NCBI RefSeq assembly: GCF_030655665.1 | Contig: NZ_JAUSPQ010000005.1 | Coordinates: 1-64,000 of the forward strand | Source: Methanocorpusculum sp. | GTDB lineage: Archaea > Halobacteriota > Methanomicrobia > Methanomicrobiales > Methanocorpusculaceae | Reading direction: 5' to 3' | Length of the DNA stretch: 64,000 nucleotides | Shown: positions 1-64,000 of the stretch, in pieces | Position numbering within the stretch: the first letter of the stretch is position 1 | Layout: every line of letters starts with the position of its first letter | Made by a program: the position numbers and the translations under genes | The notes under the pieces: generated by a model | Told to the model about the DNA's origin: nothing | What the model saw: only the letters and a program-made list of their open reading frames with translations | The model's database searches: none

Positions 1-141
1 TGCACGGTGTCCCATAATAAGGACAATGTCCTCATCAGTGACGCTGCGAATCTTTTCGAGCTTTACGTTCGGGTTCATCTGGTTGCGACGAATTTCCGCA
101 ACTTTGGAGGTTCCCGGACCATACTGTGGTTTGTATGCCAT
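1..141 (-). CDS. mcrG: Methyl-coenzyme M reductase gamma subunit, 5' part
   Basis: The first 47 codons of McrG are present; the gene runs off the left edge. The N-terminus begins MAYKPQYGPGTSK and continues to a segment with the ITDEDIV-like McrG pattern and GHRA, which I recognise from the gamma subunit. McrG is one of the three subunits of the nickel-F430 enzyme that releases methane from methyl-CoM and coenzyme B. It starts 12 bases after the mcrC stop, in the conserved mcrBDCGA order, so mcrA is expected just outside the window. Confidence 0.93.
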   Translation of the reverse strand, partial: MAYKPQYGPGTSKVAEIRRNQMNPNVKLEKIRSVTDEDIVLIMGHRA

Positions 142-153
142 AGTTTTGTTCAC

Positions 154-777
154 CTAGTTTGTAGATTTAATAATTCTGAGTACTTCATGAATGACATCTG
201 ACATTGCCACACGACTTGGAGTCTGTCCCCGGGTGATACCGGTAACAAGTCCCATTACGGTGCCTTTGGTCCGAACGTCATCTGGTTTTGGCATGACGTA
301 CGCGGTCTTTACTCCGGCCTTTGCGAGATCCTCATAATCAACAGGAGCCTGACAGACAATAACTGCATTAACGTTGCATTCCTGCAGGATCTTTCTTGAT
401 TTGTGGACCACGTGAGACCGTATGTTTCCGTGGTGAAGAACCGCCACTTTGTGGCGTTCTATCTGTTCTATCTCGCGATCGAGAATTCCGAAATTTGAGC
501 CGAGTGATACCCCGCCGATATCCGCATCAGGTGGAACACCGCTGCCTGCGTTCAGCACCAAGGTACTTACGCTGTATTCGATCCCCTGCTGCCGTAGTGC
601 TGACGTAATATCGCAGACAGGTTTAGTAATATGTCTCCGACCGGGAGACATGCCCACGATTATGACATCAGGATTTTTACATTCAGAGATGGTTCCCCTC
701 TGGGCAAGAGATCCCCCCTTACCCATACCCATACTCTGTCTGCAGTCGACGAGTTGTGTTACACGACCAAGCGGCAT
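154..777 (-). CDS. mcrC: Methyl-coenzyme M reductase operon protein C
   Basis: A 207-residue protein with the McrC pattern: an N-terminal glycine-rich stretch (GMGKGGSLAQRG, near residues 17-28), then a Rossmann-like core containing VGMSPGRRH and VLHHGNI. In the family, McrC is part of the ATP-dependent complex that reductively activates Mcr, and it is not a subunit of the purified enzyme. It begins 2 bases downstream of the mcrD stop and lies between mcrD and mcrG, so it is co-transcribed with the structural genes. Confidence 0.95.
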   Translation of the reverse strand: MPLGRVTQLVDCRQSMGMGKGGSLAQRGTISECKNPDVIIVGMSPGRRHITKPVCDITSALRQQGIEYSVSTLVLNAGSGVPPDADIGGVSLGSNFGILDREIEQIERHKVAVLHHGNIRSHVVHKSRKILQECNVNAVIVCQAPVDYEDLAKAGVKTAYVMPKPDDVRTKGTVMGLVTGITRGQTPSRVAMSDVIHEVLRIIKSTN

Positions 778-779
778 TA

Positions 780-1253
780 TTATTTAGTTCCCTGAAGGAT
801 GATAGGGCGCTGTTTGCTTTTTGGATCGCTCATTCCAAGAATTCGTTTATCATCGACAATGCCGTATTTGGCATAGTCGGTGGTCGTCATATTCGACCGC
901 ATGTAGGTACCCTCGGTAATCCCATACGGGAATTTATCAGCGAAGACCTCATCGCATGCCGCCTTGACAAGCGGAATCACAGAAGCATCGTCCAATTCAA
1001 GAAGAATTGCACCGACCTGAACGTGGAGAAGATAATCTTCGCCGCAGACCTTTATGATACGCCGATGTGTGTTATCATTGATCTCACCTCTGGCAGGACC
1101 GTAAGGTACGATAGCCGGAAGGTTTGGACCATTCAGCACAAGTCGGCGTATCCCATCTATTGTGTAGATTTTATCGAGAAGAATCTCAGTGGTCTCCGGA
1201 TTCAGGAATCTTGTGGGGACGATTCTTAGTTGTGGGTATGTTGTTTCTGTCAT
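780..1253 (-). CDS. mcrD: Methyl-coenzyme M reductase operon protein D
   Basis: A 157-residue protein whose start (MTETTYPQLRIVPTRFLNPET) and middle (GINDNTHRRI-type segment, VCGEDYLLHVQVG) match McrD. McrD associates with Mcr or its apo-form and is thought to act in assembly or activation, not catalysis. It lies 38 bases after the mcrB stop and directly before mcrC, the standard order in methanogens with class I Mcr operons. Confidence 0.95.
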   Translation of the reverse strand: MTETTYPQLRIVPTRFLNPETTEILLDKIYTIDGIRRLVLNGPNLPAIVPYGPARGEINDNTHRRIIKVCGEDYLLHVQVGAILLELDDASVIPLVKAACDEVFADKFPYGITEGTYMRSNMTTTDYAKYGIVDDKRILGMSDPKSKQRPIILQGTK

Positions 1254-1291
1254 TCTATTTCCTTTCCGCCTAAGCGGAAATCAGTACAGGC

Positions 1292-2605
1292 TTAAACTGT
1301 TTTTGCAATTGCCTGGAGTGGGCGGGCGAACTCGTCAATCTGACCGAAGGTATCACCGTAAACTTTTGCGGTTCCTTCTGGAGAGAACATCTGAGTGCCT
1401 GCATCAAGTGCACATGCTGCAACGATACAAGGCATACCAACACCTGCTGCGTGACGGGTAACGACGTGGTTTCCGTTGAAGATACCAGGTCCTCCACCAC
1501 CGTAGATGGAGTGGCTGAAGAAGGAGAAACCGACTGCAACACCCATTGTTCTTCCGAAGTCAGATCCCGGAAGTCCGGTTTCGTGTTCAATAAGATCGTT
1601 GAAGTACAGTAAGGTTGATGATACTGCCTGAGCGAAACGTCCGGCACCACAGTTGACCATGGTTGCTGCAAGAGTTCCGGCAGAGGTGTAAGCGTTCCAG
1701 AGCATCGGATCTTTGGTCTCGTAGGGTTTGAAGTATCCACCCTTTGCGGCTGCGCCCTGTTTGATGACTTTGTCTTCAATTGCACGCTCGACTAAGGACT
1801 GAACAACAGTACCGACGGTACCTGTCTGACCATTTGCTTTTACAAGGTCGTAGACAAGGTTGTTGGCGTTCAGACCCTGGTAGGCGAGCAGTAAAAGCTG
1901 TGCACGCTCGAACGGACCGATTGCACTGCCCATTTCGAACTCTCCTGCCTGTTCAAATACTGCAGTGAGTGCTGCACCCTGCATTGCATTCTTGTGCGTG
2001 ATCATAACAGACTGGTTTGCCGGAATGTTACGAAGTGCGTATCCAAGGGATTCGTTGTTCTGCGGGATGGACATGATCATGGAGCAAGCTCCGCCTGTCA
2101 TATCCATAGTGACTGGGTAGGTACCAAATGCTGCTGCCTTGACAGTGTTTGCGTTGAACATGTCAACGTTGAACTGCTCGACAACCGCATAGGTCGTTGC
2201 TGCTGCTACAGAGGTCAGTGCTGCATCGTAAGTTGCTGCCGCTGTAATACGTGAGGACGGAACCTTAACTAATAAAAGTTTTCCGCCGTTGTAACGTTTG
2301 ACCTCGGTGTCGTCGCCTGCTTCAACCGAAACGTACTCTTTGATTTTTGCTTCGATAGCGTCGATGTTTCCAACGATATCAAGGTTAAGTTCACGACCAA
2401 GGATCTGCTGGTGCTTACCGATCTTACCGGTTTTTAATGCATCCTGCATTCCGCCAAGGTTGACTGCAACAGTTCTCTTGGTATCGTCGATGATTTTCTT
2501 GATTGCCGGGTTAACCAGCGGGCTGATCCTTTCGAGTGCGACATTGCTCTTTAAGAGTTTGCCGTTGTCATCGTAAAGGTCAATTACATCTTTGTATTTT
2601 GCCAT
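1292..2605 (-). CDS. mcrB: Methyl-coenzyme M reductase beta subunit
   Basis: The 437-residue beta subunit, of normal full length. The C-terminal part (about residues 368-393) carries the glycine-rich GGGGPGIFNGNHVVTRH segment that lines the coenzyme B/F430 channel. SMIMSIPQNNESLGYALR lies in the middle. It is first in the operon, with GAGGA at suitable spacing before the ATG. In the cell it forms the (alpha beta gamma)2 complex with McrA and McrG and catalyses the final methane-forming step. The start agrees with the family N-terminus (MAKYKDVIDLYDD). Confidence 0.98.
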   Translation of the reverse strand: MAKYKDVIDLYDDNGKLLKSNVALERISPLVNPAIKKIIDDTKRTVAVNLGGMQDALKTGKIGKHQQILGRELNLDIVGNIDAIEAKIKEYVSVEAGDDTEVKRYNGGKLLLVKVPSSRITAAATYDAALTSVAAATTYAVVEQFNVDMFNANTVKAAAFGTYPVTMDMTGGACSMIMSIPQNNESLGYALRNIPANQSVMITHKNAMQGAALTAVFEQAGEFEMGSAIGPFERAQLLLLAYQGLNANNLVYDLVKANGQTGTVGTVVQSLVERAIEDKVIKQGAAAKGGYFKPYETKDPMLWNAYTSAGTLAATMVNCGAGRFAQAVSSTLLYFNDLIEHETGLPGSDFGRTMGVAVGFSFFSHSIYGGGGPGIFNGNHVVTRHAAGVGMPCIVAACALDAGTQMFSPEGTAKVYGDTFGQIDEFARPLQAIAKTV

Positions 2606-3093
2606 AATTTTTCCTCGTTTGTTAAAGGTGATTCGTTTGGCTGTTTTACCGTTACTTTTCCTGAAAATTGCTGCTTGTTGCTGATAGAATCACTGATGGT
2701 TAGTGACGGTTACTTTTTCACGTCCACGGCCGGGTTTTTGCAAACCAAGTGGCCAGGCAGATATGCATAGCTATCACATCCGCCCCCTCTCGGGACATTT
2801 ACACTGTATCTTTGTGTCGGGATATAAGTATTATCTTTAGAAGAGAGAAGGAGAGCCATATTGTCTATTACCATTATTCAAACGATTTTTGGCATTCTGG
2901 ATAGAGTAATTGGGTATTTCCCCTGATTGCCACAATTTGAATGCGTTATAAATAACATTTGTAATACTTTATTTGCTTATAAAATATGCTGCGTGTTACT
3001 TTGGCATGCGCCCTTGTATTTTTCAAAAATGAACATTCCGTCTGATAGCGCCAGACGATTTTTTTATTCCCCGCATCCTATCATACTAGTACA
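2606..3093. promoter_or_regulatory. mcr/trmY divergent intergenic region with long mcr leader
   Basis: This 488-base AT-rich gap separates divergent mcrB and trmY. On the minus strand, TATA-like stretches occur at about 2945-2952 and 2823-2830, implying an mcrB leader of roughly 190-310 bases. The leader contains small dyads such as GGTTT-TTGC-AAACC at about 2733-2746 and CACT/AGTG near 2691-2704. On the plus strand, a T-rich TATA-like stretch near 3060-3068 would start trmY mRNA a few bases before its ATG, so trmY may be nearly leaderless. No further gene is visible. Confidence 0.5.
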
Positions 3094-3681
3094 ATGATAA
3101 GGTTTGCAGTAATTGGACACAAAGCGGTTACAACGCCGGATTTCTCTCTAAATGATATGCCGGGAGGAGCAGGACGAATGGACGTTTTATGCAGATGCAT
3201 CAACGCCTCATTTTTTCTGAGTCACGACCTCCGGCGAAACACCGAATGTTTTCTTATCCTGAAAGGAGGAGAACAGGCAGATCCTGCGAATACGATCACA
3301 CTCCGGTTCTCCGGAGATAAAATCAAATCCCTCAACCCCGACGAACGAAGTGCCGGTGCACTGATCAAAAAAGCACTCGTTACTATACCAGAGGAAGAAT
3401 ACCAAAGAGCAGCTCCGGGAATATCCATCAGAAAAAACGGCCTTTCCAAACTGCTCGAGGAACACCGGTTTGCAGTTCTTGATGAAAACGGAGAGGATAT
3501 TCGAACAGCAGAAATCCTGCCAGAAAATTTCATATTAAGCGACCACCAGAACTTCACTGAAGAAGAGATGGAACTTATCAAAGACCTGCCAAAATACTCA
3601 GTCGGCCCCCGCATCCTCCATGCAGATCACACGATCACCGTAATCCTAAACGAGTTCGACCGTCGAGGAGAGCAAGCCTAA
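3094..3681 (+). CDS. trmY: tRNA (pseudouridine(54)-N1)-methyltransferase
   Basis: A 195-residue SPOUT-family protein of the archaeal TrmY type. The N-terminus (FAVIGHKAVTTPDFSLNDMPGGAGRMDVL) and the C-terminal LSDHQNFTEEE...ILHADHTI segment are characteristic. TrmY methylates pseudouridine 54 in the T-loop of archaeal tRNA to give m1-pseudouridine. The next gene encodes Pus10, which makes that pseudouridine, so two successive steps on the same tRNA base are adjacent in one operon. The stop codon abuts the pus10 start. Confidence 0.93.
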   Translation: MIRFAVIGHKAVTTPDFSLNDMPGGAGRMDVLCRCINASFFLSHDLRRNTECFLILKGGEQADPANTITLRFSGDKIKSLNPDERSAGALIKKALVTIPEEEYQRAAPGISIRKNGLSKLLEEHRFAVLDENGEDIRTAEILPENFILSDHQNFTEEEMELIKDLPKYSVGPRILHADHTITVILNEFDRRGEQA

Positions 3682-4947
3682 ATGGTTTCCCATCCAATAA
3701 TAATGCATCAAATGCTTGAACTCGTCAACACCATATTAGAGTACGGCGATATCTGTGATCACTGCCTTGGACGGTTGTTCGCAAAAAAATCATTCGGACT
3801 CACCAACGAAGAACGGGGACGTTCACTGAGAATAGCCCATGCTCTCGCATATAATATCCCCTACAAACCATACGAAAAAGGAACCTGCTGGGTCTGTAAC
3901 GACTTATTCGATACCATTCCCTACTGGGCAGAAAAAGCAGCAGCTACCATACAAGGCATCGAACACGGAACATTCGTGATAGGCACCCGTGTCCCCCCGA
4001 TGATGGCAGAATCAGAAGAGATGCTCTGGTCAGATCTTTCTCTCGAAAATCCTGAACCCCTGAAATCCGAGATGAACCGTGAAGTGGGAAAAGCAGTTTC
4101 TGCTCTTACCGGCAAACACGGTAATCCAAAAAATCCCGAAGTCACCATCGTCCTGAATATCGCAGATGACTGTGTTGAAATCCAAATCGCCTCCATATAC
4201 TTCTACGGCAGATATCTGAAATATGAACGCGGGATCCCGCAAACTCACTGGGATTGCCGCGCATGCAAAGGAAGAGGCTGTGAAATTTGCAACTTTACTG
4301 GCAAACAATACCCCACATCAGTGGAAGAACTCATTGCAGAAGTCCCAAAACAGATTTTCGCTAGTGACTGCGGGGTTCTTCACGGAGCAGGAAGAGAAGA
4401 TATTGATGCCGTGATGATCGGGACCGGAAGACCCTTCGTAATGGAGATGCAGAACCCGAAAAAGCGGACATATGATTTAAAAGAGCTTGAAAAAGCGATT
4501 AATGCATCTGCCAACCCTCGTGTAGGGGTTGTCCTGGAAAGCTGGTCTGACAAAAAGACCGTGGAAATGCTTAAATCAAACAAAGGGCATAAGACATACA
4601 GGATTCTAGTCTCAATAGATGACCGTATCTCTCTGGAAACTGTTCAGAATGCTGTATCCATGCTCAAAGGAGCCTGGATCGACCAGCGCACGCCTGAACG
4701 GGTCTCGCACCGACGTGCAGATCTCATTCGAAAGAGACAGGTCATTGACATAGGAGTTCTTGGTGTGGAGGATGGTCTTTACCGGCTCGAAGTGCTTGGT
4801 GAAGGCGGCCTCTACATCAAAGAGCTCGTATCAGGAGACGGGGGCAGAACGACTCCCAGTCTTGCTGAAATCCTCGCCGTACCCGCCAAAGTCGTCGAAT
4901 TAGACGTGGTGCAGGTCGACGGATTACCAAATATTGGAGATGAGTAA
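3682..4947 (+). CDS. pus10: tRNA pseudouridine synthase Pus10 (positions 54/55)
   Basis: The 421-residue protein has an N-terminal cysteine module (CDHC at residues 25-28, a CWVC pair near 74, then CRACKGRGCEIC near 193-204), a THUMP-like region and a C-terminal pseudouridine synthase domain. The catalytic Asp is expected in the GAGREDIDAVMIGTGRPF segment. Archaeal Pus10 makes pseudouridine 54 and 55 in the tRNA T-loop. A GAGGAG site lies 11 bases before the start, inside the end of trmY; an alternative ATG lies at 3703. It is followed 2 bases later by rpl21e. Confidence 0.94.
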   Translation: MVSHPIIMHQMLELVNTILEYGDICDHCLGRLFAKKSFGLTNEERGRSLRIAHALAYNIPYKPYEKGTCWVCNDLFDTIPYWAEKAAATIQGIEHGTFVIGTRVPPMMAESEEMLWSDLSLENPEPLKSEMNREVGKAVSALTGKHGNPKNPEVTIVLNIADDCVEIQIASIYFYGRYLKYERGIPQTHWDCRACKGRGCEICNFTGKQYPTSVEELIAEVPKQIFASDCGVLHGAGREDIDAVMIGTGRPFVMEMQNPKKRTYDLKELEKAINASANPRVGVVLESWSDKKTVEMLKSNKGHKTYRILVSIDDRISLETVQNAVSMLKGAWIDQRTPERVSHRRADLIRKRQVIDIGVLGVEDGLYRLEVLGEGGLYIKELVSGDGGRTTPSLAEILAVPAKVVELDVVQVDGLPNIGDE

Positions 4948-4949
4948 AC

Positions 4950-5246
4950 ATGGCAAAGCACAATGGAATTAAAAAGCGAACAAGATATAAGTTACAGAAA
5001 ACCCTGCGTACCCGCGGTATGCCCAATGTGACCAAGGTCATTCAGAACTTCGAAGAAGGACAGAAAGTTCACCTTGTCTTAGACTCAAGCGTTCAGAAAG
5101 GACAGCCCCACCCGAGATTCCACGGTAAGACCGGAACAATCGTCGGCAAGAGAGGCAGAGCCTGGCTCCTTGAGATCAAAGACGGCAATGCAACGAAGAC
5201 AGTCATTGCACGACCACAGCACCTCACGGCGCAGAAATATAATTAA
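4950..5246 (+). CDS. rpl21e: 50S ribosomal protein L21e
   Basis: A 98-residue basic protein with the L21e pattern: N-terminal MAKHNGIKKRTRYKL, then a KOW-like beta barrel (HPRFHGKTGTIVGKRGRAWLLEI). It is a large-subunit ribosomal protein shared by archaea and eukaryotes. It sits between pus10 and rpoF, in the order common in euryarchaea. A GGAGATGAG site lies at the end of pus10 just upstream. Confidence 0.96.
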   Translation: MAKHNGIKKRTRYKLQKTLRTRGMPNVTKVIQNFEEGQKVHLVLDSSVQKGQPHPRFHGKTGTIVGKRGRAWLLEIKDGNATKTVIARPQHLTAQKYN

Positions 5247-5284
5247 CCCCCAAATACTTATTTTACATTTATCAGGAGTCTCGC

Positions 5285-5653
5285 ATGAAAGTAAAGAAAG
5301 TTATCAGTGAAGATATGATGACCCTTCCAGAGCTGCGCGAAGAGCTTATAGCGATCCGCGAAAAACGTTCCGGTGGAGAAATGGGTGACGATCCCGCCCG
5401 AAGCATATCATACGAACTGCGTAAGAGTATTGACCATGCAGACATTCTCAGTAAATCCAGTGTTGAAACGGCAAAGTCCATCCTTTCTGACCTTGTATCC
5501 ATGGAGAAAACAAAGCCGGAGATTGCCTGCAGGATAGTAAACATCATGCCGCAGAGCCGCGATGAGATCCGGGCAATCTACGCTAAAGAGCGGTTTACTC
5601 TTCTCCCCGAAGACTTAGATCAGATTCTTGACACTCTGCATAAATACGAGTGA
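5285..5653 (+). CDS. rpoF: DNA-directed RNA polymerase subunit F (Rpb4 homologue)
   Basis: A 122-residue, charged, mostly helical protein of the archaeal Rpb4/RpoF family (MKVKKVISEDMMTLPELREEL at the start, LLPEDLDQILD near the end). With RpoE (Rpb7) it forms the polymerase stalk that binds emerging RNA and helps open-complex formation. An AGGAG site lies 6 bases before the ATG. Between rpl21e and a DUF655 gene is its usual euryarchaeal position. Confidence 0.93.
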   Translation: MKVKKVISEDMMTLPELREELIAIREKRSGGEMGDDPARSISYELRKSIDHADILSKSSVETAKSILSDLVSMEKTKPEIACRIVNIMPQSRDEIRAIYAKERFTLLPEDLDQILDTLHKYE

Positions 5654-6241
5654 GTGGTAGATATGCCGCCAAAGACTGAGAGGACCGATAAAAAGGAAGT
5701 CGAAGCTATCGTGCTGGATTATCTCCAATGGGGATATGCAAGCGACAGACGTCCTTTGAATCAGCGGGAATCGATTATTCTCGCAGTAGGCACTGACCAG
5801 TTCAAACTCCTCGAACTTATCGCAAAGAAAGATGTTGCGATCAATCTGCACGATAAAGTCTACATCGGCGAAGATGAGAGGAAACATGTCGAGCGGGTAA
5901 AACGCCGTTTGTCCTACGACGAACTGACCCCGACCGCAAAAGGCGAGCTTGAGCCGGTAGTTGAGAAAATTATTTCCAAGTCTGAACAACGGTTCGTGGA
6001 GTTTTACAACACTGCGGTTCCGATCAGTCTCAAGATGCACATGTTAAACCTCCTTCCGGGATTCGGCAAAAAAACACTGATCGACACCCTGGAAGAAAGA
6101 CACAAAAAACCGTTTGAAAGCTTCGAGGATATCCGTAACCGGGTGAAAACACTCCAGAAACCGGAGAAGTTTATCCGTGAGAGGATCATGCTTGAACTCG
6201 AGAATCCGGAAGAGAAATATCATCTCTTTACCTCTAAATAA
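5654..6241 (+). CDS. DUF655 family protein
   Basis: A 195-residue conserved archaeal protein. The N-terminal half resembles an OB/S1-like fold (AIVLDYLQWGYASDRRP, AVGTDQFKLLELIAKK). The C-terminal half contains a helix-hairpin-helix-like segment (LNLLPGFGKKTLIDTLEER), which suggests nucleic-acid binding. The biochemical role is not established to my knowledge. Its constant place between rpoF and rsmA, with the reading frame opening right at the rpoF stop, points to RNA or ribosome metabolism. The initiator here is a TTG/GTG-type codon or the ATG at 5663. Confidence 0.85.
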   Translation: MVDMPPKTERTDKKEVEAIVLDYLQWGYASDRRPLNQRESIILAVGTDQFKLLELIAKKDVAINLHDKVYIGEDERKHVERVKRRLSYDELTPTAKGELEPVVEKIISKSEQRFVEFYNTAVPISLKMHMLNLLPGFGKKTLIDTLEERHKKPFESFEDIRNRVKTLQKPEKFIRERIMLELENPEEKYHLFTSK

Positions 6242-6250
6242 TCTTTTTTT

Positions 6251-7027
6251 ATGAAAGCGCCAAAGGATCAGCATTTTCTGATTGATACAGACGCCGTTGA
6301 TTTTATTGCCGATTCAGTCCCGATCCAAGGACGGAATGTGCTTGAAGTCGGACCAGGCGGAGGAGTACTGACTGTAGCACTTCTCGAACGCGGAGCAAAT
6401 GTCAGAGCAGTTGAACTGGATGGGACCCTTGTACCAAACCTTGAACAGCGGTTCAAAGATGAACTTGCTTCAGGTCAGCTGACTATAACCCGGGGCGATG
6501 CTTCCAGAGTGGATCTTCCAGATTTTGATCTGGTCATCGCAAACCTTCCCTACTCCATCTCTTCGAAGATCACGTTCAGACTGCTCGAAACCGGTTTCGA
6601 GACAGCTGTTCTGATGTATCAGTGGGAGTTTGCGAAACGCATGGTATCCCCGCCGGGCGACGGAGAATACGGCAGACTTTCCGTGATGGTTCAGACCTAT
6701 GCAGATGTTGAACTCATCCTGAAACTTTCGCCGCGGGCATTCAGCCCCCCGCCGGAAGTTGATTCGGCCGTGGTAAAGATCATCCCGCACGAACCGCCGG
6801 TGCAAATTCTCGATCGTAACGTGCATGCCATCGTTGTTCGCGAACTGTTCTCCCACCGGAGAAAGACCGTTCAAAACGGACTCAAAGGAATGAAAAGCAT
6901 CTATGGAGAGGAAAAAATGACCGCCCTCATCAGTAATCTCCCAAAAGATCTGCTCGGTAAACGTCCTGAGAAACTTTCAGTCATAGATTTCATTGAGCTT
7001 GCCAACCAGCTTAGTGATCTGATATAA
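6251..7027 (+). CDS. rsmA: 16S rRNA (adenine(1518/1519)-N6)-dimethyltransferase
   Basis: The 258-residue KsgA/Dim1-family protein carries SAM motif I (VLEVGPGGGVL, about residues 30-40) and the catalytic NLPY motif at 98-101. The C-terminal helical domain contains FSHRRKTVQNGLK. The enzyme dimethylates two adjacent adenines in the 3' terminal hairpin of 16S rRNA late in small-subunit assembly. It overlaps the start of the following methyltransferase gene by one base, so translation is probably coupled. Confidence 0.96.
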   Translation: MKAPKDQHFLIDTDAVDFIADSVPIQGRNVLEVGPGGGVLTVALLERGANVRAVELDGTLVPNLEQRFKDELASGQLTITRGDASRVDLPDFDLVIANLPYSISSKITFRLLETGFETAVLMYQWEFAKRMVSPPGDGEYGRLSVMVQTYADVELILKLSPRAFSPPPEVDSAVVKIIPHEPPVQILDRNVHAIVVRELFSHRRKTVQNGLKGMKSIYGEEKMTALISNLPKDLLGKRPEKLSVIDFIELANQLSDLI

Positions 7028-7608
7028 TGGATATCGACACGACCCAGATCTATTTTCCATCTGAAGATACGTATCTCCTGATAAAAGCTGCACTCGCAGA
7101 AGTAAAGCCGAACGACCGGGTCCTGGAGATCGGGACCGGTTCGGGGGCTGTGGCAAAATCCGTAACCGAGATAACGCCGCAGGTCCTCGCCGTCGAAATA
7201 AATCCCCACGCGGCACAATATGCACACGAAGTAAACGGTATCGAGGTCATCAGAGGGGATCTCTTCAAACCGGTTTGCGGCGAGTTCGATCTGATTTTAT
7301 TCAACGCACCGTATCTCCCGACAACTCCCGAAGAGCGAGGTGACGATTGGCTTGAGTATGCTCTTGACGGCGGACCTTCCGGGCGGGAGGTTGTAGAACG
7401 GTTTTTGCATGAAGCACCCCCTCACCTTTCAACATTCGGGAGGATACTCCTTCTCATCTCCTCGCTTACCGGCATTGATGAAGTGCTGAAGCTTTGTCAT
7501 GCAGAAGCATTCATTGCTCTCGTAGTAGCAGAGGAACGGCAGGAAGACGGCGAGATGCTTTATGTCCTTAGGATCTCGCGGGATCTGTGTTCTCTTTGCG
7601 GAACCTAA
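7027..7608 (+). CDS. HemK/Mtq2-like protein N5-glutamine methyltransferase
   Basis: A 193-residue class I methyltransferase. SAM motif I is VLEIGTGSGAVA (residues 32-43). The substrate motif reads NAPY at 93-96, a variant of the NPPY loop that holds the glutamine or adenine target. Length and fold fit the archaeal/eukaryotic Mtq2 (HEMK2) group, which methylates the GGQ glutamine of release factor aRF1; the exact target is inferred. It overlaps rsmA and completes this operon. Confidence 0.85.
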   Translation: MDIDTTQIYFPSEDTYLLIKAALAEVKPNDRVLEIGTGSGAVAKSVTEITPQVLAVEINPHAAQYAHEVNGIEVIRGDLFKPVCGEFDLILFNAPYLPTTPEERGDDWLEYALDGGPSGREVVERFLHEAPPHLSTFGRILLLISSLTGIDEVLKLCHAEAFIALVVAEERQEDGEMLYVLRISRDLCSLCGT

Positions 7609-7637
7609 TTAATCCATGACTGTCCAAAACTAAGAAT

Positions 7638-7982
7638 ATGTCTCGTATATTATCCGAACACGATATAGTTCTTCTTTTAAAACTCGCCCCAGAGTGTGAT
7701 ACACTTGTATGCGGAAAATCAGAAACAGCGTTTCGCTCAATTCTGCCGCCGGTGGCAAATCATTATGCAAAGGATGCCGATGATTTTGCAGCACGGCTGA
7801 ACCGGCTCACGGAGGAGGAGTTTATTTCCCTCATCGAACTCATCCGGATCGGAAAAGAAGGAATAGGATGTCTGCCGACCGAGTGTGCTGAAGTTCTCAT
7901 CGAACAGGCGATGAGGCGTGCCGACGCAGAAGCAGCAAATGAGCTCTATGCACTGTATGAGCTTGGAAATCAGTGCCAATAA
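7638..7982 (+). CDS. Hypothetical acidic helical protein
   Basis: I do not recognise this 114-residue protein. It is predicted to be helical and acidic, with no membrane segment or clear motif; the C-terminal half is Ala/Glu-rich (AEVLIEQAMRRADAEAANELY). It lies 29 bases after the methyltransferase gene on the same strand, so it may be the last gene of the operon. Codon usage resembles its neighbours, which supports a real gene. Confidence 0.6.
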   Translation: MSRILSEHDIVLLLKLAPECDTLVCGKSETAFRSILPPVANHYAKDADDFAARLNRLTEEEFISLIELIRIGKEGIGCLPTECAEVLIEQAMRRADAEAANELYALYELGNQCQ

Positions 7983-8078
7983 TCCTTTTTTGCTATCTTG
8001 CAATAAAAATTAATATCAGTCCGAAGACGTGTATCATCTGGGCTGATGATAAAATATACGAAAAATGAGAAGATATCC

Positions 8079-10787
8079 TCACTCTTTTTTCTTTTTGCCA
8101 ACACCAGATTCCTTTTTGAAATCAGATGTGTCATTATCGATAGCGACCGTGATCCCGATGAGAAATGCGTTCATCCTATCGATTGCCTCACGGTTTTGGG
8201 TATTAGCTGTGGCAGCTCTCTGGTAACATAAATACGCCGTATCACGATCACCACGGAGATCATACACCTTCCCAAGTTCAACCAGAGCACGACTGTCCTT
8301 TGGATTATCGGCAACATAATTTCCGAGGATCTTCAAAGCATCATCATAATTTCCGGCACGCCGTTGATCCACAGCTAACTCTATTATATTGAGGGGATCA
8401 GTGGACGCAGAACCAAGCCTGGACGCATTACTATCCCCAGGGTCACCCTCCCGCTGTTTTCTTTTCGGCGGAGGAATGTACTGGGATGCCTCACGTTTCT
8501 TGCGCTCGACCCTGTCCTCCATCTCCTTATTCGCCCTGCGGGGAGGTTTCGACACCTCAACTTCGACTTCTTCATGACGGAGCTTACGGGATCCGGCCTT
8601 TTTCCGCCGTTCATCATCATGAGCATGCTTCTCCACCGCATGTATCTCTTTTTTCTTCGCAACCCATGCAGGCTCAGCAGTTGGTTTCGCAGCAGATTTT
8701 TTGTCCCCGATCCATGCGGCTTCCTTTTTGTCAGTAGAACGACGATCGACCCGACGTTTCTCTTTCTCCCGCTCATCATCCATACACGAGAGTTCGGCGA
8801 CCATTTCGAGAGGATCATCCATCACACGAACCAGTTTATCGATCTCCAAAAGCCGCTCCATGCCGATGAAATGCTCTGCCATGATCTTCCCAAGCGGAGA
8901 GAGCTCCAGGATACCCCCAGACTTTCTAACAAGTTTGTGTTTGAGAAGTTCCGCAAGGGGATCGTCCCCCACGCCGACCATGCTGTTTCCAATGGCGATA
9001 ATATCAGCTTCACGGCCGCGGCATACGATGGCATTTGCCGCAAACTCCTCAGACGTCTCCTCAATATCATATACCGGTGAGACCTCTTCCATAGCTCCTT
9101 TGAGGAGCTGGATAGCGACCTCCTCCTCGGTGAGTTTTGTTTCACGCGAATATGAGACCCCTGGTTCGGCGAGAACAACGACCCGGCCAAGATCGTGGAA
9201 ATCCGGCCGACCGGCACGACCCATCATCTGGTGGAACTCCTGAACAGAGAGCCAGTCGATTCCCATTGCGAGAGCATCAAAAATCACCTGACTTGCAGGG
9301 AAATCCACACCAGCTGCCAGTGCTGCAGTAGTGACAACACAGGCAAGTTTGCCTTCCTCGAACTGCCGTTCAACGGCCCGGCGTTCCTGAGAGGTCAGCC
9401 CCGCGTGATAGGGAGCAGCCGTCCCTCCGATTGCCTCGGCTACGGTATGACACCGGCTCCGGGCATTCGTGAAAACGATCGTCTGCCCTTTATATCCCTT
9501 GGAAGAGGTCTTATTGAACTCCTCAAAGACTAACTTTTTGATGAAAGGGATCTTCGAATCTTTTTCGGTAAATATCAGATGACGTTCCAGAGCAACCGGA
9601 CGGTCTGCATAAGAAACGAGGGATGCATTCAGCTTTTTTGCAAGTAGATTCGGCGAACCGATCGTTGCCGAAAGATAAAGGAACTGAGCCTTGGGAGCGA
9701 TATATTTCAGTCTCGCGATCAGTCCGTCGAGCCGGTGACCCCGTTCAGGATCCTCGAGCATCTGGACCTCATCGATCACAACTGTTCCAATGTTGCTGAC
9801 CGGCATACCTTTTCTGAGAAGGTTGTCCATACCTTCGTAGGTTCCAACAACGATCCCGCCGCCTGCACCGCGGTTTCCAATAGGACGGGTCTCCGGCAGA
9901 TTCACACGGGAAACACCGGTCATTATCGAGGTCTGAGTTATAGATTTGTATTTTTCAGAAAATCTGTCATACTTCTGATTCGCAAGAGCTACGAGAGGGA
10001 CAAGGAAAAGCATTCTTCCGCGCTTTTCGATATAATTTTTCAGCCCGGCCATCTCTCCGATGAACGTCTTCCCGCTCGCCGTCGCGGCAACGACAAGAAG
10101 ATCTTTTCCATATAAAAGACCGGACTCGACCGCACGCTGCTGGGCAGGCATGAGCGTCTCAACACCGCACCGCTCTATAAATTCCCGTGGAAGAGGAAGA
10201 TTTTCGATACGTTCGGTCGGCGTTTGATCATGTGCCTCGAGACGGTCGAACATCGTCTTCTTGGTATCGAGCGATTCAGGTTGAAGAATCGCGAGTACCA
10301 TATCCAAGTCACGATACTCTTCCAGGAGATTTTCGATATGAAGCTGCGTGCGTTTACCTAGATGCTTAATGTGACCGAGTTCACGGCGGAGCTCACGCTT
10401 TGCACAGTCAAGACAGACAAACTCCTGCCCGCATTTGATCCGGGTCTCCTCAGTAAGGGGGGTTAGACGATCGTCAAAAAGACAGGTCCGGCAAAGTGTC
10501 GTCGTTTCCCAGGACAACTGCATACCTCTCAGAAAATCCTGGAATTCCGGCATGGTCTGGGTAAGTTTGATCGGACCGTTTCCACGAAGGACCGTGGTGA
10601 ACTCTTTTGTCGGCGTCTTCTCAGCGTGAGATGTCCCGGGTCTTCTGACAAAAAACTCAGACGGGCGCATCCCTTTAGAGGTCTCTTCGAGTTCAACAGT
10701 TCCTACATGTTTGATCCTGCCTGCCTTTGCGTCATCACAAAAATAGACTTTATACCCCTTTTTCCAGGGTTGGACGATGGTCGTCAC
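8079..10787 (-). CDS. Archaeal Ski2-like superfamily 2 RNA helicase with TPR tail
   Basis: The 902-residue protein opens with a region carrying a four-cysteine zinc finger (CRTC and CLDC, about residues 98-127). The SF2 helicase core follows: Walker A AATASGKT near 233-240, motif II DEVQ, motif III SAT and motif VI QMMGRAGRP. A long charged linker (about 690-790) precedes a short TPR-like module (DDALKILGNYVADNPKDSRALVELG-type repeats). This matches the ASH-Ski2 group of euryarchaeal helicases, linked to aRNase J and exosome RNA processing. Hel308 is less likely because of the zinc finger and DEVQ motif. Its start lies 2 bases past the stop of the HTH regulator. Confidence 0.87.
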   Translation of the reverse strand: MTTIVQPWKKGYKVYFCDDAKAGRIKHVGTVELEETSKGMRPSEFFVRRPGTSHAEKTPTKEFTTVLRGNGPIKLTQTMPEFQDFLRGMQLSWETTTLCRTCLFDDRLTPLTEETRIKCGQEFVCLDCAKRELRRELGHIKHLGKRTQLHIENLLEEYRDLDMVLAILQPESLDTKKTMFDRLEAHDQTPTERIENLPLPREFIERCGVETLMPAQQRAVESGLLYGKDLLVVAATASGKTFIGEMAGLKNYIEKRGRMLFLVPLVALANQKYDRFSEKYKSITQTSIMTGVSRVNLPETRPIGNRGAGGGIVVGTYEGMDNLLRKGMPVSNIGTVVIDEVQMLEDPERGHRLDGLIARLKYIAPKAQFLYLSATIGSPNLLAKKLNASLVSYADRPVALERHLIFTEKDSKIPFIKKLVFEEFNKTSSKGYKGQTIVFTNARSRCHTVAEAIGGTAAPYHAGLTSQERRAVERQFEEGKLACVVTTAALAAGVDFPASQVIFDALAMGIDWLSVQEFHQMMGRAGRPDFHDLGRVVVLAEPGVSYSRETKLTEEEVAIQLLKGAMEEVSPVYDIEETSEEFAANAIVCRGREADIIAIGNSMVGVGDDPLAELLKHKLVRKSGGILELSPLGKIMAEHFIGMERLLEIDKLVRVMDDPLEMVAELSCMDDEREKEKRRVDRRSTDKKEAAWIGDKKSAAKPTAEPAWVAKKKEIHAVEKHAHDDERRKKAGSRKLRHEEVEVEVSKPPRRANKEMEDRVERKKREASQYIPPPKRKQREGDPGDSNASRLGSASTDPLNIIELAVDQRRAGNYDDALKILGNYVADNPKDSRALVELGKVYDLRGDRDTAYLCYQRAATANTQNREAIDRMNAFLIGITVAIDNDTSDFKKESGVGKKKKE

Positions 10788-10788
10788 G

Positions 10789-11589
10789 TTATTCTGTCAC
10801 CAGTTCATGTATAGTATACGAAAGACCTGCTGTTTCAAGACGTTTCAGGAAATCAGTAAACTCCTCATCAACGATCAGGATCAGACAACGCATTCCGTGG
10901 AATGCCGCTTCAACAGCCCCTTCCCGTGCCCCGAAGAACATGTCGGGTTTAATGCCGGAGTTTTTACAGGCCATATACGCCTCCAGTCCGACCGCTGCGA
11001 TGACATCGGCATTCTTTGCAAGAGCGAGGAATTTTTGTATCGACACCATCTTTGAACCGCCGCGTTCGATTCTCGGAACTTTGGCAACATCGACCTTTCC
11101 TTCCGTGTGTTCAATGATCCCTGCAAGCCGTGCCACGCCGACATCCATCCCTTCCGATGCATCGGCCGTGACCATACCCATCGCAGTCTGGGGACGTTTG
11201 CCTGCATACAGCCAGCCGGATTTCATGTACACGCCGACCGAGTCACCTGCTTTCAGGTCAGAATCCGCAATAGCGGCCCAGGTTACGACCTGATGAATGA
11301 TATCCCTGCGGACATGCCGGGCGTAGGACTCTAAGATCTCCGCATTGTTCAGGACCCATTCGATTCCTTTGTGGGTGACATAGTACCGTCCTCTCCCCTC
11401 TGCACTGATATAGCCCTCTTCAGCGAGATCACGTACATATTCCGATATTGCCTGGGGGGTCACGCCGAGCTTTTCTGCGATCTCCTGCTGGCGAATCGAC
11501 GGCTGGTGCTCGGCAACCTCAACTAAGACCTGGAATCTGGTCGTTTCACGTTTACTGCGAAGGATGTTGGTTAATGGATCATCAGGCAT
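10789..11589 (-). CDS. Winged-helix transcriptional regulator, archaeal (COG1497-like)
   Basis: About 266 residues starting at MPDDPLTNILRSKRETTR; a GGAG site 9 bases upstream supports this ATG over an in-frame one 18 codons earlier. The N-terminal winged helix includes RQQEIAEKLGVTPQAISEYVRDL (about residues 35-57). The long C-terminal domain (DSVGVYMKSGWLYAG, GGSKMVSIQKFLALAK) is probably a ligand or effector domain. The domain layout matches predicted regulators typical of methanogens. Targets are unknown. It is divergent from hypF and precedes the helicase gene. Confidence 0.75.
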   Translation of the reverse strand: MPDDPLTNILRSKRETTRFQVLVEVAEHQPSIRQQEIAEKLGVTPQAISEYVRDLAEEGYISAEGRGRYYVTHKGIEWVLNNAEILESYARHVRRDIIHQVVTWAAIADSDLKAGDSVGVYMKSGWLYAGKRPQTAMGMVTADASEGMDVGVARLAGIIEHTEGKVDVAKVPRIERGGSKMVSIQKFLALAKNADVIAAVGLEAYMACKNSGIKPDMFFGAREGAVEAAFHGMRCLILIVDEEFTDFLKRLETAGLSYTIHELVTE

Positions 11590-11697
11590 GGTATATCTCC
11601 TATCTGTATTATGGGCGCTCCACAAAGAAAATATGTGGGGCACAAAACCCTACACTTATATTGTCTGTGATTCTATAATCCTTTTTGAGAAAGGTTG

Positions 11698-13926
11698 ATG
11701 AAGTCTGGTAAAATAATCCTACGCGGGATCGTGCAGGGAGTAGGGTTCCGCCCGTTTGTATATGCCCAGGCAAAACGGTTTGGAATAAATGGGACGGTCA
11801 TCAATCACGGAAGCGAAGTGGAGATCGATGCCGCCGGAGAGGAATTCGATGCATTCTGCCGGGAGGTAGCAAAAGGACCGAAGATGTCGGTCATCGACTC
11901 GATATCGGTCAATCCATTACCGAACTGGAATCCTCCGGGAGATTTTTCCATTCTGAAAAGTCAGGACGGGGCAAGGACGGGATTCGTGCCGGCAGATATT
12001 GCGACCTGCGAACATTGTCTCCACGACATCATGGATCCAAAAAGCCGGTATTATGGATACTGGGCAACTTCATGTACCGACTGCGGACCGAGATACAGCA
12101 TAATAAAATCCGTTCCCTATGACAGGGAGCGAACGAGTATGGATGAGTTTCCCGCATGTCAGGAGTGTCGGGACGATTACAAAAACCCGGGAAACAGGCG
12201 GCATCATGCTCAGACGATAGCCTGCACAGAATGCGGACCGAAGCTTTCTCTGCTGAAAGGATCGGGGGAGATCATTTCAGCGAATGATACGATCTCTGCA
12301 GCGGCAGAGCTGCTGGATGCAGGAAAGATTCTTGCCATAAGAGGTATCGGGGGATTTCATATCTGCTGCACTGAAGAATCAGCAGAGAGACTCAAGAGTG
12401 CTCTCGGACGGCCAAACCAGTCACTTGCCGTGATGATGAAGCCGGAAACTCTCGGAGATTTTGTCACCGAACCGACGAAGGAAGAGTGGGATCTGCTCAA
12501 GGGACCGATACATCCTATCATGATCCTTGATAAGATCGATCCGGAATCACACATATCCCTGTCCCGGCTCCACAACCTCGGCGTGATGCTTCCGTATACA
12601 GGACTCCATCACCTGTTGTTTGCAAAACTCCGGTCCCCTCTTCTGATAATGACGAGTGCAAATGCTCCGGGAACGCCGATGATCACGGAAACAAAAACCA
12701 TCATCGAAAAGATGGGCCGGGTTGTGGACTATATTCTTACTCACGACCGCGAGATCGTAAACCGGTGTGATGATTCGGTTGTGAGAGACGGGTATCTGAT
12801 TCGAATGTCACGGGGTTTTGCCCCGCTCAGAACCCGAATGGATCTTGGAAACAGGAATATCCTCGGCGTAGGGCCGGAACTGAACGCGAATACGACAGTA
12901 TATACCGGCGGTTTTCTGATAACGTCACCGCATATAGGAAACATCAGAAATCCCCCTACCGTGGCATACTTAGAAGAGACGATAAAAAAGCTGACCGGCC
13001 TTACAGGATCGGTTCCGGAGATCATTGCTCATGATCTCCACCCCCAGTTTCTGAGTACACGGGTCGCTCAGGAACTCGCCGAACGATACGGAGCGATTCT
13101 CTGCCCGGTCCAGCATCACCGCGCCCACATTGCTTCGGTGACCACTGAAGAGGTCGTCGGTATCGCAATCGACGGGGTCGGATACGGAGATGATGCAACC
13201 ATCTGGGGAGGGGAAATCCTCGCCGGATCGCCGGGAGATGGATACATCCGAACCGGGCACCTCGAACAGGTCCTTATGCCCGGGGGGGACCTTGCAACAA
13301 AGTTCCCAGAACGAATGCTCTACGGCATTCTTCCAAACGAAGAGACCTTGTCACTTCTCCAGAGCAGAGGATGGAACGACACAGCTCTTCGGATCCTTGC
13401 CCAACAAACCGAAAAGCGGTTCAACACACCAGTCACAACGTCGACGGGACGAGTTTTGGACGCAGCAGCGGCATTACTTGGGATCTGCCGGGAGAGAACG
13501 TATGACGGCGAACCTTCGATGATGCTCGAAGCATATGCTGCACGGGGCGTGGCCCAGCCGATGGAGACCACTATCGAATCCCAGGATGGGCGGGATGTTT
13601 TGCTGACATCCTCCATTCTCCGGGAGGGCATGGAGATGATGTCTGAGGGCATATGCGTCGAAGACATCGCCGCGTCGATTCAAACAACTCTTGCGAAAGG
13701 CATAGCAGACATAGCACTCATGAGGGTGCAAACAACCGGCATACAAAAGACGGCACTCTCCGGAGGGGTTGCCATAAACCGTTCCATTCGGGAAACGATC
13801 ATTGAAACGCTGAAAAACGCTGGAGTTGAGTGCATCACGAATCCGAGGTATCCGTTTGGCGACGGATGTATCTCCTGCGGACAGGTTGTTACCGCCGGAA
13901 CTCTCGCAAAAGAGGGACTCATATGA
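11698..13926 (+). CDS. hypF: Carbamoyltransferase HypF, hydrogenase maturation
   Basis: A 742-residue full-length HypF. Order: acylphosphatase domain (GIVQGVGFRPFVY, residues 9-21); zinc-finger region with paired Cys motifs (CEHC, CTDCGPRYS, CQEC, CTECGPK; about 100-185); a YrdC-like domain (AIRGIGGFHICC); and a Kae1-like domain (VQHHRAHIASV, VGIAIDGVGYGDD). HypF converts carbamoyl phosphate to a thiocarboxamide on HypE, the source of the CN ligands of [NiFe] hydrogenases. The Ech hydrogenase at 38054-43131 is a likely client. The ATG at 11698 is preferred to the TTG just before it. Confidence 0.97.
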   Translation: MKSGKIILRGIVQGVGFRPFVYAQAKRFGINGTVINHGSEVEIDAAGEEFDAFCREVAKGPKMSVIDSISVNPLPNWNPPGDFSILKSQDGARTGFVPADIATCEHCLHDIMDPKSRYYGYWATSCTDCGPRYSIIKSVPYDRERTSMDEFPACQECRDDYKNPGNRRHHAQTIACTECGPKLSLLKGSGEIISANDTISAAAELLDAGKILAIRGIGGFHICCTEESAERLKSALGRPNQSLAVMMKPETLGDFVTEPTKEEWDLLKGPIHPIMILDKIDPESHISLSRLHNLGVMLPYTGLHHLLFAKLRSPLLIMTSANAPGTPMITETKTIIEKMGRVVDYILTHDREIVNRCDDSVVRDGYLIRMSRGFAPLRTRMDLGNRNILGVGPELNANTTVYTGGFLITSPHIGNIRNPPTVAYLEETIKKLTGLTGSVPEIIAHDLHPQFLSTRVAQELAERYGAILCPVQHHRAHIASVTTEEVVGIAIDGVGYGDDATIWGGEILAGSPGDGYIRTGHLEQVLMPGGDLATKFPERMLYGILPNEETLSLLQSRGWNDTALRILAQQTEKRFNTPVTTSTGRVLDAAAALLGICRERTYDGEPSMMLEAYAARGVAQPMETTIESQDGRDVLLTSSILREGMEMMSEGICVEDIAASIQTTLAKGIADIALMRVQTTGIQKTALSGGVAINRSIRETIIETLKNAGVECITNPRYPFGDGCISCGQVVTAGTLAKEGLI

Positions 13927-14519
13927 CTGCATGCGAATTACACGAAAAATGGAATGATATAGAACTTCGGATATCACATCCGGCCCAGTTCTATAAGCTT
14001 CTCGGCCCTATGCCGAATGATGAGAAAGAGATCAATCAAGCAACCGAATCATACATTATGGATTCGCTTGCAGAGATACCGAATGATAAACACGGTTCTG
14101 CAAGAATCGTCCTGTATCTGAAACAAACTCTCTACGATGATGAAGAGATACGGACCGATATGGAACAGGCAATCCATTCGCATTTTGCTCTGAGACGCAG
14201 TTCAGCAAACCAAAAATACAAACTTGCCGTGAACAAAGGGAGACGGGATCTCGTTCGCGGTCTGATATTTCTCTTGATCTGTCTGATTCTGAGCAGCGTG
14301 ATAACCAGCATTCACAATCAGAATGACATAATATATGCAATCGGACAGAGTTTTGTGATAATCGGCTGGGTCGCACTCTGGAGACCCGTTGAGTTCTATC
14401 TCTACGATCGGCGTGACATCTTAGACGAGAAAAAAATGCTCAGGCAATTGGAAACAATTACTATAGATACACGCAGATGGAACAAGAATCTGGAAAATGG
14501 AACACTCATGTTAATGTAG
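13923..14519 (+). CDS. Hypothetical two-helix membrane protein
   Basis: A 198-residue protein, not recognised. The start at 13923 overlaps the hypF stop as ATGA, which suggests translational coupling. An acidic N-terminal domain (about residues 1-90) is followed by two hydrophobic segments near 105-123 (LIFLLICLILSSVITSI) and 132-150 (YAIGQSFVIIGWVALW), then a charged tail. This resembles small archaeal proteins with a cytosolic domain anchored by a hairpin. Coupling to hypF does not prove a link to hydrogenase maturation. Confidence 0.72.
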   Translation: MTACELHEKWNDIELRISHPAQFYKLLGPMPNDEKEINQATESYIMDSLAEIPNDKHGSARIVLYLKQTLYDDEEIRTDMEQAIHSHFALRRSSANQKYKLAVNKGRRDLVRGLIFLLICLILSSVITSIHNQNDIIYAIGQSFVIIGWVALWRPVEFYLYDRRDILDEKKMLRQLETITIDTRRWNKNLENGTLMLM

Positions 14520-14629
14520 ATCCAATTCGGAATAATCCATCTCTTTTTTCATCAACAAATCTTTTCCTCGGAAAACACCGAAGCTGAATGAAACGAACCG
14601 ACAAAATACTGCCGTATAAAAAAAAAGAT

Positions 14630-14941
14630 TTAGCCGAAGAGTGCGCCAAGGCCTGCCATGGCGTTCTCTTCTTCTTCTTCTTTGCTCTCTTCGGGTGCTG
14701 CCTCTTCTGTTGCTGCTGCTGCTGCGCCTGCTGCTGCGGGTGCTGCTGCAACTGCTACTGGTGCTGCTGCTGCCTTGGAGATTGCTTCCTCAATGTTAAC
14801 GCCGTCAAGTGCTGCAATTAATGCTTTGACACGAGAGTCGTCGACTGCGATACCTGCGGCAGAGAGAACTGCCTTTACCGATTCTTCATCCACAGTCTTA
14901 GCTGCGGAGTGAACTAACAGAGCTGCGTAAATATACTCCAT
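14630..14941 (-). CDS. rpl12: 50S ribosomal protein P1 (L12 stalk protein)
   Basis: A 103-residue acidic stalk protein. It has an N-terminal helical dimerisation domain ([20 protein letters not shown]), an Ala-rich hinge, a glutamate-rich stretch and the conserved tail MAGLGALFG that recruits translation GTPases. Several copies bind to L10 on the ribosome. It closes the rpl11-rpl1-rpl10-rpl12 cluster, 23 bases after rpl10. Confidence 0.97.
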
Positions 14942-14964
14942 TTTTATTTCACCTTTGTATATGT

Positions 14965-15813
14965 TTAAATTGCCTTCAGGGCGTTTGCTTGTCTGTATGC
15001 CTTGCTGATGATCAACTCGATGACACCCTTCTCATAGATGGATGCTTCTACACCGAGGTTTCTTGCCTCACGGACGGCCTTCGCGATCTGAGCCTCAGTA
15101 ACACCGGCACATGCCGTTGGAACTGCTGCGTTGACGGCGAGGTTGAATGCCTGCTGTGCTGCGAGAGTGATCTTTGCCTTGTATGCCTCGTCATCCACTG
15201 AGAGGACGTCCGGCAGATACATATCTCCCTCGTAACATACTGCGAGGAGGGAGAGACCGACTGGCATTGGTTTGATACCAAGCTTTGAAAGTACATCGGC
15301 CTGTTTTTTGTTGATAGCCTGACCGGCCTTAACAACGGTCTTGGTCTCTTTAATTTTGACCTTACCGCCGTCGATGGCTGCCGGGATACCTGCCTGCTGG
15401 AGTTCTCCTACGATCGGTCCGGGCTTAAAGGTAGTTGGTCCTGCTGGAACAACAATGTCTTCAGGAGTGATCTCGCCTGCTTTTGCGGAACGCTTTGTTT
15501 TCGTCTGCTCAAGAGACTTGAACAGCTTAAACGGGTTACCGTTTGCAAAGATGAGAGCGGAGTGCTCAGAAACTTTCTCGTTGAGATCAACAAAGTGACC
15601 GCCGAGTTCATTCATGGAATGCTCGACAAGAGTGTTTCTTGCAACCTTCACGACTGCATTGCTGCGCAGATTTCTGCGGATCTGCTGGAACTGTCTTGCG
15701 GGAATACCGTAGACATCAACTAAGCCGACGAGTGTATACTTGTCAGCGAGATCTTTGATCTGCTCAACTTCTTCGCGTTTCCATGCGGGGAGGTGGTGGG
15801 TATAAATTGCCAT
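14965..15813 (-). CDS. rpl10: 50S ribosomal protein L10 (P0)
   Basis: A 282-residue archaeal L10. The rRNA-binding N-terminal domain ([32 protein letters not shown]) and the inserted domain ([15 protein letters not shown]...AGIPAAI) are intact. It ends in the helical P1-binding region ([18 protein letters not shown]). The acidic, GLGALFG-type tail seen in many archaeal P0 proteins is absent. The gene lies 2 bases after rpl1. Confidence 0.95.
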
Positions 15814-15815
15814 AC

Positions 15816-16457
15816 TTACATCACCTTCACTGCTGGACCCATCGTGGTTTTGACGTAGACGGAGCGGATGTTTAACTCTCCGCTTTCAAGTCTTCCTACA
15901 ACCCTCTTCACGACGGCGTCAATATTTTCTGAAACTTCCTCGACGGACATGCCGGTGTTTCCAACCTTAACAGACATATTAAGTCTGTCTTTAGACCGGA
16001 TCTTCACGGAGTTTCTCAGACGCTCGACGATTGGAGTGATGTCCAGGGTTGGCGGGATCGGCTGCGGCATTTTACCGCGTGGACCGAGTCTCTGACCAAG
16101 CCAGCGACCAACAAGGGGCATAACCGCAGTCTCTGCAAGGAAGAAATCATACTGTCCGGCCATTTTGCGTGCTTCACGCGGAACGCCGCCCAGACGCTCG
16201 ATCTCGTCAGGGCCGATAATTAAATCGACACCAGCGTTACGTGCCTGGGATACAATATCTCCCTTACCAAGGACGGCGATCTTTTTTACGCCTATTGCCT
16301 GTGGCAGAAGAATCGTCTCATCAATACGGTTTTTTGGCTGGGCCATGTCAACGTGTTTCAGGTTGATAGTAATATCAATACTTTCCTGGAACTTACGCTC
16401 GGGGGCCTGCTTAAGTGCTGCCGTAACAGCTTTTATAATTTGGGTTCTTTCAACCAT
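15816..16457 (-). CDS. rpl1: 50S ribosomal protein L1
   Basis: A 213-residue L1 with the family core (LPQAIGVKKIAVLGKGDIVSQARNAGVD; GRWLGQRLGPRGKMPQPIP). L1 builds the mobile L1 stalk of the large subunit. In methanogens such as Methanococcus it also represses its own operon by binding an mRNA element that mimics its 23S rRNA site. A 131-base gap to rpl11, with hairpins, precedes it. GGGAGGC lies 8 bases before the ATG. Confidence 0.96.
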   Translation of the reverse strand: MVERTQIIKAVTAALKQAPERKFQESIDITINLKHVDMAQPKNRIDETILLPQAIGVKKIAVLGKGDIVSQARNAGVDLIIGPDEIERLGGVPREARKMAGQYDFFLAETAVMPLVGRWLGQRLGPRGKMPQPIPPTLDITPIVERLRNSVKIRSKDRLNMSVKVGNTGMSVEEVSENIDAVVKRVVGRLESGELNIRSVYVKTTMGPAVKVM

Positions 16458-16587
16458 TTGATGAAGCCTCCCATAGTTTTTCGACTGGAGTGTTCCCCAA
16501 TCTCCTATGGTTTTGTTCTCTACTACTGTACATTTTTTTACGTGGAAAATCCACGTACCCGTTTGAAGCGGTGCGAACGATTCTCAC
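16458..16587 (-). promoter_or_regulatory. Structured rpl11-rpl1 spacer, candidate L1 mRNA-binding element
   Basis: This spacer, read as mRNA from the minus strand, contains two inverted repeats. The first is a perfect 7-bp hairpin, TACGTGG-AAAAT-CCACGTA on the plus strand (16539-16557), soon after the rpl11 stop. The second pairs CCATAG with CTATGG (plus-strand 16471-16476 and 16505-16510) and encloses a short GAG/CTC stem. A strongly asymmetric internal loop separates the two stems, and it lies directly before the rpl1 ribosome-binding site. Two stems joined by an asymmetric loop is the kind of structure L1 recognises, so autoregulation is inferred. Confidence 0.45.
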
Positions 16588-17061
16588 TTACGCGAGTTGT
16601 TCGTCCCACTCGCCTGCATTGACGGCGGCAATTGCCTGTTTGGCAGTTTTGCCTTCGACGGTTACACCAACGGAAACGCAGGTGCCCATGACTTCTTTTG
16701 CGGCCGTTTTCAGGTCGTAAGAGAGCATGGATTCCATCTTCATCTTTGCAATGCGAATGACAGCTTCAAGCGGCAGATTACCAACTGCCTGAGTATTCGG
16801 AGTGCCGGAACCCTTTTCGACGCCCGCTTCTTTCATTACAAGAGCGGTTGTCGGAGGGATACCGACTGTTAACGTGACGTTCTTTTTGTCATCGACCATT
16901 ACCGTTACCGGAACAGACATGCCATTGAACTCAGCAGTCAATTTGTTGATGTTATCAACGACTGCTTTCACGTTGATCCCAAGGGGACCCAGTGCCGGAC
17001 CGAGTGGCGGTCCTGCAGTTGCTCTACCGCCGGGTACCAGTACCTCGACAGTTTCTGCCAT
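16588..17061 (-). CDS. rpl11: 50S ribosomal protein L11
   Basis: A 157-residue L11, starting at MAETVEVLVPGG; an in-frame start 17 codons upstream adds residues foreign to the family, and GGTGAT precedes the chosen ATG. The glycine/proline-rich N-terminal domain (GRATAGPPLGPALGPLGINV) contacts the stalk base, and the C-terminal domain binds the 23S GTPase-centre RNA. It lies between spt5 and rpl1 as in other archaea. Confidence 0.96.
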   Translation of the reverse strand: MAETVEVLVPGGRATAGPPLGPALGPLGINVKAVVDNINKLTAEFNGMSVPVTVMVDDKKNVTLTVGIPPTTALVMKEAGVEKGSGTPNTQAVGNLPLEAVIRIAKMKMESMLSYDLKTAAKEVMGTCVSVGVTVEGKTAKQAIAAVNAGEWDEQLA

Positions 17062-17186
17062 TGTATCACCGTATGTTGGCGCATACCCGAGGGTAGCCCA
17101 ACATTGGTTCACTAAGGTCTACCTCTGAGAACATAAACCTACTGGAGAGACCCCCAGTAAAAAAGATAGATTGGAGAATGAAGCAG

Positions 17187-17214
17187 GGTTTTTTCACATT
17201 CACGCGAAAAAACC
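17187..17214 (-). terminator. Inverted repeat after spt5
   Basis: GGTTTTTTC and GAAAAAACC form a perfect 9-bp inverted repeat starting 5 bases after the spt5 stop codon. Its position and U-rich arm make it a plausible transcription end or RNA-processing site between spt5 and rpl11. Confidence 0.35.
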
Positions 17215-17218
17215 AGAT

Positions 17219-17695
17219 TCAATCCTGATTACGATCGATCACACGCACGTTGTCGCCGCGTATGGTGATCGGAATCGGAACGATCGATTCGTAGAGTTCA
17301 ACGGTGATTTCTTCTTTGGAGTGATCAACGCGCTTGACCACTGCCTTCTCACCCTTGAACGGACCTGCGATCAGTTCCACGATTGTTCCCTCATCGATAC
17401 CTGCAACTGCCGGTTTCGGGACGAGGAAATGTTTTATTTCTTCCAGTGATGTTTCATTCTTTAAAACGATCCTGGCATGAGCGATCGATTCGACAAGCTC
17501 CTCGATCCTGGCGTGCTCTTCGGGGCTTTCCACGAAGACATAGCCTTTGATATCTTCCGGCACTACTACTGCAGTGACGACGACGTCCGTCATATTGTTT
17601 TCGATCGCCTCACGGATGTTGTCGGCAACTGTCCGCTCATGCTTGGATGTCGTCTTTAAGATGTAGTAGTGATTGCCAAACTTTGATTCAGTCAT
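17219..17695 (-). CDS. spt5: Transcription elongation factor Spt5 (NusG family)
   Basis: A 158-residue archaeal Spt5: an NGN domain (about residues 6-90, including YYILKTTSKHERTVADNI and GYVFVESPEEHARIEELV), then a KOW domain (VELIAGPFKGEKAVVKRVDHSKEEITVEL). With Spt4 it clamps RNA polymerase and raises processivity. It starts 2 bases after the secE stop, a conserved pair in archaea and bacteria. Confidence 0.97.
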   Translation of the reverse strand: MTESKFGNHYYILKTTSKHERTVADNIREAIENNMTDVVVTAVVVPEDIKGYVFVESPEEHARIEELVESIAHARIVLKNETSLEEIKHFLVPKPAVAGIDEGTIVELIAGPFKGEKAVVKRVDHSKEEITVELYESIVPIPITIRGDNVRVIDRNQD

Positions 17696-17697
17696 AG

Positions 17698-17943
17698 TTA
17701 TGGAAGGAGATATTCAAATATCAGATATATCAGGAAACCGAGAACGCCGATGAGTGCGATACCTGCTGCGGCAACTGCGGAGATTTTCCAGAACTCATCT
17801 TTGGTAGGTCTGCGGGCAAGTTTCAGAACACGAAGGTATTTTCTGAAAAATTCTGAAACACTTGCTTTCGTAATCACCGGTTTCTTTATCTGAATGGAAG
17901 GAAGTGTCTTTTTTTCATCGGTTTTTTTCTCGTTTTTAGCCAT
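17698..17943 (-). CDS. secE: Preprotein translocase SecE/Sec61-gamma subunit
   Basis: An 81-residue protein with a basic N-terminal part, an amphipathic segment ([25 protein letters not shown]) and one C-terminal membrane helix ([23 protein letters not shown]). This is the SecE/Sec61-gamma layout that braces the SecY channel. The N-terminal 20 residues are an extra Lys/Glu-rich extension. It sits between ftsZ and spt5. Confidence 0.94.
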
Positions 17944-17947
17944 GTAT

Positions 17948-19264
17948 TCACCTCAGGAAGTCAATCTCAAACTTTGAGCGCTGGACCTGACTTGATTGTG
18001 ATGCCCTAGATATTTGTTCCTGCTTACCATAAATCTGTGGTGACTGGACACCGGTAACGATAAGCATGGTTCGCATGCGGCCTTCCATCTTCGGGTCGAT
18101 CTGGACACCCCATATGATGCGTGCTGAAGGATCAATTCTTTGATAAACTTCCTGTACAACACCTTCTGCTTCAACCATCGTCATGTCCGGTCCGCCGATC
18201 ACGTTGATAAGAGCGGCTGTCGCACCGGTGATGTCGACATCAAGGAGAGGAGAACGCAGAGCTTTCTTGATAGAATCGATTGCTTTGTCCTCACTGTCGG
18301 AGTCGCCGACACCAATCATAGCAATACCGCCCTGTTCCATAACGGTCCGGACATCGGCAAAGTCGAGGTTGACAAGACCGGGGAGCGTGATCAGTTCGGT
18401 GATGCCTTTGACGGCACGCATCAAAACCTCGTCAGAGACTTTGAAGGCCTGGGCAAGCGGGAGGCGCGGTACAACTTCAAGGATACGGTCGTTGGGGATT
18501 ACGATAACCGTATCAGCAACTTCCCGGAGACGCTCAAGACCGATCTCAGCGTTTTCCATTCTGGTAGCACTTTCACTCGTAAAAGGCAGGGTTACTATAG
18601 CGATTGTAAGAGCACCGATCTCTTTTGCAATTTTTGCGACGATCGGAGCTGAACCGGTACCGGTACCTCCGCCAAGACCGGCGGTCACGAATACCATATT
18701 GCTGCCGGCAAGTGCCTGACGGATCACATCCTCACTTTCGATTGCAGCCTCTTCACCACGCTGGGGTATTGCGCCTGCACCGAGACCTTTGGTGGTCTGG
18801 CGTCCGATAAGGATACGGCGGCCAACTCTGCCCCGGAGCATGGAGAGGTGCTGGGCATCGGTGTTCAGTGCGTAGATCTCGGCACCCTCGACTCCTTCCT
18901 CATAAACACGGGCAACGGTGTTGGATCCCCCTCCACCGCAGCCGATTACCGTGATCTTTGTCCGGAGAGCATCCAGGATCTCATCGAATTCATCATCTTC
19001 GTCCGTCGGAGTAGTCTTGGCTACAGAAAAACTATACTGACTTGAGTAGTCAACATCGGGCTTTGCCTGCTCTTTTATTACGGGCTGGACCTGAACCGGA
19101 GCAGCTGCCTTGGCGGGTTCCGGTGTCTGCGGACGAACTGCGTAGGTTTTTGCACCGAGGTCAGCTTCGGTTTCCGCGTCATAAATTGCGGAAACTGGAG
19201 TGTCGTCCCGTGCAACATCTTCGAACCGTTTGCGTGATAATGCTTCTTCTACAATTGATCTCAT
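17948..19264 (-). CDS. ftsZ: Cell division protein FtsZ
   Basis: A 438-residue FtsZ. An N-terminal extension of about 105 residues precedes the GTPase core, which begins at [16 protein letters not shown]. The tubulin signature GGGTGTG is intact in the middle, and NTDAQHL and the T7-type NxDFAD loop (NLDFADV) are present. The extreme C-terminus KFEIDFLR resembles the short peptide used to bind partner proteins. FtsZ polymerises into the division ring. The start overlaps the dtdA stop by 4 bases. Confidence 0.97.
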
Positions 19265-20592
19265 GAGTAATTCTCCAATCCCGGTATTTTGATGGATGTC
19301 TTGACCACTTTTGTGACCATCTCCGGCGTAATTGTTCTGCCGTCGGGAAGGGGCACCGGTGTTCCGGCGACAAGTTGCCCATACAACGGACCTGACGGGA
19401 CCCCGAGCGTGCGCGCGAGTCCAGGGTCGAACTGCCGGCGGGTTATCATGATTTGATCACCTTCCACCAAACTATCCTGTGTACGTGTTATTTGTTGAAC
19501 GGATAAGACTATTAAATCACCTGATACCTTTTGTCGGTTTTTGGCAGAGGTTAACAGAGTTGGCATAAGTCTGCCGCCTTTTCCTGTTGTATGAAAAATA
19601 TTACCTATTTTGTCCAGCTCTGCAAGGAATATCTCCTCAGACCCGAGAAATGCCGCAGAGAATAGATCCAAAGGGAGAGTGATCACCGAGGGTTTCTCGT
19701 CCAGTATCCTCCCATGCGGGAAGATTTTCAGATCCCGAGCCGTAGCTGCGGCCATATCTCTGTATGCGCACCACGTTTCGAATGACATCGAATTGATTTT
19801 GTGCAGGTCACCTTCGGTGATCTCTTCCAGATCAAGGTCGGTAAGGACTCCTTCGAGATGAGACAACTCCTGCTTTGACAGGGCTTTCCGGTCAACATGC
19901 GCGGCAGAGACCCCGCCGGATTTTGCGATCATCTGGGAAACCATCTCCTTCGACACAGAACCGACATCCCGCGTATGCATTATATGCCCAAACGCCCCCT
20001 TCGTCTCGAGACCGATCGCCGTCTGTCTGACCGCATAATGCGTACCCCCAAACCCGATCAGCGAGAATGACTCCGGCAAAGGATGTGCATAAAGAACGCT
20101 TTTTGCCGCAGCCATGCACGCGGAAACATCGTTCCACTCCTTCTCGGTACTCCCTACCTCGACAAAAAAGAACGAGACCGGAAAATCCGTCGGGCCATGA
20201 TGCGTGATCTCGTAGGAGACCCGATATCCCTCCGGAGCGAACTCGGCATGATTCTGCAGAACCGACTTCATCCAGGCTGGACTCGTCAGACCGAGCTCCC
20301 GGTCGCTGCCGCCAAGTCCGGCGATACCGAAGTTTCCTGCCGGATGAACCGTCAGAACCGGAACCGGGTTTACACTTGAATGACGCGAAACAACAATGAT
20401 GAGATCCGCGTCAGGGTTCACCGAGGTTTTTTCCGTATGAATGATCCGGCCGGGAACGGTCTGAAATGTCACCTCGTTTCCATCGAAAAGAGGGAAACCC
20501 CCTTCCGGCGGATTTTTCAGAAGGCTGTCGATAGCCGCCCGGATATTGCGTCCGGCCGGGTCCGAGTCAGAATTTACTATATCGATGATCAT
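19261..20592 (-). CDS. dtdA: D-aminoacyl-tRNA deacylase (archaeal DtdA)
   Basis: About 443 residues, starting at [14 protein letters not shown]; a TTG five codons earlier is possible. The N-terminal region matches the archaeal/plant DtdA (GEK1) family: [30 protein letters not shown] and GFGGTHYA. The enzyme hydrolyses D-amino acids from mischarged tRNAs and uses zinc. A C-terminal extension of about 170 residues, ending [17 protein letters not shown], makes it longer than the 270-residue basic form. The start overlaps the upstream membrane acyltransferase end and the stop overlaps ftsZ. Confidence 0.9.
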
Positions 20593-20593
20593 A

Positions 20594-21436
20594 TCACAAA
20601 TACCCAATTCCCGTCAGGGAAGAGAAGATCCACAGAATAACGAATATCACCGGGATGTGGACAAGATAAATGAAAAGCGTTACCGCACCATTCCCGATCT
20701 TTGCAATAACCTCCCCGACCATTCCCGGCTCACGGATGGTAAAACCCCGTTTGCCTCCCGGATAAAAGACATTCCCCAGACCAACACCCAGAAGAAGCAC
20801 ACCAAACCAGGGGAACAAGGGGAAGTAATCCTGCGTATACATCATGAAATCCTCGGCATGGATCCCCAGAGGATAGAGCCAGGACGGATCATTGATGTAC
20901 GGGAAAATAAACGCTCCGATCGCGATGATGATCATCCCGAGAATAATATTCCATTTTCCATATCTCAGAAGAGGGATCGCAAGAAGCATGGACACCCCTA
21001 GCATATGCAGGAAGCCGAATTTAATAAATGCATCACTGCCGAGGAACACCGAAGCACCGATCCAGCTTCCGATCGTAATACAGAAACCGAGCGCCAGTAA
21101 AAACAGTGCCTTGATAACCAGAGCTCCGTAGTATTCCTTCGTAGTTCTTCCCCGCATTCGTTCGTGACGGAGGATCATCGCAATACCGGCAATAAGAACA
21201 AAAATTCCCGAACCAAGCATATAGGTATTATAATAGGAAAGGAACTTGGCATCCTCCACGATTATATGGAATGCGACGAGACATGCAAGAAAATGATAAA
21301 ACAGCATCCCGAGAATAGCAAGTCCGCGGACAGCGTCGATTTCCCAGTACCGCTCGCTTTGCGGAGCACCCGGCTCACCAATTCCCCGGACCGTTGTCCC
21401 GTTTACCTCCATTTCACCACCCATTCTTCCAGTCAT
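20594..21436 (-). CDS. DUF1624 / HGSNAT-type membrane acyltransferase, copy 1
   Basis: A 280-residue polytopic protein with about eight predicted membrane segments. The diagnostic start is RYWEIDAVRGLAILGMLFYHFL after a polar leader. YPLGIHAEDFMMYTQDYFPLFPWFG in the second half matches the heparan-alpha-glucosaminide N-acetyltransferase-like catalytic domain (pfam07786, DUF1624). Family members are thought to move acyl groups across membranes onto sugars; the substrate here is unknown. It is the last of three tandem paralogues and overlaps dtdA slightly. Confidence 0.82.
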   Translation of the reverse strand: MTGRMGGEMEVNGTTVRGIGEPGAPQSERYWEIDAVRGLAILGMLFYHFLACLVAFHIIVEDAKFLSYYNTYMLGSGIFVLIAGIAMILRHERMRGRTTKEYYGALVIKALFLLALGFCITIGSWIGASVFLGSDAFIKFGFLHMLGVSMLLAIPLLRYGKWNIILGMIIIAIGAFIFPYINDPSWLYPLGIHAEDFMMYTQDYFPLFPWFGVLLLGVGLGNVFYPGGKRGFTIREPGMVGEVIAKIGNGAVTLFIYLVHIPVIFVILWIFSSLTGIGYL

Positions 21437-21470
21437 ATTGGTTGTGTATATCTAAGTAATTTCTGCACAG

Positions 21471-22301
21471 CTAAACATACCCGATCCCGGTTGTCACGCT
21501 TAACACCCACAAAATGACAAAGAAGATCGGCATGTGGACAAGATAGATGATGAGCGTGGTCCTGCCGTATCCCATCTTCGCAAAGAATTTGCCGAGAAAA
21601 CCTGGCTGTTTCACCGAGAATGATCTGACGCCTTTCGGATAGAAGATGTTGCCGAGACCTATCCCCAGCAGAATGAACCCGGACCACGGAAAGAGCGGGA
21701 AGTAGTCAGGCGTATGGTCCATGAAATCGGCACCGTGGATCCCGAGCGGATAGAGCCAGCCGGGACCCTGGAGACCCGGGATGATGAACACTCCGATAAG
21801 GATGATCAGTATGCCAAAAAGGATGTTCCATTTCCCAAACCTGAGAAACGGGATCGAGATGAGCATCGAAATACTCAGCATGTGGAGGAACCCGAACTTG
21901 ATGAAGACATCATCGCTATAGATAACAACGGAGGCAAGCCAGGTCAGTGCCGTGATACCCATGGCAATACAAAACAGAAACATGGCTTTTTTCGCGATAT
22001 CACAGTAGTACGAACCCATAGGCTTTCCAAGCATACGGTTATACCGGAGAACGAGTGCCACGCCGGCAATGAAAATGAAGGCAGCCGAGACGATCACGAT
22101 CGGACTGTAATAAAACAGAAACTCGCGAGTCTCCTGCAGGATGTGGAACATCACGAGAATGGCGAGAAAATGAAAATACAGCATTCCGAAAAGAGCAAGA
22201 CCCCGGATTGCGTCGATTTCCCAGTAACGCTCACTTTTTTTTGCTAACGGGGGAGATCCCGGAGTTACGCACTGCTCTTCGCCGCTCATTGTTTCAGGCA
22301 T
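21471..22301 (-). CDS. DUF1624 / HGSNAT-type membrane acyltransferase, copy 2
   Basis: A 276-residue paralogue of the neighbouring genes, with the same opening (RYWEIDAIRGLALFGMLYFHFL) and middle motif (YPLGIHGADFMDHTPDYFPLFPW). By eye it is much closer to copy 1 than to copy 3, which suggests a recent duplication of these two. About eight membrane segments are predicted. The gap to copy 1 is 34 bases, so the genes are probably co-transcribed. Confidence 0.82.
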   Translation of the reverse strand: MPETMSGEEQCVTPGSPPLAKKSERYWEIDAIRGLALFGMLYFHFLAILVMFHILQETREFLFYYSPIVIVSAAFIFIAGVALVLRYNRMLGKPMGSYYCDIAKKAMFLFCIAMGITALTWLASVVIYSDDVFIKFGFLHMLSISMLISIPFLRFGKWNILFGILIILIGVFIIPGLQGPGWLYPLGIHGADFMDHTPDYFPLFPWSGFILLGIGLGNIFYPKGVRSFSVKQPGFLGKFFAKMGYGRTTLIIYLVHMPIFFVILWVLSVTTGIGYV

Positions 22302-22340
22302 GTATGCGTTCGGCAGGGAAGTAATTTACCCGAATCGTTT

Positions 22341-23135
22341 TCAGATATAACCGATCGGAAAGCCGCATAATCCGGAAAGTACGACGATGATAAAAAGGAT
22401 CGTGCCTATCAACGGGATGTGAATAAGATATATTTGGAGAGGATACTTGCCGATAAGTGCAAGAACCTGACTGATTTTTCCCGCGGAACGGAGATGATAT
22501 CTGCGGATCCCGTTTGGATACAGAAGAGCGCCGAGAAAGACCCCAAAAAGCATAACGCCGACCCAGGGAAAGACGGGGAAGAAGTCACGCGGATAATAAT
22601 CCGGCGGCAGGATCCCGAAAACCATCAGCCAGGCAGGTCCTTTGATCGTTTCGAGAAAGAGACCGAGCAGGAAGAACAATACTGCGGGGATCAGACTCCA
22701 TTTCCCGAACCGTAAAAACGGGATGCACAGTATCATGGATAGACCCATCATCTGCAGGAAGTTGAAGTACACGTATCTTCCGTCGTTGATGAACACGAGA
22801 ACCAACAGAGATGCGACGATGGATACCCCAAGCCCGATCAGCATGATCTCTATCCCGCGTTTTAGAATGGCCAGGTAGTAGGTCCGACGCGGTTTGTCGA
22901 GCATCCGGCCATGACGAAGGATCAGGGAGGTTCCCGATATGATGACGAATACGCTCGTCCCGAGAGGCAGGTAGATGCCAAGCCGCAGCCAGACATCCAC
23001 ATTGATGATGTGAAAGACGCCGAGAAGAAAAACGGTGTGGAAAAGTATCATCGCGAGAAGCGAGAAACCGCGTATTGCATCGATCTCCCAGTACCGTTCC
23101 TTCACCGGGGCGGGACAGACGTCATCCATGTGCAT
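22341..23135 (-). CDS. DUF1624 / HGSNAT-type membrane acyltransferase, copy 3
   Basis: A 264-residue member of the same family and the most divergent of the three: RYWEIDAIRGFSLLAMILFHTVF at the start, FGILPPDYYPRDFFPVFPW in the middle. It lacks the longer polar leader of the others. It is first of the trio in transcription order, 39 bases before copy 2, and starts 70 bases downstream of the cofG stop. Its substrate is unknown; surface glycan or lipid decoration is a reasonable guess. Confidence 0.8.
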   Translation of the reverse strand: MHMDDVCPAPVKERYWEIDAIRGFSLLAMILFHTVFLLGVFHIINVDVWLRLGIYLPLGTSVFVIISGTSLILRHGRMLDKPRRTYYLAILKRGIEIMLIGLGVSIVASLLVLVFINDGRYVYFNFLQMMGLSMILCIPFLRFGKWSLIPAVLFFLLGLFLETIKGPAWLMVFGILPPDYYPRDFFPVFPWVGVMLFGVFLGALLYPNGIRRYHLRSAGKISQVLALIGKYPLQIYLIHIPLIGTILFIIVVLSGLCGFPIGYI

Positions 23136-23205
23136 TACTATTAGATGGGGAAGATAAAGAAGTTCATTGTGGCACGGGACGAACGCCGGCGAAGAGAGAA
23201 GAACA

Positions 23206-24171
23206 TCAGTAGATCTTCTTCGCGAGTTCGCTCACGAGCCCGAATAATTCAGGCGCCACCCAGGCAGGATCGCAGTATTTCTCATAAATGCACAGCCGTT
23301 CCTTTACCTCATATCCGCGGGCAATATCCTTCAATGCATCCAGAGCCGGCCAGGGATGTTCCGGATTGATGTAATCGATCGTAACGGGCGACACCCCGCC
23401 AAGATCCGTCACCCCGAGATCGAGAAGAAGGGAAGCATCCGCAAGATTCGGCGGGATCTGGATCGACACGTCTGAGGGCAGGATATCTTTTGCAAGCGTG
23501 ATGGTATCCGCGATCACCTCGGTCGACGCTCCCGGAAATGACGCCATATCGGTACCTTCTTTCGGACAGAAGTTCTGGACGATCACCTCCTGGATGTGCC
23601 CGTATTTTTTATGGAGATCACGGATGACTTCGAGAGACTCGATGCGGTCATCCCGGGTTTCGCCGATTCCGAGAAGAAGTCCGGTCGTGAACGGGATCTT
23701 CAGTTTCCCGGCATTTTCCATCATTTCGATCCTGACGACCGGGTCTTTCCCCGGACTGTGGGCATGGGCAGGGATCTCGGCGGTCGTTTCAAGCATCAGA
23801 CCCATACTCGCGTTCACGGGTCGGAGCTCCTCCAGCTCATCATAGGTGAGGATCCCGGCATTCGTGTGCGGCAGAATCCCCAGCGAGATTGCATATCTGC
23901 TCATATCTTTACAGTAGGAAAGGATGTCCGGGTATCCCATACGGGTCATGTATGCCGCAAAGCCGGCTTCGCGTTCGGGACGTTCGCCGAACGTGAACAG
24001 TGCTTCAGTGCAGGAAAATGCCGCCCCGCGGTCGAGCGTGGAGATGACCTCCTCTTTTGGCATTACGCAGCCTTCGGCCACCGGGGATTTGAACGAGCAG
24101 TATCCACAGGCATTTGCACAGACATTGGTCAGTGGAAGAAACACATTGCGGGAAAACGTAATGACCGGCAT
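23206..24171 (-). CDS. cofG: FO synthase subunit 1 (CofG)
   Basis: A 321-residue radical SAM enzyme. The cluster motif is C18-x3-C22-x2-C25 in VCANACGYCSF. Further family segments are FGERPE, HTNAGILTYDELEELRPVNASMGLMLE and LLLGIGET. With CofH it joins tyrosine and a pyrimidine precursor to make FO, the deazaflavin of coenzyme F420 that carries hydride in methanogenesis. The CofH gene is not in this window. The start follows the small membrane protein stop by one base. Confidence 0.96.
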   Translation of the reverse strand: MPVITFSRNVFLPLTNVCANACGYCSFKSPVAEGCVMPKEEVISTLDRGAAFSCTEALFTFGERPEREAGFAAYMTRMGYPDILSYCKDMSRYAISLGILPHTNAGILTYDELEELRPVNASMGLMLETTAEIPAHAHSPGKDPVVRIEMMENAGKLKIPFTTGLLLGIGETRDDRIESLEVIRDLHKKYGHIQEVIVQNFCPKEGTDMASFPGASTEVIADTITLAKDILPSDVSIQIPPNLADASLLLDLGVTDLGGVSPVTIDYINPEHPWPALDALKDIARGYEVKERLCIYEKYCDPAWVAPELFGLVSELAKKIY

Positions 24172-24172
24172 A

Positions 24173-24358
24173 TCAGACCCCCTCTTTGAGAATACAGCGG
24201 CCGATAAAGAGACACAAAAGCGAAAGGATCAGACAGATGCCGGCGATCAGGTAAAGAACATAGATATTTCCGATAAGCAGTCCCGCGATCGCGGAGATGA
24301 ATGCCGCAACTAATAAACCTCTTCCCCAGTATTCAAAAAGTATTCTGTAAGACACCAC
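24173..24358 (-). CDS. Small two-helix membrane protein
   Basis: A 61-residue hydrophobic protein, not recognised. Two membrane segments are visible (LLVAAFISAIAGLLIGNIYV and LYLIAGICLILSLLCLFIG), with short charged ends. It precedes cofG by one base, so it is co-transcribed and perhaps coupled. It may be lineage-specific; a link to F420 synthesis is not implied. Confidence 0.6.
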   Translation of the reverse strand: MVSYRILFEYWGRGLLVAAFISAIAGLLIGNIYVLYLIAGICLILSLLCLFIGRCILKEGV

Positions 24359-24419
24359 AATAATAGTATCATTCGAGGTGTAGATACATCAACTTTTATC
24401 ATCCTCTGAGAGCATATTC

Positions 24420-25919
24420 ATGTATCTTATGATCGACCTGCTATCCATCATTTATGATGAATTCATGTGGTTTTTGCAGCTGATAATCATCTTACTGGAT
24501 ATCGGGGCCTGTATTACCGTCATCTTCCTGGAAAGACGCAGTCCTCAGGCAGCGTTGACCTGGATTCTCGTAATGTTTTTCCTGCCGTTTCTGGGATTAG
24601 TACTGTACCTGTTCTTCGGCAGACACCTGTACGGTTCCCATATCTTCAGCAAAAAGACCAAGGCAGATCTGATGCTCGCCAGTCAGGCGGAAGAACAGTT
24701 CCGGAAAATCACGGAAAATGCTCTGGAACTTACTCCGAACCTTTCACGGTTCGACAGCACGATCGCTCTCCTTCTCAGTCTCGACAACGCGGTCTTAACA
24801 AGAAATAATGAGATAACCCTCTACACCGACGGAGAAATGAAGTTTGAAGCCTTCAAAGAGGCAATTCTTGAGGCAAAACATCACATCCATCTGGAGTATT
24901 TCATCATTCGGGATGATGAACTCGGAAATCTGGTCGTTGATCTCCTTACACAGAAAGCGGCGGAAGGGATCGAAGTCAGAGCGATCTTCGATGCAGCCGG
25001 AACGTTTTCCGTGAAAAAAGAGTTCTTTACTCAGCTGAAAAAGGCTGGCGGCGATGTGAGGATCTTTTTTCCGCTCAAGATTTCATTTCTCAATACAAGA
25101 CTGAATTTCAGGAACCACCGAAAAATTCTGGTGGTTGACGGGACAACCGGATTTATCGGCGGATTCAATATCGGAGACGAGTATCTGGGGAAAGGGCCGA
25201 TGGGGTACTGGCGGGACACGCATGTGCGTCTTCACGGAAAAGCCGTCGCGGCACTGCAGACCAGATTCATCATGGACTGGAATTATGCGGCACAGGATGC
25301 CCAGATCTCCGTGGAAGACTGGGAAAGCCCCTATTATCCAAAAGAAGGATTCCGGGATGTCACCGGGCATTCATATATCCAGATCGCGTCATCCGGACCG
25401 GATTCCGCAGAAAAAGCCATCTATTCGGGCTATATGAGCCTGATCGGACATGCAAAGGAGTCGATCTACATCCAGACCCCGTACTTCATTCCGGATGACC
25501 CCATGCTGACCGGACTTCTGCTTGCAGCACGTTCCGGGGTGGATGTCCGAATCATGATCCCCTGCAAACCGGATCACCCATTGGTGTACTGGGCAAACCA
25601 CTCCTATCTCGGAGATCTGCTGGCGGCCGGCGTGCGTGGATACGCCTACAACGACGGATTCATCCACAGTAAAGCAGGTGTCTTCGACGGAGTCGCTACA
25701 ACCATAGGCACAGCCAACTGGGATATCAGGAGTTTCAAACTGAACTTTGAAACGAACGCGTTCATCTATGATCTCGAGTTTGGGAAAAAGATGAACCAGA
25801 TCTTCCTCTCCGAACTGGAAACAAACTGCACGGAGATCACGCTTGAAGAGTACAAGGAACGGTCGCTGAATGTGAAGATAAAAGAGGGGATCTCACGGTT
25901 GTTCTCGCCGATACTCTAA
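24420..25919 (+). CDS. cls: Cardiolipin synthase (phospholipase D superfamily)
   Basis: A 499-residue protein with two N-terminal membrane segments (FLQLIIILLDIGACITVIFL and LVMFFLPFLGLVLYLFFG) and two HKD catalytic motifs: HRKILVVDG with GFIGGFNIGDEY in the first half, and HSKAGVFDG with IGTANWDIRS near residue 420. This is the typical bacterial-type Cls layout, acting at the membrane on phosphatidyl-type or archaetidyl-type lipids. In an archaeon the product would be an archaeal cardiolipin analogue (inferred). A second ATG lies four codons in. Confidence 0.94.
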   Translation: MYLMIDLLSIIYDEFMWFLQLIIILLDIGACITVIFLERRSPQAALTWILVMFFLPFLGLVLYLFFGRHLYGSHIFSKKTKADLMLASQAEEQFRKITENALELTPNLSRFDSTIALLLSLDNAVLTRNNEITLYTDGEMKFEAFKEAILEAKHHIHLEYFIIRDDELGNLVVDLLTQKAAEGIEVRAIFDAAGTFSVKKEFFTQLKKAGGDVRIFFPLKISFLNTRLNFRNHRKILVVDGTTGFIGGFNIGDEYLGKGPMGYWRDTHVRLHGKAVAALQTRFIMDWNYAAQDAQISVEDWESPYYPKEGFRDVTGHSYIQIASSGPDSAEKAIYSGYMSLIGHAKESIYIQTPYFIPDDPMLTGLLLAARSGVDVRIMIPCKPDHPLVYWANHSYLGDLLAAGVRGYAYNDGFIHSKAGVFDGVATTIGTANWDIRSFKLNFETNAFIYDLEFGKKMNQIFLSELETNCTEITLEEYKERSLNVKIKEGISRLFSPIL

Positions 25920-25965
25920 TTTTTTCAATAATCTATTTATAGCGAAGAGGACCAGTAGAGAATGT

Positions 25966-26529
25966 ATGAAAAAAATCTGGTATGTTCTTGGTACACTCCT
26001 TGTGCTGAGCGCCATAACCCTGTCGGCAGGGTGTATCTCAACACCCTCTGATACCCCGCCCGTGACCACGGTCCCAACCACGACGCCGACACCCGTTCCG
26101 ACACCTGCGGAAGTCATGCAGGGTCAGGAACTGACCATTACCGATACAGGAAACACGATCACGATACGTATCGCTCAGAGAAAGTTTGACAGCGAGGCTG
26201 ACGATGTGCTGGCAAAAGGATCCTCGGCAAATCCGACACCGGCTCCCGGTCAGCATACCATCATGCTGAACATAGCAGAGACCTTTGACGGTGGAGACAG
26301 CACAGCTAAAATCGTTGCCCCGTATCATTACGAGATCTATGTAAACGGAATAGGCTATCCTGCCGTATCTGCCGTCCTGCCCGCAGGATATTCGACGTTC
26401 CCCACCACGAACATCCTCAAATATGCAACTGCCGAGGGCTGGCTTACCTATATCATTCCGCAGGGCGACGCAAAACTTGCCTACGAAGTAAAAGAAGAAC
26501 CGCTCGGGTTCATCAGAATAAATTACTGA
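25966..26529 (+). CDS. Secreted lipoprotein, DUF4352-like
   Basis: A 187-residue protein with a signal peptide and lipobox (LVLSAITLSAGC, Cys near residue 24). A Thr/Pro-rich linker (TTVPTTTPTPVPTP) follows, then a beta-rich domain with HTIMLNI and GWLTYIIPQGDAKLAYEV. The last segment resembles the DUF4352/telokin-like immunoglobulin fold of secreted archaeal and bacterial proteins. It is probably anchored outside the membrane. Function is unknown. Confidence 0.78.
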   Translation: MKKIWYVLGTLLVLSAITLSAGCISTPSDTPPVTTVPTTTPTPVPTPAEVMQGQELTITDTGNTITIRIAQRKFDSEADDVLAKGSSANPTPAPGQHTIMLNIAETFDGGDSTAKIVAPYHYEIYVNGIGYPAVSAVLPAGYSTFPTTNILKYATAEGWLTYIIPQGDAKLAYEVKEEPLGFIRINY

Positions 26530-26559
26530 TCTTCCACATTTCTTTTTTTAAGACGTGAC

Positions 26560-27381
26560 TTAGGATCTCATCCGCATCAAGCTCTGCCGTGCATGGATCA
26601 TCATTGCGGGCGCTGCATACGGAATATAGCCCGGCGTCATGCATACCCCCATCAGCAGATTCTGCCCCGAAGAGCGGTTCACCCCGCACACACCCGTTTT
26701 CCTGCGTCTCACATCCTCCAGAAACTCAAGCGGCGTCTGATTCTCATATCCAAGCGTCACGGCTCGTCCCACTTCCCAAAGAACGTGAGCATCCGAGCCC
26801 CCGGTCATGCACACCGCATTTTTCTGCGCATACCTCTCGGCCCGCATATTCAGCCGCATCGACATCCCGCTGCAGATCACTTCAAGTCCGTCAAGCTCTC
26901 CCGCGACCGAGGAATCGATGACGCCCGCATCGATCCCTTTCATCACGCCTCTCACACTCACCCCGTATCCATACGGATGGGCCGCGATCACAAAACCTCC
27001 CGCATTTTTTGCGTCGGTGATGATCTTCTCCGTTGAAATATCCACCGCCATATGCGGACACTTGCCCCGGTGATCCTGGATCGAGGCGGTATAATACGCG
27101 GAAAGATCACGGTACGTATCGAAATATACCAGAACATGCGGACCTTCGAGAGCCGAAACCTCGATTCCCGGAATGATATTCTCCGAATAATCACGTGCCT
27201 CCTTCACCCCGGAGATCACATTATGATCCGTTATCGCGGCGGATAAACCGTTTTTATTGAGATATTTAGCCAGTGTCTTTGGTGTTGTCCTCCCGTCTGA
27301 AGCGGTCGAATGAACATGCATATCGAATCCTTTATTCTCATTATCCTTTACGAAAGGGGTATACTGAACACTGTTTTGCAT
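26560..27381 (-). CDS. PHP-domain metal-dependent phosphoesterase
   Basis: About 273 residues from MQNSVQYTPFVKDN; an upstream in-frame start would add 28 unlikely residues. PHP motifs are intact: DMHVHSTASDGRTTP, ITDHN, GIEVSALEG, AAHPYG and GGSDAHVLWEVG, which together bind the metal cluster. Proteins of this type are phosphoesterases of nucleotides or histidinol-phosphate-like substrates; the substrate is not known here. It is divergent from the VTC operon across a dyad-containing gap. Confidence 0.88.
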   Translation of the reverse strand: MQNSVQYTPFVKDNENKGFDMHVHSTASDGRTTPKTLAKYLNKNGLSAAITDHNVISGVKEARDYSENIIPGIEVSALEGPHVLVYFDTYRDLSAYYTASIQDHRGKCPHMAVDISTEKIITDAKNAGGFVIAAHPYGYGVSVRGVMKGIDAGVIDSSVAGELDGLEVICSGMSMRLNMRAERYAQKNAVCMTGGSDAHVLWEVGRAVTLGYENQTPLEFLEDVRRRKTGVCGVNRSSGQNLLMGVCMTPGYIPYAAPAMMIHARQSLMRMRS

Positions 27382-27434
27382 CTGTCTATAATTTATTGGA
27401 GCGCGGAGGTCAAAAAGTAATTGGCTGCGGCAAT

Positions 27435-27463
27435 GGTTTGACATAATGTAATGTAAACAAACC
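27435..27463. promoter_or_regulatory. Dyad between PHP gene and VTC operon
   Basis: GGTTTG and CAAACC flank an inner ACAT...ATGT pair inside the divergent promoter region. The 12-base core ACATAATGTAAT (27441-27452) recurs exactly at 48549-48560 upstream of the YgiQ-family gene, suggesting a shared operator. The regulator is unknown. Confidence 0.4.
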
Positions 27464-27518
27464 AATATGTTAATAATGTTTTACATTCAACCAAGTATAA
27501 ACGAGGTGACAAGAAGAA

Positions 27519-28205
27519 GTGAAACCACGAAAGTTCAGGCACGAATTAAAATATTACCTGAATACAGCAGACTATTTGATCATCAAAAACCGTCTGTCCG
27601 CCATTGCGGGACCGGATGAACACACTGACGCAAACGGATCATACAGGATCCGGAGTCTGTATTTTGAAACACCGGACGACAAAGCACTCCTTGAAAAACT
27701 CTATGGAGTAAATGAGCGGGAGAAGTTTCGAATCAGGTATTACAATAACGATACCTCATTCATCCACTTAGAGAAGAAGACCAAAATAAACAACCTCACG
27801 AACAAAATTGCCGCAAGCGTCACAAAAGACGAGTGCGAAAAACTCATAGCAGGCGATACGGAATGGATGAGAGAGTCGAAAAACGGACTCCTTCTCGAAC
27901 TGTATGCAAAGATGAAGTATGAACTTCTCCGCCCGAAAACGCTTGTCGACTATATGAGAGAGCCGTTTGTCTACCGCCCCGGAAATGTGCGGGTAACCTT
28001 CGACACGAAGATCTCAACCGGCGTGAACTCGACCGATATGTTCAACGCCAAGACCCCCATGATCAAAACCCACGGGGAACCGGTCATTATAATGGAAGTA
28101 AAATATGACAATTATCTCCCCGAAATTATCAGAAGTATGGTACAGGTACAGAACAGAAGGGTCACTGCCTTCTCAAAATATGCAGTCGCACGCGTCTTTG
28201 GGTGA
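27519..28205 (+). CDS. VTC-domain protein, polyphosphate polymerase-like
   Basis: A 228-residue protein starting at GTG with a GAGGTGA site 9 bases upstream. The VTC tunnel-domain pattern is clear: FRHELKYYLN, YRIRSLYFETPDD, KFRIRYYN, HLEKKTK and a late VIMEVKYD. Basic and acidic residues lining this fold bind NTP and polyphosphate in yeast Vtc4. The archaeal protein could be a soluble polyphosphate polymerase or a triphosphate-tunnel enzyme; activity is inferred. It begins a three-gene operon with DUF4956 and CotH genes. Confidence 0.88.
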   Translation: MKPRKFRHELKYYLNTADYLIIKNRLSAIAGPDEHTDANGSYRIRSLYFETPDDKALLEKLYGVNEREKFRIRYYNNDTSFIHLEKKTKINNLTNKIAASVTKDECEKLIAGDTEWMRESKNGLLLELYAKMKYELLRPKTLVDYMREPFVYRPGNVRVTFDTKISTGVNSTDMFNAKTPMIKTHGEPVIIMEVKYDNYLPEIIRSMVQVQNRRVTAFSKYAVARVFG

Positions 28206-28209
28206 GTAA

Positions 28210-28887
28210 ATGGCACTGACCTTTGACGATATATTATCCTCGGATTTTCTTTCGACGGTGACTGAGTTTTCCTTGACGGACATGCTTATCGCGATGGTGC
28301 TCGCGTTCGCGCTCGGTCTGTTTATCCTCTTTATCTACAAAAAGACGTTCAACGGCGTGATGTATTCATCCGGATTCGGGATATCGCTTGTTGCCATGTC
28401 GCTTGTGACGACGATGATCATTCTTGCGATCGGATCGAACGTTATCCTGTCTCTTGGTATGGTCGGCGCCTTGTCGATCGTGAGGTTCAGATCGGCAGTG
28501 AAAGATCCGATGGATATTGCCTATTTGTTCTGGGCGATCTCGGCCGGTATCGTTCTCGGTGCAGGGTTGATCCCGCTCGCGATCTTCGGCTCGGTGTTTA
28601 TCGGAGCGGTTTTGTACATCTTCTCGGCAAAGAAGCCGACGGACAAACCCTACATCCTGATCGTGGACTGTGCCGATGAAAACGCGGAGGCAAGCGTCAA
28701 CGCTCTTATGAAGAGAACGGTGAAAAAGTCCCTCCTGAAATCAAAAACCGTTACAAAGACCGGGATGGAACTCACGATCGAGGTCCGCCTCCCGGATCAG
28801 GAGAGCGGTTTCGTGAACAAGATCTCGGATCTTGCAGGCGTCTCGAATGCCGTTTTAGTGAGCTATAACGGGGAATACATGACGTAA
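28210..28887 (+). CDS. DUF4956 membrane protein
   Basis: A 225-residue protein with three to four membrane segments in the N-terminal half and the family signature SLGMVGALSIVRFRSAVKDP near residue 80, followed by a soluble C-terminal domain (ILIVDCADENAEASVNALMKR). DUF4956 genes usually occur next to VTC and CotH genes, as here; gaps are 4 and 1 bases. It may form the membrane part of the system. Confidence 0.87.
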   Translation: MALTFDDILSSDFLSTVTEFSLTDMLIAMVLAFALGLFILFIYKKTFNGVMYSSGFGISLVAMSLVTTMIILAIGSNVILSLGMVGALSIVRFRSAVKDPMDIAYLFWAISAGIVLGAGLIPLAIFGSVFIGAVLYIFSAKKPTDKPYILIVDCADENAEASVNALMKRTVKKSLLKSKTVTKTGMELTIEVRLPDQESGFVNKISDLAGVSNAVLVSYNGEYMT

Positions 28888-28888
28888 G

Positions 28889-30511
28889 ATGAAGCATATC
28901 AATACCATCACTATTTTTCTGATCGTTGGTGCGATACTTTTCACCTGCATGCTTATGTTTAATCCAACGGCTCTCGGGATAACGACAAAGGATACCCTCT
29001 ATGAGAGCACCCTTTTCGATAAAAACGGGATCACGACGGTCAATATCACGATCAGCGATGAGAACTGGGCGGACATGCTGGAAAATCCCCTTGAGGAGGA
29101 GTTCCATCTCTGCGATATCACGATCAACGGCGAGACGTACGATTCGATCGCGATCCGAACAAAAGGCATGACGAGTCTGTCGTCCGTTGCAAACAGCGAT
29201 TCGGACCGATACAGTTTCAAAATAAAAGCCGATGAATATGTAGGCGGTCAGAGTTTCGACGGGCTGGATGAGTTCGTGCTGAACAATATCTATCAGGATG
29301 CGACCTACATGAAGGAGTATCTCTCGTATGAGATGATGGATTACATCGGCGTCGATACGCCGCTGTATTCGTACGCGGCGGTCTATATCAACGGGGAGTA
29401 TTTCGGTCTGTATCTGATGGTCGAGGCACTGGAGGAGGATTTCCTTGACAGAGTGTACGGAGCGGATTACGGTGAACTGTACAAGCCGGAATCGACGTCA
29501 GGCGAGATGGGGGACCGGACGACCGACGGAGAGGGAGAGGGAGACCAAATGCCGGGAGGGAATATGACCCAGATGGATTTCGGCAACCGTACGATGCCCG
29601 ACGTCAATATGACGGACATGATGGGTCAGATGGGCGGAGGCGGGTTTGGCGGCATGTCCGGCAGCGGCGGAGGAGCGGATCTGGTCTATACGGATGATGA
29701 GATAGACAGTTATAGTCAGATCTTTGATAATGCGGTGACTGATGCGAAGAAGTCGGATGAAAAACGGGTAATAACTGCGCTGAAGAATCTGAATGAAGGT
29801 ACGGATCTGGAGACGTATGTGGATGTCGATGAGGTGCTGAGGTACTTTGCGGCGAATACGGCTCTGGTGAATCTGGATAGTTATGTGAGTTCGATGAAGC
29901 ACAATTACTATCTGTATGAGGAGGACGGTCAGATTTCGATCCTGCCGTGGGATTTCAATCTGGCATTCGGCGCCTACGGGACCAGCGGCGCAAGTGATGC
30001 GGTGAATTTCCCGATCGATACGCCGGTGGCGAGCGGGGTTTCTCTTGAGGATCGGCCGCTGATCGGCGTTCTGCTGGAGAACGAGGAGTATACGGAGCTC
30101 TATCACGCGTATCTGGAAAAGATCGCGACCGAGTTCTACGGGGATTCGTTCGATGAGCGGATCGCGGCAATCGATGCACTGATCGGTGATTACGTGGAGA
30201 CCGATCCGACGGCGTTCTATACGTATGATGAGTATCAGACGGTGATCGTGACGCTGGCGGAGTACGGGGATCTGAGGGCAGAGAGTATTCTTGGTCAGCT
30301 GAATGGAACGATCCCGTCGACCGAGGAGGGGCAGACGGAGAATCCGGATCTCCTGGTGGATGTGTCTGGTCTGAACTTTTCCGCGATGGGATCTATGAGC
30401 GGGGGCGAGGGCGGCGGCATGGGCGGAGGTGATAGAAACACTATGGATTTCGAGAATATGACGATTCCTGAAGGAATGACTGTGCCGGAGGATATACAGA
30501 TACCCGCGTGA
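28889..30511 (+). CDS. CotH-family secreted protein kinase
   Basis: A 540-residue protein with one N-terminal membrane or signal segment. The kinase-like CotH fold shows in GETYDSIAIRTKGMTSL, YAAVYINGEYFGLYLMVEAL and ILPWDFNLAFG (the DxN catalytic region). A Met/Gly/Asp-rich low-complexity insert lies at about residues 205-265 and a similar tail at 505-540. CotH proteins in Bacillus phosphorylate spore-coat proteins; here an extracellular or surface target is likely. It ends the VTC-DUF4956-CotH operon. Confidence 0.87.
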   Translation: MKHINTITIFLIVGAILFTCMLMFNPTALGITTKDTLYESTLFDKNGITTVNITISDENWADMLENPLEEEFHLCDITINGETYDSIAIRTKGMTSLSSVANSDSDRYSFKIKADEYVGGQSFDGLDEFVLNNIYQDATYMKEYLSYEMMDYIGVDTPLYSYAAVYINGEYFGLYLMVEALEEDFLDRVYGADYGELYKPESTSGEMGDRTTDGEGEGDQMPGGNMTQMDFGNRTMPDVNMTDMMGQMGGGGFGGMSGSGGGADLVYTDDEIDSYSQIFDNAVTDAKKSDEKRVITALKNLNEGTDLETYVDVDEVLRYFAANTALVNLDSYVSSMKHNYYLYEEDGQISILPWDFNLAFGAYGTSGASDAVNFPIDTPVASGVSLEDRPLIGVLLENEEYTELYHAYLEKIATEFYGDSFDERIAAIDALIGDYVETDPTAFYTYDEYQTVIVTLAEYGDLRAESILGQLNGTIPSTEEGQTENPDLLVDVSGLNFSAMGSMSGGEGGGMGGGDRNTMDFENMTIPEGMTVPEDIQIPA

Positions 30512-30631
30512 TTCTCTGAAAAAAGATCAATTCCCTTTTTTCAGGCAGGACGTCCTTTCAGGATCTTTCAGGATTATGTCGTTCCCTGTCTGCAGCTCTC
30601 GTTTGACGCGGTGAAGATCCAAAAAAAAGAT

Positions 30632-30661
30632 GCCCCTTCCCCCCCATAATAGGGAAGGGGC
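30632..30661 (-). terminator. Intrinsic-terminator-like hairpin, minus strand
   Basis: GCCCCTTCCC pairs with GGGAAGGGGC across a 10-base loop. On the minus strand the stem is followed within three bases by eight T residues, the shape of an intrinsic terminator. It is 400 bases beyond the GrpB-family stop, so it may end a longer transcript or an unseen small RNA. Confidence 0.5.
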
Positions 30662-30957
30662 GGCACGGTCCGGGTGATAGTTGAAACAACCCGACATTAT
30701 TTTCGATCTGAACGGGAAAACGCTAAAAACCGCTGCAGACCGATCGGACAGAGAGGTCAACACTACCTCTTCTGCCCTCACTATCCTGATTTGATTCTGA
30801 ATGATATAAACCCCTAACCGCGCGGTGCGATAATGCCTCGACTTTTGGTGGAAACTGGGTGCTCAGTGAGTGAGAATGGGTGCTGGGGATGCAAAAAATC
30901 GGGGGAAGGGTATAATATTCGGGAGGGGTAAGGTTGGGTGCGGAAACAGAAGAAATA

Positions 30958-30979
30958 CCACCGCGAATAATCGCGGTGG
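30958..30979 (-). terminator. Perfect 9-bp hairpin after GrpB-family gene
   Basis: CCACCGCGA and TCGCGGTGG form a perfect stem with loop ATAA, about 80 bases after the GrpB-family stop. On the minus strand it is followed by a T-rich stretch, so a transcript end is plausible. Confidence 0.45.
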
Positions 30980-31059
30980 GATATCTTATAGTTCCAAAGA
31001 ATCCCTTACACGAATTCAACGTACGCTCTCGCACCCCGAAAATCCACAACAACACAGAT

Positions 31060-31572
31060 TCATCGAATCAAACCGCACATCCGATAGATCTCTTCGATAA
31101 TAGGACTCTTCCCCAGAATATACGAATCCCTATCATCGGCATACCGCAAAGCCAGCTCTTTTTTCACAGCACCATACCTATCCCTGACATCCGGATGCTC
31201 CCGCAAATAATTGCGGAACGTGATATGTCTCTGCAGTTCCTCATTATCTCTTTTGCAGACATAAAGATGGTGCATCATCAAATGCGGTTTGCCCTCGTAT
31301 TTAAACGCATCCCGACCCGGGATACCCAGATCTCCCTCATGACAATAACCAATTTCCTCCAGCAGTGATTTGACTTCATCAAAATTATCATCAATCACAA
31401 TATCGATGTCAATAATGGGTTTGGCCGCCAGGCCCAAAACGGAAGTACTCCCTACATGCTCAATCGAAAGAACCTTCCCCGCAAGGACAGAGAGCGACTC
31501 ATCTTCTATTCTGCGGAACTCATTCTCCCATGCAGGATTATACTCCTCCACAACCACATGTTTTGTTTTCAT
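31060..31572 (-). CDS. GrpB family protein (UPF0157, nucleotidyltransferase fold)
   Basis: A 170-residue protein with the GrpB pattern: VVVEEYNPAWENEFRRIE, then the nucleotidyltransferase-like IEHVGSTSVLGLAAKPIIDIDIVI (residues about 37-60), GYCHEGDLGIPGRDAF and HHLYVCKRDNEELQRHITFRNYLR. The Asp pair in DIDIVI probably binds metal. Substrate is unknown in archaea. GAGGG precedes the ATG and a TATA-like stretch lies about 30 bases upstream, so it has its own promoter. Confidence 0.9.
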   Translation of the reverse strand: MKTKHVVVEEYNPAWENEFRRIEDESLSVLAGKVLSIEHVGSTSVLGLAAKPIIDIDIVIDDNFDEVKSLLEEIGYCHEGDLGIPGRDAFKYEGKPHLMMHHLYVCKRDNEELQRHITFRNYLREHPDVRDRYGAVKKELALRYADDRDSYILGKSPIIEEIYRMCGLIR

Positions 31573-31658
31573 CGTATCCCTCGGATAAATTCGTACATAT
31601 CGTTATAATCTCATATATCTGTATCCAGAACACTCAGAAAAAAACATCTACAAAATCC

Positions 31659-31943
31659 GCAAAACAGAAAAAATATTCAGGTTTCACCCAGGCTCTCCCA
31701 TGCGAAACGGCCCGATGACCCTTTGAACGTGAAAAATTATTCGAGGTAATCTTTCGGAGTCGGGATCTGTTCTTTCAGACCCTTTCTCTTTCTGATACGC
31801 ATAACGACTTCGGAAAGCATTCCCGGGGAACCGGAGAGAAAACGGCAAACTCAGTAGACTAAGCCGCAAATCAACTATATGCTCCGCTACTCACATAAAG
31901 GGGAATCGCCATAGAGCGGCATTCGGTTGCTGAACGGATATCC
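31659..31943 (-). pseudogene. Decayed duplicate of the aEF-2 gene 3' end and 3' UTR
   Basis: This segment repeats 32559-32801, the last part of the aEF-2 gene plus about 80 bases beyond its stop. The tail [27 protein letters not shown] and stop are still readable here, with one Ser-to-Arg change. A one-base loss in the CCTGGGGAACC region breaks the frame, and roughly 45 extra bases lie between 31861 and 31920. Similarity resumes at CGGTTGCTGAACGGATATC (31924-31942). The left junction at AAAACAGAAAAA is shared by both copies. Confidence 0.88.
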
Positions 31944-32129
31944 TTACTTGGATTTCTCTTTTCTCACTCCTTTAAAGGGAGTGCCGTCCTTTTTACCGTC
32001 AATAAACTTCCCTGTTTCTCCATCTCGTTTTCGGTAGCCGGAGGGGGTTTCCACTTGAGAACGAGGATCTCCACGTTCTTTACTTCCAACTGCACCCTTT
32101 CTGTGTCCCTCTCCTGTATTTGTTGCCAT
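31944..32129 (-). CDS. Small basic conserved protein next to the HNH remnant
   Basis: A 61-residue, Lys/Gly/Arg-rich protein starting MATNTGEGHRKGAV and ending GTPFKGVRKEKSK, with a KRDGETGKFID segment. I recall similar small proteins of unknown function scattered in bacteria and mobile DNA. Here the reading frame is open without a break into the preceding HNH remnant (the residues before its Met read FVPRKDSGKIMYFEVKH). It could be a separate overlapping gene or the tail of that pseudogene. It may still be expressed, but no clear ribosome-binding site is seen. Confidence 0.6.
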   Translation of the reverse strand: MATNTGEGHRKGAVGSKERGDPRSQVETPSGYRKRDGETGKFIDGKKDGTPFKGVRKEKSK

Positions 32130-32529
32130 GTGTTTTACCTCAAAATACATTATTTTTCCACTATCCTTACGTGGTACGAATACCAATTCAGAAAACTTTG
32201 TGAGTAATCCGGGATATGGGCCCTTATCAGTTTTCTTTCCAGATACTTTGGGTTGAACTTTTTCTAATCTTTGGGATCCACGCCGATTTTTTCAACTCTG
32301 CCGCGTTACAGAGAAGCTGACCATACGTACTATGACAACGAGGACAGAGAAGGATGATTTGTGTGCCGCCTTTAGATTTTGTCTATAAATACTCTTTTTC
32401 TAAAAGATTATCGCTGGTATCAGATGCAGCACCCATAGCACAATTGTTATGATACCGGTTTTTCACTGATTCCCATTCCACCCTTGTTACCACATTTTCC
32501 TTATTTGGAGTCACGTGGGCATATATGTT
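32130..32529 (-). pseudogene. Broken HNH endonuclease gene
   Basis: Conceptual translation on the minus strand gives an HNH-like protein in pieces. One frame reads VEWESVKNRYHNNCAMG, then NLLEKEYL, an in-frame TAG at 32383-32385, KSKGGTQIILLCPRCHSTYG, and on to a stop near 32231-32240. After a one-base shift the frame continues GKKTDKGPYPGLLTKFSELV into the small ORF. GG-x-x-x-x-I-x-LLCPRCH is the usual C-terminal zinc/His part of HNH nucleases. The first CxxC has lost its second Cys, and the usual His after the Glu is Tyr. This is a decayed gene, found only by hand translation. Confidence 0.75.
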
Positions 32530-32640
32530 CCGTCTAAAAATGACACCACAAAAAAAATGCAAAACAGAAAAAAATATTCAGGTTTCACACAGGCATATCG
32601 CCCATGTGAAACGGCCCGATGACCCTTTGAACGTGAAAAA

Positions 32641-34839
32641 TTATTCGAGGTAATCTTTCGGAGTCGGGATCTGTTCTTTCAGACCCTTTCTCTTTCTGAT
32701 ACTCATAACGACTTCGGAAAGCATTCCCTGGGGAACCGGGGAGAAACCTGCGAACTCGGTAGACCACATTGCACGGCCTTCGGTTGCTGAACGGATATCT
32801 CCGGCGAAACCAAAGAGCTCTGCGACCGGTGCCTCACCGTTAACCACGATCTGGTCACCTTCGGACTCAGTCGTAGACAGAATACCGCGGCGTCCCTGGA
32901 TCTGGGAAATTGCTGCACCCATCTGATCCTGCGGAACAGTGATCTGGATCTTCTGCATCGGTTCAAGAAGTGTGTCGCCAGCCATAAGAAGAGCTGCCTT
33001 CATACCGCCGCGAACTGCAGGAATGACCTGACCCGGACCACGGTGGATAGCATCCTCGTGAAGCTTCACATCGTGGAGTTTGATCAGAACATTCTGGACC
33101 TGCTCATCAGCAAGCGGTCCACCGTCAAGTGCCTCGTGAACACCATCAAGAACAAGTTCCATCGTTTCATTCAGGTACTGGATACCTTTCGTGCAGTCAA
33201 TGAACATGTTCGAGCCGTAGATATCCTTCACGGACTTGGCTTCATCCTTGTCCATACCAAGTGCTACAAGAGCATCACGGCGGGGGATGTTTTCCATGTT
33301 CATCGAGATCTCGTTCGACTGGATCGCTTTCAGGATTGCTTCCGGCATAGGCTCAACAGACATAAAGAATCTGTTGTGTCTGTTCGGAGACTTACCTTCA
33401 ACAGTACCATCAAGCGGCTTTGAGACCGTCTCACGGTAGACAACGATTGGCGGGGAAGTAACGATTTCTACACCCTTATCTCTCTTGATACGGCCGGTAA
33501 CGACCTCAAGGTGGAGTTCGCCCATACCGGCGATCAGGTGTTCGCCCGTCTCTTCATTGATGTTGATACGGACAGTCGGGTCTTCCTTTCCGACCTGGTG
33601 AAGAACTTCGATAAGCTTTGGAAGATCCTTCATGTTCTTTGCTTCGACCGCGACGGTCATGACAGGCTCTGAGTAGTGCTTAAGGGACTCAAACGGCGTC
33701 ATATCCTTGTTGCTCGAAACGGTTGAACCGACGATCGCATCGCTGAGACCGGATACCGCTGCAATATTACCTGCAACGACCTTGTCCACATCAACACGGG
33801 TCGGGCCCATAAAGATACCAACAAGCTGAAGTCTGTTTGCCTTACCTGCTGTGCCGGAAATGTAAACTTCCTGACCGCGGGTGAGCGTTCCAGAGAACAG
33901 TCTGCCGGTGGCGATCTCTCCTGCATGTTTATCAAAGGAGATATCGGTGATCATCATTGCGACCGGACCTTTGGCATCGCATGCATACATGGATTTACCA
34001 ACTTCCGACTGGACATCGCCGTGCCAGATAATGTTACATCTCTTACCCTGTGCCTGAAGCGGGTTCGGGAGGAAGGTAACGACCATATCGAGAAGTACTG
34101 CGTGAAGCGGAGAAGCCTTTGCAAGGTATTTCATATCGCCTTCGTTACACTTGTCGATAACGGTCTGCAGGGAAACACCGGTCGTCTTGATGTAAGGGAT
34201 CGAAATTGCCCAGTTGTAAAGAGCTGAACCAAAAGCGACGTTTCCTTTCATCGGATCGAGTTTCCATCCACCTTTAGTGTAGAGCTCCTCGTTCATGCCT
34301 TTGATGAGCTTGTTGACCTTGTCAATGACTTTTCCAAGACGGATCATCATTTCCTGGGGGTTAACCTTCAGCTCGTTGATAAGTCTGTCGACCTTGTTGA
34401 TGAACAGGACCGGGTGAACACCCTCTTTGAGTGCCTGACGAAGAACGGTCTCCGTCTGGGGCATCGGACCTTCAACGGCGTCAACTACGACAACGGCGCC
34501 GTCGACGGCACGCATTGCGCGGGTAACATCTCCACCGAAGTCAACGTGGCCGGGAGTATCAATCATGTTGATAAGATACTCGTGACCGCCGACCATGTGG
34601 ACCATGGATACGTTTGATGCATCAATGGTGATTCCGCGTGCCTGCTCTTCCTCATCCGAGTCCATCCAGCATGCCTTGCCGGAGAGTTCCTCACTGATCA
34701 TTCCTGCGCCGGCAAGAAGGTTATCCGAAAGGGTGGTCTTACCGTGATCAATGTGCGCTACGATACCGATATTACGGATGTGCTCGGGATCATTCATGAG
34801 CTCCGTAATTCGTTCTACCATCTTTTTTCCGCGTGACAT
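32641..34839 (-). CDS. fusA: Translation elongation factor aEF-2
   Basis: A full-length 732-residue aEF-2. GTPase motifs: G1 [10 protein letters not shown] (residues 28-37), [11 protein letters not shown], and NKVD for base recognition. The diphthamide loop segment [17 protein letters not shown] lies near residue 600. The C-terminus is [18 protein letters not shown]. It drives translocation on the ribosome. It is third in the rps12-rps7-fusA operon, 35 bases after rps7. Its last 50 codons and 3' UTR also exist as a decayed copy at 31659-31943. Confidence 0.98.
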
Positions 34840-34874
34840 AAAACACCTTTTTTAAAAAAGAATATATGGGGAAA

Positions 34875-35459
34875 TCACCGTGCGGATTTTGCAATCCGTT
34901 CGACTTCTTCCTTCTTTCCAACAGAGAAACACTTTGCGTCTCCCTTTGCTGCCATGATCAGCTCATCGGCGAGCACAAGGTATGCGGGTTTCTTTGTTTT
35001 GTGTGAACCTCTCCAGGTTGCAAGAGCAATGTATCTGAGGGCCGTGTTGACACGGCGGATCGGGGCTGAGTCAACGGACTTTGGAACGTTGATACCACCG
35101 TACTTCAGACGGACGGTCTCCTCACGGGGGCCTGCATTTGCTACGGCGTCAACAAGGACCTGAAGCGGGTTCTGCTTGGTTTTCTTGTTGATGACATCGA
35201 ATGCGTCCATGACCATCTTGGTACACATCATCTTCTTACCGGTGTTGTATTCCTGCTGCATGAGACGGTTGATCAGTCTTTCGACGATCGCCATTTCACT
35301 TTTGGTGAACTGCTGCTGGGTAAGTCTGCCGCAGCTGCTCGGAACTTCGGTAGAGGTGACAGTGACGTAACGAACCATTCCTGGATCCTTTACGACAACT
35401 TCGCTCATATCCCACTTGTTAAAGAGAAGGATCTTGCTGGGGGTTGCTTCTTCTGTCAT
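34875..35459 (-). CDS. rps7: 30S ribosomal protein S7
   Basis: A 194-residue archaeal S7 (S5e in eukaryotes): KWDMSEVVVKDPGMVRYV at the N-terminus, KKMMCTKMVMDAFDVI and the rRNA-binding GAPRRVNTA-type segment (IRRVNTALRYIALATWRGSHKTKKP). It nucleates the head of the small subunit. It starts 5 bases after the rps12 stop. Confidence 0.97.
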   Translation of the reverse strand: MTEEATPSKILLFNKWDMSEVVVKDPGMVRYVTVTSTEVPSSCGRLTQQQFTKSEMAIVERLINRLMQQEYNTGKKMMCTKMVMDAFDVINKKTKQNPLQVLVDAVANAGPREETVRLKYGGINVPKSVDSAPIRRVNTALRYIALATWRGSHKTKKPAYLVLADELIMAAKGDAKCFSVGKKEEVERIAKSAR

Positions 35460-35464
35460 ACTAT

Positions 35465-35893
35465 TTACCTCCGTGCTTTCTCGGCACGTCCGATAACAAG
35501 TTCATTGAGCGAGACGCCGTTGACGCCGCTTACAACGAAACGGACACCGGGAATATCTCCCATTGAACGACCTGCACGACCGCCGATACCACAAATGGTG
35601 ACTTCGTCGTGTTCATCAATGAAATTGATAGCACCATCGCCGACCGCGAAGGCGGTGACCTGACGGCCGTTTTTGATCAACTGAACACGGACACACTTTC
35701 TGATTGCCGAGTTCGGCTGTTTTGCTTCCACACCGACCTTTTCAAGAACGATTGCGCGTCCGATTGGTGCTCCCTCAAGGGGATCTGCTTTCAGTTTCAG
35801 TTTAAGCGCTCTGCGTGAGTAAACTGAGTCGCTCCACCGGAATTTCTTTGCGGTGCGAACGAGATTTCTAGCTGCGAATTTTCCCTGTCCCAT
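35465..35893 (-). CDS. rps12: 30S ribosomal protein S12
   Basis: A 142-residue archaeal S12 (S23e). The decoding-centre loop regions are present: [22 protein letters not shown] and [33 protein letters not shown]. It helps check codon-anticodon pairing. It is first in the rps12-rps7-fusA operon; GAGGA precedes the start, and a hairpin-rich leader lies upstream. Confidence 0.97.
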
Positions 35894-36060
35894 GAAATTT
35901 CCTCATTGGTTTGGATACTATATTGTGAATGAACCCGCCCGGATTACAGGCGGGAAGGTGCGGGATCCTGCATGCAGGACCACGAACGCCTGCTGACCAG
36001 TCGTATCTGAAATAGATACGGTCTTCTCAGCGTGTTCCTATACTTATGAGCGGGGTGTGA
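35894..36060 (-). promoter_or_regulatory. rps12 promoter and triple-hairpin leader
   Basis: Three dyads lie in a row upstream of rps12: CCCGCC/GGCGGG (35934-35954), a 14-base palindrome TCCTGCATGCAGGA (35966-35979) and CGTATCT-GAAAT-AGATACG (36002-36020, extended by GACC/GGTC-like flanks). A minus-strand TATA-like stretch near 36030-36040 would give a leader of about 115 bases that contains all or most of them. This could serve ribosomal-protein feedback, but the ligand is unknown. The remaining bases to 36120 show nothing clear. Confidence 0.5.
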
Positions 36061-36147
36061 TAATAATACTAATGGACGCCCACAGAGAGATCAAAAAATG
36101 ACGGTTTTAGAGATAATTTCGGGAAAGACTACGATTCAATAAGTATC

Positions 36148-36158
36148 TTTATATATTA
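36148..36158 (+). promoter_or_regulatory. TATA box of the preQ0 operon
   Basis: TTTATATATTA is a strong archaeal TATA element. Its centre lies about 30 bases before the ATG of the first micro-ORF (36182), so the transcript would begin almost at that ATG. Confidence 0.55.
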
Positions 36159-36181
36159 CATTTCAGGAACCGGTTTCGCGG

Positions 36182-36262
36182 ATGCGGAAAAGAAACCCCC
36201 TCATGAGAATCCAGCGACCTGAGGAGATGAGGTCAAAAACATCATCCTCGCGGGAATACTGA
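36182..36262 (+). CDS. Micro-ORF 1 upstream of queD
   Basis: A 26-codon ORF (MRKRNPLMRIQRPEEMRSKT, then SSSREY) begins a few bases after the expected transcription start, so it may be read leaderless. Its TGA overlaps the ATG of the next micro-ORF (TGATG). The peptide is basic and not recognised. It could be a real small protein or a leader peptide whose translation controls the queDEC genes. Confidence 0.4.
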   Translation: MRKRNPLMRIQRPEEMRSKTSSSREY

Positions 36263-36312
36263 TGAGCCCCGAAGAAGAGTATTATGGTCTTGAAGGCAAA
36301 ACAGTACACTAA
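36262..36312 (+). CDS. Micro-ORF 2 upstream of queD
   Basis: A 16-codon ORF, MSPEEEYYGLEGKTVH. Its start overlaps the end of micro-ORF 1 and its TAA overlaps the queD ATG (TAATG). This gives a chain of three reading frames with stop-start overlaps. No Shine-Dalgarno sequence is obvious before queD, so queD translation may depend on ribosomes ending here. Confidence 0.4.
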   Translation: MSPEEEYYGLEGKTVH

Positions 36313-36719
36313 TGGTTACCCGGATCTATAAAGAAACTCATTTCGATGCATCCCACCGTCTGATGCATTACGAAGGCAAATGTTCCAGGCTGCATGGTCA
36401 CCGCTGGAGTGTTGAGGTCTGGATGGACGGAACGCCGGACGAAAAGTCACGGATCCTGCTTGATTACAATATCATCAAAAACATCATCAATGTTTACGAC
36501 CATCAGGTCGTATTGAATAAAGACGATCCGATGGTAGAGGCCCTTTCCCGATTCCAGACACCAGTTCTGACAAACGGCGACCCGACAAGCGAACTTCTCG
36601 CAGAGGACATCCGTGAGCGGCTCAATACCTTCTGCACAGAACAGGGCCTGAGCGCCAGGGTCGCAAAACTGCGGGTATGGGAGTCGGAAGGCTGCTATGC
36701 CGAGGTCTTTGCAGAATGA
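36312..36719 (+). CDS. queD: 6-carboxytetrahydropterin synthase QueD
   Basis: A 135-residue PTPS-family enzyme. Zinc ligands His15, His28 and His30 lie in FDASHRL and LHGHRW, with catalytic Cys24 between them, and a late WESEGCYAEV segment matches. It makes 6-carboxytetrahydropterin from dihydroneopterin triphosphate, the first committed step to preQ0. In archaea preQ0 becomes archaeosine at tRNA position 15. It overlaps queE by ATGA. Confidence 0.95.
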   Translation: MVTRIYKETHFDASHRLMHYEGKCSRLHGHRWSVEVWMDGTPDEKSRILLDYNIIKNIINVYDHQVVLNKDDPMVEALSRFQTPVLTNGDPTSELLAEDIRERLNTFCTEQGLSARVAKLRVWESEGCYAEVFAE

Positions 36720-37324
36720 GAGTCACGGAAACGTTTGTGAGTCTGCAGGGAGAGGGCGAAAGACAGGGTATGCCCTGTTTTTTCCTCAGGCTTTCTGGCT
36801 GTAATCTCAGATGTGCCTGGTGCGACACCGAATATTCATTCGAGAAAGGGACCGACAGAAGCGTGGATGAACTCGTAAAAGAGATCGCGGATTCCGGTCT
36901 TTCCTATGTCTGCGTGACCGGTGGAGAACCCCTTCTCCAGAAGGAGGAACTGATTCCCCTGCTGGAGATTCTTGCGGCCGCAGACATTCATGTGGATATC
37001 GAAACAAACGGCACGATCCCATTCAGCGATGTATCTGAATATGCGTCCATTTGTATGGACGTGAAGTGCCCGTCGTCCGGGGAGATGAGCGATCTGTCGC
37101 TCCTGTCGACCCTCACCGAAAAGGATTGTCTGAAATTTGTGATCGGCGACGAAGCGGATTATCTGTATATGGTCGAGGTCCTTGCCGCCCATAAACCGAA
37201 AGCCCCGGTCTGTATCACCCCGGTTTTCGGGACGGAGACGGGCTGGCTCGTTGAAACGATCATAGCTGAACGTCTGCCGGTCAGATTCCAGCTTCAGCTG
37301 CATAAAGTGGTGAATGTACAATGA
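36716..37324 (+). CDS. queE: 7-carboxy-7-deazaguanine synthase QueE
   Basis: A 202-residue radical SAM enzyme; the ATG overlaps the queD stop. After the typical opening ([19 protein letters not shown]), the cluster motif is CNLRCAWC, followed by a [10 protein letters not shown] segment. It contracts the pterin ring to 7-carboxy-7-deazaguanine. The stop overlaps the queC start, so the three genes form a tight operon. Confidence 0.95.
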
Positions 37325-37989
37325 AAAAAGCTGTATGCCTCCTTTCAGGAGGAATGGACTCCACAACCCTTGCCTTTGTCGCAAAGAAGATGGGGTATGA
37401 TATTCTGGCCCTTCACGTGAATTACGGTCAGAGAACGGAAAAGAAAGAACTTGAATCTGCGAAGAAGGTAGCTGACGCCCTCGGAGTGGTGGAATTTCTG
37501 GAGATCTCTCTCGATTACTTCAAGAAATTTGGAGGGAGCAGTCTGACCGATATGAACATCGAAGTGGAGGAGGGTGTGCTTGGCAAAGCAGACAACCCGA
37601 ACACATATGTGCCGTTCAGAAATGGAAATCTGATTGCGATCGCGACGTCTTACTGCGAATCGCGTGACGGCGAGGCGATTTTCATCGGTGTCCAGTCAGG
37701 CGACCACACGGGATATCCGGACTGTACTCCCCGGTTCATCGAGGCGATGCAGCATGCCATTTATGTGGGGACCCAGACGGAAAAGTCGATTGAACTGCTG
37801 ACTCCTTTTGTTATGATGACCAAGACCGACATTCTGAAGGAAGGGATGGAATTGTGCGTTCCGTATGAACATACATGGTCCTGTTATTCAGAGAATGATG
37901 AGGCATGCGGGGTATGTTCGTCCTGTCTTGCACGGCTGAAGGCATTTGCGGATCTCGGGATGGAAGATCCGATCCCCTATAAAAAATAA
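37321..37989 (+). CDS. queC: 7-cyano-7-deazaguanine (preQ0) synthase QueC
   Basis: A 222-residue ATP-dependent enzyme with the PP-loop SGGMDSTT (residues 9-16), [13 protein letters not shown], and a zinc site formed by Cys residues in [15 protein letters not shown] near the C-terminus. It converts CDG to preQ0 with ammonia and ATP. It ends the operon; an A-rich stretch follows. Confidence 0.97.
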
Positions 37990-38053
37990 TTTTTAAAATA
38001 CGCTCTTTTTTCGTATCAAAAATCCGGCAGACAAAAAAAGAAAAAAAAAAGGA

Positions 38054-38428
38054 TTACTCTGCGGTTTCCTTTTTCGGCCGCTCGGGTTTCACATACGTGA
38101 TCTCGTAGATCTCGACGCTCCGCTCGGAGGGAGTCGCCGACTTTGCGTACTCCCGTTCCATCGAGAGAACGTCGAACTTACACACATCAACACAGTTCCC
38201 GCACATCACACACCGGAATCGATCGAGTGTCCAGATCTTCTCGGTCCGCTGAACGACGATCGCCTGCGAAGGACACCGTTTCATACACATCATGCATGAC
38301 GTGCACTTCGACGGATCGAAGACCAGATGACCACGGGTCCCCTCAAAATTTTCCAGAGGCACAGCCGGGAACATCACCGTCGCAGGAGCGTGGTAAAACT
38401 GTTTCAGAATCGTTTTAAGCATCTTCAT
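38054..38428 (-). CDS. echF: Ech hydrogenase polyferredoxin subunit EchF
   Basis: A 124-residue protein with two 4Fe-4S motifs: CTSCMMCMKRCP and CVMCGNCVDVCKF. It corresponds to NuoI of complex I and passes electrons between soluble ferredoxin and the EchC/E module. It is last in the echABCDEF order, 6 bases after echE. A Pro/Lys-rich tail follows the second cluster. Confidence 0.92.
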   Translation of the reverse strand: MKMLKTILKQFYHAPATVMFPAVPLENFEGTRGHLVFDPSKCTSCMMCMKRCPSQAIVVQRTEKIWTLDRFRCVMCGNCVDVCKFDVLSMEREYAKSATPSERSVEIYEITYVKPERPKKETAE

Positions 38429-38434
38429 GACAGC

Positions 38435-39517
38435 TCACCTCTCCATACAGCCGATACACGGATCGATCGTTAAAACGATCTGCGGGACATCGGCAAGCTC
38501 ACAGCCTGCAAGGATCGATACCAGAGGCGGGATATTCGTCAGGGTCGGTGTTCTCACGCGGAACTGTGCAAGATTCTTGGTTCCGTTCCCTTTCAGGTAA
38601 TGGATGACCTCGCCCCTCGGCTGCTCGGAGCGGCTGAAGTATTCTCCGTCGGGATTACCCTTCACGGCTGTGAAAACTTCGCCGTCCGGCATATCAGTAA
38701 TGACCCGGCGGATGATCTCCACCGACTGGAACAACTCCCTGCATCTGACCGCACAGCGTGCATATCCATCGCCGCCTTTTTCAACGACCGGTTTGAACCC
38801 GATATCGCCGTAGGCGAGATAGCCGGTAGACCGGGTATCCTGATCAAGGCCGCTGCCGCGGGCCGTCGGACCGACAGCTCCGAGATAATAGGCATCCTCC
38901 TTCGAGAGAACACCTTTGCCGATCAGACGTTTGGTCAAGGTATAATCATTCAGGAACACGTTCGTAAGGTCCTTCATCTCATCCTCAATTTCATCGAGCC
39001 GGTCATCCATCTCCGAAAGGAAGGAGTTTGCGACATCACGTCGGACACCGCCGACTTTACAGACACCCTGAATAACACGGCCGCCGGTCGTTGCCTCCAT
39101 CTCATCCAGAATCGATTCGCGAATCTTCCATGCCTGATAGAACAGGCTCTCGAATCCAAGCGAGTCGGCAAACAATCCAAGCCACAGAAGGTGACTGTGG
39201 AGACGCGAGTACTCGCCCCACATCGTTCGAAGATACGTCGCCCTGGGAGGGACCTGGACGCCCATCATGCCTTCTATTCCCTGACAGAATGTCGAGGAGT
39301 GCGTGAAACTGCAGATACCGCAGATACGTTCGGCGAGAAACACAAAGTCCTGATACTCGCGGCGATCCACCAGGCTCTCGAGACCGCGGTGGACATACCC
39401 GATCGACGGAATCGCCGAAACGACATGCTCGTCTTCCACGACCAGATCAAGATGGATCGGCTCGGGAAGCACAGGATGCTGGGGTCCGAACGGGATGATC
39501 GTCTGTCTGCCGGTCAT
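38435..39517 (-). CDS. echE: Ech hydrogenase large (NiFe) subunit EchE
   Basis: A 360-residue NuoD-like subunit. Four nickel ligands are visible: C66 and C69 in ERICGICSFTHS, and C354 and C357 in the C-terminal DPCIGCMER. The protein ends just after the last ligand pair, so no C-terminal peptide needs to be cleaved, as known for Ech. HypF (11698-13926) would help build the site. It overlaps echD. Confidence 0.95.
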   Translation of the reverse strand: MTGRQTIIPFGPQHPVLPEPIHLDLVVEDEHVVSAIPSIGYVHRGLESLVDRREYQDFVFLAERICGICSFTHSSTFCQGIEGMMGVQVPPRATYLRTMWGEYSRLHSHLLWLGLFADSLGFESLFYQAWKIRESILDEMEATTGGRVIQGVCKVGGVRRDVANSFLSEMDDRLDEIEDEMKDLTNVFLNDYTLTKRLIGKGVLSKEDAYYLGAVGPTARGSGLDQDTRSTGYLAYGDIGFKPVVEKGGDGYARCAVRCRELFQSVEIIRRVITDMPDGEVFTAVKGNPDGEYFSRSEQPRGEVIHYLKGNGTKNLAQFRVRTPTLTNIPPLVSILAGCELADVPQIVLTIDPCIGCMER

Positions 39518-39897
39518 TCTTTCGCCTCCTTGACAACAGTCACCGTAGGAGCAGGCTGCTCCTTCTTTTTGAACGGATAAGGAACGGATGTTTTGATGAA
39601 CGTTCCGCCGAAATCAAGAGACATGCCTTCAAACGTAAACCCGTACAGGTCATGGATCTCGTTTTCATATACAAATGCCCCGCCGTAGGATGACCCGATC
39701 GACGGGATCTTCGTCCCTTCAGAGACGGTAATGCGGTAATGCCGGAGATCCGTCTCTTTTTCGAATGAGTAGGTGATATAGTAGCCTTCGTCAGCGGGCG
39801 TGCAGGTCACAACAACCAGACGATATCCGCCGTTTCTCATATTGCCGGCAATACTCTGTACATCAGCAACTTCAATGGTATCGATTTTCATATTCAT
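39514..39897 (-). CDS. echD: Ech hydrogenase subunit EchD (NuoC-like)
   Basis: A 127-residue protein. The LVVVTCTPADEGYYITYSF start and SVGSSYGGAFVYENEIHDLYG-like segment (IPSIGSSYGGAFVYENEIHD) match the 30-kDa NuoC family. It links the EchC and EchE subunits. It overlaps echC at its start and echE at its stop, indicating coupled translation. Confidence 0.88.
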   Translation of the reverse strand: MNMKIDTIEVADVQSIAGNMRNGGYRLVVVTCTPADEGYYITYSFEKETDLRHYRITVSEGTKIPSIGSSYGGAFVYENEIHDLYGFTFEGMSLDFGGTFIKTSVPYPFKKKEQPAPTVTVVKEAKE

Positions 39898-40328
39898 TTT
39901 TTTGCCTCCAGAGCTGCACGTTTCTCTTCCAGAACGCCAAGTGCCTTTACAATTCCCTCAATAAGTGCCTCGGGACGGACGGAACATCCGGGGACATACA
40001 CATCCACCGGAATGATCGTGTCGACGCCGCCGGAAATATTGTAGCAATCGCGGAAAACACCGCCGCTCGATGCGCAGATTCCCACCGCGACTACTACCTT
40101 CGGTTCCGGGATCTGGTCGTAGAGATTTTTCAGGACAACTTTGTTCTGTTCGTTCACCCCGCCCGTTACCACAAAAATATCGGCGTGTGCAGGGTTTCCG
40201 GTGTTGATGATGCCAAACCGCTCGACATCGTAGACCGGTGTTAAGGCGGCGAGAATTTCTATATCGCATCCATTACAGCTGGACGCATTGTAGTGAAGGA
40301 GCCAGGGGGATTTTGATGCCGAACTCAT
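39894..40328 (-). CDS. echC: Ech hydrogenase small subunit EchC (NuoB-like)
   Basis: A 144-residue small subunit from MSSASKSPW. The proximal 4Fe-4S ligands begin C18-x2-C21 in SSCNGCDIEIL, with further Cys in GICASSGGVF and VYVPGCSVRPEALIEG. It relays electrons to the NiFe site in EchE. An in-frame earlier start would add 23 residues that do not resemble the family. Confidence 0.93.
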   Translation of the reverse strand: MSSASKSPWLLHYNASSCNGCDIEILAALTPVYDVERFGIINTGNPAHADIFVVTGGVNEQNKVVLKNLYDQIPEPKVVVAVGICASSGGVFRDCYNISGGVDTIIPVDVYVPGCSVRPEALIEGIVKALGVLEEKRAALEAKK

Positions 40329-41194
40329 AATAACATACCTCCAAGGATGCCAAGTATGACAATGTTTCCGACCCCGAAGACGAGGGTGATGATCCAAAGA
40401 CTCTTGATCGTCATCTTCCAGGTCACACGCGGGAAGACATTATCTATGACAATTTCCAGAAGGAACACGAGAACGATCGCAACTGCGGAAAGGACCGGAT
40501 ACCCGGCAAAGAAGATGAATAACATGGAGAGGAAGATTATCATCTCATACCAGTGAGCGATCTCGACTTTGGCAAGACTTCTGCCTGAAAGGGAGGAGGT
40601 CACACCTTTCACCAGTTCCTGATGTGCGTGATGCGAGGTCGAGATATCGAACGGAGACTTTCTGAGTATGAGAGTCAAAACGGCGATGAATGCGATGAAC
40701 ACACCAGGCAGGAAAACGATACCCGGCATACTAATAATGAGCATATGATAGGTCTCGAAACTGCCGGTGACCAGGTAGCATCCTGCGGCGAGCAGGATCA
40801 GGATCGGTTCAAGGATCATGAGACTGAGAAGTTCACGTTCTGCACCGATGTGGGAGAACGGCGCGTTTGCCGCATACGCTGCAAGGATAAGGAAGGTGTG
40901 GGCAAGTGTCAGAGAGAAGACCACAAACAGGAGATTGCCTCCGGTAGCGAGCATTGCTCCGGAAAATGCGATCAGGACCAGGTATGCAGTAGTGAAGATG
41001 ATCTCGACAGGATTCGAGAACGCCTTCTCTTTATGCCAGAGTTTGGCCACATCATAGAACGGCTGAAGGAACGGGGGGCCGACCCTGGACTGGAAACGGG
41101 CAGTCAATACCCGGTCGCATCCGGTAAGGAGTCCGCCGAGGATCGGGGCGATGACCAAAAATAACACCGGCCCTACAATAAACATTATATCCAT
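40325..41194 (-). CDS. echB: Ech hydrogenase membrane subunit EchB (NuoH-like)
   Basis: A 289-residue membrane protein with about eight helices from MDIMFIVGPVLFLVIAP. GCDRVLTARFQSRVGPPFLQPFYD is the NuoH signature at the junction of arm and membrane. It starts inside the end of echA with GGTGAT just before the ATG. It forms part of the ion-translocation path. Confidence 0.94.
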   Translation of the reverse strand: MDIMFIVGPVLFLVIAPILGGLLTGCDRVLTARFQSRVGPPFLQPFYDVAKLWHKEKAFSNPVEIIFTTAYLVLIAFSGAMLATGGNLLFVVFSLTLAHTFLILAAYAANAPFSHIGAERELLSLMILEPILILLAAGCYLVTGSFETYHMLIISMPGIVFLPGVFIAFIAVLTLILRKSPFDISTSHHAHQELVKGVTSSLSGRSLAKVEIAHWYEMIIFLSMLFIFFAGYPVLSAVAIVLVFLLEIVIDNVFPRVTWKMTIKSLWIITLVFGVGNIVILGILGGMLL

Positions 41195-43131
41195 ATCATC
41201 ACCCCCATAAATCCAAGAACAAGCATCACGATGATCAGGATCCCCGAGATCACCCATGAGGGTTTGAGAAGGGCCTTCTCACCGCAGTACTCTTCGAGAT
41301 AGTAGTTCGAGGTTTTCGCTTCTTTGTAGACGCCGAGAGAACCAAGGAACCTGCCTTCGGTATCAACCGCACGGCCTCCCAGATACGGCGGGATCGTTCT
41401 GCCTTCTTTGGAACCAAGGAATGCCCCAATAACAAGGAACAGGAGAATGACGGCCATAAGTCCGAGCATGACCAGGGTATCATTGAAGAACAATCCGTTA
41501 TTGCTCTGATAGAAGTACGGACGGATCGTGTTCAGGTACGGTATGATCACTCCCGTTATGATCGCCGGGAACCCGAGACAGCAGCCAACCACAAGAACAC
41601 CCATGACGATCACCGAGATCTTCTCGGAGATGTGGAGGGCAATTTTTTCCGCAGGCGGTCTGTTCATTCTCATGAACAGTTTGCCGAGCCATTTGGTCCA
41701 GAAGAAGATGGTGAAGGCACTTCCAAAGGCAAGAATTGAAACGAATACGAATCCAAGCGGGGCGGTAAGGAATGCTTCCAGAGCTACCCACTTGGAAATG
41801 AGCATACCAAACGGCGCAAGATACATCCCGCAGATACCGATGACCATCATCGTGGCAAGGAGCGGGAGACGGACCAGAAGTCCGTCCATGTCCTCAATGT
41901 CCCGGCTCCCGATCTTATGCTCGACTGCGCCGACACAGAGGAAGAGAAGCGCCTTGGCGACAGCGTGGAAGATGATCAGGAGAATCGCCGCCATAATTGA
42001 TTCGGCCGTGCCGATACCGGCACATGCGGTGATCAGACCGAGATTCGCGATCGTGGAGTAGGCAAGAACTTTCTTTGCGTTACTCTGGGAAATCGCCATG
42101 GCCGAAGTGACCAGGAAGGTGAAGGCACCGATCAGAGCGAGGAAGATCCCCACCCAGGTCTGCGAGAAGAGGGGAGCGAAGAGTACCAGAAGATACACAC
42201 CTGCTTTGACCATAGTGCTGGAATGCAGCAAAGCTGATACCGGGGTCGGGGCAACCATGGCTCCCGTGAGCCAGGTTGAGAACGGCATCTGGGCAGCCTT
42301 AGTTAGACCGGCGACGGCGATAAACGCAAGGGGTATCGTCAGTACAGATACATTCGGGAAGTGGAGCAGATTATTTACGGAGAGCAGACTTACCGGTGAA
42401 TTTATCCGAATCAGGAAGGTTATTGCAAGGGTGAAGCAGATCCCGCCGATCAGGTTCATCCACACTGCACGAAACGCATTGTTCACTGCTTCGGGGGTCC
42501 GGGAATACCCAATCAGGAGGAAGGAACACAGCGTTGTTATTTCCCAGGCACACAGGATCCACATCAGATTATTTGAGAGGACGAGCCCGAACATTGCCGA
42601 GAGGAAGAGAAACATCACAGCGAAGAAGTAGCGTTTCCGCACCGGAACACCGATCTGGTGTTCATGATAATCCTTCATGTAACCAAGAGCATAGACACAG
42701 ATGAGCGTCCCGATTATACCTATGATAAGGACCATGACAACCGAGAGATTGGTAACCATGAATGTCTGGATCACCTCATGGTTGTCAATGCCAAACAATT
42801 CGAGCCTCACGATAAGGATCAGCTGAATAACCGAGAGAATAAGAGGTAGGATTTTCCGGTATTTTATGGAAAGGCCCAATATCACGAGGGCTATGGCGAG
42901 GTCAACGATAAATAAAAGAATGCCGATCCATTCAGCATTCTCGATAGTCACAGATACGGGAGCGAGCAAAGCTTTCCATGCAAGAAAGATGGATGTCCCG
43001 ATGATTATGACCGAGGTTATGCCTACGAGGATATTGCGGACAAGGTCGGGTTTGAAGACCGCTAAAAGAACAGCGGCACAAACAGGAACAAGCAGCAATA
43101 TCAGTATGGCAATGAGTTCCGGCGGGTACAT
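41185..43131 (-). CDS. echA: Ech hydrogenase membrane subunit EchA (NuoL/antiporter-like)
   Basis: A 648-residue polytopic subunit related to NuoL and Mrp antiporters, with about 16 helices. The conserved channel segment SSTMVKAGVYLL, the Lys-bearing GLTKAAQMPFSTWL and AWEITTLCSFLLIGY are visible. It is thought to move protons or sodium as ferredoxin is oxidised or reduced. The ATG at 43131 (MYPPELIAIL), with a GTGAT site, is preferred to one 18 codons earlier. Confidence 0.94.
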   Translation of the reverse strand: MYPPELIAILILLLVPVCAAVLLAVFKPDLVRNILVGITSVIIIGTSIFLAWKALLAPVSVTIENAEWIGILLFIVDLAIALVILGLSIKYRKILPLILSVIQLILIVRLELFGIDNHEVIQTFMVTNLSVVMVLIIGIIGTLICVYALGYMKDYHEHQIGVPVRKRYFFAVMFLFLSAMFGLVLSNNLMWILCAWEITTLCSFLLIGYSRTPEAVNNAFRAVWMNLIGGICFTLAITFLIRINSPVSLLSVNNLLHFPNVSVLTIPLAFIAVAGLTKAAQMPFSTWLTGAMVAPTPVSALLHSSTMVKAGVYLLVLFAPLFSQTWVGIFLALIGAFTFLVTSAMAISQSNAKKVLAYSTIANLGLITACAGIGTAESIMAAILLIIFHAVAKALLFLCVGAVEHKIGSRDIEDMDGLLVRLPLLATMMVIGICGMYLAPFGMLISKWVALEAFLTAPLGFVFVSILAFGSAFTIFFWTKWLGKLFMRMNRPPAEKIALHISEKISVIVMGVLVVGCCLGFPAIITGVIIPYLNTIRPYFYQSNNGLFFNDTLVMLGLMAVILLFLVIGAFLGSKEGRTIPPYLGGRAVDTEGRFLGSLGVYKEAKTSNYYLEEYCGEKALLKPSWVISGILIIVMLVLGFMGVMIWI

Positions 43132-43487
43132 AGATATCACTTGTTGAAAGTATGGACATTCATCATTATTAATCATTCTAATCATACTCAGGATAATTCT
43201 GTATTTTCAGAGTCTATGAGATAAGATGCTGCAGAAAAACCTCATGAAAAATAGAAAAAAAAACCAAAAAATAATTAGATATATTGTTATTATTTCAACG
43301 AACGCACATCTTTTCCTTAGTAATACGAGCTGGAATAGGATCCTGCGGTCTGCAAATTAGAGCGGATTATTCCTGAACACATGGGGTGAATGATGAATGA
43401 AGACAGGAGAAATACCAGGAAATACTCCTCATTCTACTGAAAAGACGCGCCCGGTAATGAAAGCTTAAGTTTTTTTTTTTTAAAAGG
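43132..43487. other. Intergenic region upstream of ech operon
   Basis: The gap between echA and the end of the DUF35 gene. A minus-strand TATA-like element near 43168-43175 would drive echA with a short leader. An A-rich stretch lies at about 43240-43275 and a T12 run at about 43469-43480. Nothing else is clear. Confidence 0.4.
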
Positions 43488-43880
43488 TTATTGGTCGGGA
43501 ACGAATTTCGTTCCGTAATGGATGATACCGTCCGAACCTTCGCGGTCCAGAACGCGGAAGACGGATGTTACCGGCATACCGATATGGACCTCATCCGGCT
43601 CACAGATGAGATGGGAGGTGACCCTTGTTCCTTCTTCGAGTTCTATGATCGCGAGAACATACGGTTTCAGGGCAGAGAACTGCTCACTTGCGGCAGAGAG
43701 GACCGAGTAGGTCAGGACCTTTCCTTTCCCGGAGAACTGGCAGGGAACAATTTTTCCATCCCGGCGGCAGTGAGGACAGATCGCCCTTGGCGGGAAAAAC
43801 ACATCGCCGCAGACATCGCATTTCGTTCCCACCATGTTATATCTCTGGGGGATCTCTCTCCAGAATCGTGCTACTGTCAT
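43488..43880 (-). CDS. DUF35 / Zn-ribbon OB-fold partner of thiolase and HMG-CoA synthase
   Basis: A 130-residue protein from MTVARFWREIPQRYN. A rubredoxin-like zinc ribbon (CDVCGDVFFPPRAICPHC) is followed by an OB-fold (GKGKVLTYSVL, LAIIELEEGTRVTSHL). In methanogens, structures show DUF35 as the scaffold joining acetoacetyl-CoA thiolase and HMG-CoA synthase, allowing CoA intermediates to pass directly. The operon order here fits that complex. It starts one base after the thiolase stop. Confidence 0.92.
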   Translation of the reverse strand: MTVARFWREIPQRYNMVGTKCDVCGDVFFPPRAICPHCRRDGKIVPCQFSGKGKVLTYSVLSAASEQFSALKPYVLAIIELEEGTRVTSHLICEPDEVHIGMPVTSVFRVLDREGSDGIIHYGTKFVPDQ

Positions 43881-43881
43881 T

Positions 43882-45045
43882 TCAGGCCCTCCTGAAGATG
43901 TGTGATACAACGGTTGCGCCGGTTCCTCCGACATTCTGTGTCATACCTATTTCTGCTCCTTCGACCTGACGTTTGCCGCCTTCGCCGCGAAGCTGCTGGA
44001 CGACTTCCCAGATCTGTTTGATACCTGTGGCACCAACCGGATGGCCGCATGCCTTGAGACCTCCGGACGTATTTACCGGAAGCTTGCCGCCAAGCTGGGT
44101 CTCGCCCTGCTCGGTGAACTTTCCGGCAGTTCCCTTCGGAACAAAGCCGAGATCCTCGATCGCACAAAGTTCAGCGATCGTGAAACAGTCGTGAACTTCA
44201 ACGAAGTCGATATCCTTTCGTTCGAGTTTTGCCTGCCGGAACGCCGAGTTTCCTGCGGCTACGGTGGCACCCATCGTGGAAAAGTCTGGACGGTCGTGTA
44301 ATGCGATCGTGTCGCCGGCCTGTGCTGAGGCAAGGACCCTGATCGGCGTGTCGGTGAACTCCCGTGCTTTTTCAAGCGGGCAGACGACCACCACTGCGGC
44401 ACCGTCGGAAACGGGCGAGCAGTCGAAGAGTCGAAGCGGGGAGGCAACGAGGGTCGAGTTCATTACGGTCGACTGGGTGATCTCATTCTGGAACTGAGCG
44501 AACGGGTTTCTTGCTCCGTGGTAATGGTTTTTCACCGCAACCTGGGCAAGCTGCTCGCGGGTCAGTCCATACTTGTGCATGTAGTCACATGCGATCATTG
44601 CGTAGAGACCTGGGAATGTCGCTCCTGCGAAGCTCTCCCATTCACGGTCAGCGGCGCCGGCGAGAACATCCGTCGAATCTCCGACATCGGTCATCTTCTC
44701 GACACCTGCCGCAATGACGACGTCGGACATTCCGGAAGATACTGCGGCTACAGCCTGACGGAATGCAAGACCTCCGGATGCACAGGCTGCCTCGACTCGG
44801 GTAGCCGGAGTGTGGAGCTCGCCGCCGAGTCCCACGTAATCGGCAACGAGTGCCCCAACGTGTTCCTGACCGACGAATCTGCCCGCGGACATCGAACCGA
44901 CGAATAATGCATCGATCTGTTCTCCCGCCACATTTGCATCTTCAAGTGCGGCGATTCCTGCTTCTGTACACAGATCACGGAAAGATGTGTCCCATCTTTC
45001 TCCGAATTTCGTGATTCCTGCACCTATTACTGCTACATCTCTCAT
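43882..45045 (-). CDS. Acetyl-CoA C-acetyltransferase (archaeal thiolase)
   Basis: A 387-residue thiolase. The nucleophilic Cys88 lies in VEAACASGG. The C-terminal [14 protein letters not shown] supplies the second Cys and His. It condenses two acetyl-CoA to acetoacetyl-CoA, the first step of the mevalonate pathway for archaeal lipid chains. It lies between the HMG-CoA synthase and DUF35 genes, forming the channelling complex with their products. Confidence 0.95.
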
Positions 45046-45054
45046 GATTCAACC

Positions 45055-46098
45055 TCACATCCGGATCTTGCCCTTATGCCGGGCATACACTGCATAGTCA
45101 AGATACTTCTTTGTGGAAAGCATCTTCTCAACGGTCGGACCCTGGGACCGGTCGATCTTATTCAAAATCGCGTCGGTCACGGTAATGTCAAAGGCATCGG
45201 ATCCTGCGCCGCTGCCGTAACTTGTAACAAAGATCCGGTCACCGGGTTTTGCCACATCAAGAATTGCTGCGAGGCCAAGGGGAACGGCACCACTGTAGGT
45301 GTTTCCAAGTGTGGGGGCCAGAAGACCGGCCTTGATCTGTTCCTTCGTGAATCCAAGCATTTGTGAAGCTTTCTGCGGGAATTTGGCATTCGGCTGGTGG
45401 AAGACTGCATGCGTATAATCGGAAGGCTTCGTTCCGCGAAGTTCCATCATCATTTTTGCAGCCCCAAGGGTGTGTTTGAAGTACCCGGGGTCCCCGGAGA
45501 ATCTTCCTCCGTGTCTGGGATAATCCTCTCCTTCGCGCCGCCAGAAATCCGGCGTGTCCGAGGAGTATGAGCAGGTGTCATGGATAACCGCTATCGGATC
45601 ATCATTACCGATAACGTATGCCGCTCCTCCGGCAGCAGCCGTATATTCTAGTGCATCGCCGGGTGCTCCCTGAGCAGTGTCCGCTCCGATCGCGACGGCA
45701 TACTTCATCATTCCTGATGATACCAGGCCCATCGCGGTCTGAATGGCGGCAGTTCCTGCCTTACAGGCGAACTCGTAATCTGCTGCCGTCATAACGGGTG
45801 TTGCACCGATTGCCTCTCCGACCGTGACTGCGGTCGGTTTAACAGCATACGGATGTGACTCGGATCCTACATAGACTGCCTTGATATCGGCAGGGTCCAC
45901 TGGACGTCGGCGCAGAGCCGAGCGGGCAGCCTCAACAGAAAATGTGGCTGTGTTCTCATCGTAATCGGGTACGGCTTTTTCTAAAACGCCAAGACCGCCG
46001 GTGATCTCCGCGGCGTTCGCTCCCCATACACGGGCAATCTCTTCGACTTTTATTCTGAAACGGGGGATGTATGCCCCGTAGGTGATTATGCCTACCAT
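45055..46098 (-). CDS. Hydroxymethylglutaryl-CoA synthase, archaeal type
   Basis: A 347-residue enzyme with catalytic Cys112 ([10 protein letters not shown]), the preceding [15 protein letters not shown] segment and a late [19 protein letters not shown]. It adds acetyl-CoA to acetoacetyl-CoA to make HMG-CoA. It overlaps the upstream HTH regulator gene by 7 bases, so the regulator and the pathway are translated together. Confidence 0.96.
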
Positions 46099-46802
46099 TG
46101 TGTTTTCCTTAAACGTGTAACGAGATCTTGAACTCCCAGGGGCGTACAGAGAACGGTAATGTGATCTTTTTCTGCAAGCTTTTTGACGAGCGGGCTGACA
46201 TGTGCCTCATCTATCCCCTGAAGGATTACATACGGGGGTTTGAACGGAGTGACACGGATCGCGATCATTGGAGATTTTCCGGTCGAAATATCCGTGAAAA
46301 TCAGAGCGCGTTCGGTACTCCATCCATAAATGCGGTTGAACTCATTGGGAGAGAGATTCAGAATGGCATTCGTACTGTTAATAACAGTGTAGCCAAAAAT
46401 CTGAGAATCAAGATCGCCGCAGATGAGGGTACATTCAATCTGTTCCGATAATTCCCTGATCGGGATAGAGGTCGCGAAGTCATGAATATCATAAATGACC
46501 TCGTCATCATAATCCGAGAACAGGAGTTTGCCATACTTTTTGATGTATGTCCCACCATTTTCTTCGTCAACATTCAGAAGCGAGTCTACGATTTTTCCAA
46601 CGACACCAGTTCCTGGACTTTTTCTCCTGCCGCTCTCATAATCACTGATAACGGATGGAGAAACTCCAAGATGATCTGCGAGTACTCCCGGAGCTATCTG
46701 AAAACTTGTACGCCATTTTTTCAGGGCTTTTCCGGGTGAATCGGAGAGGGTGATCTCGCCTGCCATCTTTTCGGCAAGCTGCTGGCGAAGTACCGGCTTC
46801 AT
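46092..46802 (-). CDS. HTH regulator coupled to HMG-CoA synthase
   Basis: A 236-residue regulator. An XRE-type helix-turn-helix ([27 protein letters not shown], about residues 38-62) is followed by a sensor-like domain ([31 protein letters not shown]). Similar proteins sit before HMG-CoA synthase genes in many euryarchaea. A TATA element at 46825-46834 implies a leaderless start. It probably regulates its own operon, perhaps sensing an isoprenoid or CoA intermediate (inference). Confidence 0.85.
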
Positions 46803-46836
46803 ACCTATCTGTATTTCGTTACTTACATAAAAAGCT

Positions 46837-46869
46837 GGTTGTCGAATTCGTCAATACACGAATACAACC
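46837..46869. promoter_or_regulatory. Dyad operator between the mevalonate and rbkR regulators
   Basis: A dyad with arms GGTTGT/ACAACC and inner ATTCGT/ACGAAT (46846-46851, 46858-46863) lies just between the TATA boxes of the two divergent genes (minus 46825-46834, plus near 46879-46886). Either regulator, or both, could bind it. Confidence 0.55.
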
Positions 46870-46909
46870 GATACTAACTCATAAATAGTAACCACTCCAA
46901 CACTGGGTT

Positions 46910-47578
46910 ATGTATACGATAGATGCTGAAGATGCGGCCTGTCTGCGGCGAATTGCCCTGCTTGGAGGGTGTAAAGGACCAGTACGCCTTTCCACACAGG
47001 CTCTGGGAGACCAGCTCGGGATCAGCCAGCAGACCGCATCACGCAGACTTCAGTCACTCGAAAAAGCACAGATGATTTCACGGACCGCAGAGTCGACCGG
47101 TCAGTTCGTTCTCGTGACACGATCCGGAGAGGAGCATCTCCGGCGGGAATTCTCCGAGTACAGTAAAATATTCGATGTAAAAGATGAGCAGTATATCCTT
47201 ACTGGTACCGTCATATTAGGCGTCGGCGAAGGAAGGTACTATATGTCCATCCCCCACTATCAGGAACAGTTCGAAAAACTCTGCGGATTTACTCCGTATC
47301 CGGGGACGCTCAATATAAAACTCAACCCGCAAAGTGTTCTGGTCAGAAAACGGATGGACTCCTTGGAATGGACGATTGTTCCCGGGTTCAAAGATGAACA
47401 CCGCATGTTTGGTGAGGCACGCTGTATCAAATGCACGATATCCGGTATTTCGTGCGCAATAGTCGTGCCCGGTCGGACCCATCACCCGGAAGAGATTATT
47501 GAGGTAATTTCCGGAACACATCTCCGTGACGCCCTGGACCTGAAAGAAAACAGTGAAGTCGTTGTGGTCGTTGGATAA
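46910..47578 (+). CDS. rbkR: Riboflavin kinase/transcription regulator RbkR
   Basis: A 222-residue fusion of an N-terminal winged helix (STQALGDQLGISQQTASRRLQSLEKAQMI, about residues 25-53) with an archaeal CTP-dependent riboflavin kinase domain. That domain has FTPYPGTLNIKL, GEARCIKCTI and the VVPGRTHHPEEIIEVI loop. RbkR makes FMN from riboflavin with CTP and represses riboflavin genes. The TATA box about 26 bases before the ATG suggests a leaderless transcript. It is divergent from the mevalonate regulator. Confidence 0.95.
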   Translation: MYTIDAEDAACLRRIALLGGCKGPVRLSTQALGDQLGISQQTASRRLQSLEKAQMISRTAESTGQFVLVTRSGEEHLRREFSEYSKIFDVKDEQYILTGTVILGVGEGRYYMSIPHYQEQFEKLCGFTPYPGTLNIKLNPQSVLVRKRMDSLEWTIVPGFKDEHRMFGEARCIKCTISGISCAIVVPGRTHHPEEIIEVISGTHLRDALDLKENSEVVVVVG

Positions 47579-47652
47579 ACCATAACTTTTTTTAGCACAA
47601 TTCCGTGTTCACATACGGGAAAAGAAAATCGGCACCTGAACCAAATCAGGTA

Positions 47653-47844
47653 TCAGTCAAAGGAGAATACATCTTCGACTGTTGTGTGAAAATATCTGGA
47701 GATCCTAAACGCCAGTTCAAGGGACGGATCATACTTACCCTTTTCTATGGCAAGAATCGTCTGGCGGGTCACACCCAGCTCTTTTGCGAGAGCATCCTGC
47801 GTCAGATCATGCATAGCCCGGTAAACCTTGATCTTATTCTTCAT
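47653..47844 (-). CDS. Small XRE-family HTH regulator
   Basis: A 63-residue DNA-binding protein starting MKNKIKVYRAMHDLTQ. The helix-turn-helix spans QDALAKELGVTRQTILAIEKGKYDPS. An in-frame earlier start would run through the preceding gene. It overlaps the end of the DUF2178 gene, a pair repeatedly seen in archaea. Probably it regulates this two-gene unit. Confidence 0.88.
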   Translation of the reverse strand: MKNKIKVYRAMHDLTQDALAKELGVTRQTILAIEKGKYDPSLELAFRISRYFHTTVEDVFSFD

Positions 47845-48346
47845 CTTCGCCCCATACCCCGAACTTACGGGCGTAATAGAACCTGAATCCGACATAGATG
47901 AAGAGTGCCGCAATGATCATCACAAGCTGCAGTACGGCAAATAATCCGAGTTGTGAAATCGGGATCGTCTCAGGCGGGACGGGAAAATACGATACGGATT
48001 CAAACCCCCCGACGGGGAGCATCGAATCATTTGAACGGTGATAGGTAAATGATTGAAAACCCAGGGGACCGCTGAAAACATACACGATCGTAGCAAGATT
48101 CACGGTCAGGAAAAGAACGACCGAGGCTCTTATCGTCGCAGACGCGGTTTTCATATCGATCAAAATGGTCCGTTCATCCTGAACGATGTCGGTAACACGT
48201 TTTTTCAGAACGAAGAAAAGCACCGCTGCGAGAATAACAGAAGCCGCAATGATCAGCGGACTCGAAAGTTCTATCGACAGCCAGAATAAAAGAAGCAGAG
48301 AGACGGCAATAAGACCGTATATAATATAGAACGTATTTTTCTTCAT
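47834..48346 (-). CDS. DUF2178-family membrane protein
   Basis: A 170-residue protein with four predicted membrane helices (two near the N-terminus, one near residues 72-92, one near 137-157). The conserved VQDERTILIDMKTASATIR between helices two and three is characteristic of DUF2178. Function is unknown. It shares overlapping reading frames with the HTH gene that follows. Confidence 0.82.
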   Translation of the reverse strand: MKKNTFYIIYGLIAVSLLLLFWLSIELSSPLIIAASVILAAVLFFVLKKRVTDIVQDERTILIDMKTASATIRASVVLFLTVNLATIVYVFSGPLGFQSFTYHRSNDSMLPVGGFESVSYFPVPPETIPISQLGLFAVLQLVMIIAALFIYVGFRFYYARKFGVWGEDEE

Positions 48347-48402
48347 CAGTTAGTCCTACTTTATGTTAATTGAACACTATAAGGATTTGCAAAATATAAA
48401 AA

Positions 48403-48442
48403 CCCGCCCCGTTGTGTGTGGGATGGGGCGGGCGTTTTTTTT
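48403..48442 (+). terminator. GC-rich hairpin with T8 tail
   Basis: CCCGCCCC pairs with GGGGCGGG over a 14-base loop and is followed by CG and eight T. On the other strand the stem is followed by five T, so it may act in both directions. No known gene lies just upstream on the plus strand. Confidence 0.55.
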
Positions 48443-48491
48443 GTATGGTGGTATGAGAAAAAATCTGATTCTGCTTTTCCTGTTGTGTGTA

Positions 48492-48533
48492 CTGAAGTAT
48501 GAGAGGGCGATCCCCGTCCAGCCCATACTTCAG
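48492..48533. repeat. 10-bp inverted repeat
   Basis: CTGAAGTATG and CATACTTCAG form perfect arms separated by 22 bases. RNA would fold as a long-loop hairpin. It lies 50 bases from the terminator-like hairpin and might belong to the same unannotated transcript. Confidence 0.45.
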
Positions 48534-48791
48534 CGTATAATGTATTTTACATAATGTAATATATAGTTTCCGTTTTTGAGCAAAATCTACCTGGTGCCGG
48601 ACAGGAAGAAAAAAATCCCCGGATCATTTATGGTGGTGTGGACCTGATTCGGGGTTCGCTGGTGTGTGTATGGTTCTATATGGGAAAATCTGTGTTGTCT
48701 GTGTCCTGAAGAATCAATAAAACCGACTCTTCATTAACACGTATATAATTCATTTAACCATATATACATTCTGAACGGGGACCTTTTTTTC

Positions 48792-50672
48792 GTGAACCTT
48801 AATCACCGTACAGCACACATCATACGGATAAGAATGCCTTCAATCACCACCGGAAACCTCACCGACCAGCCGCGCTATCTCCCAATAACCGCAGAAGAGC
48901 TGAAAAATACCGGCAGGACTAAACCTGACATCATCCTTGTATCGGCCGATGCCTATGTTGATCATCCGTCATTTGCCGCCGCACTCCTTGGACGAACACT
49001 GATAAACGCAGGATTCTCCGTTGCCATTATAAGCCAGCCCGACTGGAAAGACAGAGAAGGAACAGACTTCACACAGTTTGGAAAACCAAACCTCTTCTTC
49101 GCCGTACTTCCCGGAGCCGTCGATCCGATGGTAAGTGCCTATACCCCTGCACTCCGGCGCCGGCATGACGATGCATACTCACCCGGTGGAAAACCCACCC
49201 GCCCGGAAAAAACGACCCTTGTTTACACAAATATACTTCATCGTCTGTTCAAAGACACCCCGATAATCATTGGAGGGATCGAAGCAAGTCTCAGACGCCT
49301 CGCTCATTACGATTACTGGAGCGACTCGGTCAAACAGGGGATCCTTGCGGATGCTCCCGCCTCGCTTCTCGTCTACGGAATGGGTGAGCTCCAGATGATC
49401 GAGATCGCCGAACGCCTGAAAACCGGCGAAAGCGTCAAAGACCTCACGGATATCAGAGGCACCTGCTACACGATGAGCATAGCAGCGTTCCGGGAAAATC
49501 CTCCGGCCGGGACCATACTTCCCGCATACCCGGCAGTAGTAAACAAGGAAACCTATGCGGAAGCGTTTAAGATCCAGCATCTTTCTAAAGATACGCTGAT
49601 CCAGCCCCACCCGAAGACCGTCGTCGTCCAGAATCCTCCGGCACGTCCCCTTACAAGCGAGGAACTCGATATCATCTACGAACTGCCGTACACAAGAAAA
49701 CAGCACCCGGCATACAAAGAACCGATCCCGGCACTCACCCCGATCCAATTTTCCATCACCACCCACCGCGGGTGTTTTGGCGCCTGTTCATTTTGCGCCA
49801 TCACCCATCATCAGGGAAAAGAGATCGTCTCACGAAGTGAGGAATCCGTTCTGAAAGAGGCTGAGCGGATCGCGAAAATGCCGGAGTTTCGGGGAACGAT
49901 CTCGGATCTCGGCGGACCGTCCGCGAATATGTATGCCTGCAGCTGTGCAAACTGGGAGGAAAACGGGGCCTGTCTCGACAAAAACTGTGCGGCATGCCCT
50001 TCGCTGAAGCTGGGCACAACCGAACAGATTTCCCTGCTCAGACACGTATCGGCGATCAGAAAAGTCAAACATGTTTTCATCAGCTCGGGAATCAGATACG
50101 ATCTCATTCCCGAAACAGAAGACGGGGACAAATACCTGAAAGAGCTGACCGAACGCCACATCTCCGGCCACCTGAAAGTTGCACCCGAACATATCAGCGA
50201 CCGGGTAACGCAGCTGATGAACAAACCGGGAAAAGCGGTCTTTGATGCCTTCTGCAAAAGGTTCGATGCCCTCCAAAAGGACAAAACGAAGAAACAGTAT
50301 CTCGTGCCGTATCTGATGTCATCTCATCCCGGATGCCGGATAGATGACATGGTCACCCTTGCCCTCTATCTCAGAGAAAAGGGGATGTACACCGAACAGG
50401 TCCAGGACTTTACTCCGGTTCCGATGACCCTTTCAACGGCGATGTATTACACCGGACTCGACCCTATGACCGGGAAAAAAGTCCATGTCCCCCTCGGAGA
50501 TGAGAAAAGGATCCAGAGAGCCCTTCTTCAGTGGAAAGATCCGAAACAGTATGATTATGTCATCTCCGGACTTTTGAAGGCAGGAAGAAGTGACCTGATC
50601 GGGGACCTGGTGCCTAACAAAGGTCTGCCCCCGGTAAAAAAATCAGGCAGCTCGAAAAAAAGAAGAGTTTAA
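48792..50672 (+). CDS. YgiQ-family radical SAM protein (UPF0313)
   Basis: A 626-residue protein. A cobalamin-binding-like N-terminal part (DIILVSADAYVDHPSFAAALLGRTL) precedes the radical SAM motif CFGACSFC (near residues 327-334, in TTHRGCFGACSFCAITHHQG). Further segments are SDLGGPSANMY and HLKVAPEHISDRV. Substrate is not known for this group. A possible extra Cys set (CSCANWEENGACLDKNCAAC) lies in the middle. The start may be GTG 48792 or ATG 48834; the latter gives MPSITTGNL. Confidence 0.9.
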   Translation: MNLNHRTAHIIRIRMPSITTGNLTDQPRYLPITAEELKNTGRTKPDIILVSADAYVDHPSFAAALLGRTLINAGFSVAIISQPDWKDREGTDFTQFGKPNLFFAVLPGAVDPMVSAYTPALRRRHDDAYSPGGKPTRPEKTTLVYTNILHRLFKDTPIIIGGIEASLRRLAHYDYWSDSVKQGILADAPASLLVYGMGELQMIEIAERLKTGESVKDLTDIRGTCYTMSIAAFRENPPAGTILPAYPAVVNKETYAEAFKIQHLSKDTLIQPHPKTVVVQNPPARPLTSEELDIIYELPYTRKQHPAYKEPIPALTPIQFSITTHRGCFGACSFCAITHHQGKEIVSRSEESVLKEAERIAKMPEFRGTISDLGGPSANMYACSCANWEENGACLDKNCAACPSLKLGTTEQISLLRHVSAIRKVKHVFISSGIRYDLIPETEDGDKYLKELTERHISGHLKVAPEHISDRVTQLMNKPGKAVFDAFCKRFDALQKDKTKKQYLVPYLMSSHPGCRIDDMVTLALYLREKGMYTEQVQDFTPVPMTLSTAMYYTGLDPMTGKKVHVPLGDEKRIQRALLQWKDPKQYDYVISGLLKAGRSDLIGDLVPNKGLPPVKKSGSSKKRRV

Positions 50673-51934
50673 GTCTTTGAATCCTGCTCACAGGCGAGAG
50701 CTTTGGGCTTTTCTCCCTTGAAGAAGAATCCTCTGTAAATCATCGGGACGATCACCGTCGTCACAAGGGAGACCACCACGATCGCGATAAACAGCTCGTT
50801 TCCTAACTGGAGAAGATGCTCCGCCTCTAGGGGGTCTATAGCTGCGGCCGCCATCTCCTCAAACCGATTCAGTGCAATAAGGCCAACGATCATGGCCACC
50901 TCCCCGCGAGGGGTCATCCCAAACCCGATGAGCGCCGAGTCTCGCCAACTCATCCCTGTTAATTTGGCCGGGATACCGCAGCCGAAAACTTTCGTGATAA
51001 CAGCAACGATCGTCAGGATCGCGATGAACAATATCATATCCTGAGTCAGATATCGTAAATCTGCGATGATACCGAGTGACACGAAGAATATCGCCGCGAA
51101 GATGATATACAGATACTCGGCGCCGAGTTTGATATCCATACTATGCTTCAGACTGACTCTGTTCACACAGACACCTGCAAGGAATGCCCCGACGATAGCG
51201 GATATCCCCACCATTTCAGCCATCATTGCATAGAAAAATGCGATCATCATCGCAAAGATGAACACAAATTCCGGGAACTGTCGGGCGATCTTTGTTTCAT
51301 CCATCTTGGTGATCAGGAGAGGAATAACTTTGACACCCACTCCTGCCGCAATGATTACGAAACCGAATGCTTTGATAACGGTGAGACCGATTCCGAGGGG
51401 AACAAGTTCACCGGTCGAGGCAAGATCAGTACAAATCGAAAGCACGATCAAACTTAAGATATCATCGATGACCGCAGCCCCGATGATCGCTTTCGCGAAC
51501 GGCTGATGGAGTTTGCCCATCTCCCGCAGAACATTTGCCGTGATCGCGATACTGGTGGCGGTCAACGCGGTACCAATGAAAATGGCACTGTAAAAGTCCA
51601 TGCCGAAAAAGACCGCGGTGATATACCCGCCGACCCATGGAACAACAACTCCTATGAAAGCAATTAAGATATATCGCCAGTTGGTGATATCACGCAGTTC
51701 AAACTCGAATCCTATCACAAACAGCAGAATAATTGCGCCAAGTCCGGCGAGACTCTGAACGAAGTCCGTATAGGTAATAAGTCCGAGGACACTCGGACCA
51801 ACGATAAGACCTACCAGGATCTCGCCGATAACCGCGGACTGGTGGATCCGTGTCGCGAGAAGATAACCTCCCAATGCCACGAATAACAGAAGACTCATCT
51901 GGAATTCGATGGTGGATATGAGTTCTTCCAACAT
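50669..51934 (-). CDS. Monovalent cation:proton antiporter (CPA2 family)
   Basis: A 421-residue membrane protein with about 12 helices. The antiporter pattern is clear: GEILVGLIVGPSVLG near the start, FIGTALTATSIAITANVL and AAVIDDILSLIVLS (adjacent Asp residues of the ion site) in the middle, and a late IGFGMTPRGEVAMIVGL. It exchanges Na+ or K+ for H+. There is no regulatory TrkA domain at the C-terminus, unlike Kef proteins. Converges with the YgiQ gene, sharing 4 bases. Confidence 0.93.
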   Translation of the reverse strand: MLEELISTIEFQMSLLLFVALGGYLLATRIHQSAVIGEILVGLIVGPSVLGLITYTDFVQSLAGLGAIILLFVIGFEFELRDITNWRYILIAFIGVVVPWVGGYITAVFFGMDFYSAIFIGTALTATSIAITANVLREMGKLHQPFAKAIIGAAVIDDILSLIVLSICTDLASTGELVPLGIGLTVIKAFGFVIIAAGVGVKVIPLLITKMDETKIARQFPEFVFIFAMMIAFFYAMMAEMVGISAIVGAFLAGVCVNRVSLKHSMDIKLGAEYLYIIFAAIFFVSLGIIADLRYLTQDMILFIAILTIVAVITKVFGCGIPAKLTGMSWRDSALIGFGMTPRGEVAMIVGLIALNRFEEMAAAAIDPLEAEHLLQLGNELFIAIVVVSLVTTVIVPMIYRGFFFKGEKPKALACEQDSKT

Positions 51935-51992
51935 AAGTATCTTGAATTTAGGTTGTGCTAGTAAAAAGAATTTCTCTTAAACACTTTGAATT

Positions 51993-52592
51993 CTAGTAAT
52001 CCGGATCCTGTTTTGCCGGGCAGAAATTACATAACGCCTGAGGTAGATCCTTTTCCCGGTCACGGATCGGGCAGTAAACAATGTCTCCCACCTGCCGGAT
52101 CCGAAGTCCTCCCGGAAACGGCATGCCGACAGGATGACCGCAGCCCCCCTTCACGAACATGACATAGGCAAACACCAGACGGTAGAAAAATTTTGACAAG
52201 GGATGATTCTGGGTAGGGAGGGAGTTCTCCGAAGGACCGACATTCTGAAAACAATATTCTGGAACATCGACCCAGTATTTTTTCCAAAGATCAAGATCGG
52301 AGAGCGGACCGGAACAAACGATACCGGGTCGGTAATCCTGCATGAACTCATGGTACTGATCGAGCAAATCCATACAGAACGGTTTGTACATCCGGCGGTA
52401 CGGATTCGGGAGTCGGTCAACCTCACACTTTAGATGCCCGCCGATGTACTGCAGATCAAAAACCGTGTAGGCGGACAATGCCCTGCCGATAATTTCTGCC
52501 GCCGCCTGATTCGACTCTGCAGAAAGAAGAGCCGTCACCGTCTCATCAATGAATTTGCGGGAGGATGAAGCGGAACGTGAAAAGATGTCCAT
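51993..52592 (-). CDS. DUF2115 family protein (UPF0305)
   Basis: A 199-residue protein starting MDIFSRSASSSRK. It contains RMYKPFCMDLL and GGCGHPVGMPFPGG, and the C-terminal CPIRDREKDLPQALCNFCP. The conserved Cys residues suggest a metal site. UPF0305 is found mainly in methanogens and its function is unknown. An earlier in-frame start extends into the promoter of the divergent gene and is unlikely. Confidence 0.85.
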   Translation of the reverse strand: MDIFSRSASSSRKFIDETVTALLSAESNQAAAEIIGRALSAYTVFDLQYIGGHLKCEVDRLPNPYRRMYKPFCMDLLDQYHEFMQDYRPGIVCSGPLSDLDLWKKYWVDVPEYCFQNVGPSENSLPTQNHPLSKFFYRLVFAYVMFVKGGCGHPVGMPFPGGLRIRQVGDIVYCPIRDREKDLPQALCNFCPAKQDPDY

Positions 52593-52692
52593 TGATTGAT
52601 GATTATACCATTGGACCCGGAGCCTATAATATCTGTGTCCCGGAAAACAGTACATGTTTATATTCCGACAGGTCGAATACAGTGTAGTTTTC

Positions 52693-53664
52693 ATGGACAT
52701 TCTCTACGCTGTAGTCGTCATCATCGGTCTTGTTGCCTTCGAGACCGTTGCCAGCATAGATAATGCCATAATCAATGCGGATATTTTATCGACGATGAAG
52801 GCCTGGGCCCGCCGCTGGTTCCTTACATGGGGTCTTATCATCGCGGTGTTCGGCGTCCGCGGTCTTCTGCCCTGGGCAATTATTTGGGCGTCAGCCCCCT
52901 CGCTAGGTCCGATCGGAGCGCTTACCGCGACCTTCTCCGGCGACGAGACGGCGGCTCTCGCGATCGAGCAGAGCGCTCCGTTTCTCCTTCTCGCAGGAGG
53001 AGTGTTTATGGTTTTTCTGTTTCTGCACTGGTTCATGGCAGAGCAGAAGAACTGCATAGTTCCTGGAGAACTCGCTTTCTCGAAAACCGGACCCTGGTTT
53101 TATGCGGCGGCCGCGATCATTCTTCTGGCAATAGTTTACTTTACTGTCCAGATAAACCCGTTCCTCGCCGTCGCAGCAGTCGCGGGTTCGGCGATCTTTT
53201 TCATCATGCAGGGATTCCGTCTGTTTGCTGATGCCAAAACTCTGGAGCTTGAGAAGGGGACGGAAAATCCGGATGAAGCGGGACACAAATCCCAGATCAG
53301 TAAACTGATGCTTCTCGAAGTGATCGACGCGACATTTTCCATAGATGGAGTCGTCGGCGCATTTGCATTCACCATGTCGGTCCCTCTGATCCTGATTGGT
53401 AACGGCCTCGGGGCATTAGTGGTCCGTGAACTGACGATTCGAAACATTGACAGTATCCGGAAATATGCCTATCTCAAAAACGGAGCGATGTACTCTATAT
53501 TCTGTCTGGGTATCATCATGTGCTCGGAAGGATTCGGTCTGGAGTTGCCGATCTGGATCGCTCCCATCCTTACAGTGTCCATCGTTGCAGTCTTCTTCGG
53601 ACTCTCTCTGAGAAAAATCAAGAAGCATGATTACGGAACCTGTCCGGCGCCGAGAAAAGAGTAA
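52693..53664 (+). CDS. DUF475 / TerC-like membrane protein
   Basis: A 323-residue membrane protein with about nine helices. Acidic-residue motifs in helices, FETVASIDNAIINADIL near the start and LLEVIDATFSIDGVVGAF in the second half, are the TerC/DUF475 pattern and probably bind metal ions. TerC proteins act in metal export or tellurite tolerance; here the metal is unknown. It is divergent from the DUF2115 gene. Confidence 0.87.
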   Translation: MDILYAVVVIIGLVAFETVASIDNAIINADILSTMKAWARRWFLTWGLIIAVFGVRGLLPWAIIWASAPSLGPIGALTATFSGDETAALAIEQSAPFLLLAGGVFMVFLFLHWFMAEQKNCIVPGELAFSKTGPWFYAAAAIILLAIVYFTVQINPFLAVAAVAGSAIFFIMQGFRLFADAKTLELEKGTENPDEAGHKSQISKLMLLEVIDATFSIDGVVGAFAFTMSVPLILIGNGLGALVVRELTIRNIDSIRKYAYLKNGAMYSIFCLGIIMCSEGFGLELPIWIAPILTVSIVAVFFGLSLRKIKKHDYGTCPAPRKE

Positions 53665-53778
53665 CTATTTTTTTAGAGAGGATTTCCGCGGTGTTATCCT
53701 CAATCCAATTCGGAAGGGAGATTGACACTACACCGAGTAAGTCCCATTTTGAATATTATATACTCATACTTCACATAC

Positions 53779-53969
53779 TTTACGTGAAGTTTACGCAGAC
53801 CGCGTAAACATTAAAAACCTGTGGATCTCCCTCTTTTTCAAAAAATACCCAATATAATAAAAATACAAATATAATTAAAACGAAATTTACGTAAGAGAGG
53901 AAAACGCCCAGCAGACTTTCTGAACCCCAAAACCCTCTGCATTTCCCAAAATCGCGTAAACACGTAAAC
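53779..53969. repeat. Repeated TTTACG/CGTAAA motifs flanking an AT-rich core
   Basis: Six copies of TTTACG/CGTAAA occur in 190 bases. They include a dyad GTTTACGC-AGACC-GCGTAAAC (53789-53809), the palindrome TTACGTAA (53887-53894) and a tandem pair GCGTAAAC-ACGTAAAC (53954-53969). A very AT-rich tract (about 53837-53880) lies between. The region (53665-54064) is convergent, between DUF475 and flpA stops. It looks like a protein-binding array; its use is unknown. Confidence 0.6.
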
Positions 53970-54064
53970 ATCAAAAATCCAGCCTCATATCTCCCTCCAA
54001 ATCAAAAAAGAAGACCGGGAATTGTTCACGCCCAGCCCGTAACCACCCCTCCCCTCACGGCAGC

Positions 54065-54667
54065 TCAGAGCTTTCTGCAGAGGATAGCCGCGTGATCTTT
54101 GTGATAGGGATCGAGCCATACGCTTTTCTCCACCACGTATCCGCCTTCCTTCAGCTCCGCACACGTGTCGGCAAACACCTCATCGGCAGACTTTCTGATA
54201 TCCACACTCCGCGTTTTCAGCATGAGAACGAGACGGCCGCCGGATTTTATAAACGGCAGATGCTTCACCGCGATGCCCGCCTGATTCGGCTGGGCAACAT
54301 CCTGATAGAGCATATCCGCTGGTTCGAGGAGAGCGGCGTATCGAACAGGACGGGTCGCATCCGCGTAGATCGGAACGATATTCTTACGTTTCTTTGCGAC
54401 CGCGAGGAGATCCTCCATCGGGCGGGGGGCAAACTCTACTGCGTAAACTGACTCCACATAATCCGCGACATGGGAAACGGTCGTGCCGTTCGCGGCTCCT
54501 AGATAAAGGACGACCTCATCCTTGCCAAGGGAGGTCGTTTTGTCCAGATACCAGAGGGCGGCAAGTTTACTCCGGTACGGGTCCCAAACGCGGAAGTTCC
54601 CAAGCATGCGCTCATTATACACTCCTCCTGAGCCTTCAGATACGAGTGTGCCTTTTATGTCGATCAT
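54065..54667 (-). CDS. flpA: Fibrillarin, rRNA/tRNA 2'-O-methyltransferase
   Basis: A 200-residue archaeal fibrillarin. The SAM motif VLYLGAANGTTVSHV lies near residues 52-66, with VEFAPRPMEDLL and a later DMLYQDVAQPNQ. It is the catalytic subunit of C/D-box RNPs and methylates ribose guided by small RNAs. It lies after nop5 with a 4-base overlap. Confidence 0.97.
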   Translation of the reverse strand: MIDIKGTLVSEGSGGVYNERMLGNFRVWDPYRSKLAALWYLDKTTSLGKDEVVLYLGAANGTTVSHVADYVESVYAVEFAPRPMEDLLAVAKKRKNIVPIYADATRPVRYAALLEPADMLYQDVAQPNQAGIAVKHLPFIKSGGRLVLMLKTRSVDIRKSADEVFADTCAELKEGGYVVEKSVWLDPYHKDHAAILCRKL

Positions 54668-55497
54668 AACTCTCCTCCAAAAATTTTGTCGATCTTTGCA
54701 TTCGCCTGATCAACAAATTCAGCATCCAGTTCGCCCCGATACAGATCCAGACGGGCGGCGATGGCAAGTTTCGCCGCAAGCTGACGGGCAACCTTTCCGC
54801 GAACTTCCTTTTGTGCATTGTGGACCCGACGATGCTGAAAGATGATGCCGTGTTTTGGCGAAGACGAACCCGTCCTGATGTGAGAGAAGAGGGCCGACTC
54901 GGCACCGATCACCTGTATGGATGAACCCGGCATTTTTGCTGTTGACTCAAGACCGCCTGCACGGGAGATAAGCCGTGCGGCAACAAGGCCGCCGACAAGA
55001 GCACTCATGTTCGGGATAACGGTCATTGCCTCCCGGGAAACCTCCTTCATCAGATCGGTCCTGACTCCGGAAAGAGAGAGGATCTCCCGTGCCACACGCT
55101 TTAAAGAGGGACTGCCGGACTTTGCAATTTTCTGAACAAGGCGGGGACCATTTGCCCGAGTATATTTATGGGACGTTCCGGGCGTTATCGCCGCATGCCA
55201 GTCGGTCACCCGTTCCGTGAGGAGGTTGATCACATCATCCATCTCGTCGAGGGTCCGGACCATCTGGAGAAGAGCGGCGTCTTTTTTATCAAGATCCGCG
55301 GCGATCCCTTTCATTGCGAGGAAAATGGATACCTCCCTGACTGCCCGGATGTATTCTTCCCTGGTTGAGATCAGTCTGGCATCTCGAAGATCTTCCCAGT
55401 TACAAAGGACGGACGGTATTGTGGCAGTATTCAGTATCCGTTCTTCGCATTCCGCCGGATCTATCGATATTTCTCCGGCCTCCCCATACCAGTGCAT
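54664..55497 (-). CDS. nop5: C/D-box RNP core protein Nop5/Nop56
   Basis: A 277-residue Nop-domain protein. The conserved Nop segment is in the second half: PNMSALVGGLVAARLISRAGGLESTAKMPGSSIQVIGAE and HGIIFQHRRVHNAQ. Nop5 bridges fibrillarin and L7Ae on guide RNAs. The protein is shorter than the roughly 380-residue forms of other archaea, with a reduced N-terminal fibrillarin-binding domain and no Lys-rich tail. Confidence 0.94.
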   Translation of the reverse strand: MHWYGEAGEISIDPAECEERILNTATIPSVLCNWEDLRDARLISTREEYIRAVREVSIFLAMKGIAADLDKKDAALLQMVRTLDEMDDVINLLTERVTDWHAAITPGTSHKYTRANGPRLVQKIAKSGSPSLKRVAREILSLSGVRTDLMKEVSREAMTVIPNMSALVGGLVAARLISRAGGLESTAKMPGSSIQVIGAESALFSHIRTGSSSPKHGIIFQHRRVHNAQKEVRGKVARQLAAKLAIAARLDLYRGELDAEFVDQANAKIDKIFGGEL

Positions 55498-55598
55498 ATA
55501 CTAATGTGGGAGGTTTGCGGGGATATAGATAGCTGAGGGATCGAAACTACCGGAAACCAACCATAACAGTTAACATTAACCCCTCTCAATAATACATC

Positions 55599-56528
55599 AT
55601 GCTCAATAGATACAAAGGATGTCTTATCGGAGCTATCCTTGGTGACGCTCTCGGGATGCCGCACGAGACGACCACCGCACATTTTTCAACAGAACCGACC
55701 TTTGGAAAGGCACACAAAGGTCATCCGAATCATAATCTCCTCCCGGGCCAGTACACCGACGACGGACAGCTGATCCTCATAGCCTCACGGATCCTCGCAG
55801 AAGGTGCCTGGAACAACACCGATTACGCAAAAGAACTTCTCAAAACCTATACCTTACAGAAATTCAGATACCCGGACGGGACCATTTTTGCCGCATGCAA
55901 AAAGATGGAAAAAACCGAAAACCTCACCGGATCGGGAATATACTCAGACAGTGCGGGGTGTATAGGCCTCGCGATTCCCTTTGCTCTCGCATACAGGGAC
56001 CGAAAGGAGATGGCAAAAGATCTTCTGGCTGCCTGTACGGTGACCCACACGCACCCCGGCGTACACGCGGGCGTGATTGGATGCGCCCTTCTTTTGAACA
56101 CCCTTCTTGAAACAAGTGATGTAGAGGCAGGATTTGCAGCACTCCGGACCGCGGCAGAAAATATGGATCCGATGCTCGCAGGAAAAATAGCCAATGCGAT
56201 CAGAATCGAGCAGACCGGCATGCCCACACCTGATGCCGTGAGTATTCTTGGAAACTCCTCCTCAATATACCATACACTTCCCCTTGCAGTCTTCTTTTGC
56301 AGACGATATTATATTCCGCGTGAACTCCTCGGGATATCCTCCACCTGCGGGGGAAATGCCGATACGGCCTCACTTTTGTGTGGAGCATTTTGCGGGGCCA
56401 GATTCGGAATATCGGCCCTCCCGGGGGAGCTTATCCCCACACTTGAACGGGCGGGGATCTTTGCAGATCTTGCAGAAAAACTCATGAACCGGGAAGCTAA
56501 AACCCCGGACGAAGAGTCCGGGGAATAA
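55599..56528 (+). CDS. ADP-ribosylglycohydrolase family protein
   Basis: A 309-residue DraG/ARH-fold protein. Motifs are GCLIGAILGDALGMPHE (residues 7-23), YTDDGQLILIA (metal-binding Asp pair) and CGGNADTASLLCGAFCGARFG near the C-terminus. The last differs from the usual GGDTDT, with Asn in place of the first Asp. It probably removes ADP-ribose from a protein or small molecule. The target is unknown and is not a nitrogenase reductase judging by the neighbours. Confidence 0.9.
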   Translation: MLNRYKGCLIGAILGDALGMPHETTTAHFSTEPTFGKAHKGHPNHNLLPGQYTDDGQLILIASRILAEGAWNNTDYAKELLKTYTLQKFRYPDGTIFAACKKMEKTENLTGSGIYSDSAGCIGLAIPFALAYRDRKEMAKDLLAACTVTHTHPGVHAGVIGCALLLNTLLETSDVEAGFAALRTAAENMDPMLAGKIANAIRIEQTGMPTPDAVSILGNSSSIYHTLPLAVFFCRRYYIPRELLGISSTCGGNADTASLLCGAFCGARFGISALPGELIPTLERAGIFADLAEKLMNREAKTPDEESGE

Positions 56529-56563
56529 CATCTTTAAACTAGTTGTAAACCAATAATTTACGT

Positions 56564-57556
56564 ATGGATATAGCGATTATCGGAGCATCCGGTTATGCCG
56601 GGGGCGACCTCATCAGACTGCTGCTGACGCACAAGGAAGCAGACATAGTCTGTGCCACGTCACGAAAACTGGCAGGCACCCCGGTAACCAAAGATCACAT
56701 CCACTTGAAAAATCTCATTGACCTTGAGTACACAAATCCTGATGTTGAAAACATCGACGCGGATTTTGTTTTCCTTGCGGTTCCTCATACCGCTGCCATG
56801 CAGTATGCCGGTAAACTGAAAGAGTGCGGTATAAAAACGGTTGATTTCTCCGCGGATTATCGTCTGCCAAGAGAGATCTATGAAAAAACCTACGGAGTGA
56901 AACACTCTGATTACTTCAAAGCACCGTACGGTATTCCCGAACTTCACCGCAAAGATGTAAAAAACGCAAGTTTTGTTGCAAACCCGGGCTGTTTTCCAAC
57001 CGGGGCGACCCTTGCGGCAGCTCCGGTTGCAAAACTTGCCCACACGATAATTTATGATTCAAAGAGCGGAGTTTCCGGAGCTGGCGACTCGATTTCAGAA
57101 ACCACACACTTCCCAAACGTTGCTGAAAACATCCTTCCCTATAAAATAACATCCCACAGACATCTGCCGGAGATGCGTCAGGAGGCAGCATTCCTCGGAT
57201 CGAAAGCAAATGTCTACTTCACCCCACACCTCCTCCCCGCTATAAGGGGGATCATAACAACTGCGCATATTCTCTTCAATGAACCAATGGAGCTGGAAAT
57301 GATACAGAAACTCTATCAGGACTTCTACAAAAACGAACATTTTGTCCGACTGCAGCCTGCAAAACTCGGAGGGGTCAGAGGTTCGAACTTCTGCGACATC
57401 AACTTCGAACTTGAAAATGACGGGACAAGACTTGTTGCCGTATCGGCAATAGACAACCTAGTGAAAGGAGCCTCAGGTCAGGCGGTCCAGAACATGAACA
57501 TCATGTGCGGATTTGACGAAGCCGAAGGTATCAGAATGCCGGGGATGTTCCCATGA
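56564..57556 (+). CDS. argC: N-acetyl-gamma-glutamyl-phosphate reductase
   Basis: A 330-residue enzyme. The NADP-binding start is [18 protein letters not shown], the active Cys is in [14 protein letters not shown] (about residues 142-155), and a late HLPEMRQEA region fits. It reduces acetylglutamyl phosphate to the semialdehyde, the third step of arginine synthesis. Its stop overlaps the argJ start. Confidence 0.96.
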
Positions 57557-58716
57557 CCGCAGAGTTCAGAAGCATCTGCGCCGTGGAAGGGGTGAACGCC
57601 TGGGGTATGAAAGAGGGGAAGTACGGCCTTGCTCTCATCCAGGCATCCGGAACCGGGGCAGCAGTCTTCACGAAAAACAAGGTCCGTGCCCCTGTCGTTA
57701 ATTTGATGGCGGAGCGGACCAAACGCGGAAAACTCGCAGGCATCATTGTGAACTCGGGATGTGCCAATGCCTATACAGGGAAGCAGGGCCTTTCCGACGC
57801 AGAAAAAATGGCAGCGATCGGGGCAGAGGCACTCGGGATCAGCGAACTCGAGTGCGGGGTCGCAAGTACTGGAGTGATCGGACGATACCTTGATCTTGAC
57901 CTGATCAGAAGACAGGCAGGAAACGTTGCCGGCCAACTCGCACACTCCCCAGAGGCGGAAACCGCGGCGGCAAAGGCAATCATGACGACCGACACGCGGG
58001 AAAAGCATGCAGTTGTGCGCCGCGAAGGATTTACGGTCGCGGGTATCTGTAAAGGCTCCGGCATGATCGCCCCAAACATGGGAACGATGCTTTCGTTCGT
58101 GTACACCGATGCGGAGATCCCGGCAAAACAGCTTCAGGCCAGCCTGAAGTCTGCAGTGAAACGGAGTCTGAACAGGGTCGTCGTAGATGGAGATGAAAGC
58201 ACAAACGACTCGCTCTTCTGTACAGCAACCGGAGAAGCGGGACATGTCCCGGTGAGCGAGTTTTCCAAAGCGCTTGAAACTGTCTGCATCAGTCTTGCAA
58301 AGCAGATCGCAGCAGATGGAGAAGGCGCAACGAAAATGCTTGAAGTCAAGGTGTACGGCTGCAAACGTGAACGTGACGCAGAAAAAATCGCAAAATCAGT
58401 CATCACCTCCCCTCTCGTGAAAAGTGCCGTCTACGGCGAAGATCCAAACTGGGGCAGAGTTGTCTGTGCCGCAGGATACGCCGGCGTTGAGTTCACGGTC
58501 GAGGAGCTTTCTCTTTCGATCGGTGAGGGGGAGAGCGAAACCCAGTTAGTGAAAAATGGTGTTATTGTGGCGGACCTAGTACGGGCAAAAGCCGCGATGG
58601 CAGGCGACCACGTGGTTTTCACCCTCATGCTTGAATCAGGAAACAAACAAGCCACCGCGTGGGGCTGCGACCTCACGGAGAAATACGTGGAGATCAACGG
58701 GAAGTATACAACATGA
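57553..58716 (+). CDS. argJ: Glutamate N-acetyltransferase/amino-acid acetyltransferase ArgJ
   Basis: A 387-residue ArgJ. Autoprocessing takes place at the Thr of [16 protein letters not shown] (about residues 166-181). Typical segments [17 protein letters not shown] and [10 protein letters not shown] are present. It recycles the acetyl group from acetylornithine to glutamate. It overlaps argC and argB, forming a tight argCJB operon. Confidence 0.96.
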
Positions 58717-59600
58717 ACAATAGACAAAGTGTGCTAATGGAGGCACTTCCGTACATCCGGAAGTTCCACAAAAAAACGATCGTAATCAAACTCGGCGGAC
58801 ATGCTATGGTCGATCCGGGCATCATGAACTCGGTCGTTCAGGATGCCGTTCTGCTCCACTACGTTGGAATGCGTGTCGTTCTCGTCCACGGCGGCGGACC
58901 GGAGATCACGCTGAAGATGAAGGCCCTTGGTAAAGAGGCAAAGTTTGTCGGCGGTCTTCGCGTGACGGATGAGGAGACACTTGAGATCGCCCAGATGGTC
59001 CTTGCTGGAAAAATCAGCAACATGATCGTTTCGATGATCGCAAAGAACGGTGCAAAAGGCGTGGGCATCTCAGGAAACGACGGCGGTCTGGTCATTGCAG
59101 AGAGGATGCCTCTCAGAAAGATGATGGTCGGTGATGAGGAGGTGGAGGTGGATCTCGGCTTTGTTGGAGATGTGAAGGAGATCGACTCAAAGCTTCTTGA
59201 GACTTTGCTGGATGCAGGGTATATCCCGGTAATTTCACCTCTGGCTCTCGACCGGAAAGGAAACGACCTGAACATTAATGCCGACACAATGGCCGGAGAG
59301 ATCGCCGTCGCATTAAAGGCGTTCAAACTGATTTCTCTGACCGATGTGGACGGGGTAATGAACAAAGACCGGACCGAGATCTTCCACAGACTCACGCTGA
59401 AAAATGTGGATGCACTGATGTCGGACGGCACAATTTCCGGCGGGATGATCCCGAAGCTTGAGGCAAGCGTAAACGCGGTCCGTCATGGTGTTGAGGGAGC
59501 ACACATCCTGAACGGGAATTCCGAACACAATCTGCTTCTTGAACTGTTCACCAATGACGGAGTCGGTACGATGATCACTGCCTCGATGATCTCGTTATAA
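58713..59600 (+). CDS. argB: Acetylglutamate kinase
   Basis: A 295-residue kinase from [17 protein letters not shown]; the ATG overlaps the argJ stop. The phosphate loops are KLGGHAM and [18 protein letters not shown] and GGMIPKLEA are in the second half. It phosphorylates N-acetylglutamate in the second step of arginine synthesis. Confidence 0.97.
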
Positions 59601-59697
59601 ACGAAAATACCCAATCTTTTTTTAGGATGGATATCCTGCCCATCAATGAAATTGAATTTCGATGCATATTTATTACCTGCGGTCCTAGTTCTCAGTA

Positions 59698-59859
59698 ATG
59701 GGTTTTATTTGTCCGATGACAAAAGAGAGATGCATGGGCAAGCAGTGCAAATTCTGGCGTGCCGATGCAAAAATCGATAAAAAAGCCGATACATTCTATG
59801 AGCTGAGTACGGGAGAGTGTCTGTTTATCAAACTGGCAAACCATCTGCTTATGAAGTAA
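59698..59859 (+). CDS. Small Cys-rich protein
   Basis: A 53-residue ORF, MGFICPMTKERCMGKQCKFW, followed by an acidic Lys-rich tail and CLFIKLANHLL. Four cysteines (5, 12, 17 and one near 43) suggest a zinc site or iron-sulphur cluster. A TATA-like ATATTTATTA lies about 30 bases before the ATG. Short Cys-rich proteins of this form recur in methanogens. Function is unknown. Confidence 0.7.
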   Translation: MGFICPMTKERCMGKQCKFWRADAKIDKKADTFYELSTGECLFIKLANHLLMK

Positions 59860-59971
59860 AGGCAGGAAATATTATTTTTTCTATTTTGTGTATTATGAGA
59901 TATATTCCGGAACCCTGATCATTAAGATCTCAGAATAAAAATCAAAAAATAGATGATATTCCAACAATCAT

Positions 59972-61675
59972 TCAATCGATAACCAGCATACTGCCGAAAT
60001 ATGTCGAATCGTCCGCCGGCTCCATATATATCAGGACATAGGTTTCCTGCATCGTCTTCGGATCCCAGACCTTGCTGTACATCAGTCCGCCGCCTTCCTG
60101 CGACAAAGAAATACCCTCACGTATGATCGACATACCATACGAATTACTCATACTCAGCTGATTCGTCCCGACCAAAGACGGATCCATCGAATATGCCAGT
60201 ATCGTGCCGTTTTCCGAAACAGCAAACGGATACAACCCCCCCTGTCCGTTCAGATCACTGTTTGGATCATTGATCAGATCCGTTACTGCAGGGATCCCCT
60301 CAATAATTGTGAGATAATCCATACCTCTCACCTGACTGACCAGCTCCTCACGCTTTTGCCAGTCAATATACGATGTATTCGAAAACGGCTGATCCTCCAG
60401 ATATATACCAGAACCGATGAACCATGTATCATCAATGGCCATCACATAGGATAACTTCATCTCGCTCACAAAATTATTGGCCGGATTTTCATACAGAGAC
60501 ATCACAAATCCGCCGCCAAGATTTGCCCGAGCGACCGTTCGCTGGATATACTTGATGCCTGTCGTATCCTGCAGATACCAGCGGTTTTCCCCGATCAGAT
60601 CCGGCTGATGCGGGAGTGCCAGGACCGTACCATTCATGTCATAGGCGAAAATATACAGTTCGCCGTCTATATATTCCCCGTCTGGATCATTGAATGCGGC
60701 AAGAGCTGCTGTCTTACCTACTTTAGTTGCATACACGTAGGCATTCTCGACAAAACTCTTCAGCTCCTCCACACTGACGTTGGATCCGCCGGTTCCCGCG
60801 CTTTCGGGAACATTATCGGTAAGAACAACACGCCACTCCTTTTCGGGTCCGATAAACGCCGTGTTCCAAACTGCATTTATCTGTGTTTCTTCAACTCTGG
60901 ATGTATCGTAGAAGTGATAGGAGATGTTCCCGGATTCATTCGTCAGAACAGTATTCACCATATTCTGGAGTTCGGGCGTCTGAAAAGAGGGATCGTCCGT
61001 CAGGTATTTTCCGATCTCTGCGGCATTTTCATCATAGAACATCAGACTAGTGGTATGCATGGCCCATAACGTATAGCCGTATTCGTTCTTGAGATACTCA
61101 GTCAGTCCGGAGAATAAACTATCTATATCATAGGAAAGCCTGAGGACGCCGTCATACTCACCATTAGCATCATACACAGGTGTGATGATCATAAGCCCGC
61201 GGTCCCCATCCTGGTATTGATAGAAATCCGAGACCATACAGGAAGATCCAGCGGCTTCAAGTACATCCACCGGATAATTGAGCCTGGACTTGGTTACGCC
61301 CGGGACCCACCACGGATCAAGGTATCTGGTCGTGGAGATCAGCGTATTGTTCCTGTCGAATCTGCCTATCTCGACCGAGAGCGGGATCTCGCTCCTGAGT
61401 TTATATAATGCGAGTTCCACTGCAGGATCATCTGCCGGGATACCATCCAGTTCGCGGGCCGTATTCCACAAAGAGGAAGTAACAGATTCCATCTCAGCCT
61501 CAATGATCTGGATAACCGGGGTCAGGGCGTCGTTCATTTCATTTATCTGCTCATCAGACACAGGTTTTAGATCAGTTGGGCTGGGGGTTATGCAGCCGGC
61601 AGCAGACACAAGAAGTACTGTGAGGCACAGGAGGAGGATTATTGAAAATGCATGTCGGGCCAATCTTATCACCAC
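59972..61675 (-). CDS. Cache-domain lipoprotein
   Basis: A 567-residue secreted protein starting at GTG. The signal peptide ends in a lipobox (VLLVSAAGC, Cys near residue 28). Two Cache-like sensor regions follow: about residues 60-290 with FYQYQDGDRGLMIITPVYDANGEYDGVLRLSYD, and 310-560 with DGELYIFAYDMNGTVLALP and KLSYVMAIDDTWFIGSGIY. No kinase, HAMP or methyl-accepting domain is present, so it is probably a ligand-binding partner for a separate receptor or transporter. Confidence 0.85.
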   Translation of the reverse strand: MVIRLARHAFSIILLLCLTVLLVSAAGCITPSPTDLKPVSDEQINEMNDALTPVIQIIEAEMESVTSSLWNTARELDGIPADDPAVELALYKLRSEIPLSVEIGRFDRNNTLISTTRYLDPWWVPGVTKSRLNYPVDVLEAAGSSCMVSDFYQYQDGDRGLMIITPVYDANGEYDGVLRLSYDIDSLFSGLTEYLKNEYGYTLWAMHTTSLMFYDENAAEIGKYLTDDPSFQTPELQNMVNTVLTNESGNISYHFYDTSRVEETQINAVWNTAFIGPEKEWRVVLTDNVPESAGTGGSNVSVEELKSFVENAYVYATKVGKTAALAAFNDPDGEYIDGELYIFAYDMNGTVLALPHQPDLIGENRWYLQDTTGIKYIQRTVARANLGGGFVMSLYENPANNFVSEMKLSYVMAIDDTWFIGSGIYLEDQPFSNTSYIDWQKREELVSQVRGMDYLTIIEGIPAVTDLINDPNSDLNGQGGLYPFAVSENGTILAYSMDPSLVGTNQLSMSNSYGMSIIREGISLSQEGGGLMYSKVWDPKTMQETYVLIYMEPADDSTYFGSMLVID

Positions 61676-61826
61676 TATTCATATACTGATATGGATGTGC
61701 AGTAATTATAGTTAAGCATTATGGGAGTCGCACACATGCTGCATATCTCCATGAATAATCATGATAATAGAGGTAAAACTATGGAAAAACTGGAAAAATA
61801 AATAATAATGCATTGTCAGAAAACTG

Positions 61827-62543
61827 TTAAGACAAGCTCTTTTTCAGCCAGTTTCTCAAAGCTACCAGCTGTTCTTTCGTGTGAAAATAATGCTCGCCGT
61901 TTTCCGCGATCTCGAGAACGGCCGAATTCTTTTCTGCAAAAGCGGACACTTCAGCCAGCGGCACCAGGTCATCGTTCCTGCCGTAAAGAATACCGGTTGG
62001 CACATTCCAGGCGCCGATTGGGTGGGTTTTTACATAAAAGTAATAATCCCAGTAGAGCGTTATCCCGATCGGGAGGACGATCTCCTGTTTTTCTTTCAGC
62101 ATCTGTTCACTTACCTGAAAGCCGGTCATGAGATCGTCGATGATCCGTTCCATACTGATCACGGGAGAGAGAAACAGGCTTTGTTCGACCGGCAGATCCT
62201 GATATGCCAGCATACCAAAATACACCCCCATGCTGCAGCCGAAAAAGCTGATATGGTCCGAAATAGAACAGGCATACTGATAGACCGCCGTCAGATCGCT
62301 CACGCACGTATCAGGTTTGCAGGGATACATTTTTTTCGAACGTTCCCCGTGTTCGGGAAGATCGAAACTCAGGACCTGATATCCTTTTTTGACCGCTTCC
62401 CCGGCAAAGATCACGATCGGCTCATCCGCTTTGTTCGACATGTTTCCATGCACGGCGAGATAGAGGTTTCAGGTATGTTCTCCCCAGAGAATCGCCGGGA
62501 TGCTGATGGTTTTATTTTGGATAGTGACGGATTTTTGTAACAT
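61827..62543 (-). pseudogene. Alpha/beta hydrolase gene interrupted by TGA
   Basis: The frame opens at ATG 62543 (MLQKSVTIQNKT, then ISIPAILWGEHT), meets TGA at 62469-62471, then continues NLYLAVHGNMSNKADEPI and the hydrolase core: VLSFDLPEHGER, SFFGCSMGVYFGMLAY (Cys-Ser nucleophile elbow), GRNDDLV and a late GEHYFHT His. The part before and after the stop reads as one family protein, so this is a nonsense mutation. A shorter product could start at GTG 62453, but it would lack the first strand. An AGGT-rich site precedes the ATG. Confidence 0.75.
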
Positions 62544-62649
62544 TTACCTGCCTACCTTCATGATTTTATTAACAATATGAGATTTTTCAGCAACCCCATA
62601 TTTTTGTAAGATGGTGAAATCTAAACTTCATTTATTCTATTTTCCATTA

Positions 62650-63537
62650 TTATGATGTTTCTGGATTGGGTAGTAATGTACAGAGAAGTTTCCCGTTTAC
62701 GTTATTCACTTGATAAAGGTTAGTGCACAAATAATTTGTATATTTTAATATATCATCTTTCAAATTATCTTCGATATTTTCACCTAGGTAGATATTTTTG
62801 GGGTTGGTATAGTCTGGATAATACACACCATATTGCAGAGGATCTACAACTTCATCCTCGTCATACATTGGATTTCCTATGAATGGTTCGAAAAAGAATG
62901 CACGCCATTCGTCTTCTACATGATATTCTGAGGATTTAAGGAGTGATATGAGGATACCAAAATACCAGAGAAACATTCGTCCGTTAACTGGATGGATCCA
63001 ACCCTCATTATCTCCATTAATTACAAAATCTGACAGATCAGCTGGTTCATCCAGATAAATCATCGGATATAAACGTTCATAGAGACATGGTTGTGAATAC
63101 CCCCACCATGTCTTATTCCAGGTTGCATCATATTCAACACAGATACCCTTAGAATTATCTGCATAGTTGCACCACATATCTGGATTTAGTGGATTAGTTG
63201 TGAAAGAACAGAGCTTCAGGGTTGATCTCAGAACATTTTTCTCGTCATTGATACTCAGATTTTGAAACTCGGTTACAATCCTTCTCTCCTCCTCGTTATA
63301 TGATTCGGAAATTGGGAACCGATACCATCGTCCATCAAATTTATCTGAATAAATTTTTGGATGTGCAAACCAATGTGCTTGATTTTTAATAAATTGTTCC
63401 GCATATTTGGGTTTGAGATATTTACAAAATATTTTCGGACGATTTTCTTGGAGTAATTGGCAACCTTCATTTCGTTTATCAACATCGTCATTAAAAAATA
63501 ATCGATAAAAGTTCCTCACCCATTCAGAATTATACAT
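62650..63537 (-). CDS. DUF2971 protein, AT-rich
   Basis: A 295-residue protein from MYNSEWVRNFYRL (or GTG 63582). It carries DUF2971 signatures: KYLKPKYAEQFI at the start, CSFTTNPLNPDMWCNYADNSKGICVEYD in the centre and EDEWRAFFFEP later. DUF2971 proteins are often found in mobile or defence-related DNA; function is unclear. The gene is visibly more AT-rich than its neighbours and uses Asn, Ile and Lys freely, which suggests recent transfer. Confidence 0.85.
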   Translation of the reverse strand: MYNSEWVRNFYRLFFNDDVDKRNEGCQLLQENRPKIFCKYLKPKYAEQFIKNQAHWFAHPKIYSDKFDGRWYRFPISESYNEEERRIVTEFQNLSINDEKNVLRSTLKLCSFTTNPLNPDMWCNYADNSKGICVEYDATWNKTWWGYSQPCLYERLYPMIYLDEPADLSDFVINGDNEGWIHPVNGRMFLWYFGILISLLKSSEYHVEDEWRAFFFEPFIGNPMYDEDEVVDPLQYGVYYPDYTNPKNIYLGENIEDNLKDDILKYTNYLCTNLYQVNNVNGKLLCTLLPNPETS

Positions 63538-63750
63538 GATATGATGATTTACCTGAGCTTTTATTAAGTGTCGTGTCACCACCTACCCATCTTAGTCATC
63601 TTCACATGGAGATGCAGTAACCCCGAATAAAAAAGTAACAAATAATTCTCAACAATATTGTGGTATAAATTATTACAGGGTCCAACGAGATGAAGAGCGA
63701 GATAATTTTCAAAGGGCTGTTGTCTAAGTTCAACTAAAAAAGGGAGAAAT

Positions 63751-64000
63751 TTATACCGCCTCTTTTCCGAGATCGAATGCCTTTTCATTGATCTGGATGG
63801 TCTTGGGCGGAACGTTACGGCGAACCGCTTCGGACAGGGATTCAACGGCAAGCGGGAGTTTATGTGAAGCCGCACCGAGAAGAACGATGTTTGCCGCAAG
63901 GGGATTTCCGGCCTTGGCAGCAATACCCGTAGCATCTACGAGGATCACCTTTGCCGTACCAGCTTTCAGTTCGGCCTCGACATTATCGATGGTCGGAACC
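63751..64000 (-). CDS. iorB: Indolepyruvate:ferredoxin oxidoreductase beta subunit, 3' part
   Basis: The last 82 codons of a protein whose C-terminus reads VILVDATGIAAKAGNPLAAN, then IVLLGAASHKLPL, LSEAVRRNVPP and NEKAFDLG. This is the IorB/2-oxoacid oxidoreductase gamma-domain pattern. The gene is cut by the right edge. It would oxidise arylpyruvates with ferredoxin, giving aryl-acetyl-CoA. The iorA gene is expected nearby outside the window. Confidence 0.85.
   Translation of the reverse strand, partial: VPTIDNVEAELKAGTAKVILVDATGIAAKAGNPLAANIVLLGAASHKLPLAVESLSEAVRRNVPPKTIQINEKAFDLGKEAV

Follow-up and report, generated by a model that had tools for sequence, protein, structure and literature searches.

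The window, a 64,000-nucleotide stretch of a Methanocorpusculum genome, carries on its plus strand three co-directional open reading frames (positions 27519-28205, 28210-28887 and 28889-30511) that encode a VTC-domain protein, a DUF4956 membrane protein and a CotH-family kinase-like protein, respectively. The Pfam matches of all three products exceed the curated cut-offs. The VTC gene has a GTG start, 5' of which a Shine-Dalgarno-like GAGGTGA can be read directly at positions 27503-27509 (+ strand), and its 228 aa product, predicted to be a polyphosphate polymerase of the cytosol with the triphosphate-tunnel fold, matches PF09359 (E = 1.6e-40) over profile positions 1-230 of 235. It is followed by the gene for the 225 aa DUF4956 protein (PF16316, E = 3.9e-10), the predicted membrane partner or translocator of VTC, and by that for the 540 aa CotH-family protein (PF08757, E = 4.7e-63), which is predicted to be membrane-anchored and extracytoplasmic. 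The intergenic gaps measure 4 bases and 1 base, respectively; the ORF coordinates and Pfam matches thus confirm a sequence-only reading of this DNA that had placed the three genes within 4 bases of each other. Across ten relatives the gaps inside the unit range from -1 to 65 bases, and dN/dS values of 0.06-0.16 for VTC, DUF4956 and CotH indicate purifying selection on all three genes. Elsewhere in the window, three paralogous membrane proteins (264-280 aa) that form one similarity cluster are encoded in tandem on the minus strand at positions 20595-23135.

Residues 1-38 of the CotH protein (28889-29002, + strand) form an N-terminal anchor module, composed of a transmembrane (TM) helix and an F-x-P-x-x-LG motif, that is common to Cthe_2159 proteins. 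The protein matches the Bacillus CotH structure 5jd9 with an E value of 5.6e-11. Within its CotH domain (29153-30286, + strand), residues D330 (29876-29878) and D355 (29951-29953) are invariant in 23 sequences and align with the catalytic and metal-binding aspartates, respectively; their spacing of about 23 resembles that of D228 and D251 in the B. subtilis protein, the latter of which we take to be the metal-binding residue. D228 is the catalytic aspartate of the B. subtilis enzyme (PMC7821199). The two Met/Gly-rich regions that the sequence-only reading had assigned to CotH are real: one is an insert with N-x-T sequons inside the CotH domain (~aa 203-263; 29495-29677, + strand), and the other forms the C-terminal tail (aa 496-540; 30374-30508, + strand). 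Tandem repeats within these segments vary between species, as seen in the CotH genes of loci L030, L032 and L035, which suggests fast length variation of an N-x-T-rich surface region. An apparent frameshift in the CotH gene of L034 was rejected, as the break is a stretch of N filling a scaffold gap.

The three genes are inherited as a block. Among the 33 genomes of the archaeal family, 11 contain the full triad and 21 contain none of the three genes, while in G018 (L040) the sole trace of the unit is a 74-residue VTC remnant. The gene order is identical in all 11 triad genomes and the flanks vary among species; by flank comparison, the block is held together in at least five genomic contexts. 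In G031 (L039:7268-8632, minus strand) the VTC gene is frameshifted and the DUF4956 gene contains a stop, whereas the CotH frame is open, indicating that VTC and DUF4956 decay together there. A phylum-wide survey of 391 archaeal genomes, each at least 90% complete, located VTC in 38 and DUF4956 in 38, with 37 genomes in common and one remnant of each, so that the two genes occur in a ratio of nearly 1:1. CotH is present in 30 of the 391, most of which (23) also have VTC: it occurs in 23 of the 38 genomes with VTC versus 7 of the 353 without it (Fisher 2.9e-21, a statistic that ignores phylogeny), and it adjoins VTC-DUF4956 in 20 of the 23 genomes that have both CotH and VTC. The order VTC-DUF4956-CotH is used by Methanocorpusculum and by M. 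acetivorans-like genomes, and CotH-VTC-DUF4956 by other Methanomicrobiales; the same partners in two orders argue against the mere inheritance of a chance arrangement. One genome (G142:C1:1667692-1670237) has a second DUF4956-CotH locus with a VTC remnant containing stops, as well as an intact VTC-DUF4956 pair elsewhere. The proposal of the sequence-only reading that the three genes constitute one system, for which it had suggested a phylogenetic co-occurrence check, is therefore well supported by their co-inheritance, their fixed order and the anchor described below.

The VTC protein resembles the yeast polymerase Vtc4 in both fold and active site. Searches of the PDB with the single protein or with a ten-sequence VTC alignment returned nothing relevant, and it took a 16-sequence profile to reach yeast Vtc4 (E = 9e-16). 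In this alignment, numbered along the full-length chain 8i6v_E, Vtc4 residues K200, R264, R266, K281, K294, R361 and R373 correspond to K11, R71, R73, K87, K96, R147 and R158, while a short and weak second segment at the C-terminus pairs E426 with E193 and K458 with K220. We take K200, K281, K294, R361, R373 and K458 to have active-site roles, as judged from the Vtc4 structure. A catalytic role is documented for R264, R266 and E426 (PMC9911596). The present protein has all nine mapped residues, which are kept throughout the 28 prokaryotic VTCs compared; the active-site residues whose absence the sequence-only reading had named as a refutation are thus in place. For the AlphaFold2 model (pLDDT 89.7), the best PDB match found by Foldseek is yeast Vtc4 (3g3r, E = 5.1e-13, TM 0.70), and the CYTH phosphatases and hydrolases rank below it (most at about 7e-8; E. 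coli YgiF at 1.9e-10). The prokaryotic proteins contain R-x-E-x-K in place of the R-x-T-x-K of Vtc4; this is one step towards the CYTH hydrolase motif and counts against the polymerase reading. Polyphosphate assays of prokaryotic VTCs were not found in the literature searched. Almost all of the genomes contain PPK1, with or without the VTC-DUF4956 unit, so storage polyphosphate of the ordinary kind does not depend on the unit, and the presence of PPK1 rules out VTC as the cell's only polyphosphate synthase.

The model of the DUF4956 protein, which is of moderate quality (pLDDT 76.9), has about five TM helices followed by a C-terminal MgtC/ACT-like domain. This domain weakly matches the fold of the MgtC C-terminal domain (2lqj, E = 1.9e-3) and looks regulatory, and at the sequence level the protein reaches 38.9 of the 214 bits of the NCBIfam MgtC/SapB model, far under its cut-off; no channel-like match was found among solved structures. 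All 52 sequences compared have R92 and R94, and K98 is almost invariant. These three residues would lie at the cytosolic mouth, where a nascent polyphosphate chain would arrive, provided that the C-terminal domain faces the cytosol as it does in MgtC.

The third position of the unit is not reserved for CotH. In several methanogens that have VTC-DUF4956 and lack CotH, a Cthe_2159 protein adjoins the pair instead. Of the 80 loci in the genome collection that lie closest to this one, which come almost exclusively from gut or rumen Clostridia and over-represent the closest relatives, 36 are VTC-DUF4956-CotH and 37 are VTC-DUF4956-Cthe_2159, such that 73 of 80 have one or the other; five have VTC-DUF4956 without a recognised third gene and in two VTC alone was seen. 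The 67 third products scanned with Pfam comprise 35 Cthe_2159 and 32 CotH proteins, with no exceptions. Among the 33 archaeal-family genomes, clear Cthe_2159 proteins (E < 1e-20) occur in 5 of the 11 triad carriers versus 0 of the 22 others. On a tree built by a quick method from concatenated VTC and DUF4956 and rooted with three distant archaeal rows, the head type switches between 10 and 13 times; counting well-supported branches only, at least 5 to 6 swaps are required. Because the Methanocorpusculum copies form a clade (support 98) nested within the clostridial ones on this tree, the simplest reading is that the unit came to Methanocorpusculum from Clostridia; a phage origin was rejected, as there are no PHROG matches. 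The repeated exchange of CotH and Cthe_2159 in the third slot is new as far as the literature was searched, and no open-access full text was found that links VTC-DUF4956 with Cthe_2159 or describes their shared anchor. In a comparison of fungi, 40 Pfam domains were confined to anaerobic gut fungi; CotH and Cthe_2159 are two of them, and Cthe_2159 came from Clostridiales (PMC6712302); the fungal genes and the clostridial units possibly draw on the same rumen gene pool. Genes for an OmpR-type response regulator and a histidine kinase adjoin many clostridial units (L113, L114, L117, L139, L172 and others), and a GGDEF-EAL gene lies 3' of one unit in Acetobacterium (L113); such regulators may reveal what the unit responds to.

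The CotH and Cthe_2159 proteins of the third slot start with the same ~38-residue segment, in which a basic K-x-I-D-x-I-C start and a single TM helix are followed by L-F-M-N-G-E-x-L-G-I. With a profile made from the CotH anchors, 36 of 37 Cthe_2159 N-termini outscore every one of 163 other hydrophobic N-termini (Cthe_2159 median 58 bits, background at most 10.1), and the reverse profile, made from Cthe_2159 anchors, places 31 of 36 CotH N-termini above all background. Across proteins with different heads, anchor identity tracks VTC+DUF4956 identity (rho 0.81, 0/2000 permutations), indicating that head exchange leaves the operon's anchor in place; such coevolution is also expected of co-inherited neighbours, which counts against our preferred explanation. 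Met/Gly-rich segments are found in 39 of 74 third products (16/37 CotH, 23/37 Cthe_2159) versus 3 of 235 other ORFs, and both kinds often end in a TM helix followed by a basic tail. In genomes without VTC, neither the anchor (0/6) nor a Met/Gly-rich segment (0/6) is present in stand-alone CotH proteins, a form seen in one genus of the same order (L065-L069 and L071). In the Methanocorpusculum genome studied here, just two proteins carry the anchor, CotH and a Cthe_2159 protein encoded at an unlinked site; the profile used for the genome-wide search included the latter, and the independent CotH profile also ranks its anchor above all background. This second gene (G000:C7:162154-163530; L198:6840-8789, minus strand) lies in a 660-residue open frame; its product combines an anchor of the CotH type with a Met/Gly/Thr-rich insert and is probably a second effector that uses the VTC-DUF4956 module.

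The three genes are linked and conserved, and the heads of the third product are exchanged behind a shared anchor. We propose, giving the idea an even chance of being right, that they form one membrane module that combines synthesis by VTC, passage through DUF4956 and an anchored surface effector. As its fold and active site suggest, VTC would polymerize polyphosphate from ATP at the cytosolic face. DUF4956 would act as its membrane partner and carry the polymer, as it grows, to or across the membrane, much as the TM region does in the eukaryotic VTC complex; yeast has a positive belt that guides the chain out of the VTC tunnel and into the membrane (PMC9911596). The third product would be held at the outer face by its N-terminal anchor, through which it may contact VTC-DUF4956, and the anchor would carry an interchangeable head, the CotH kinase here and the Cthe_2159 β-helix in about half of the relatives. 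The effectors would work on the surface polymer or together with it: CotH may phosphorylate proteins of the surface or the Met/Gly/Thr-rich segments of CotH itself, and Cthe_2159 may bind the polyanion. That heads are swapped behind a constant anchor suggests DUF4956 as the site of docking, and the anchor provides a sequence tag for finding more effectors. The five loci with VTC-DUF4956 but no recognised third gene, and the DUF4956 model with its regulatory-looking C-terminal domain and no channel-like match, count against the proposal.

The main rival explanation is that the module regulates the production or assembly of a surface polymer, as in Pel loci, and is no polyphosphate exporter; DUF4956 would be a sensor, CotH would phosphorylate a synthase or matrix protein, and VTC would have a minor or signalling role. 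The triad cotH-PPP-DUF4956 is already known to accompany Gram-positive pel operons as accessory genes (PMC7112168), and in Streptococcus intermedius the same three families (SIR_1592-1594) have been deleted individually: loss of DUF4956 raises Pel and loss of CotH lowers it, whereas deletion of VTC (SIR_1593) has no reported effect on aggregation or Pel (PMC12345266). These genetics are the strongest counter-evidence to the polyphosphate-export model, and a regulatory role also agrees with the MgtC/ACT-like C-terminus of DUF4956 and with the two-component and GGDEF-EAL genes beside clostridial units. However, PelG, the Pel marker searched, is absent from the 33 archaeal-family genomes and from 36 clostridial carriers, no recurrent polysaccharide-synthase cluster was seen within 6 kb, and VTC, with its mapped catalytic residues all kept under purifying selection, is the most faithful companion of DUF4956. 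We consider this explanation unlikely, and the absence of PelG led us to reject a Pel accessory role in Methanocorpusculum. The authors of the 2025 study did not find the triad arrangement outside Pel loci (PMC12345266); contrary to that study, the unit is independent of the Pel polysaccharide as judged by PelG, a result that is new as far as the literature was searched and that corrects the published statement that this gene order is confined to Pel loci.

A stronger form of the membrane-module proposal is that CotH takes its phosphate from the exported polyphosphate, which would solve the lack of ATP outside the cell. It draws on the linkage of a candidate polymerase-exporter to an anchored extracytoplasmic kinase with conserved aspartates, and on the ATP source of CotH, which has been stated as an unanswered question (PMC7821199). 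The idea is improbable, as CotH uses ATP in vitro (PMC7821199), a non-kinase fills the slot equally often and the S. intermedius VTC mutant kept its phenotype (PMC12345266). About as improbably, VTC could be a tripolyphosphate/polyphosphate hydrolase or another triphosphate-tunnel enzyme, with the unit degrading or sensing polyphosphate. The superfamily consists mostly of hydrolases and R-x-E-x-K supplies one of the two CYTH glutamates, but the Foldseek match to Vtc4 lies far above those to most CYTH hydrolases and all nine mapped polymerase residues are conserved; we doubt that the enzyme is a hydrolase. Finally, that the genes adjoin by chance or through general clustering of surface genes is refuted by the co-occurrence data and has a negligible probability: functionally unrelated genes can sit 1 to 4 bases apart, but one gene order is shared by 11 of 11 Methanocorpusculum triads, whose flanks differ, by M. 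acetivorans-like genomes and by 36 of the 80 nearest loci, other Methanomicrobiales use CotH-VTC-DUF4956, and the anchor is held in common.

In its fullest form, which we put forward as a long shot, the membrane-module proposal would make VTC-DUF4956 a prokaryotic polyphosphate synthase-exporter with a docking slot, into which effectors with exchangeable heads plug via their TM anchor; a CotH head would carry out polyphosphate-powered extracellular phosphorylation, and a Cthe_2159 head would bind the polymer into the surface matrix. Where CotH obtains its phosphate donor has yet to be answered (PMC7821199), and few studies address how prokaryotes might bring polyphosphate to the surface; both questions become testable with a small unit of three genes that occurs in culturable methanogens and clostridia.

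The unit resembles several known systems in part. With the eukaryotic VTC complex it shares the tunnel fold and the mapped catalytic residues, and here too the polymerase is encoded beside a membrane protein; it differs in consisting of a 228 aa VTC domain only, without SPX or a Vtc1-type TM domain, and in having R-x-E-x-K, an unrelated membrane partner (DUF4956) and an extra extracytoplasmic effector. The Bacillus CotH spore-coat kinases have the same CotH domain with both catalytic aspartates, whereas the protein described here is membrane-anchored, bears a Met/Gly-rich insert and tail, and is encoded in an operon with VTC-DUF4956 in a non-sporulating archaeon. Cthe_2159 (PF14262), a carbohydrate-binding β-helix, occupies the same operon slot in relatives, but its sequence relation to CotH is limited to the anchor and the low-complexity segments, and the folds are unrelated. 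In C. perfringens NELoc-2 (PMC2879425), a VTC gene and a gene for a DUF4956-sized membrane protein likewise precede CotH, but there both genes ahead of CotH occur twice, and the annotation of the membrane protein, which we infer to be DUF4956, is tubulin/FtsZ. The Gram-positive pel accessory cluster also has contiguous cotH, VTC and DUF4956 families; in contrast to it, the unit described here resides in an archaeal host, without adjacent pelDEADAFG or a neighbouring DUF4832 gene, and its CotH slot is interchangeable with Cthe_2159.
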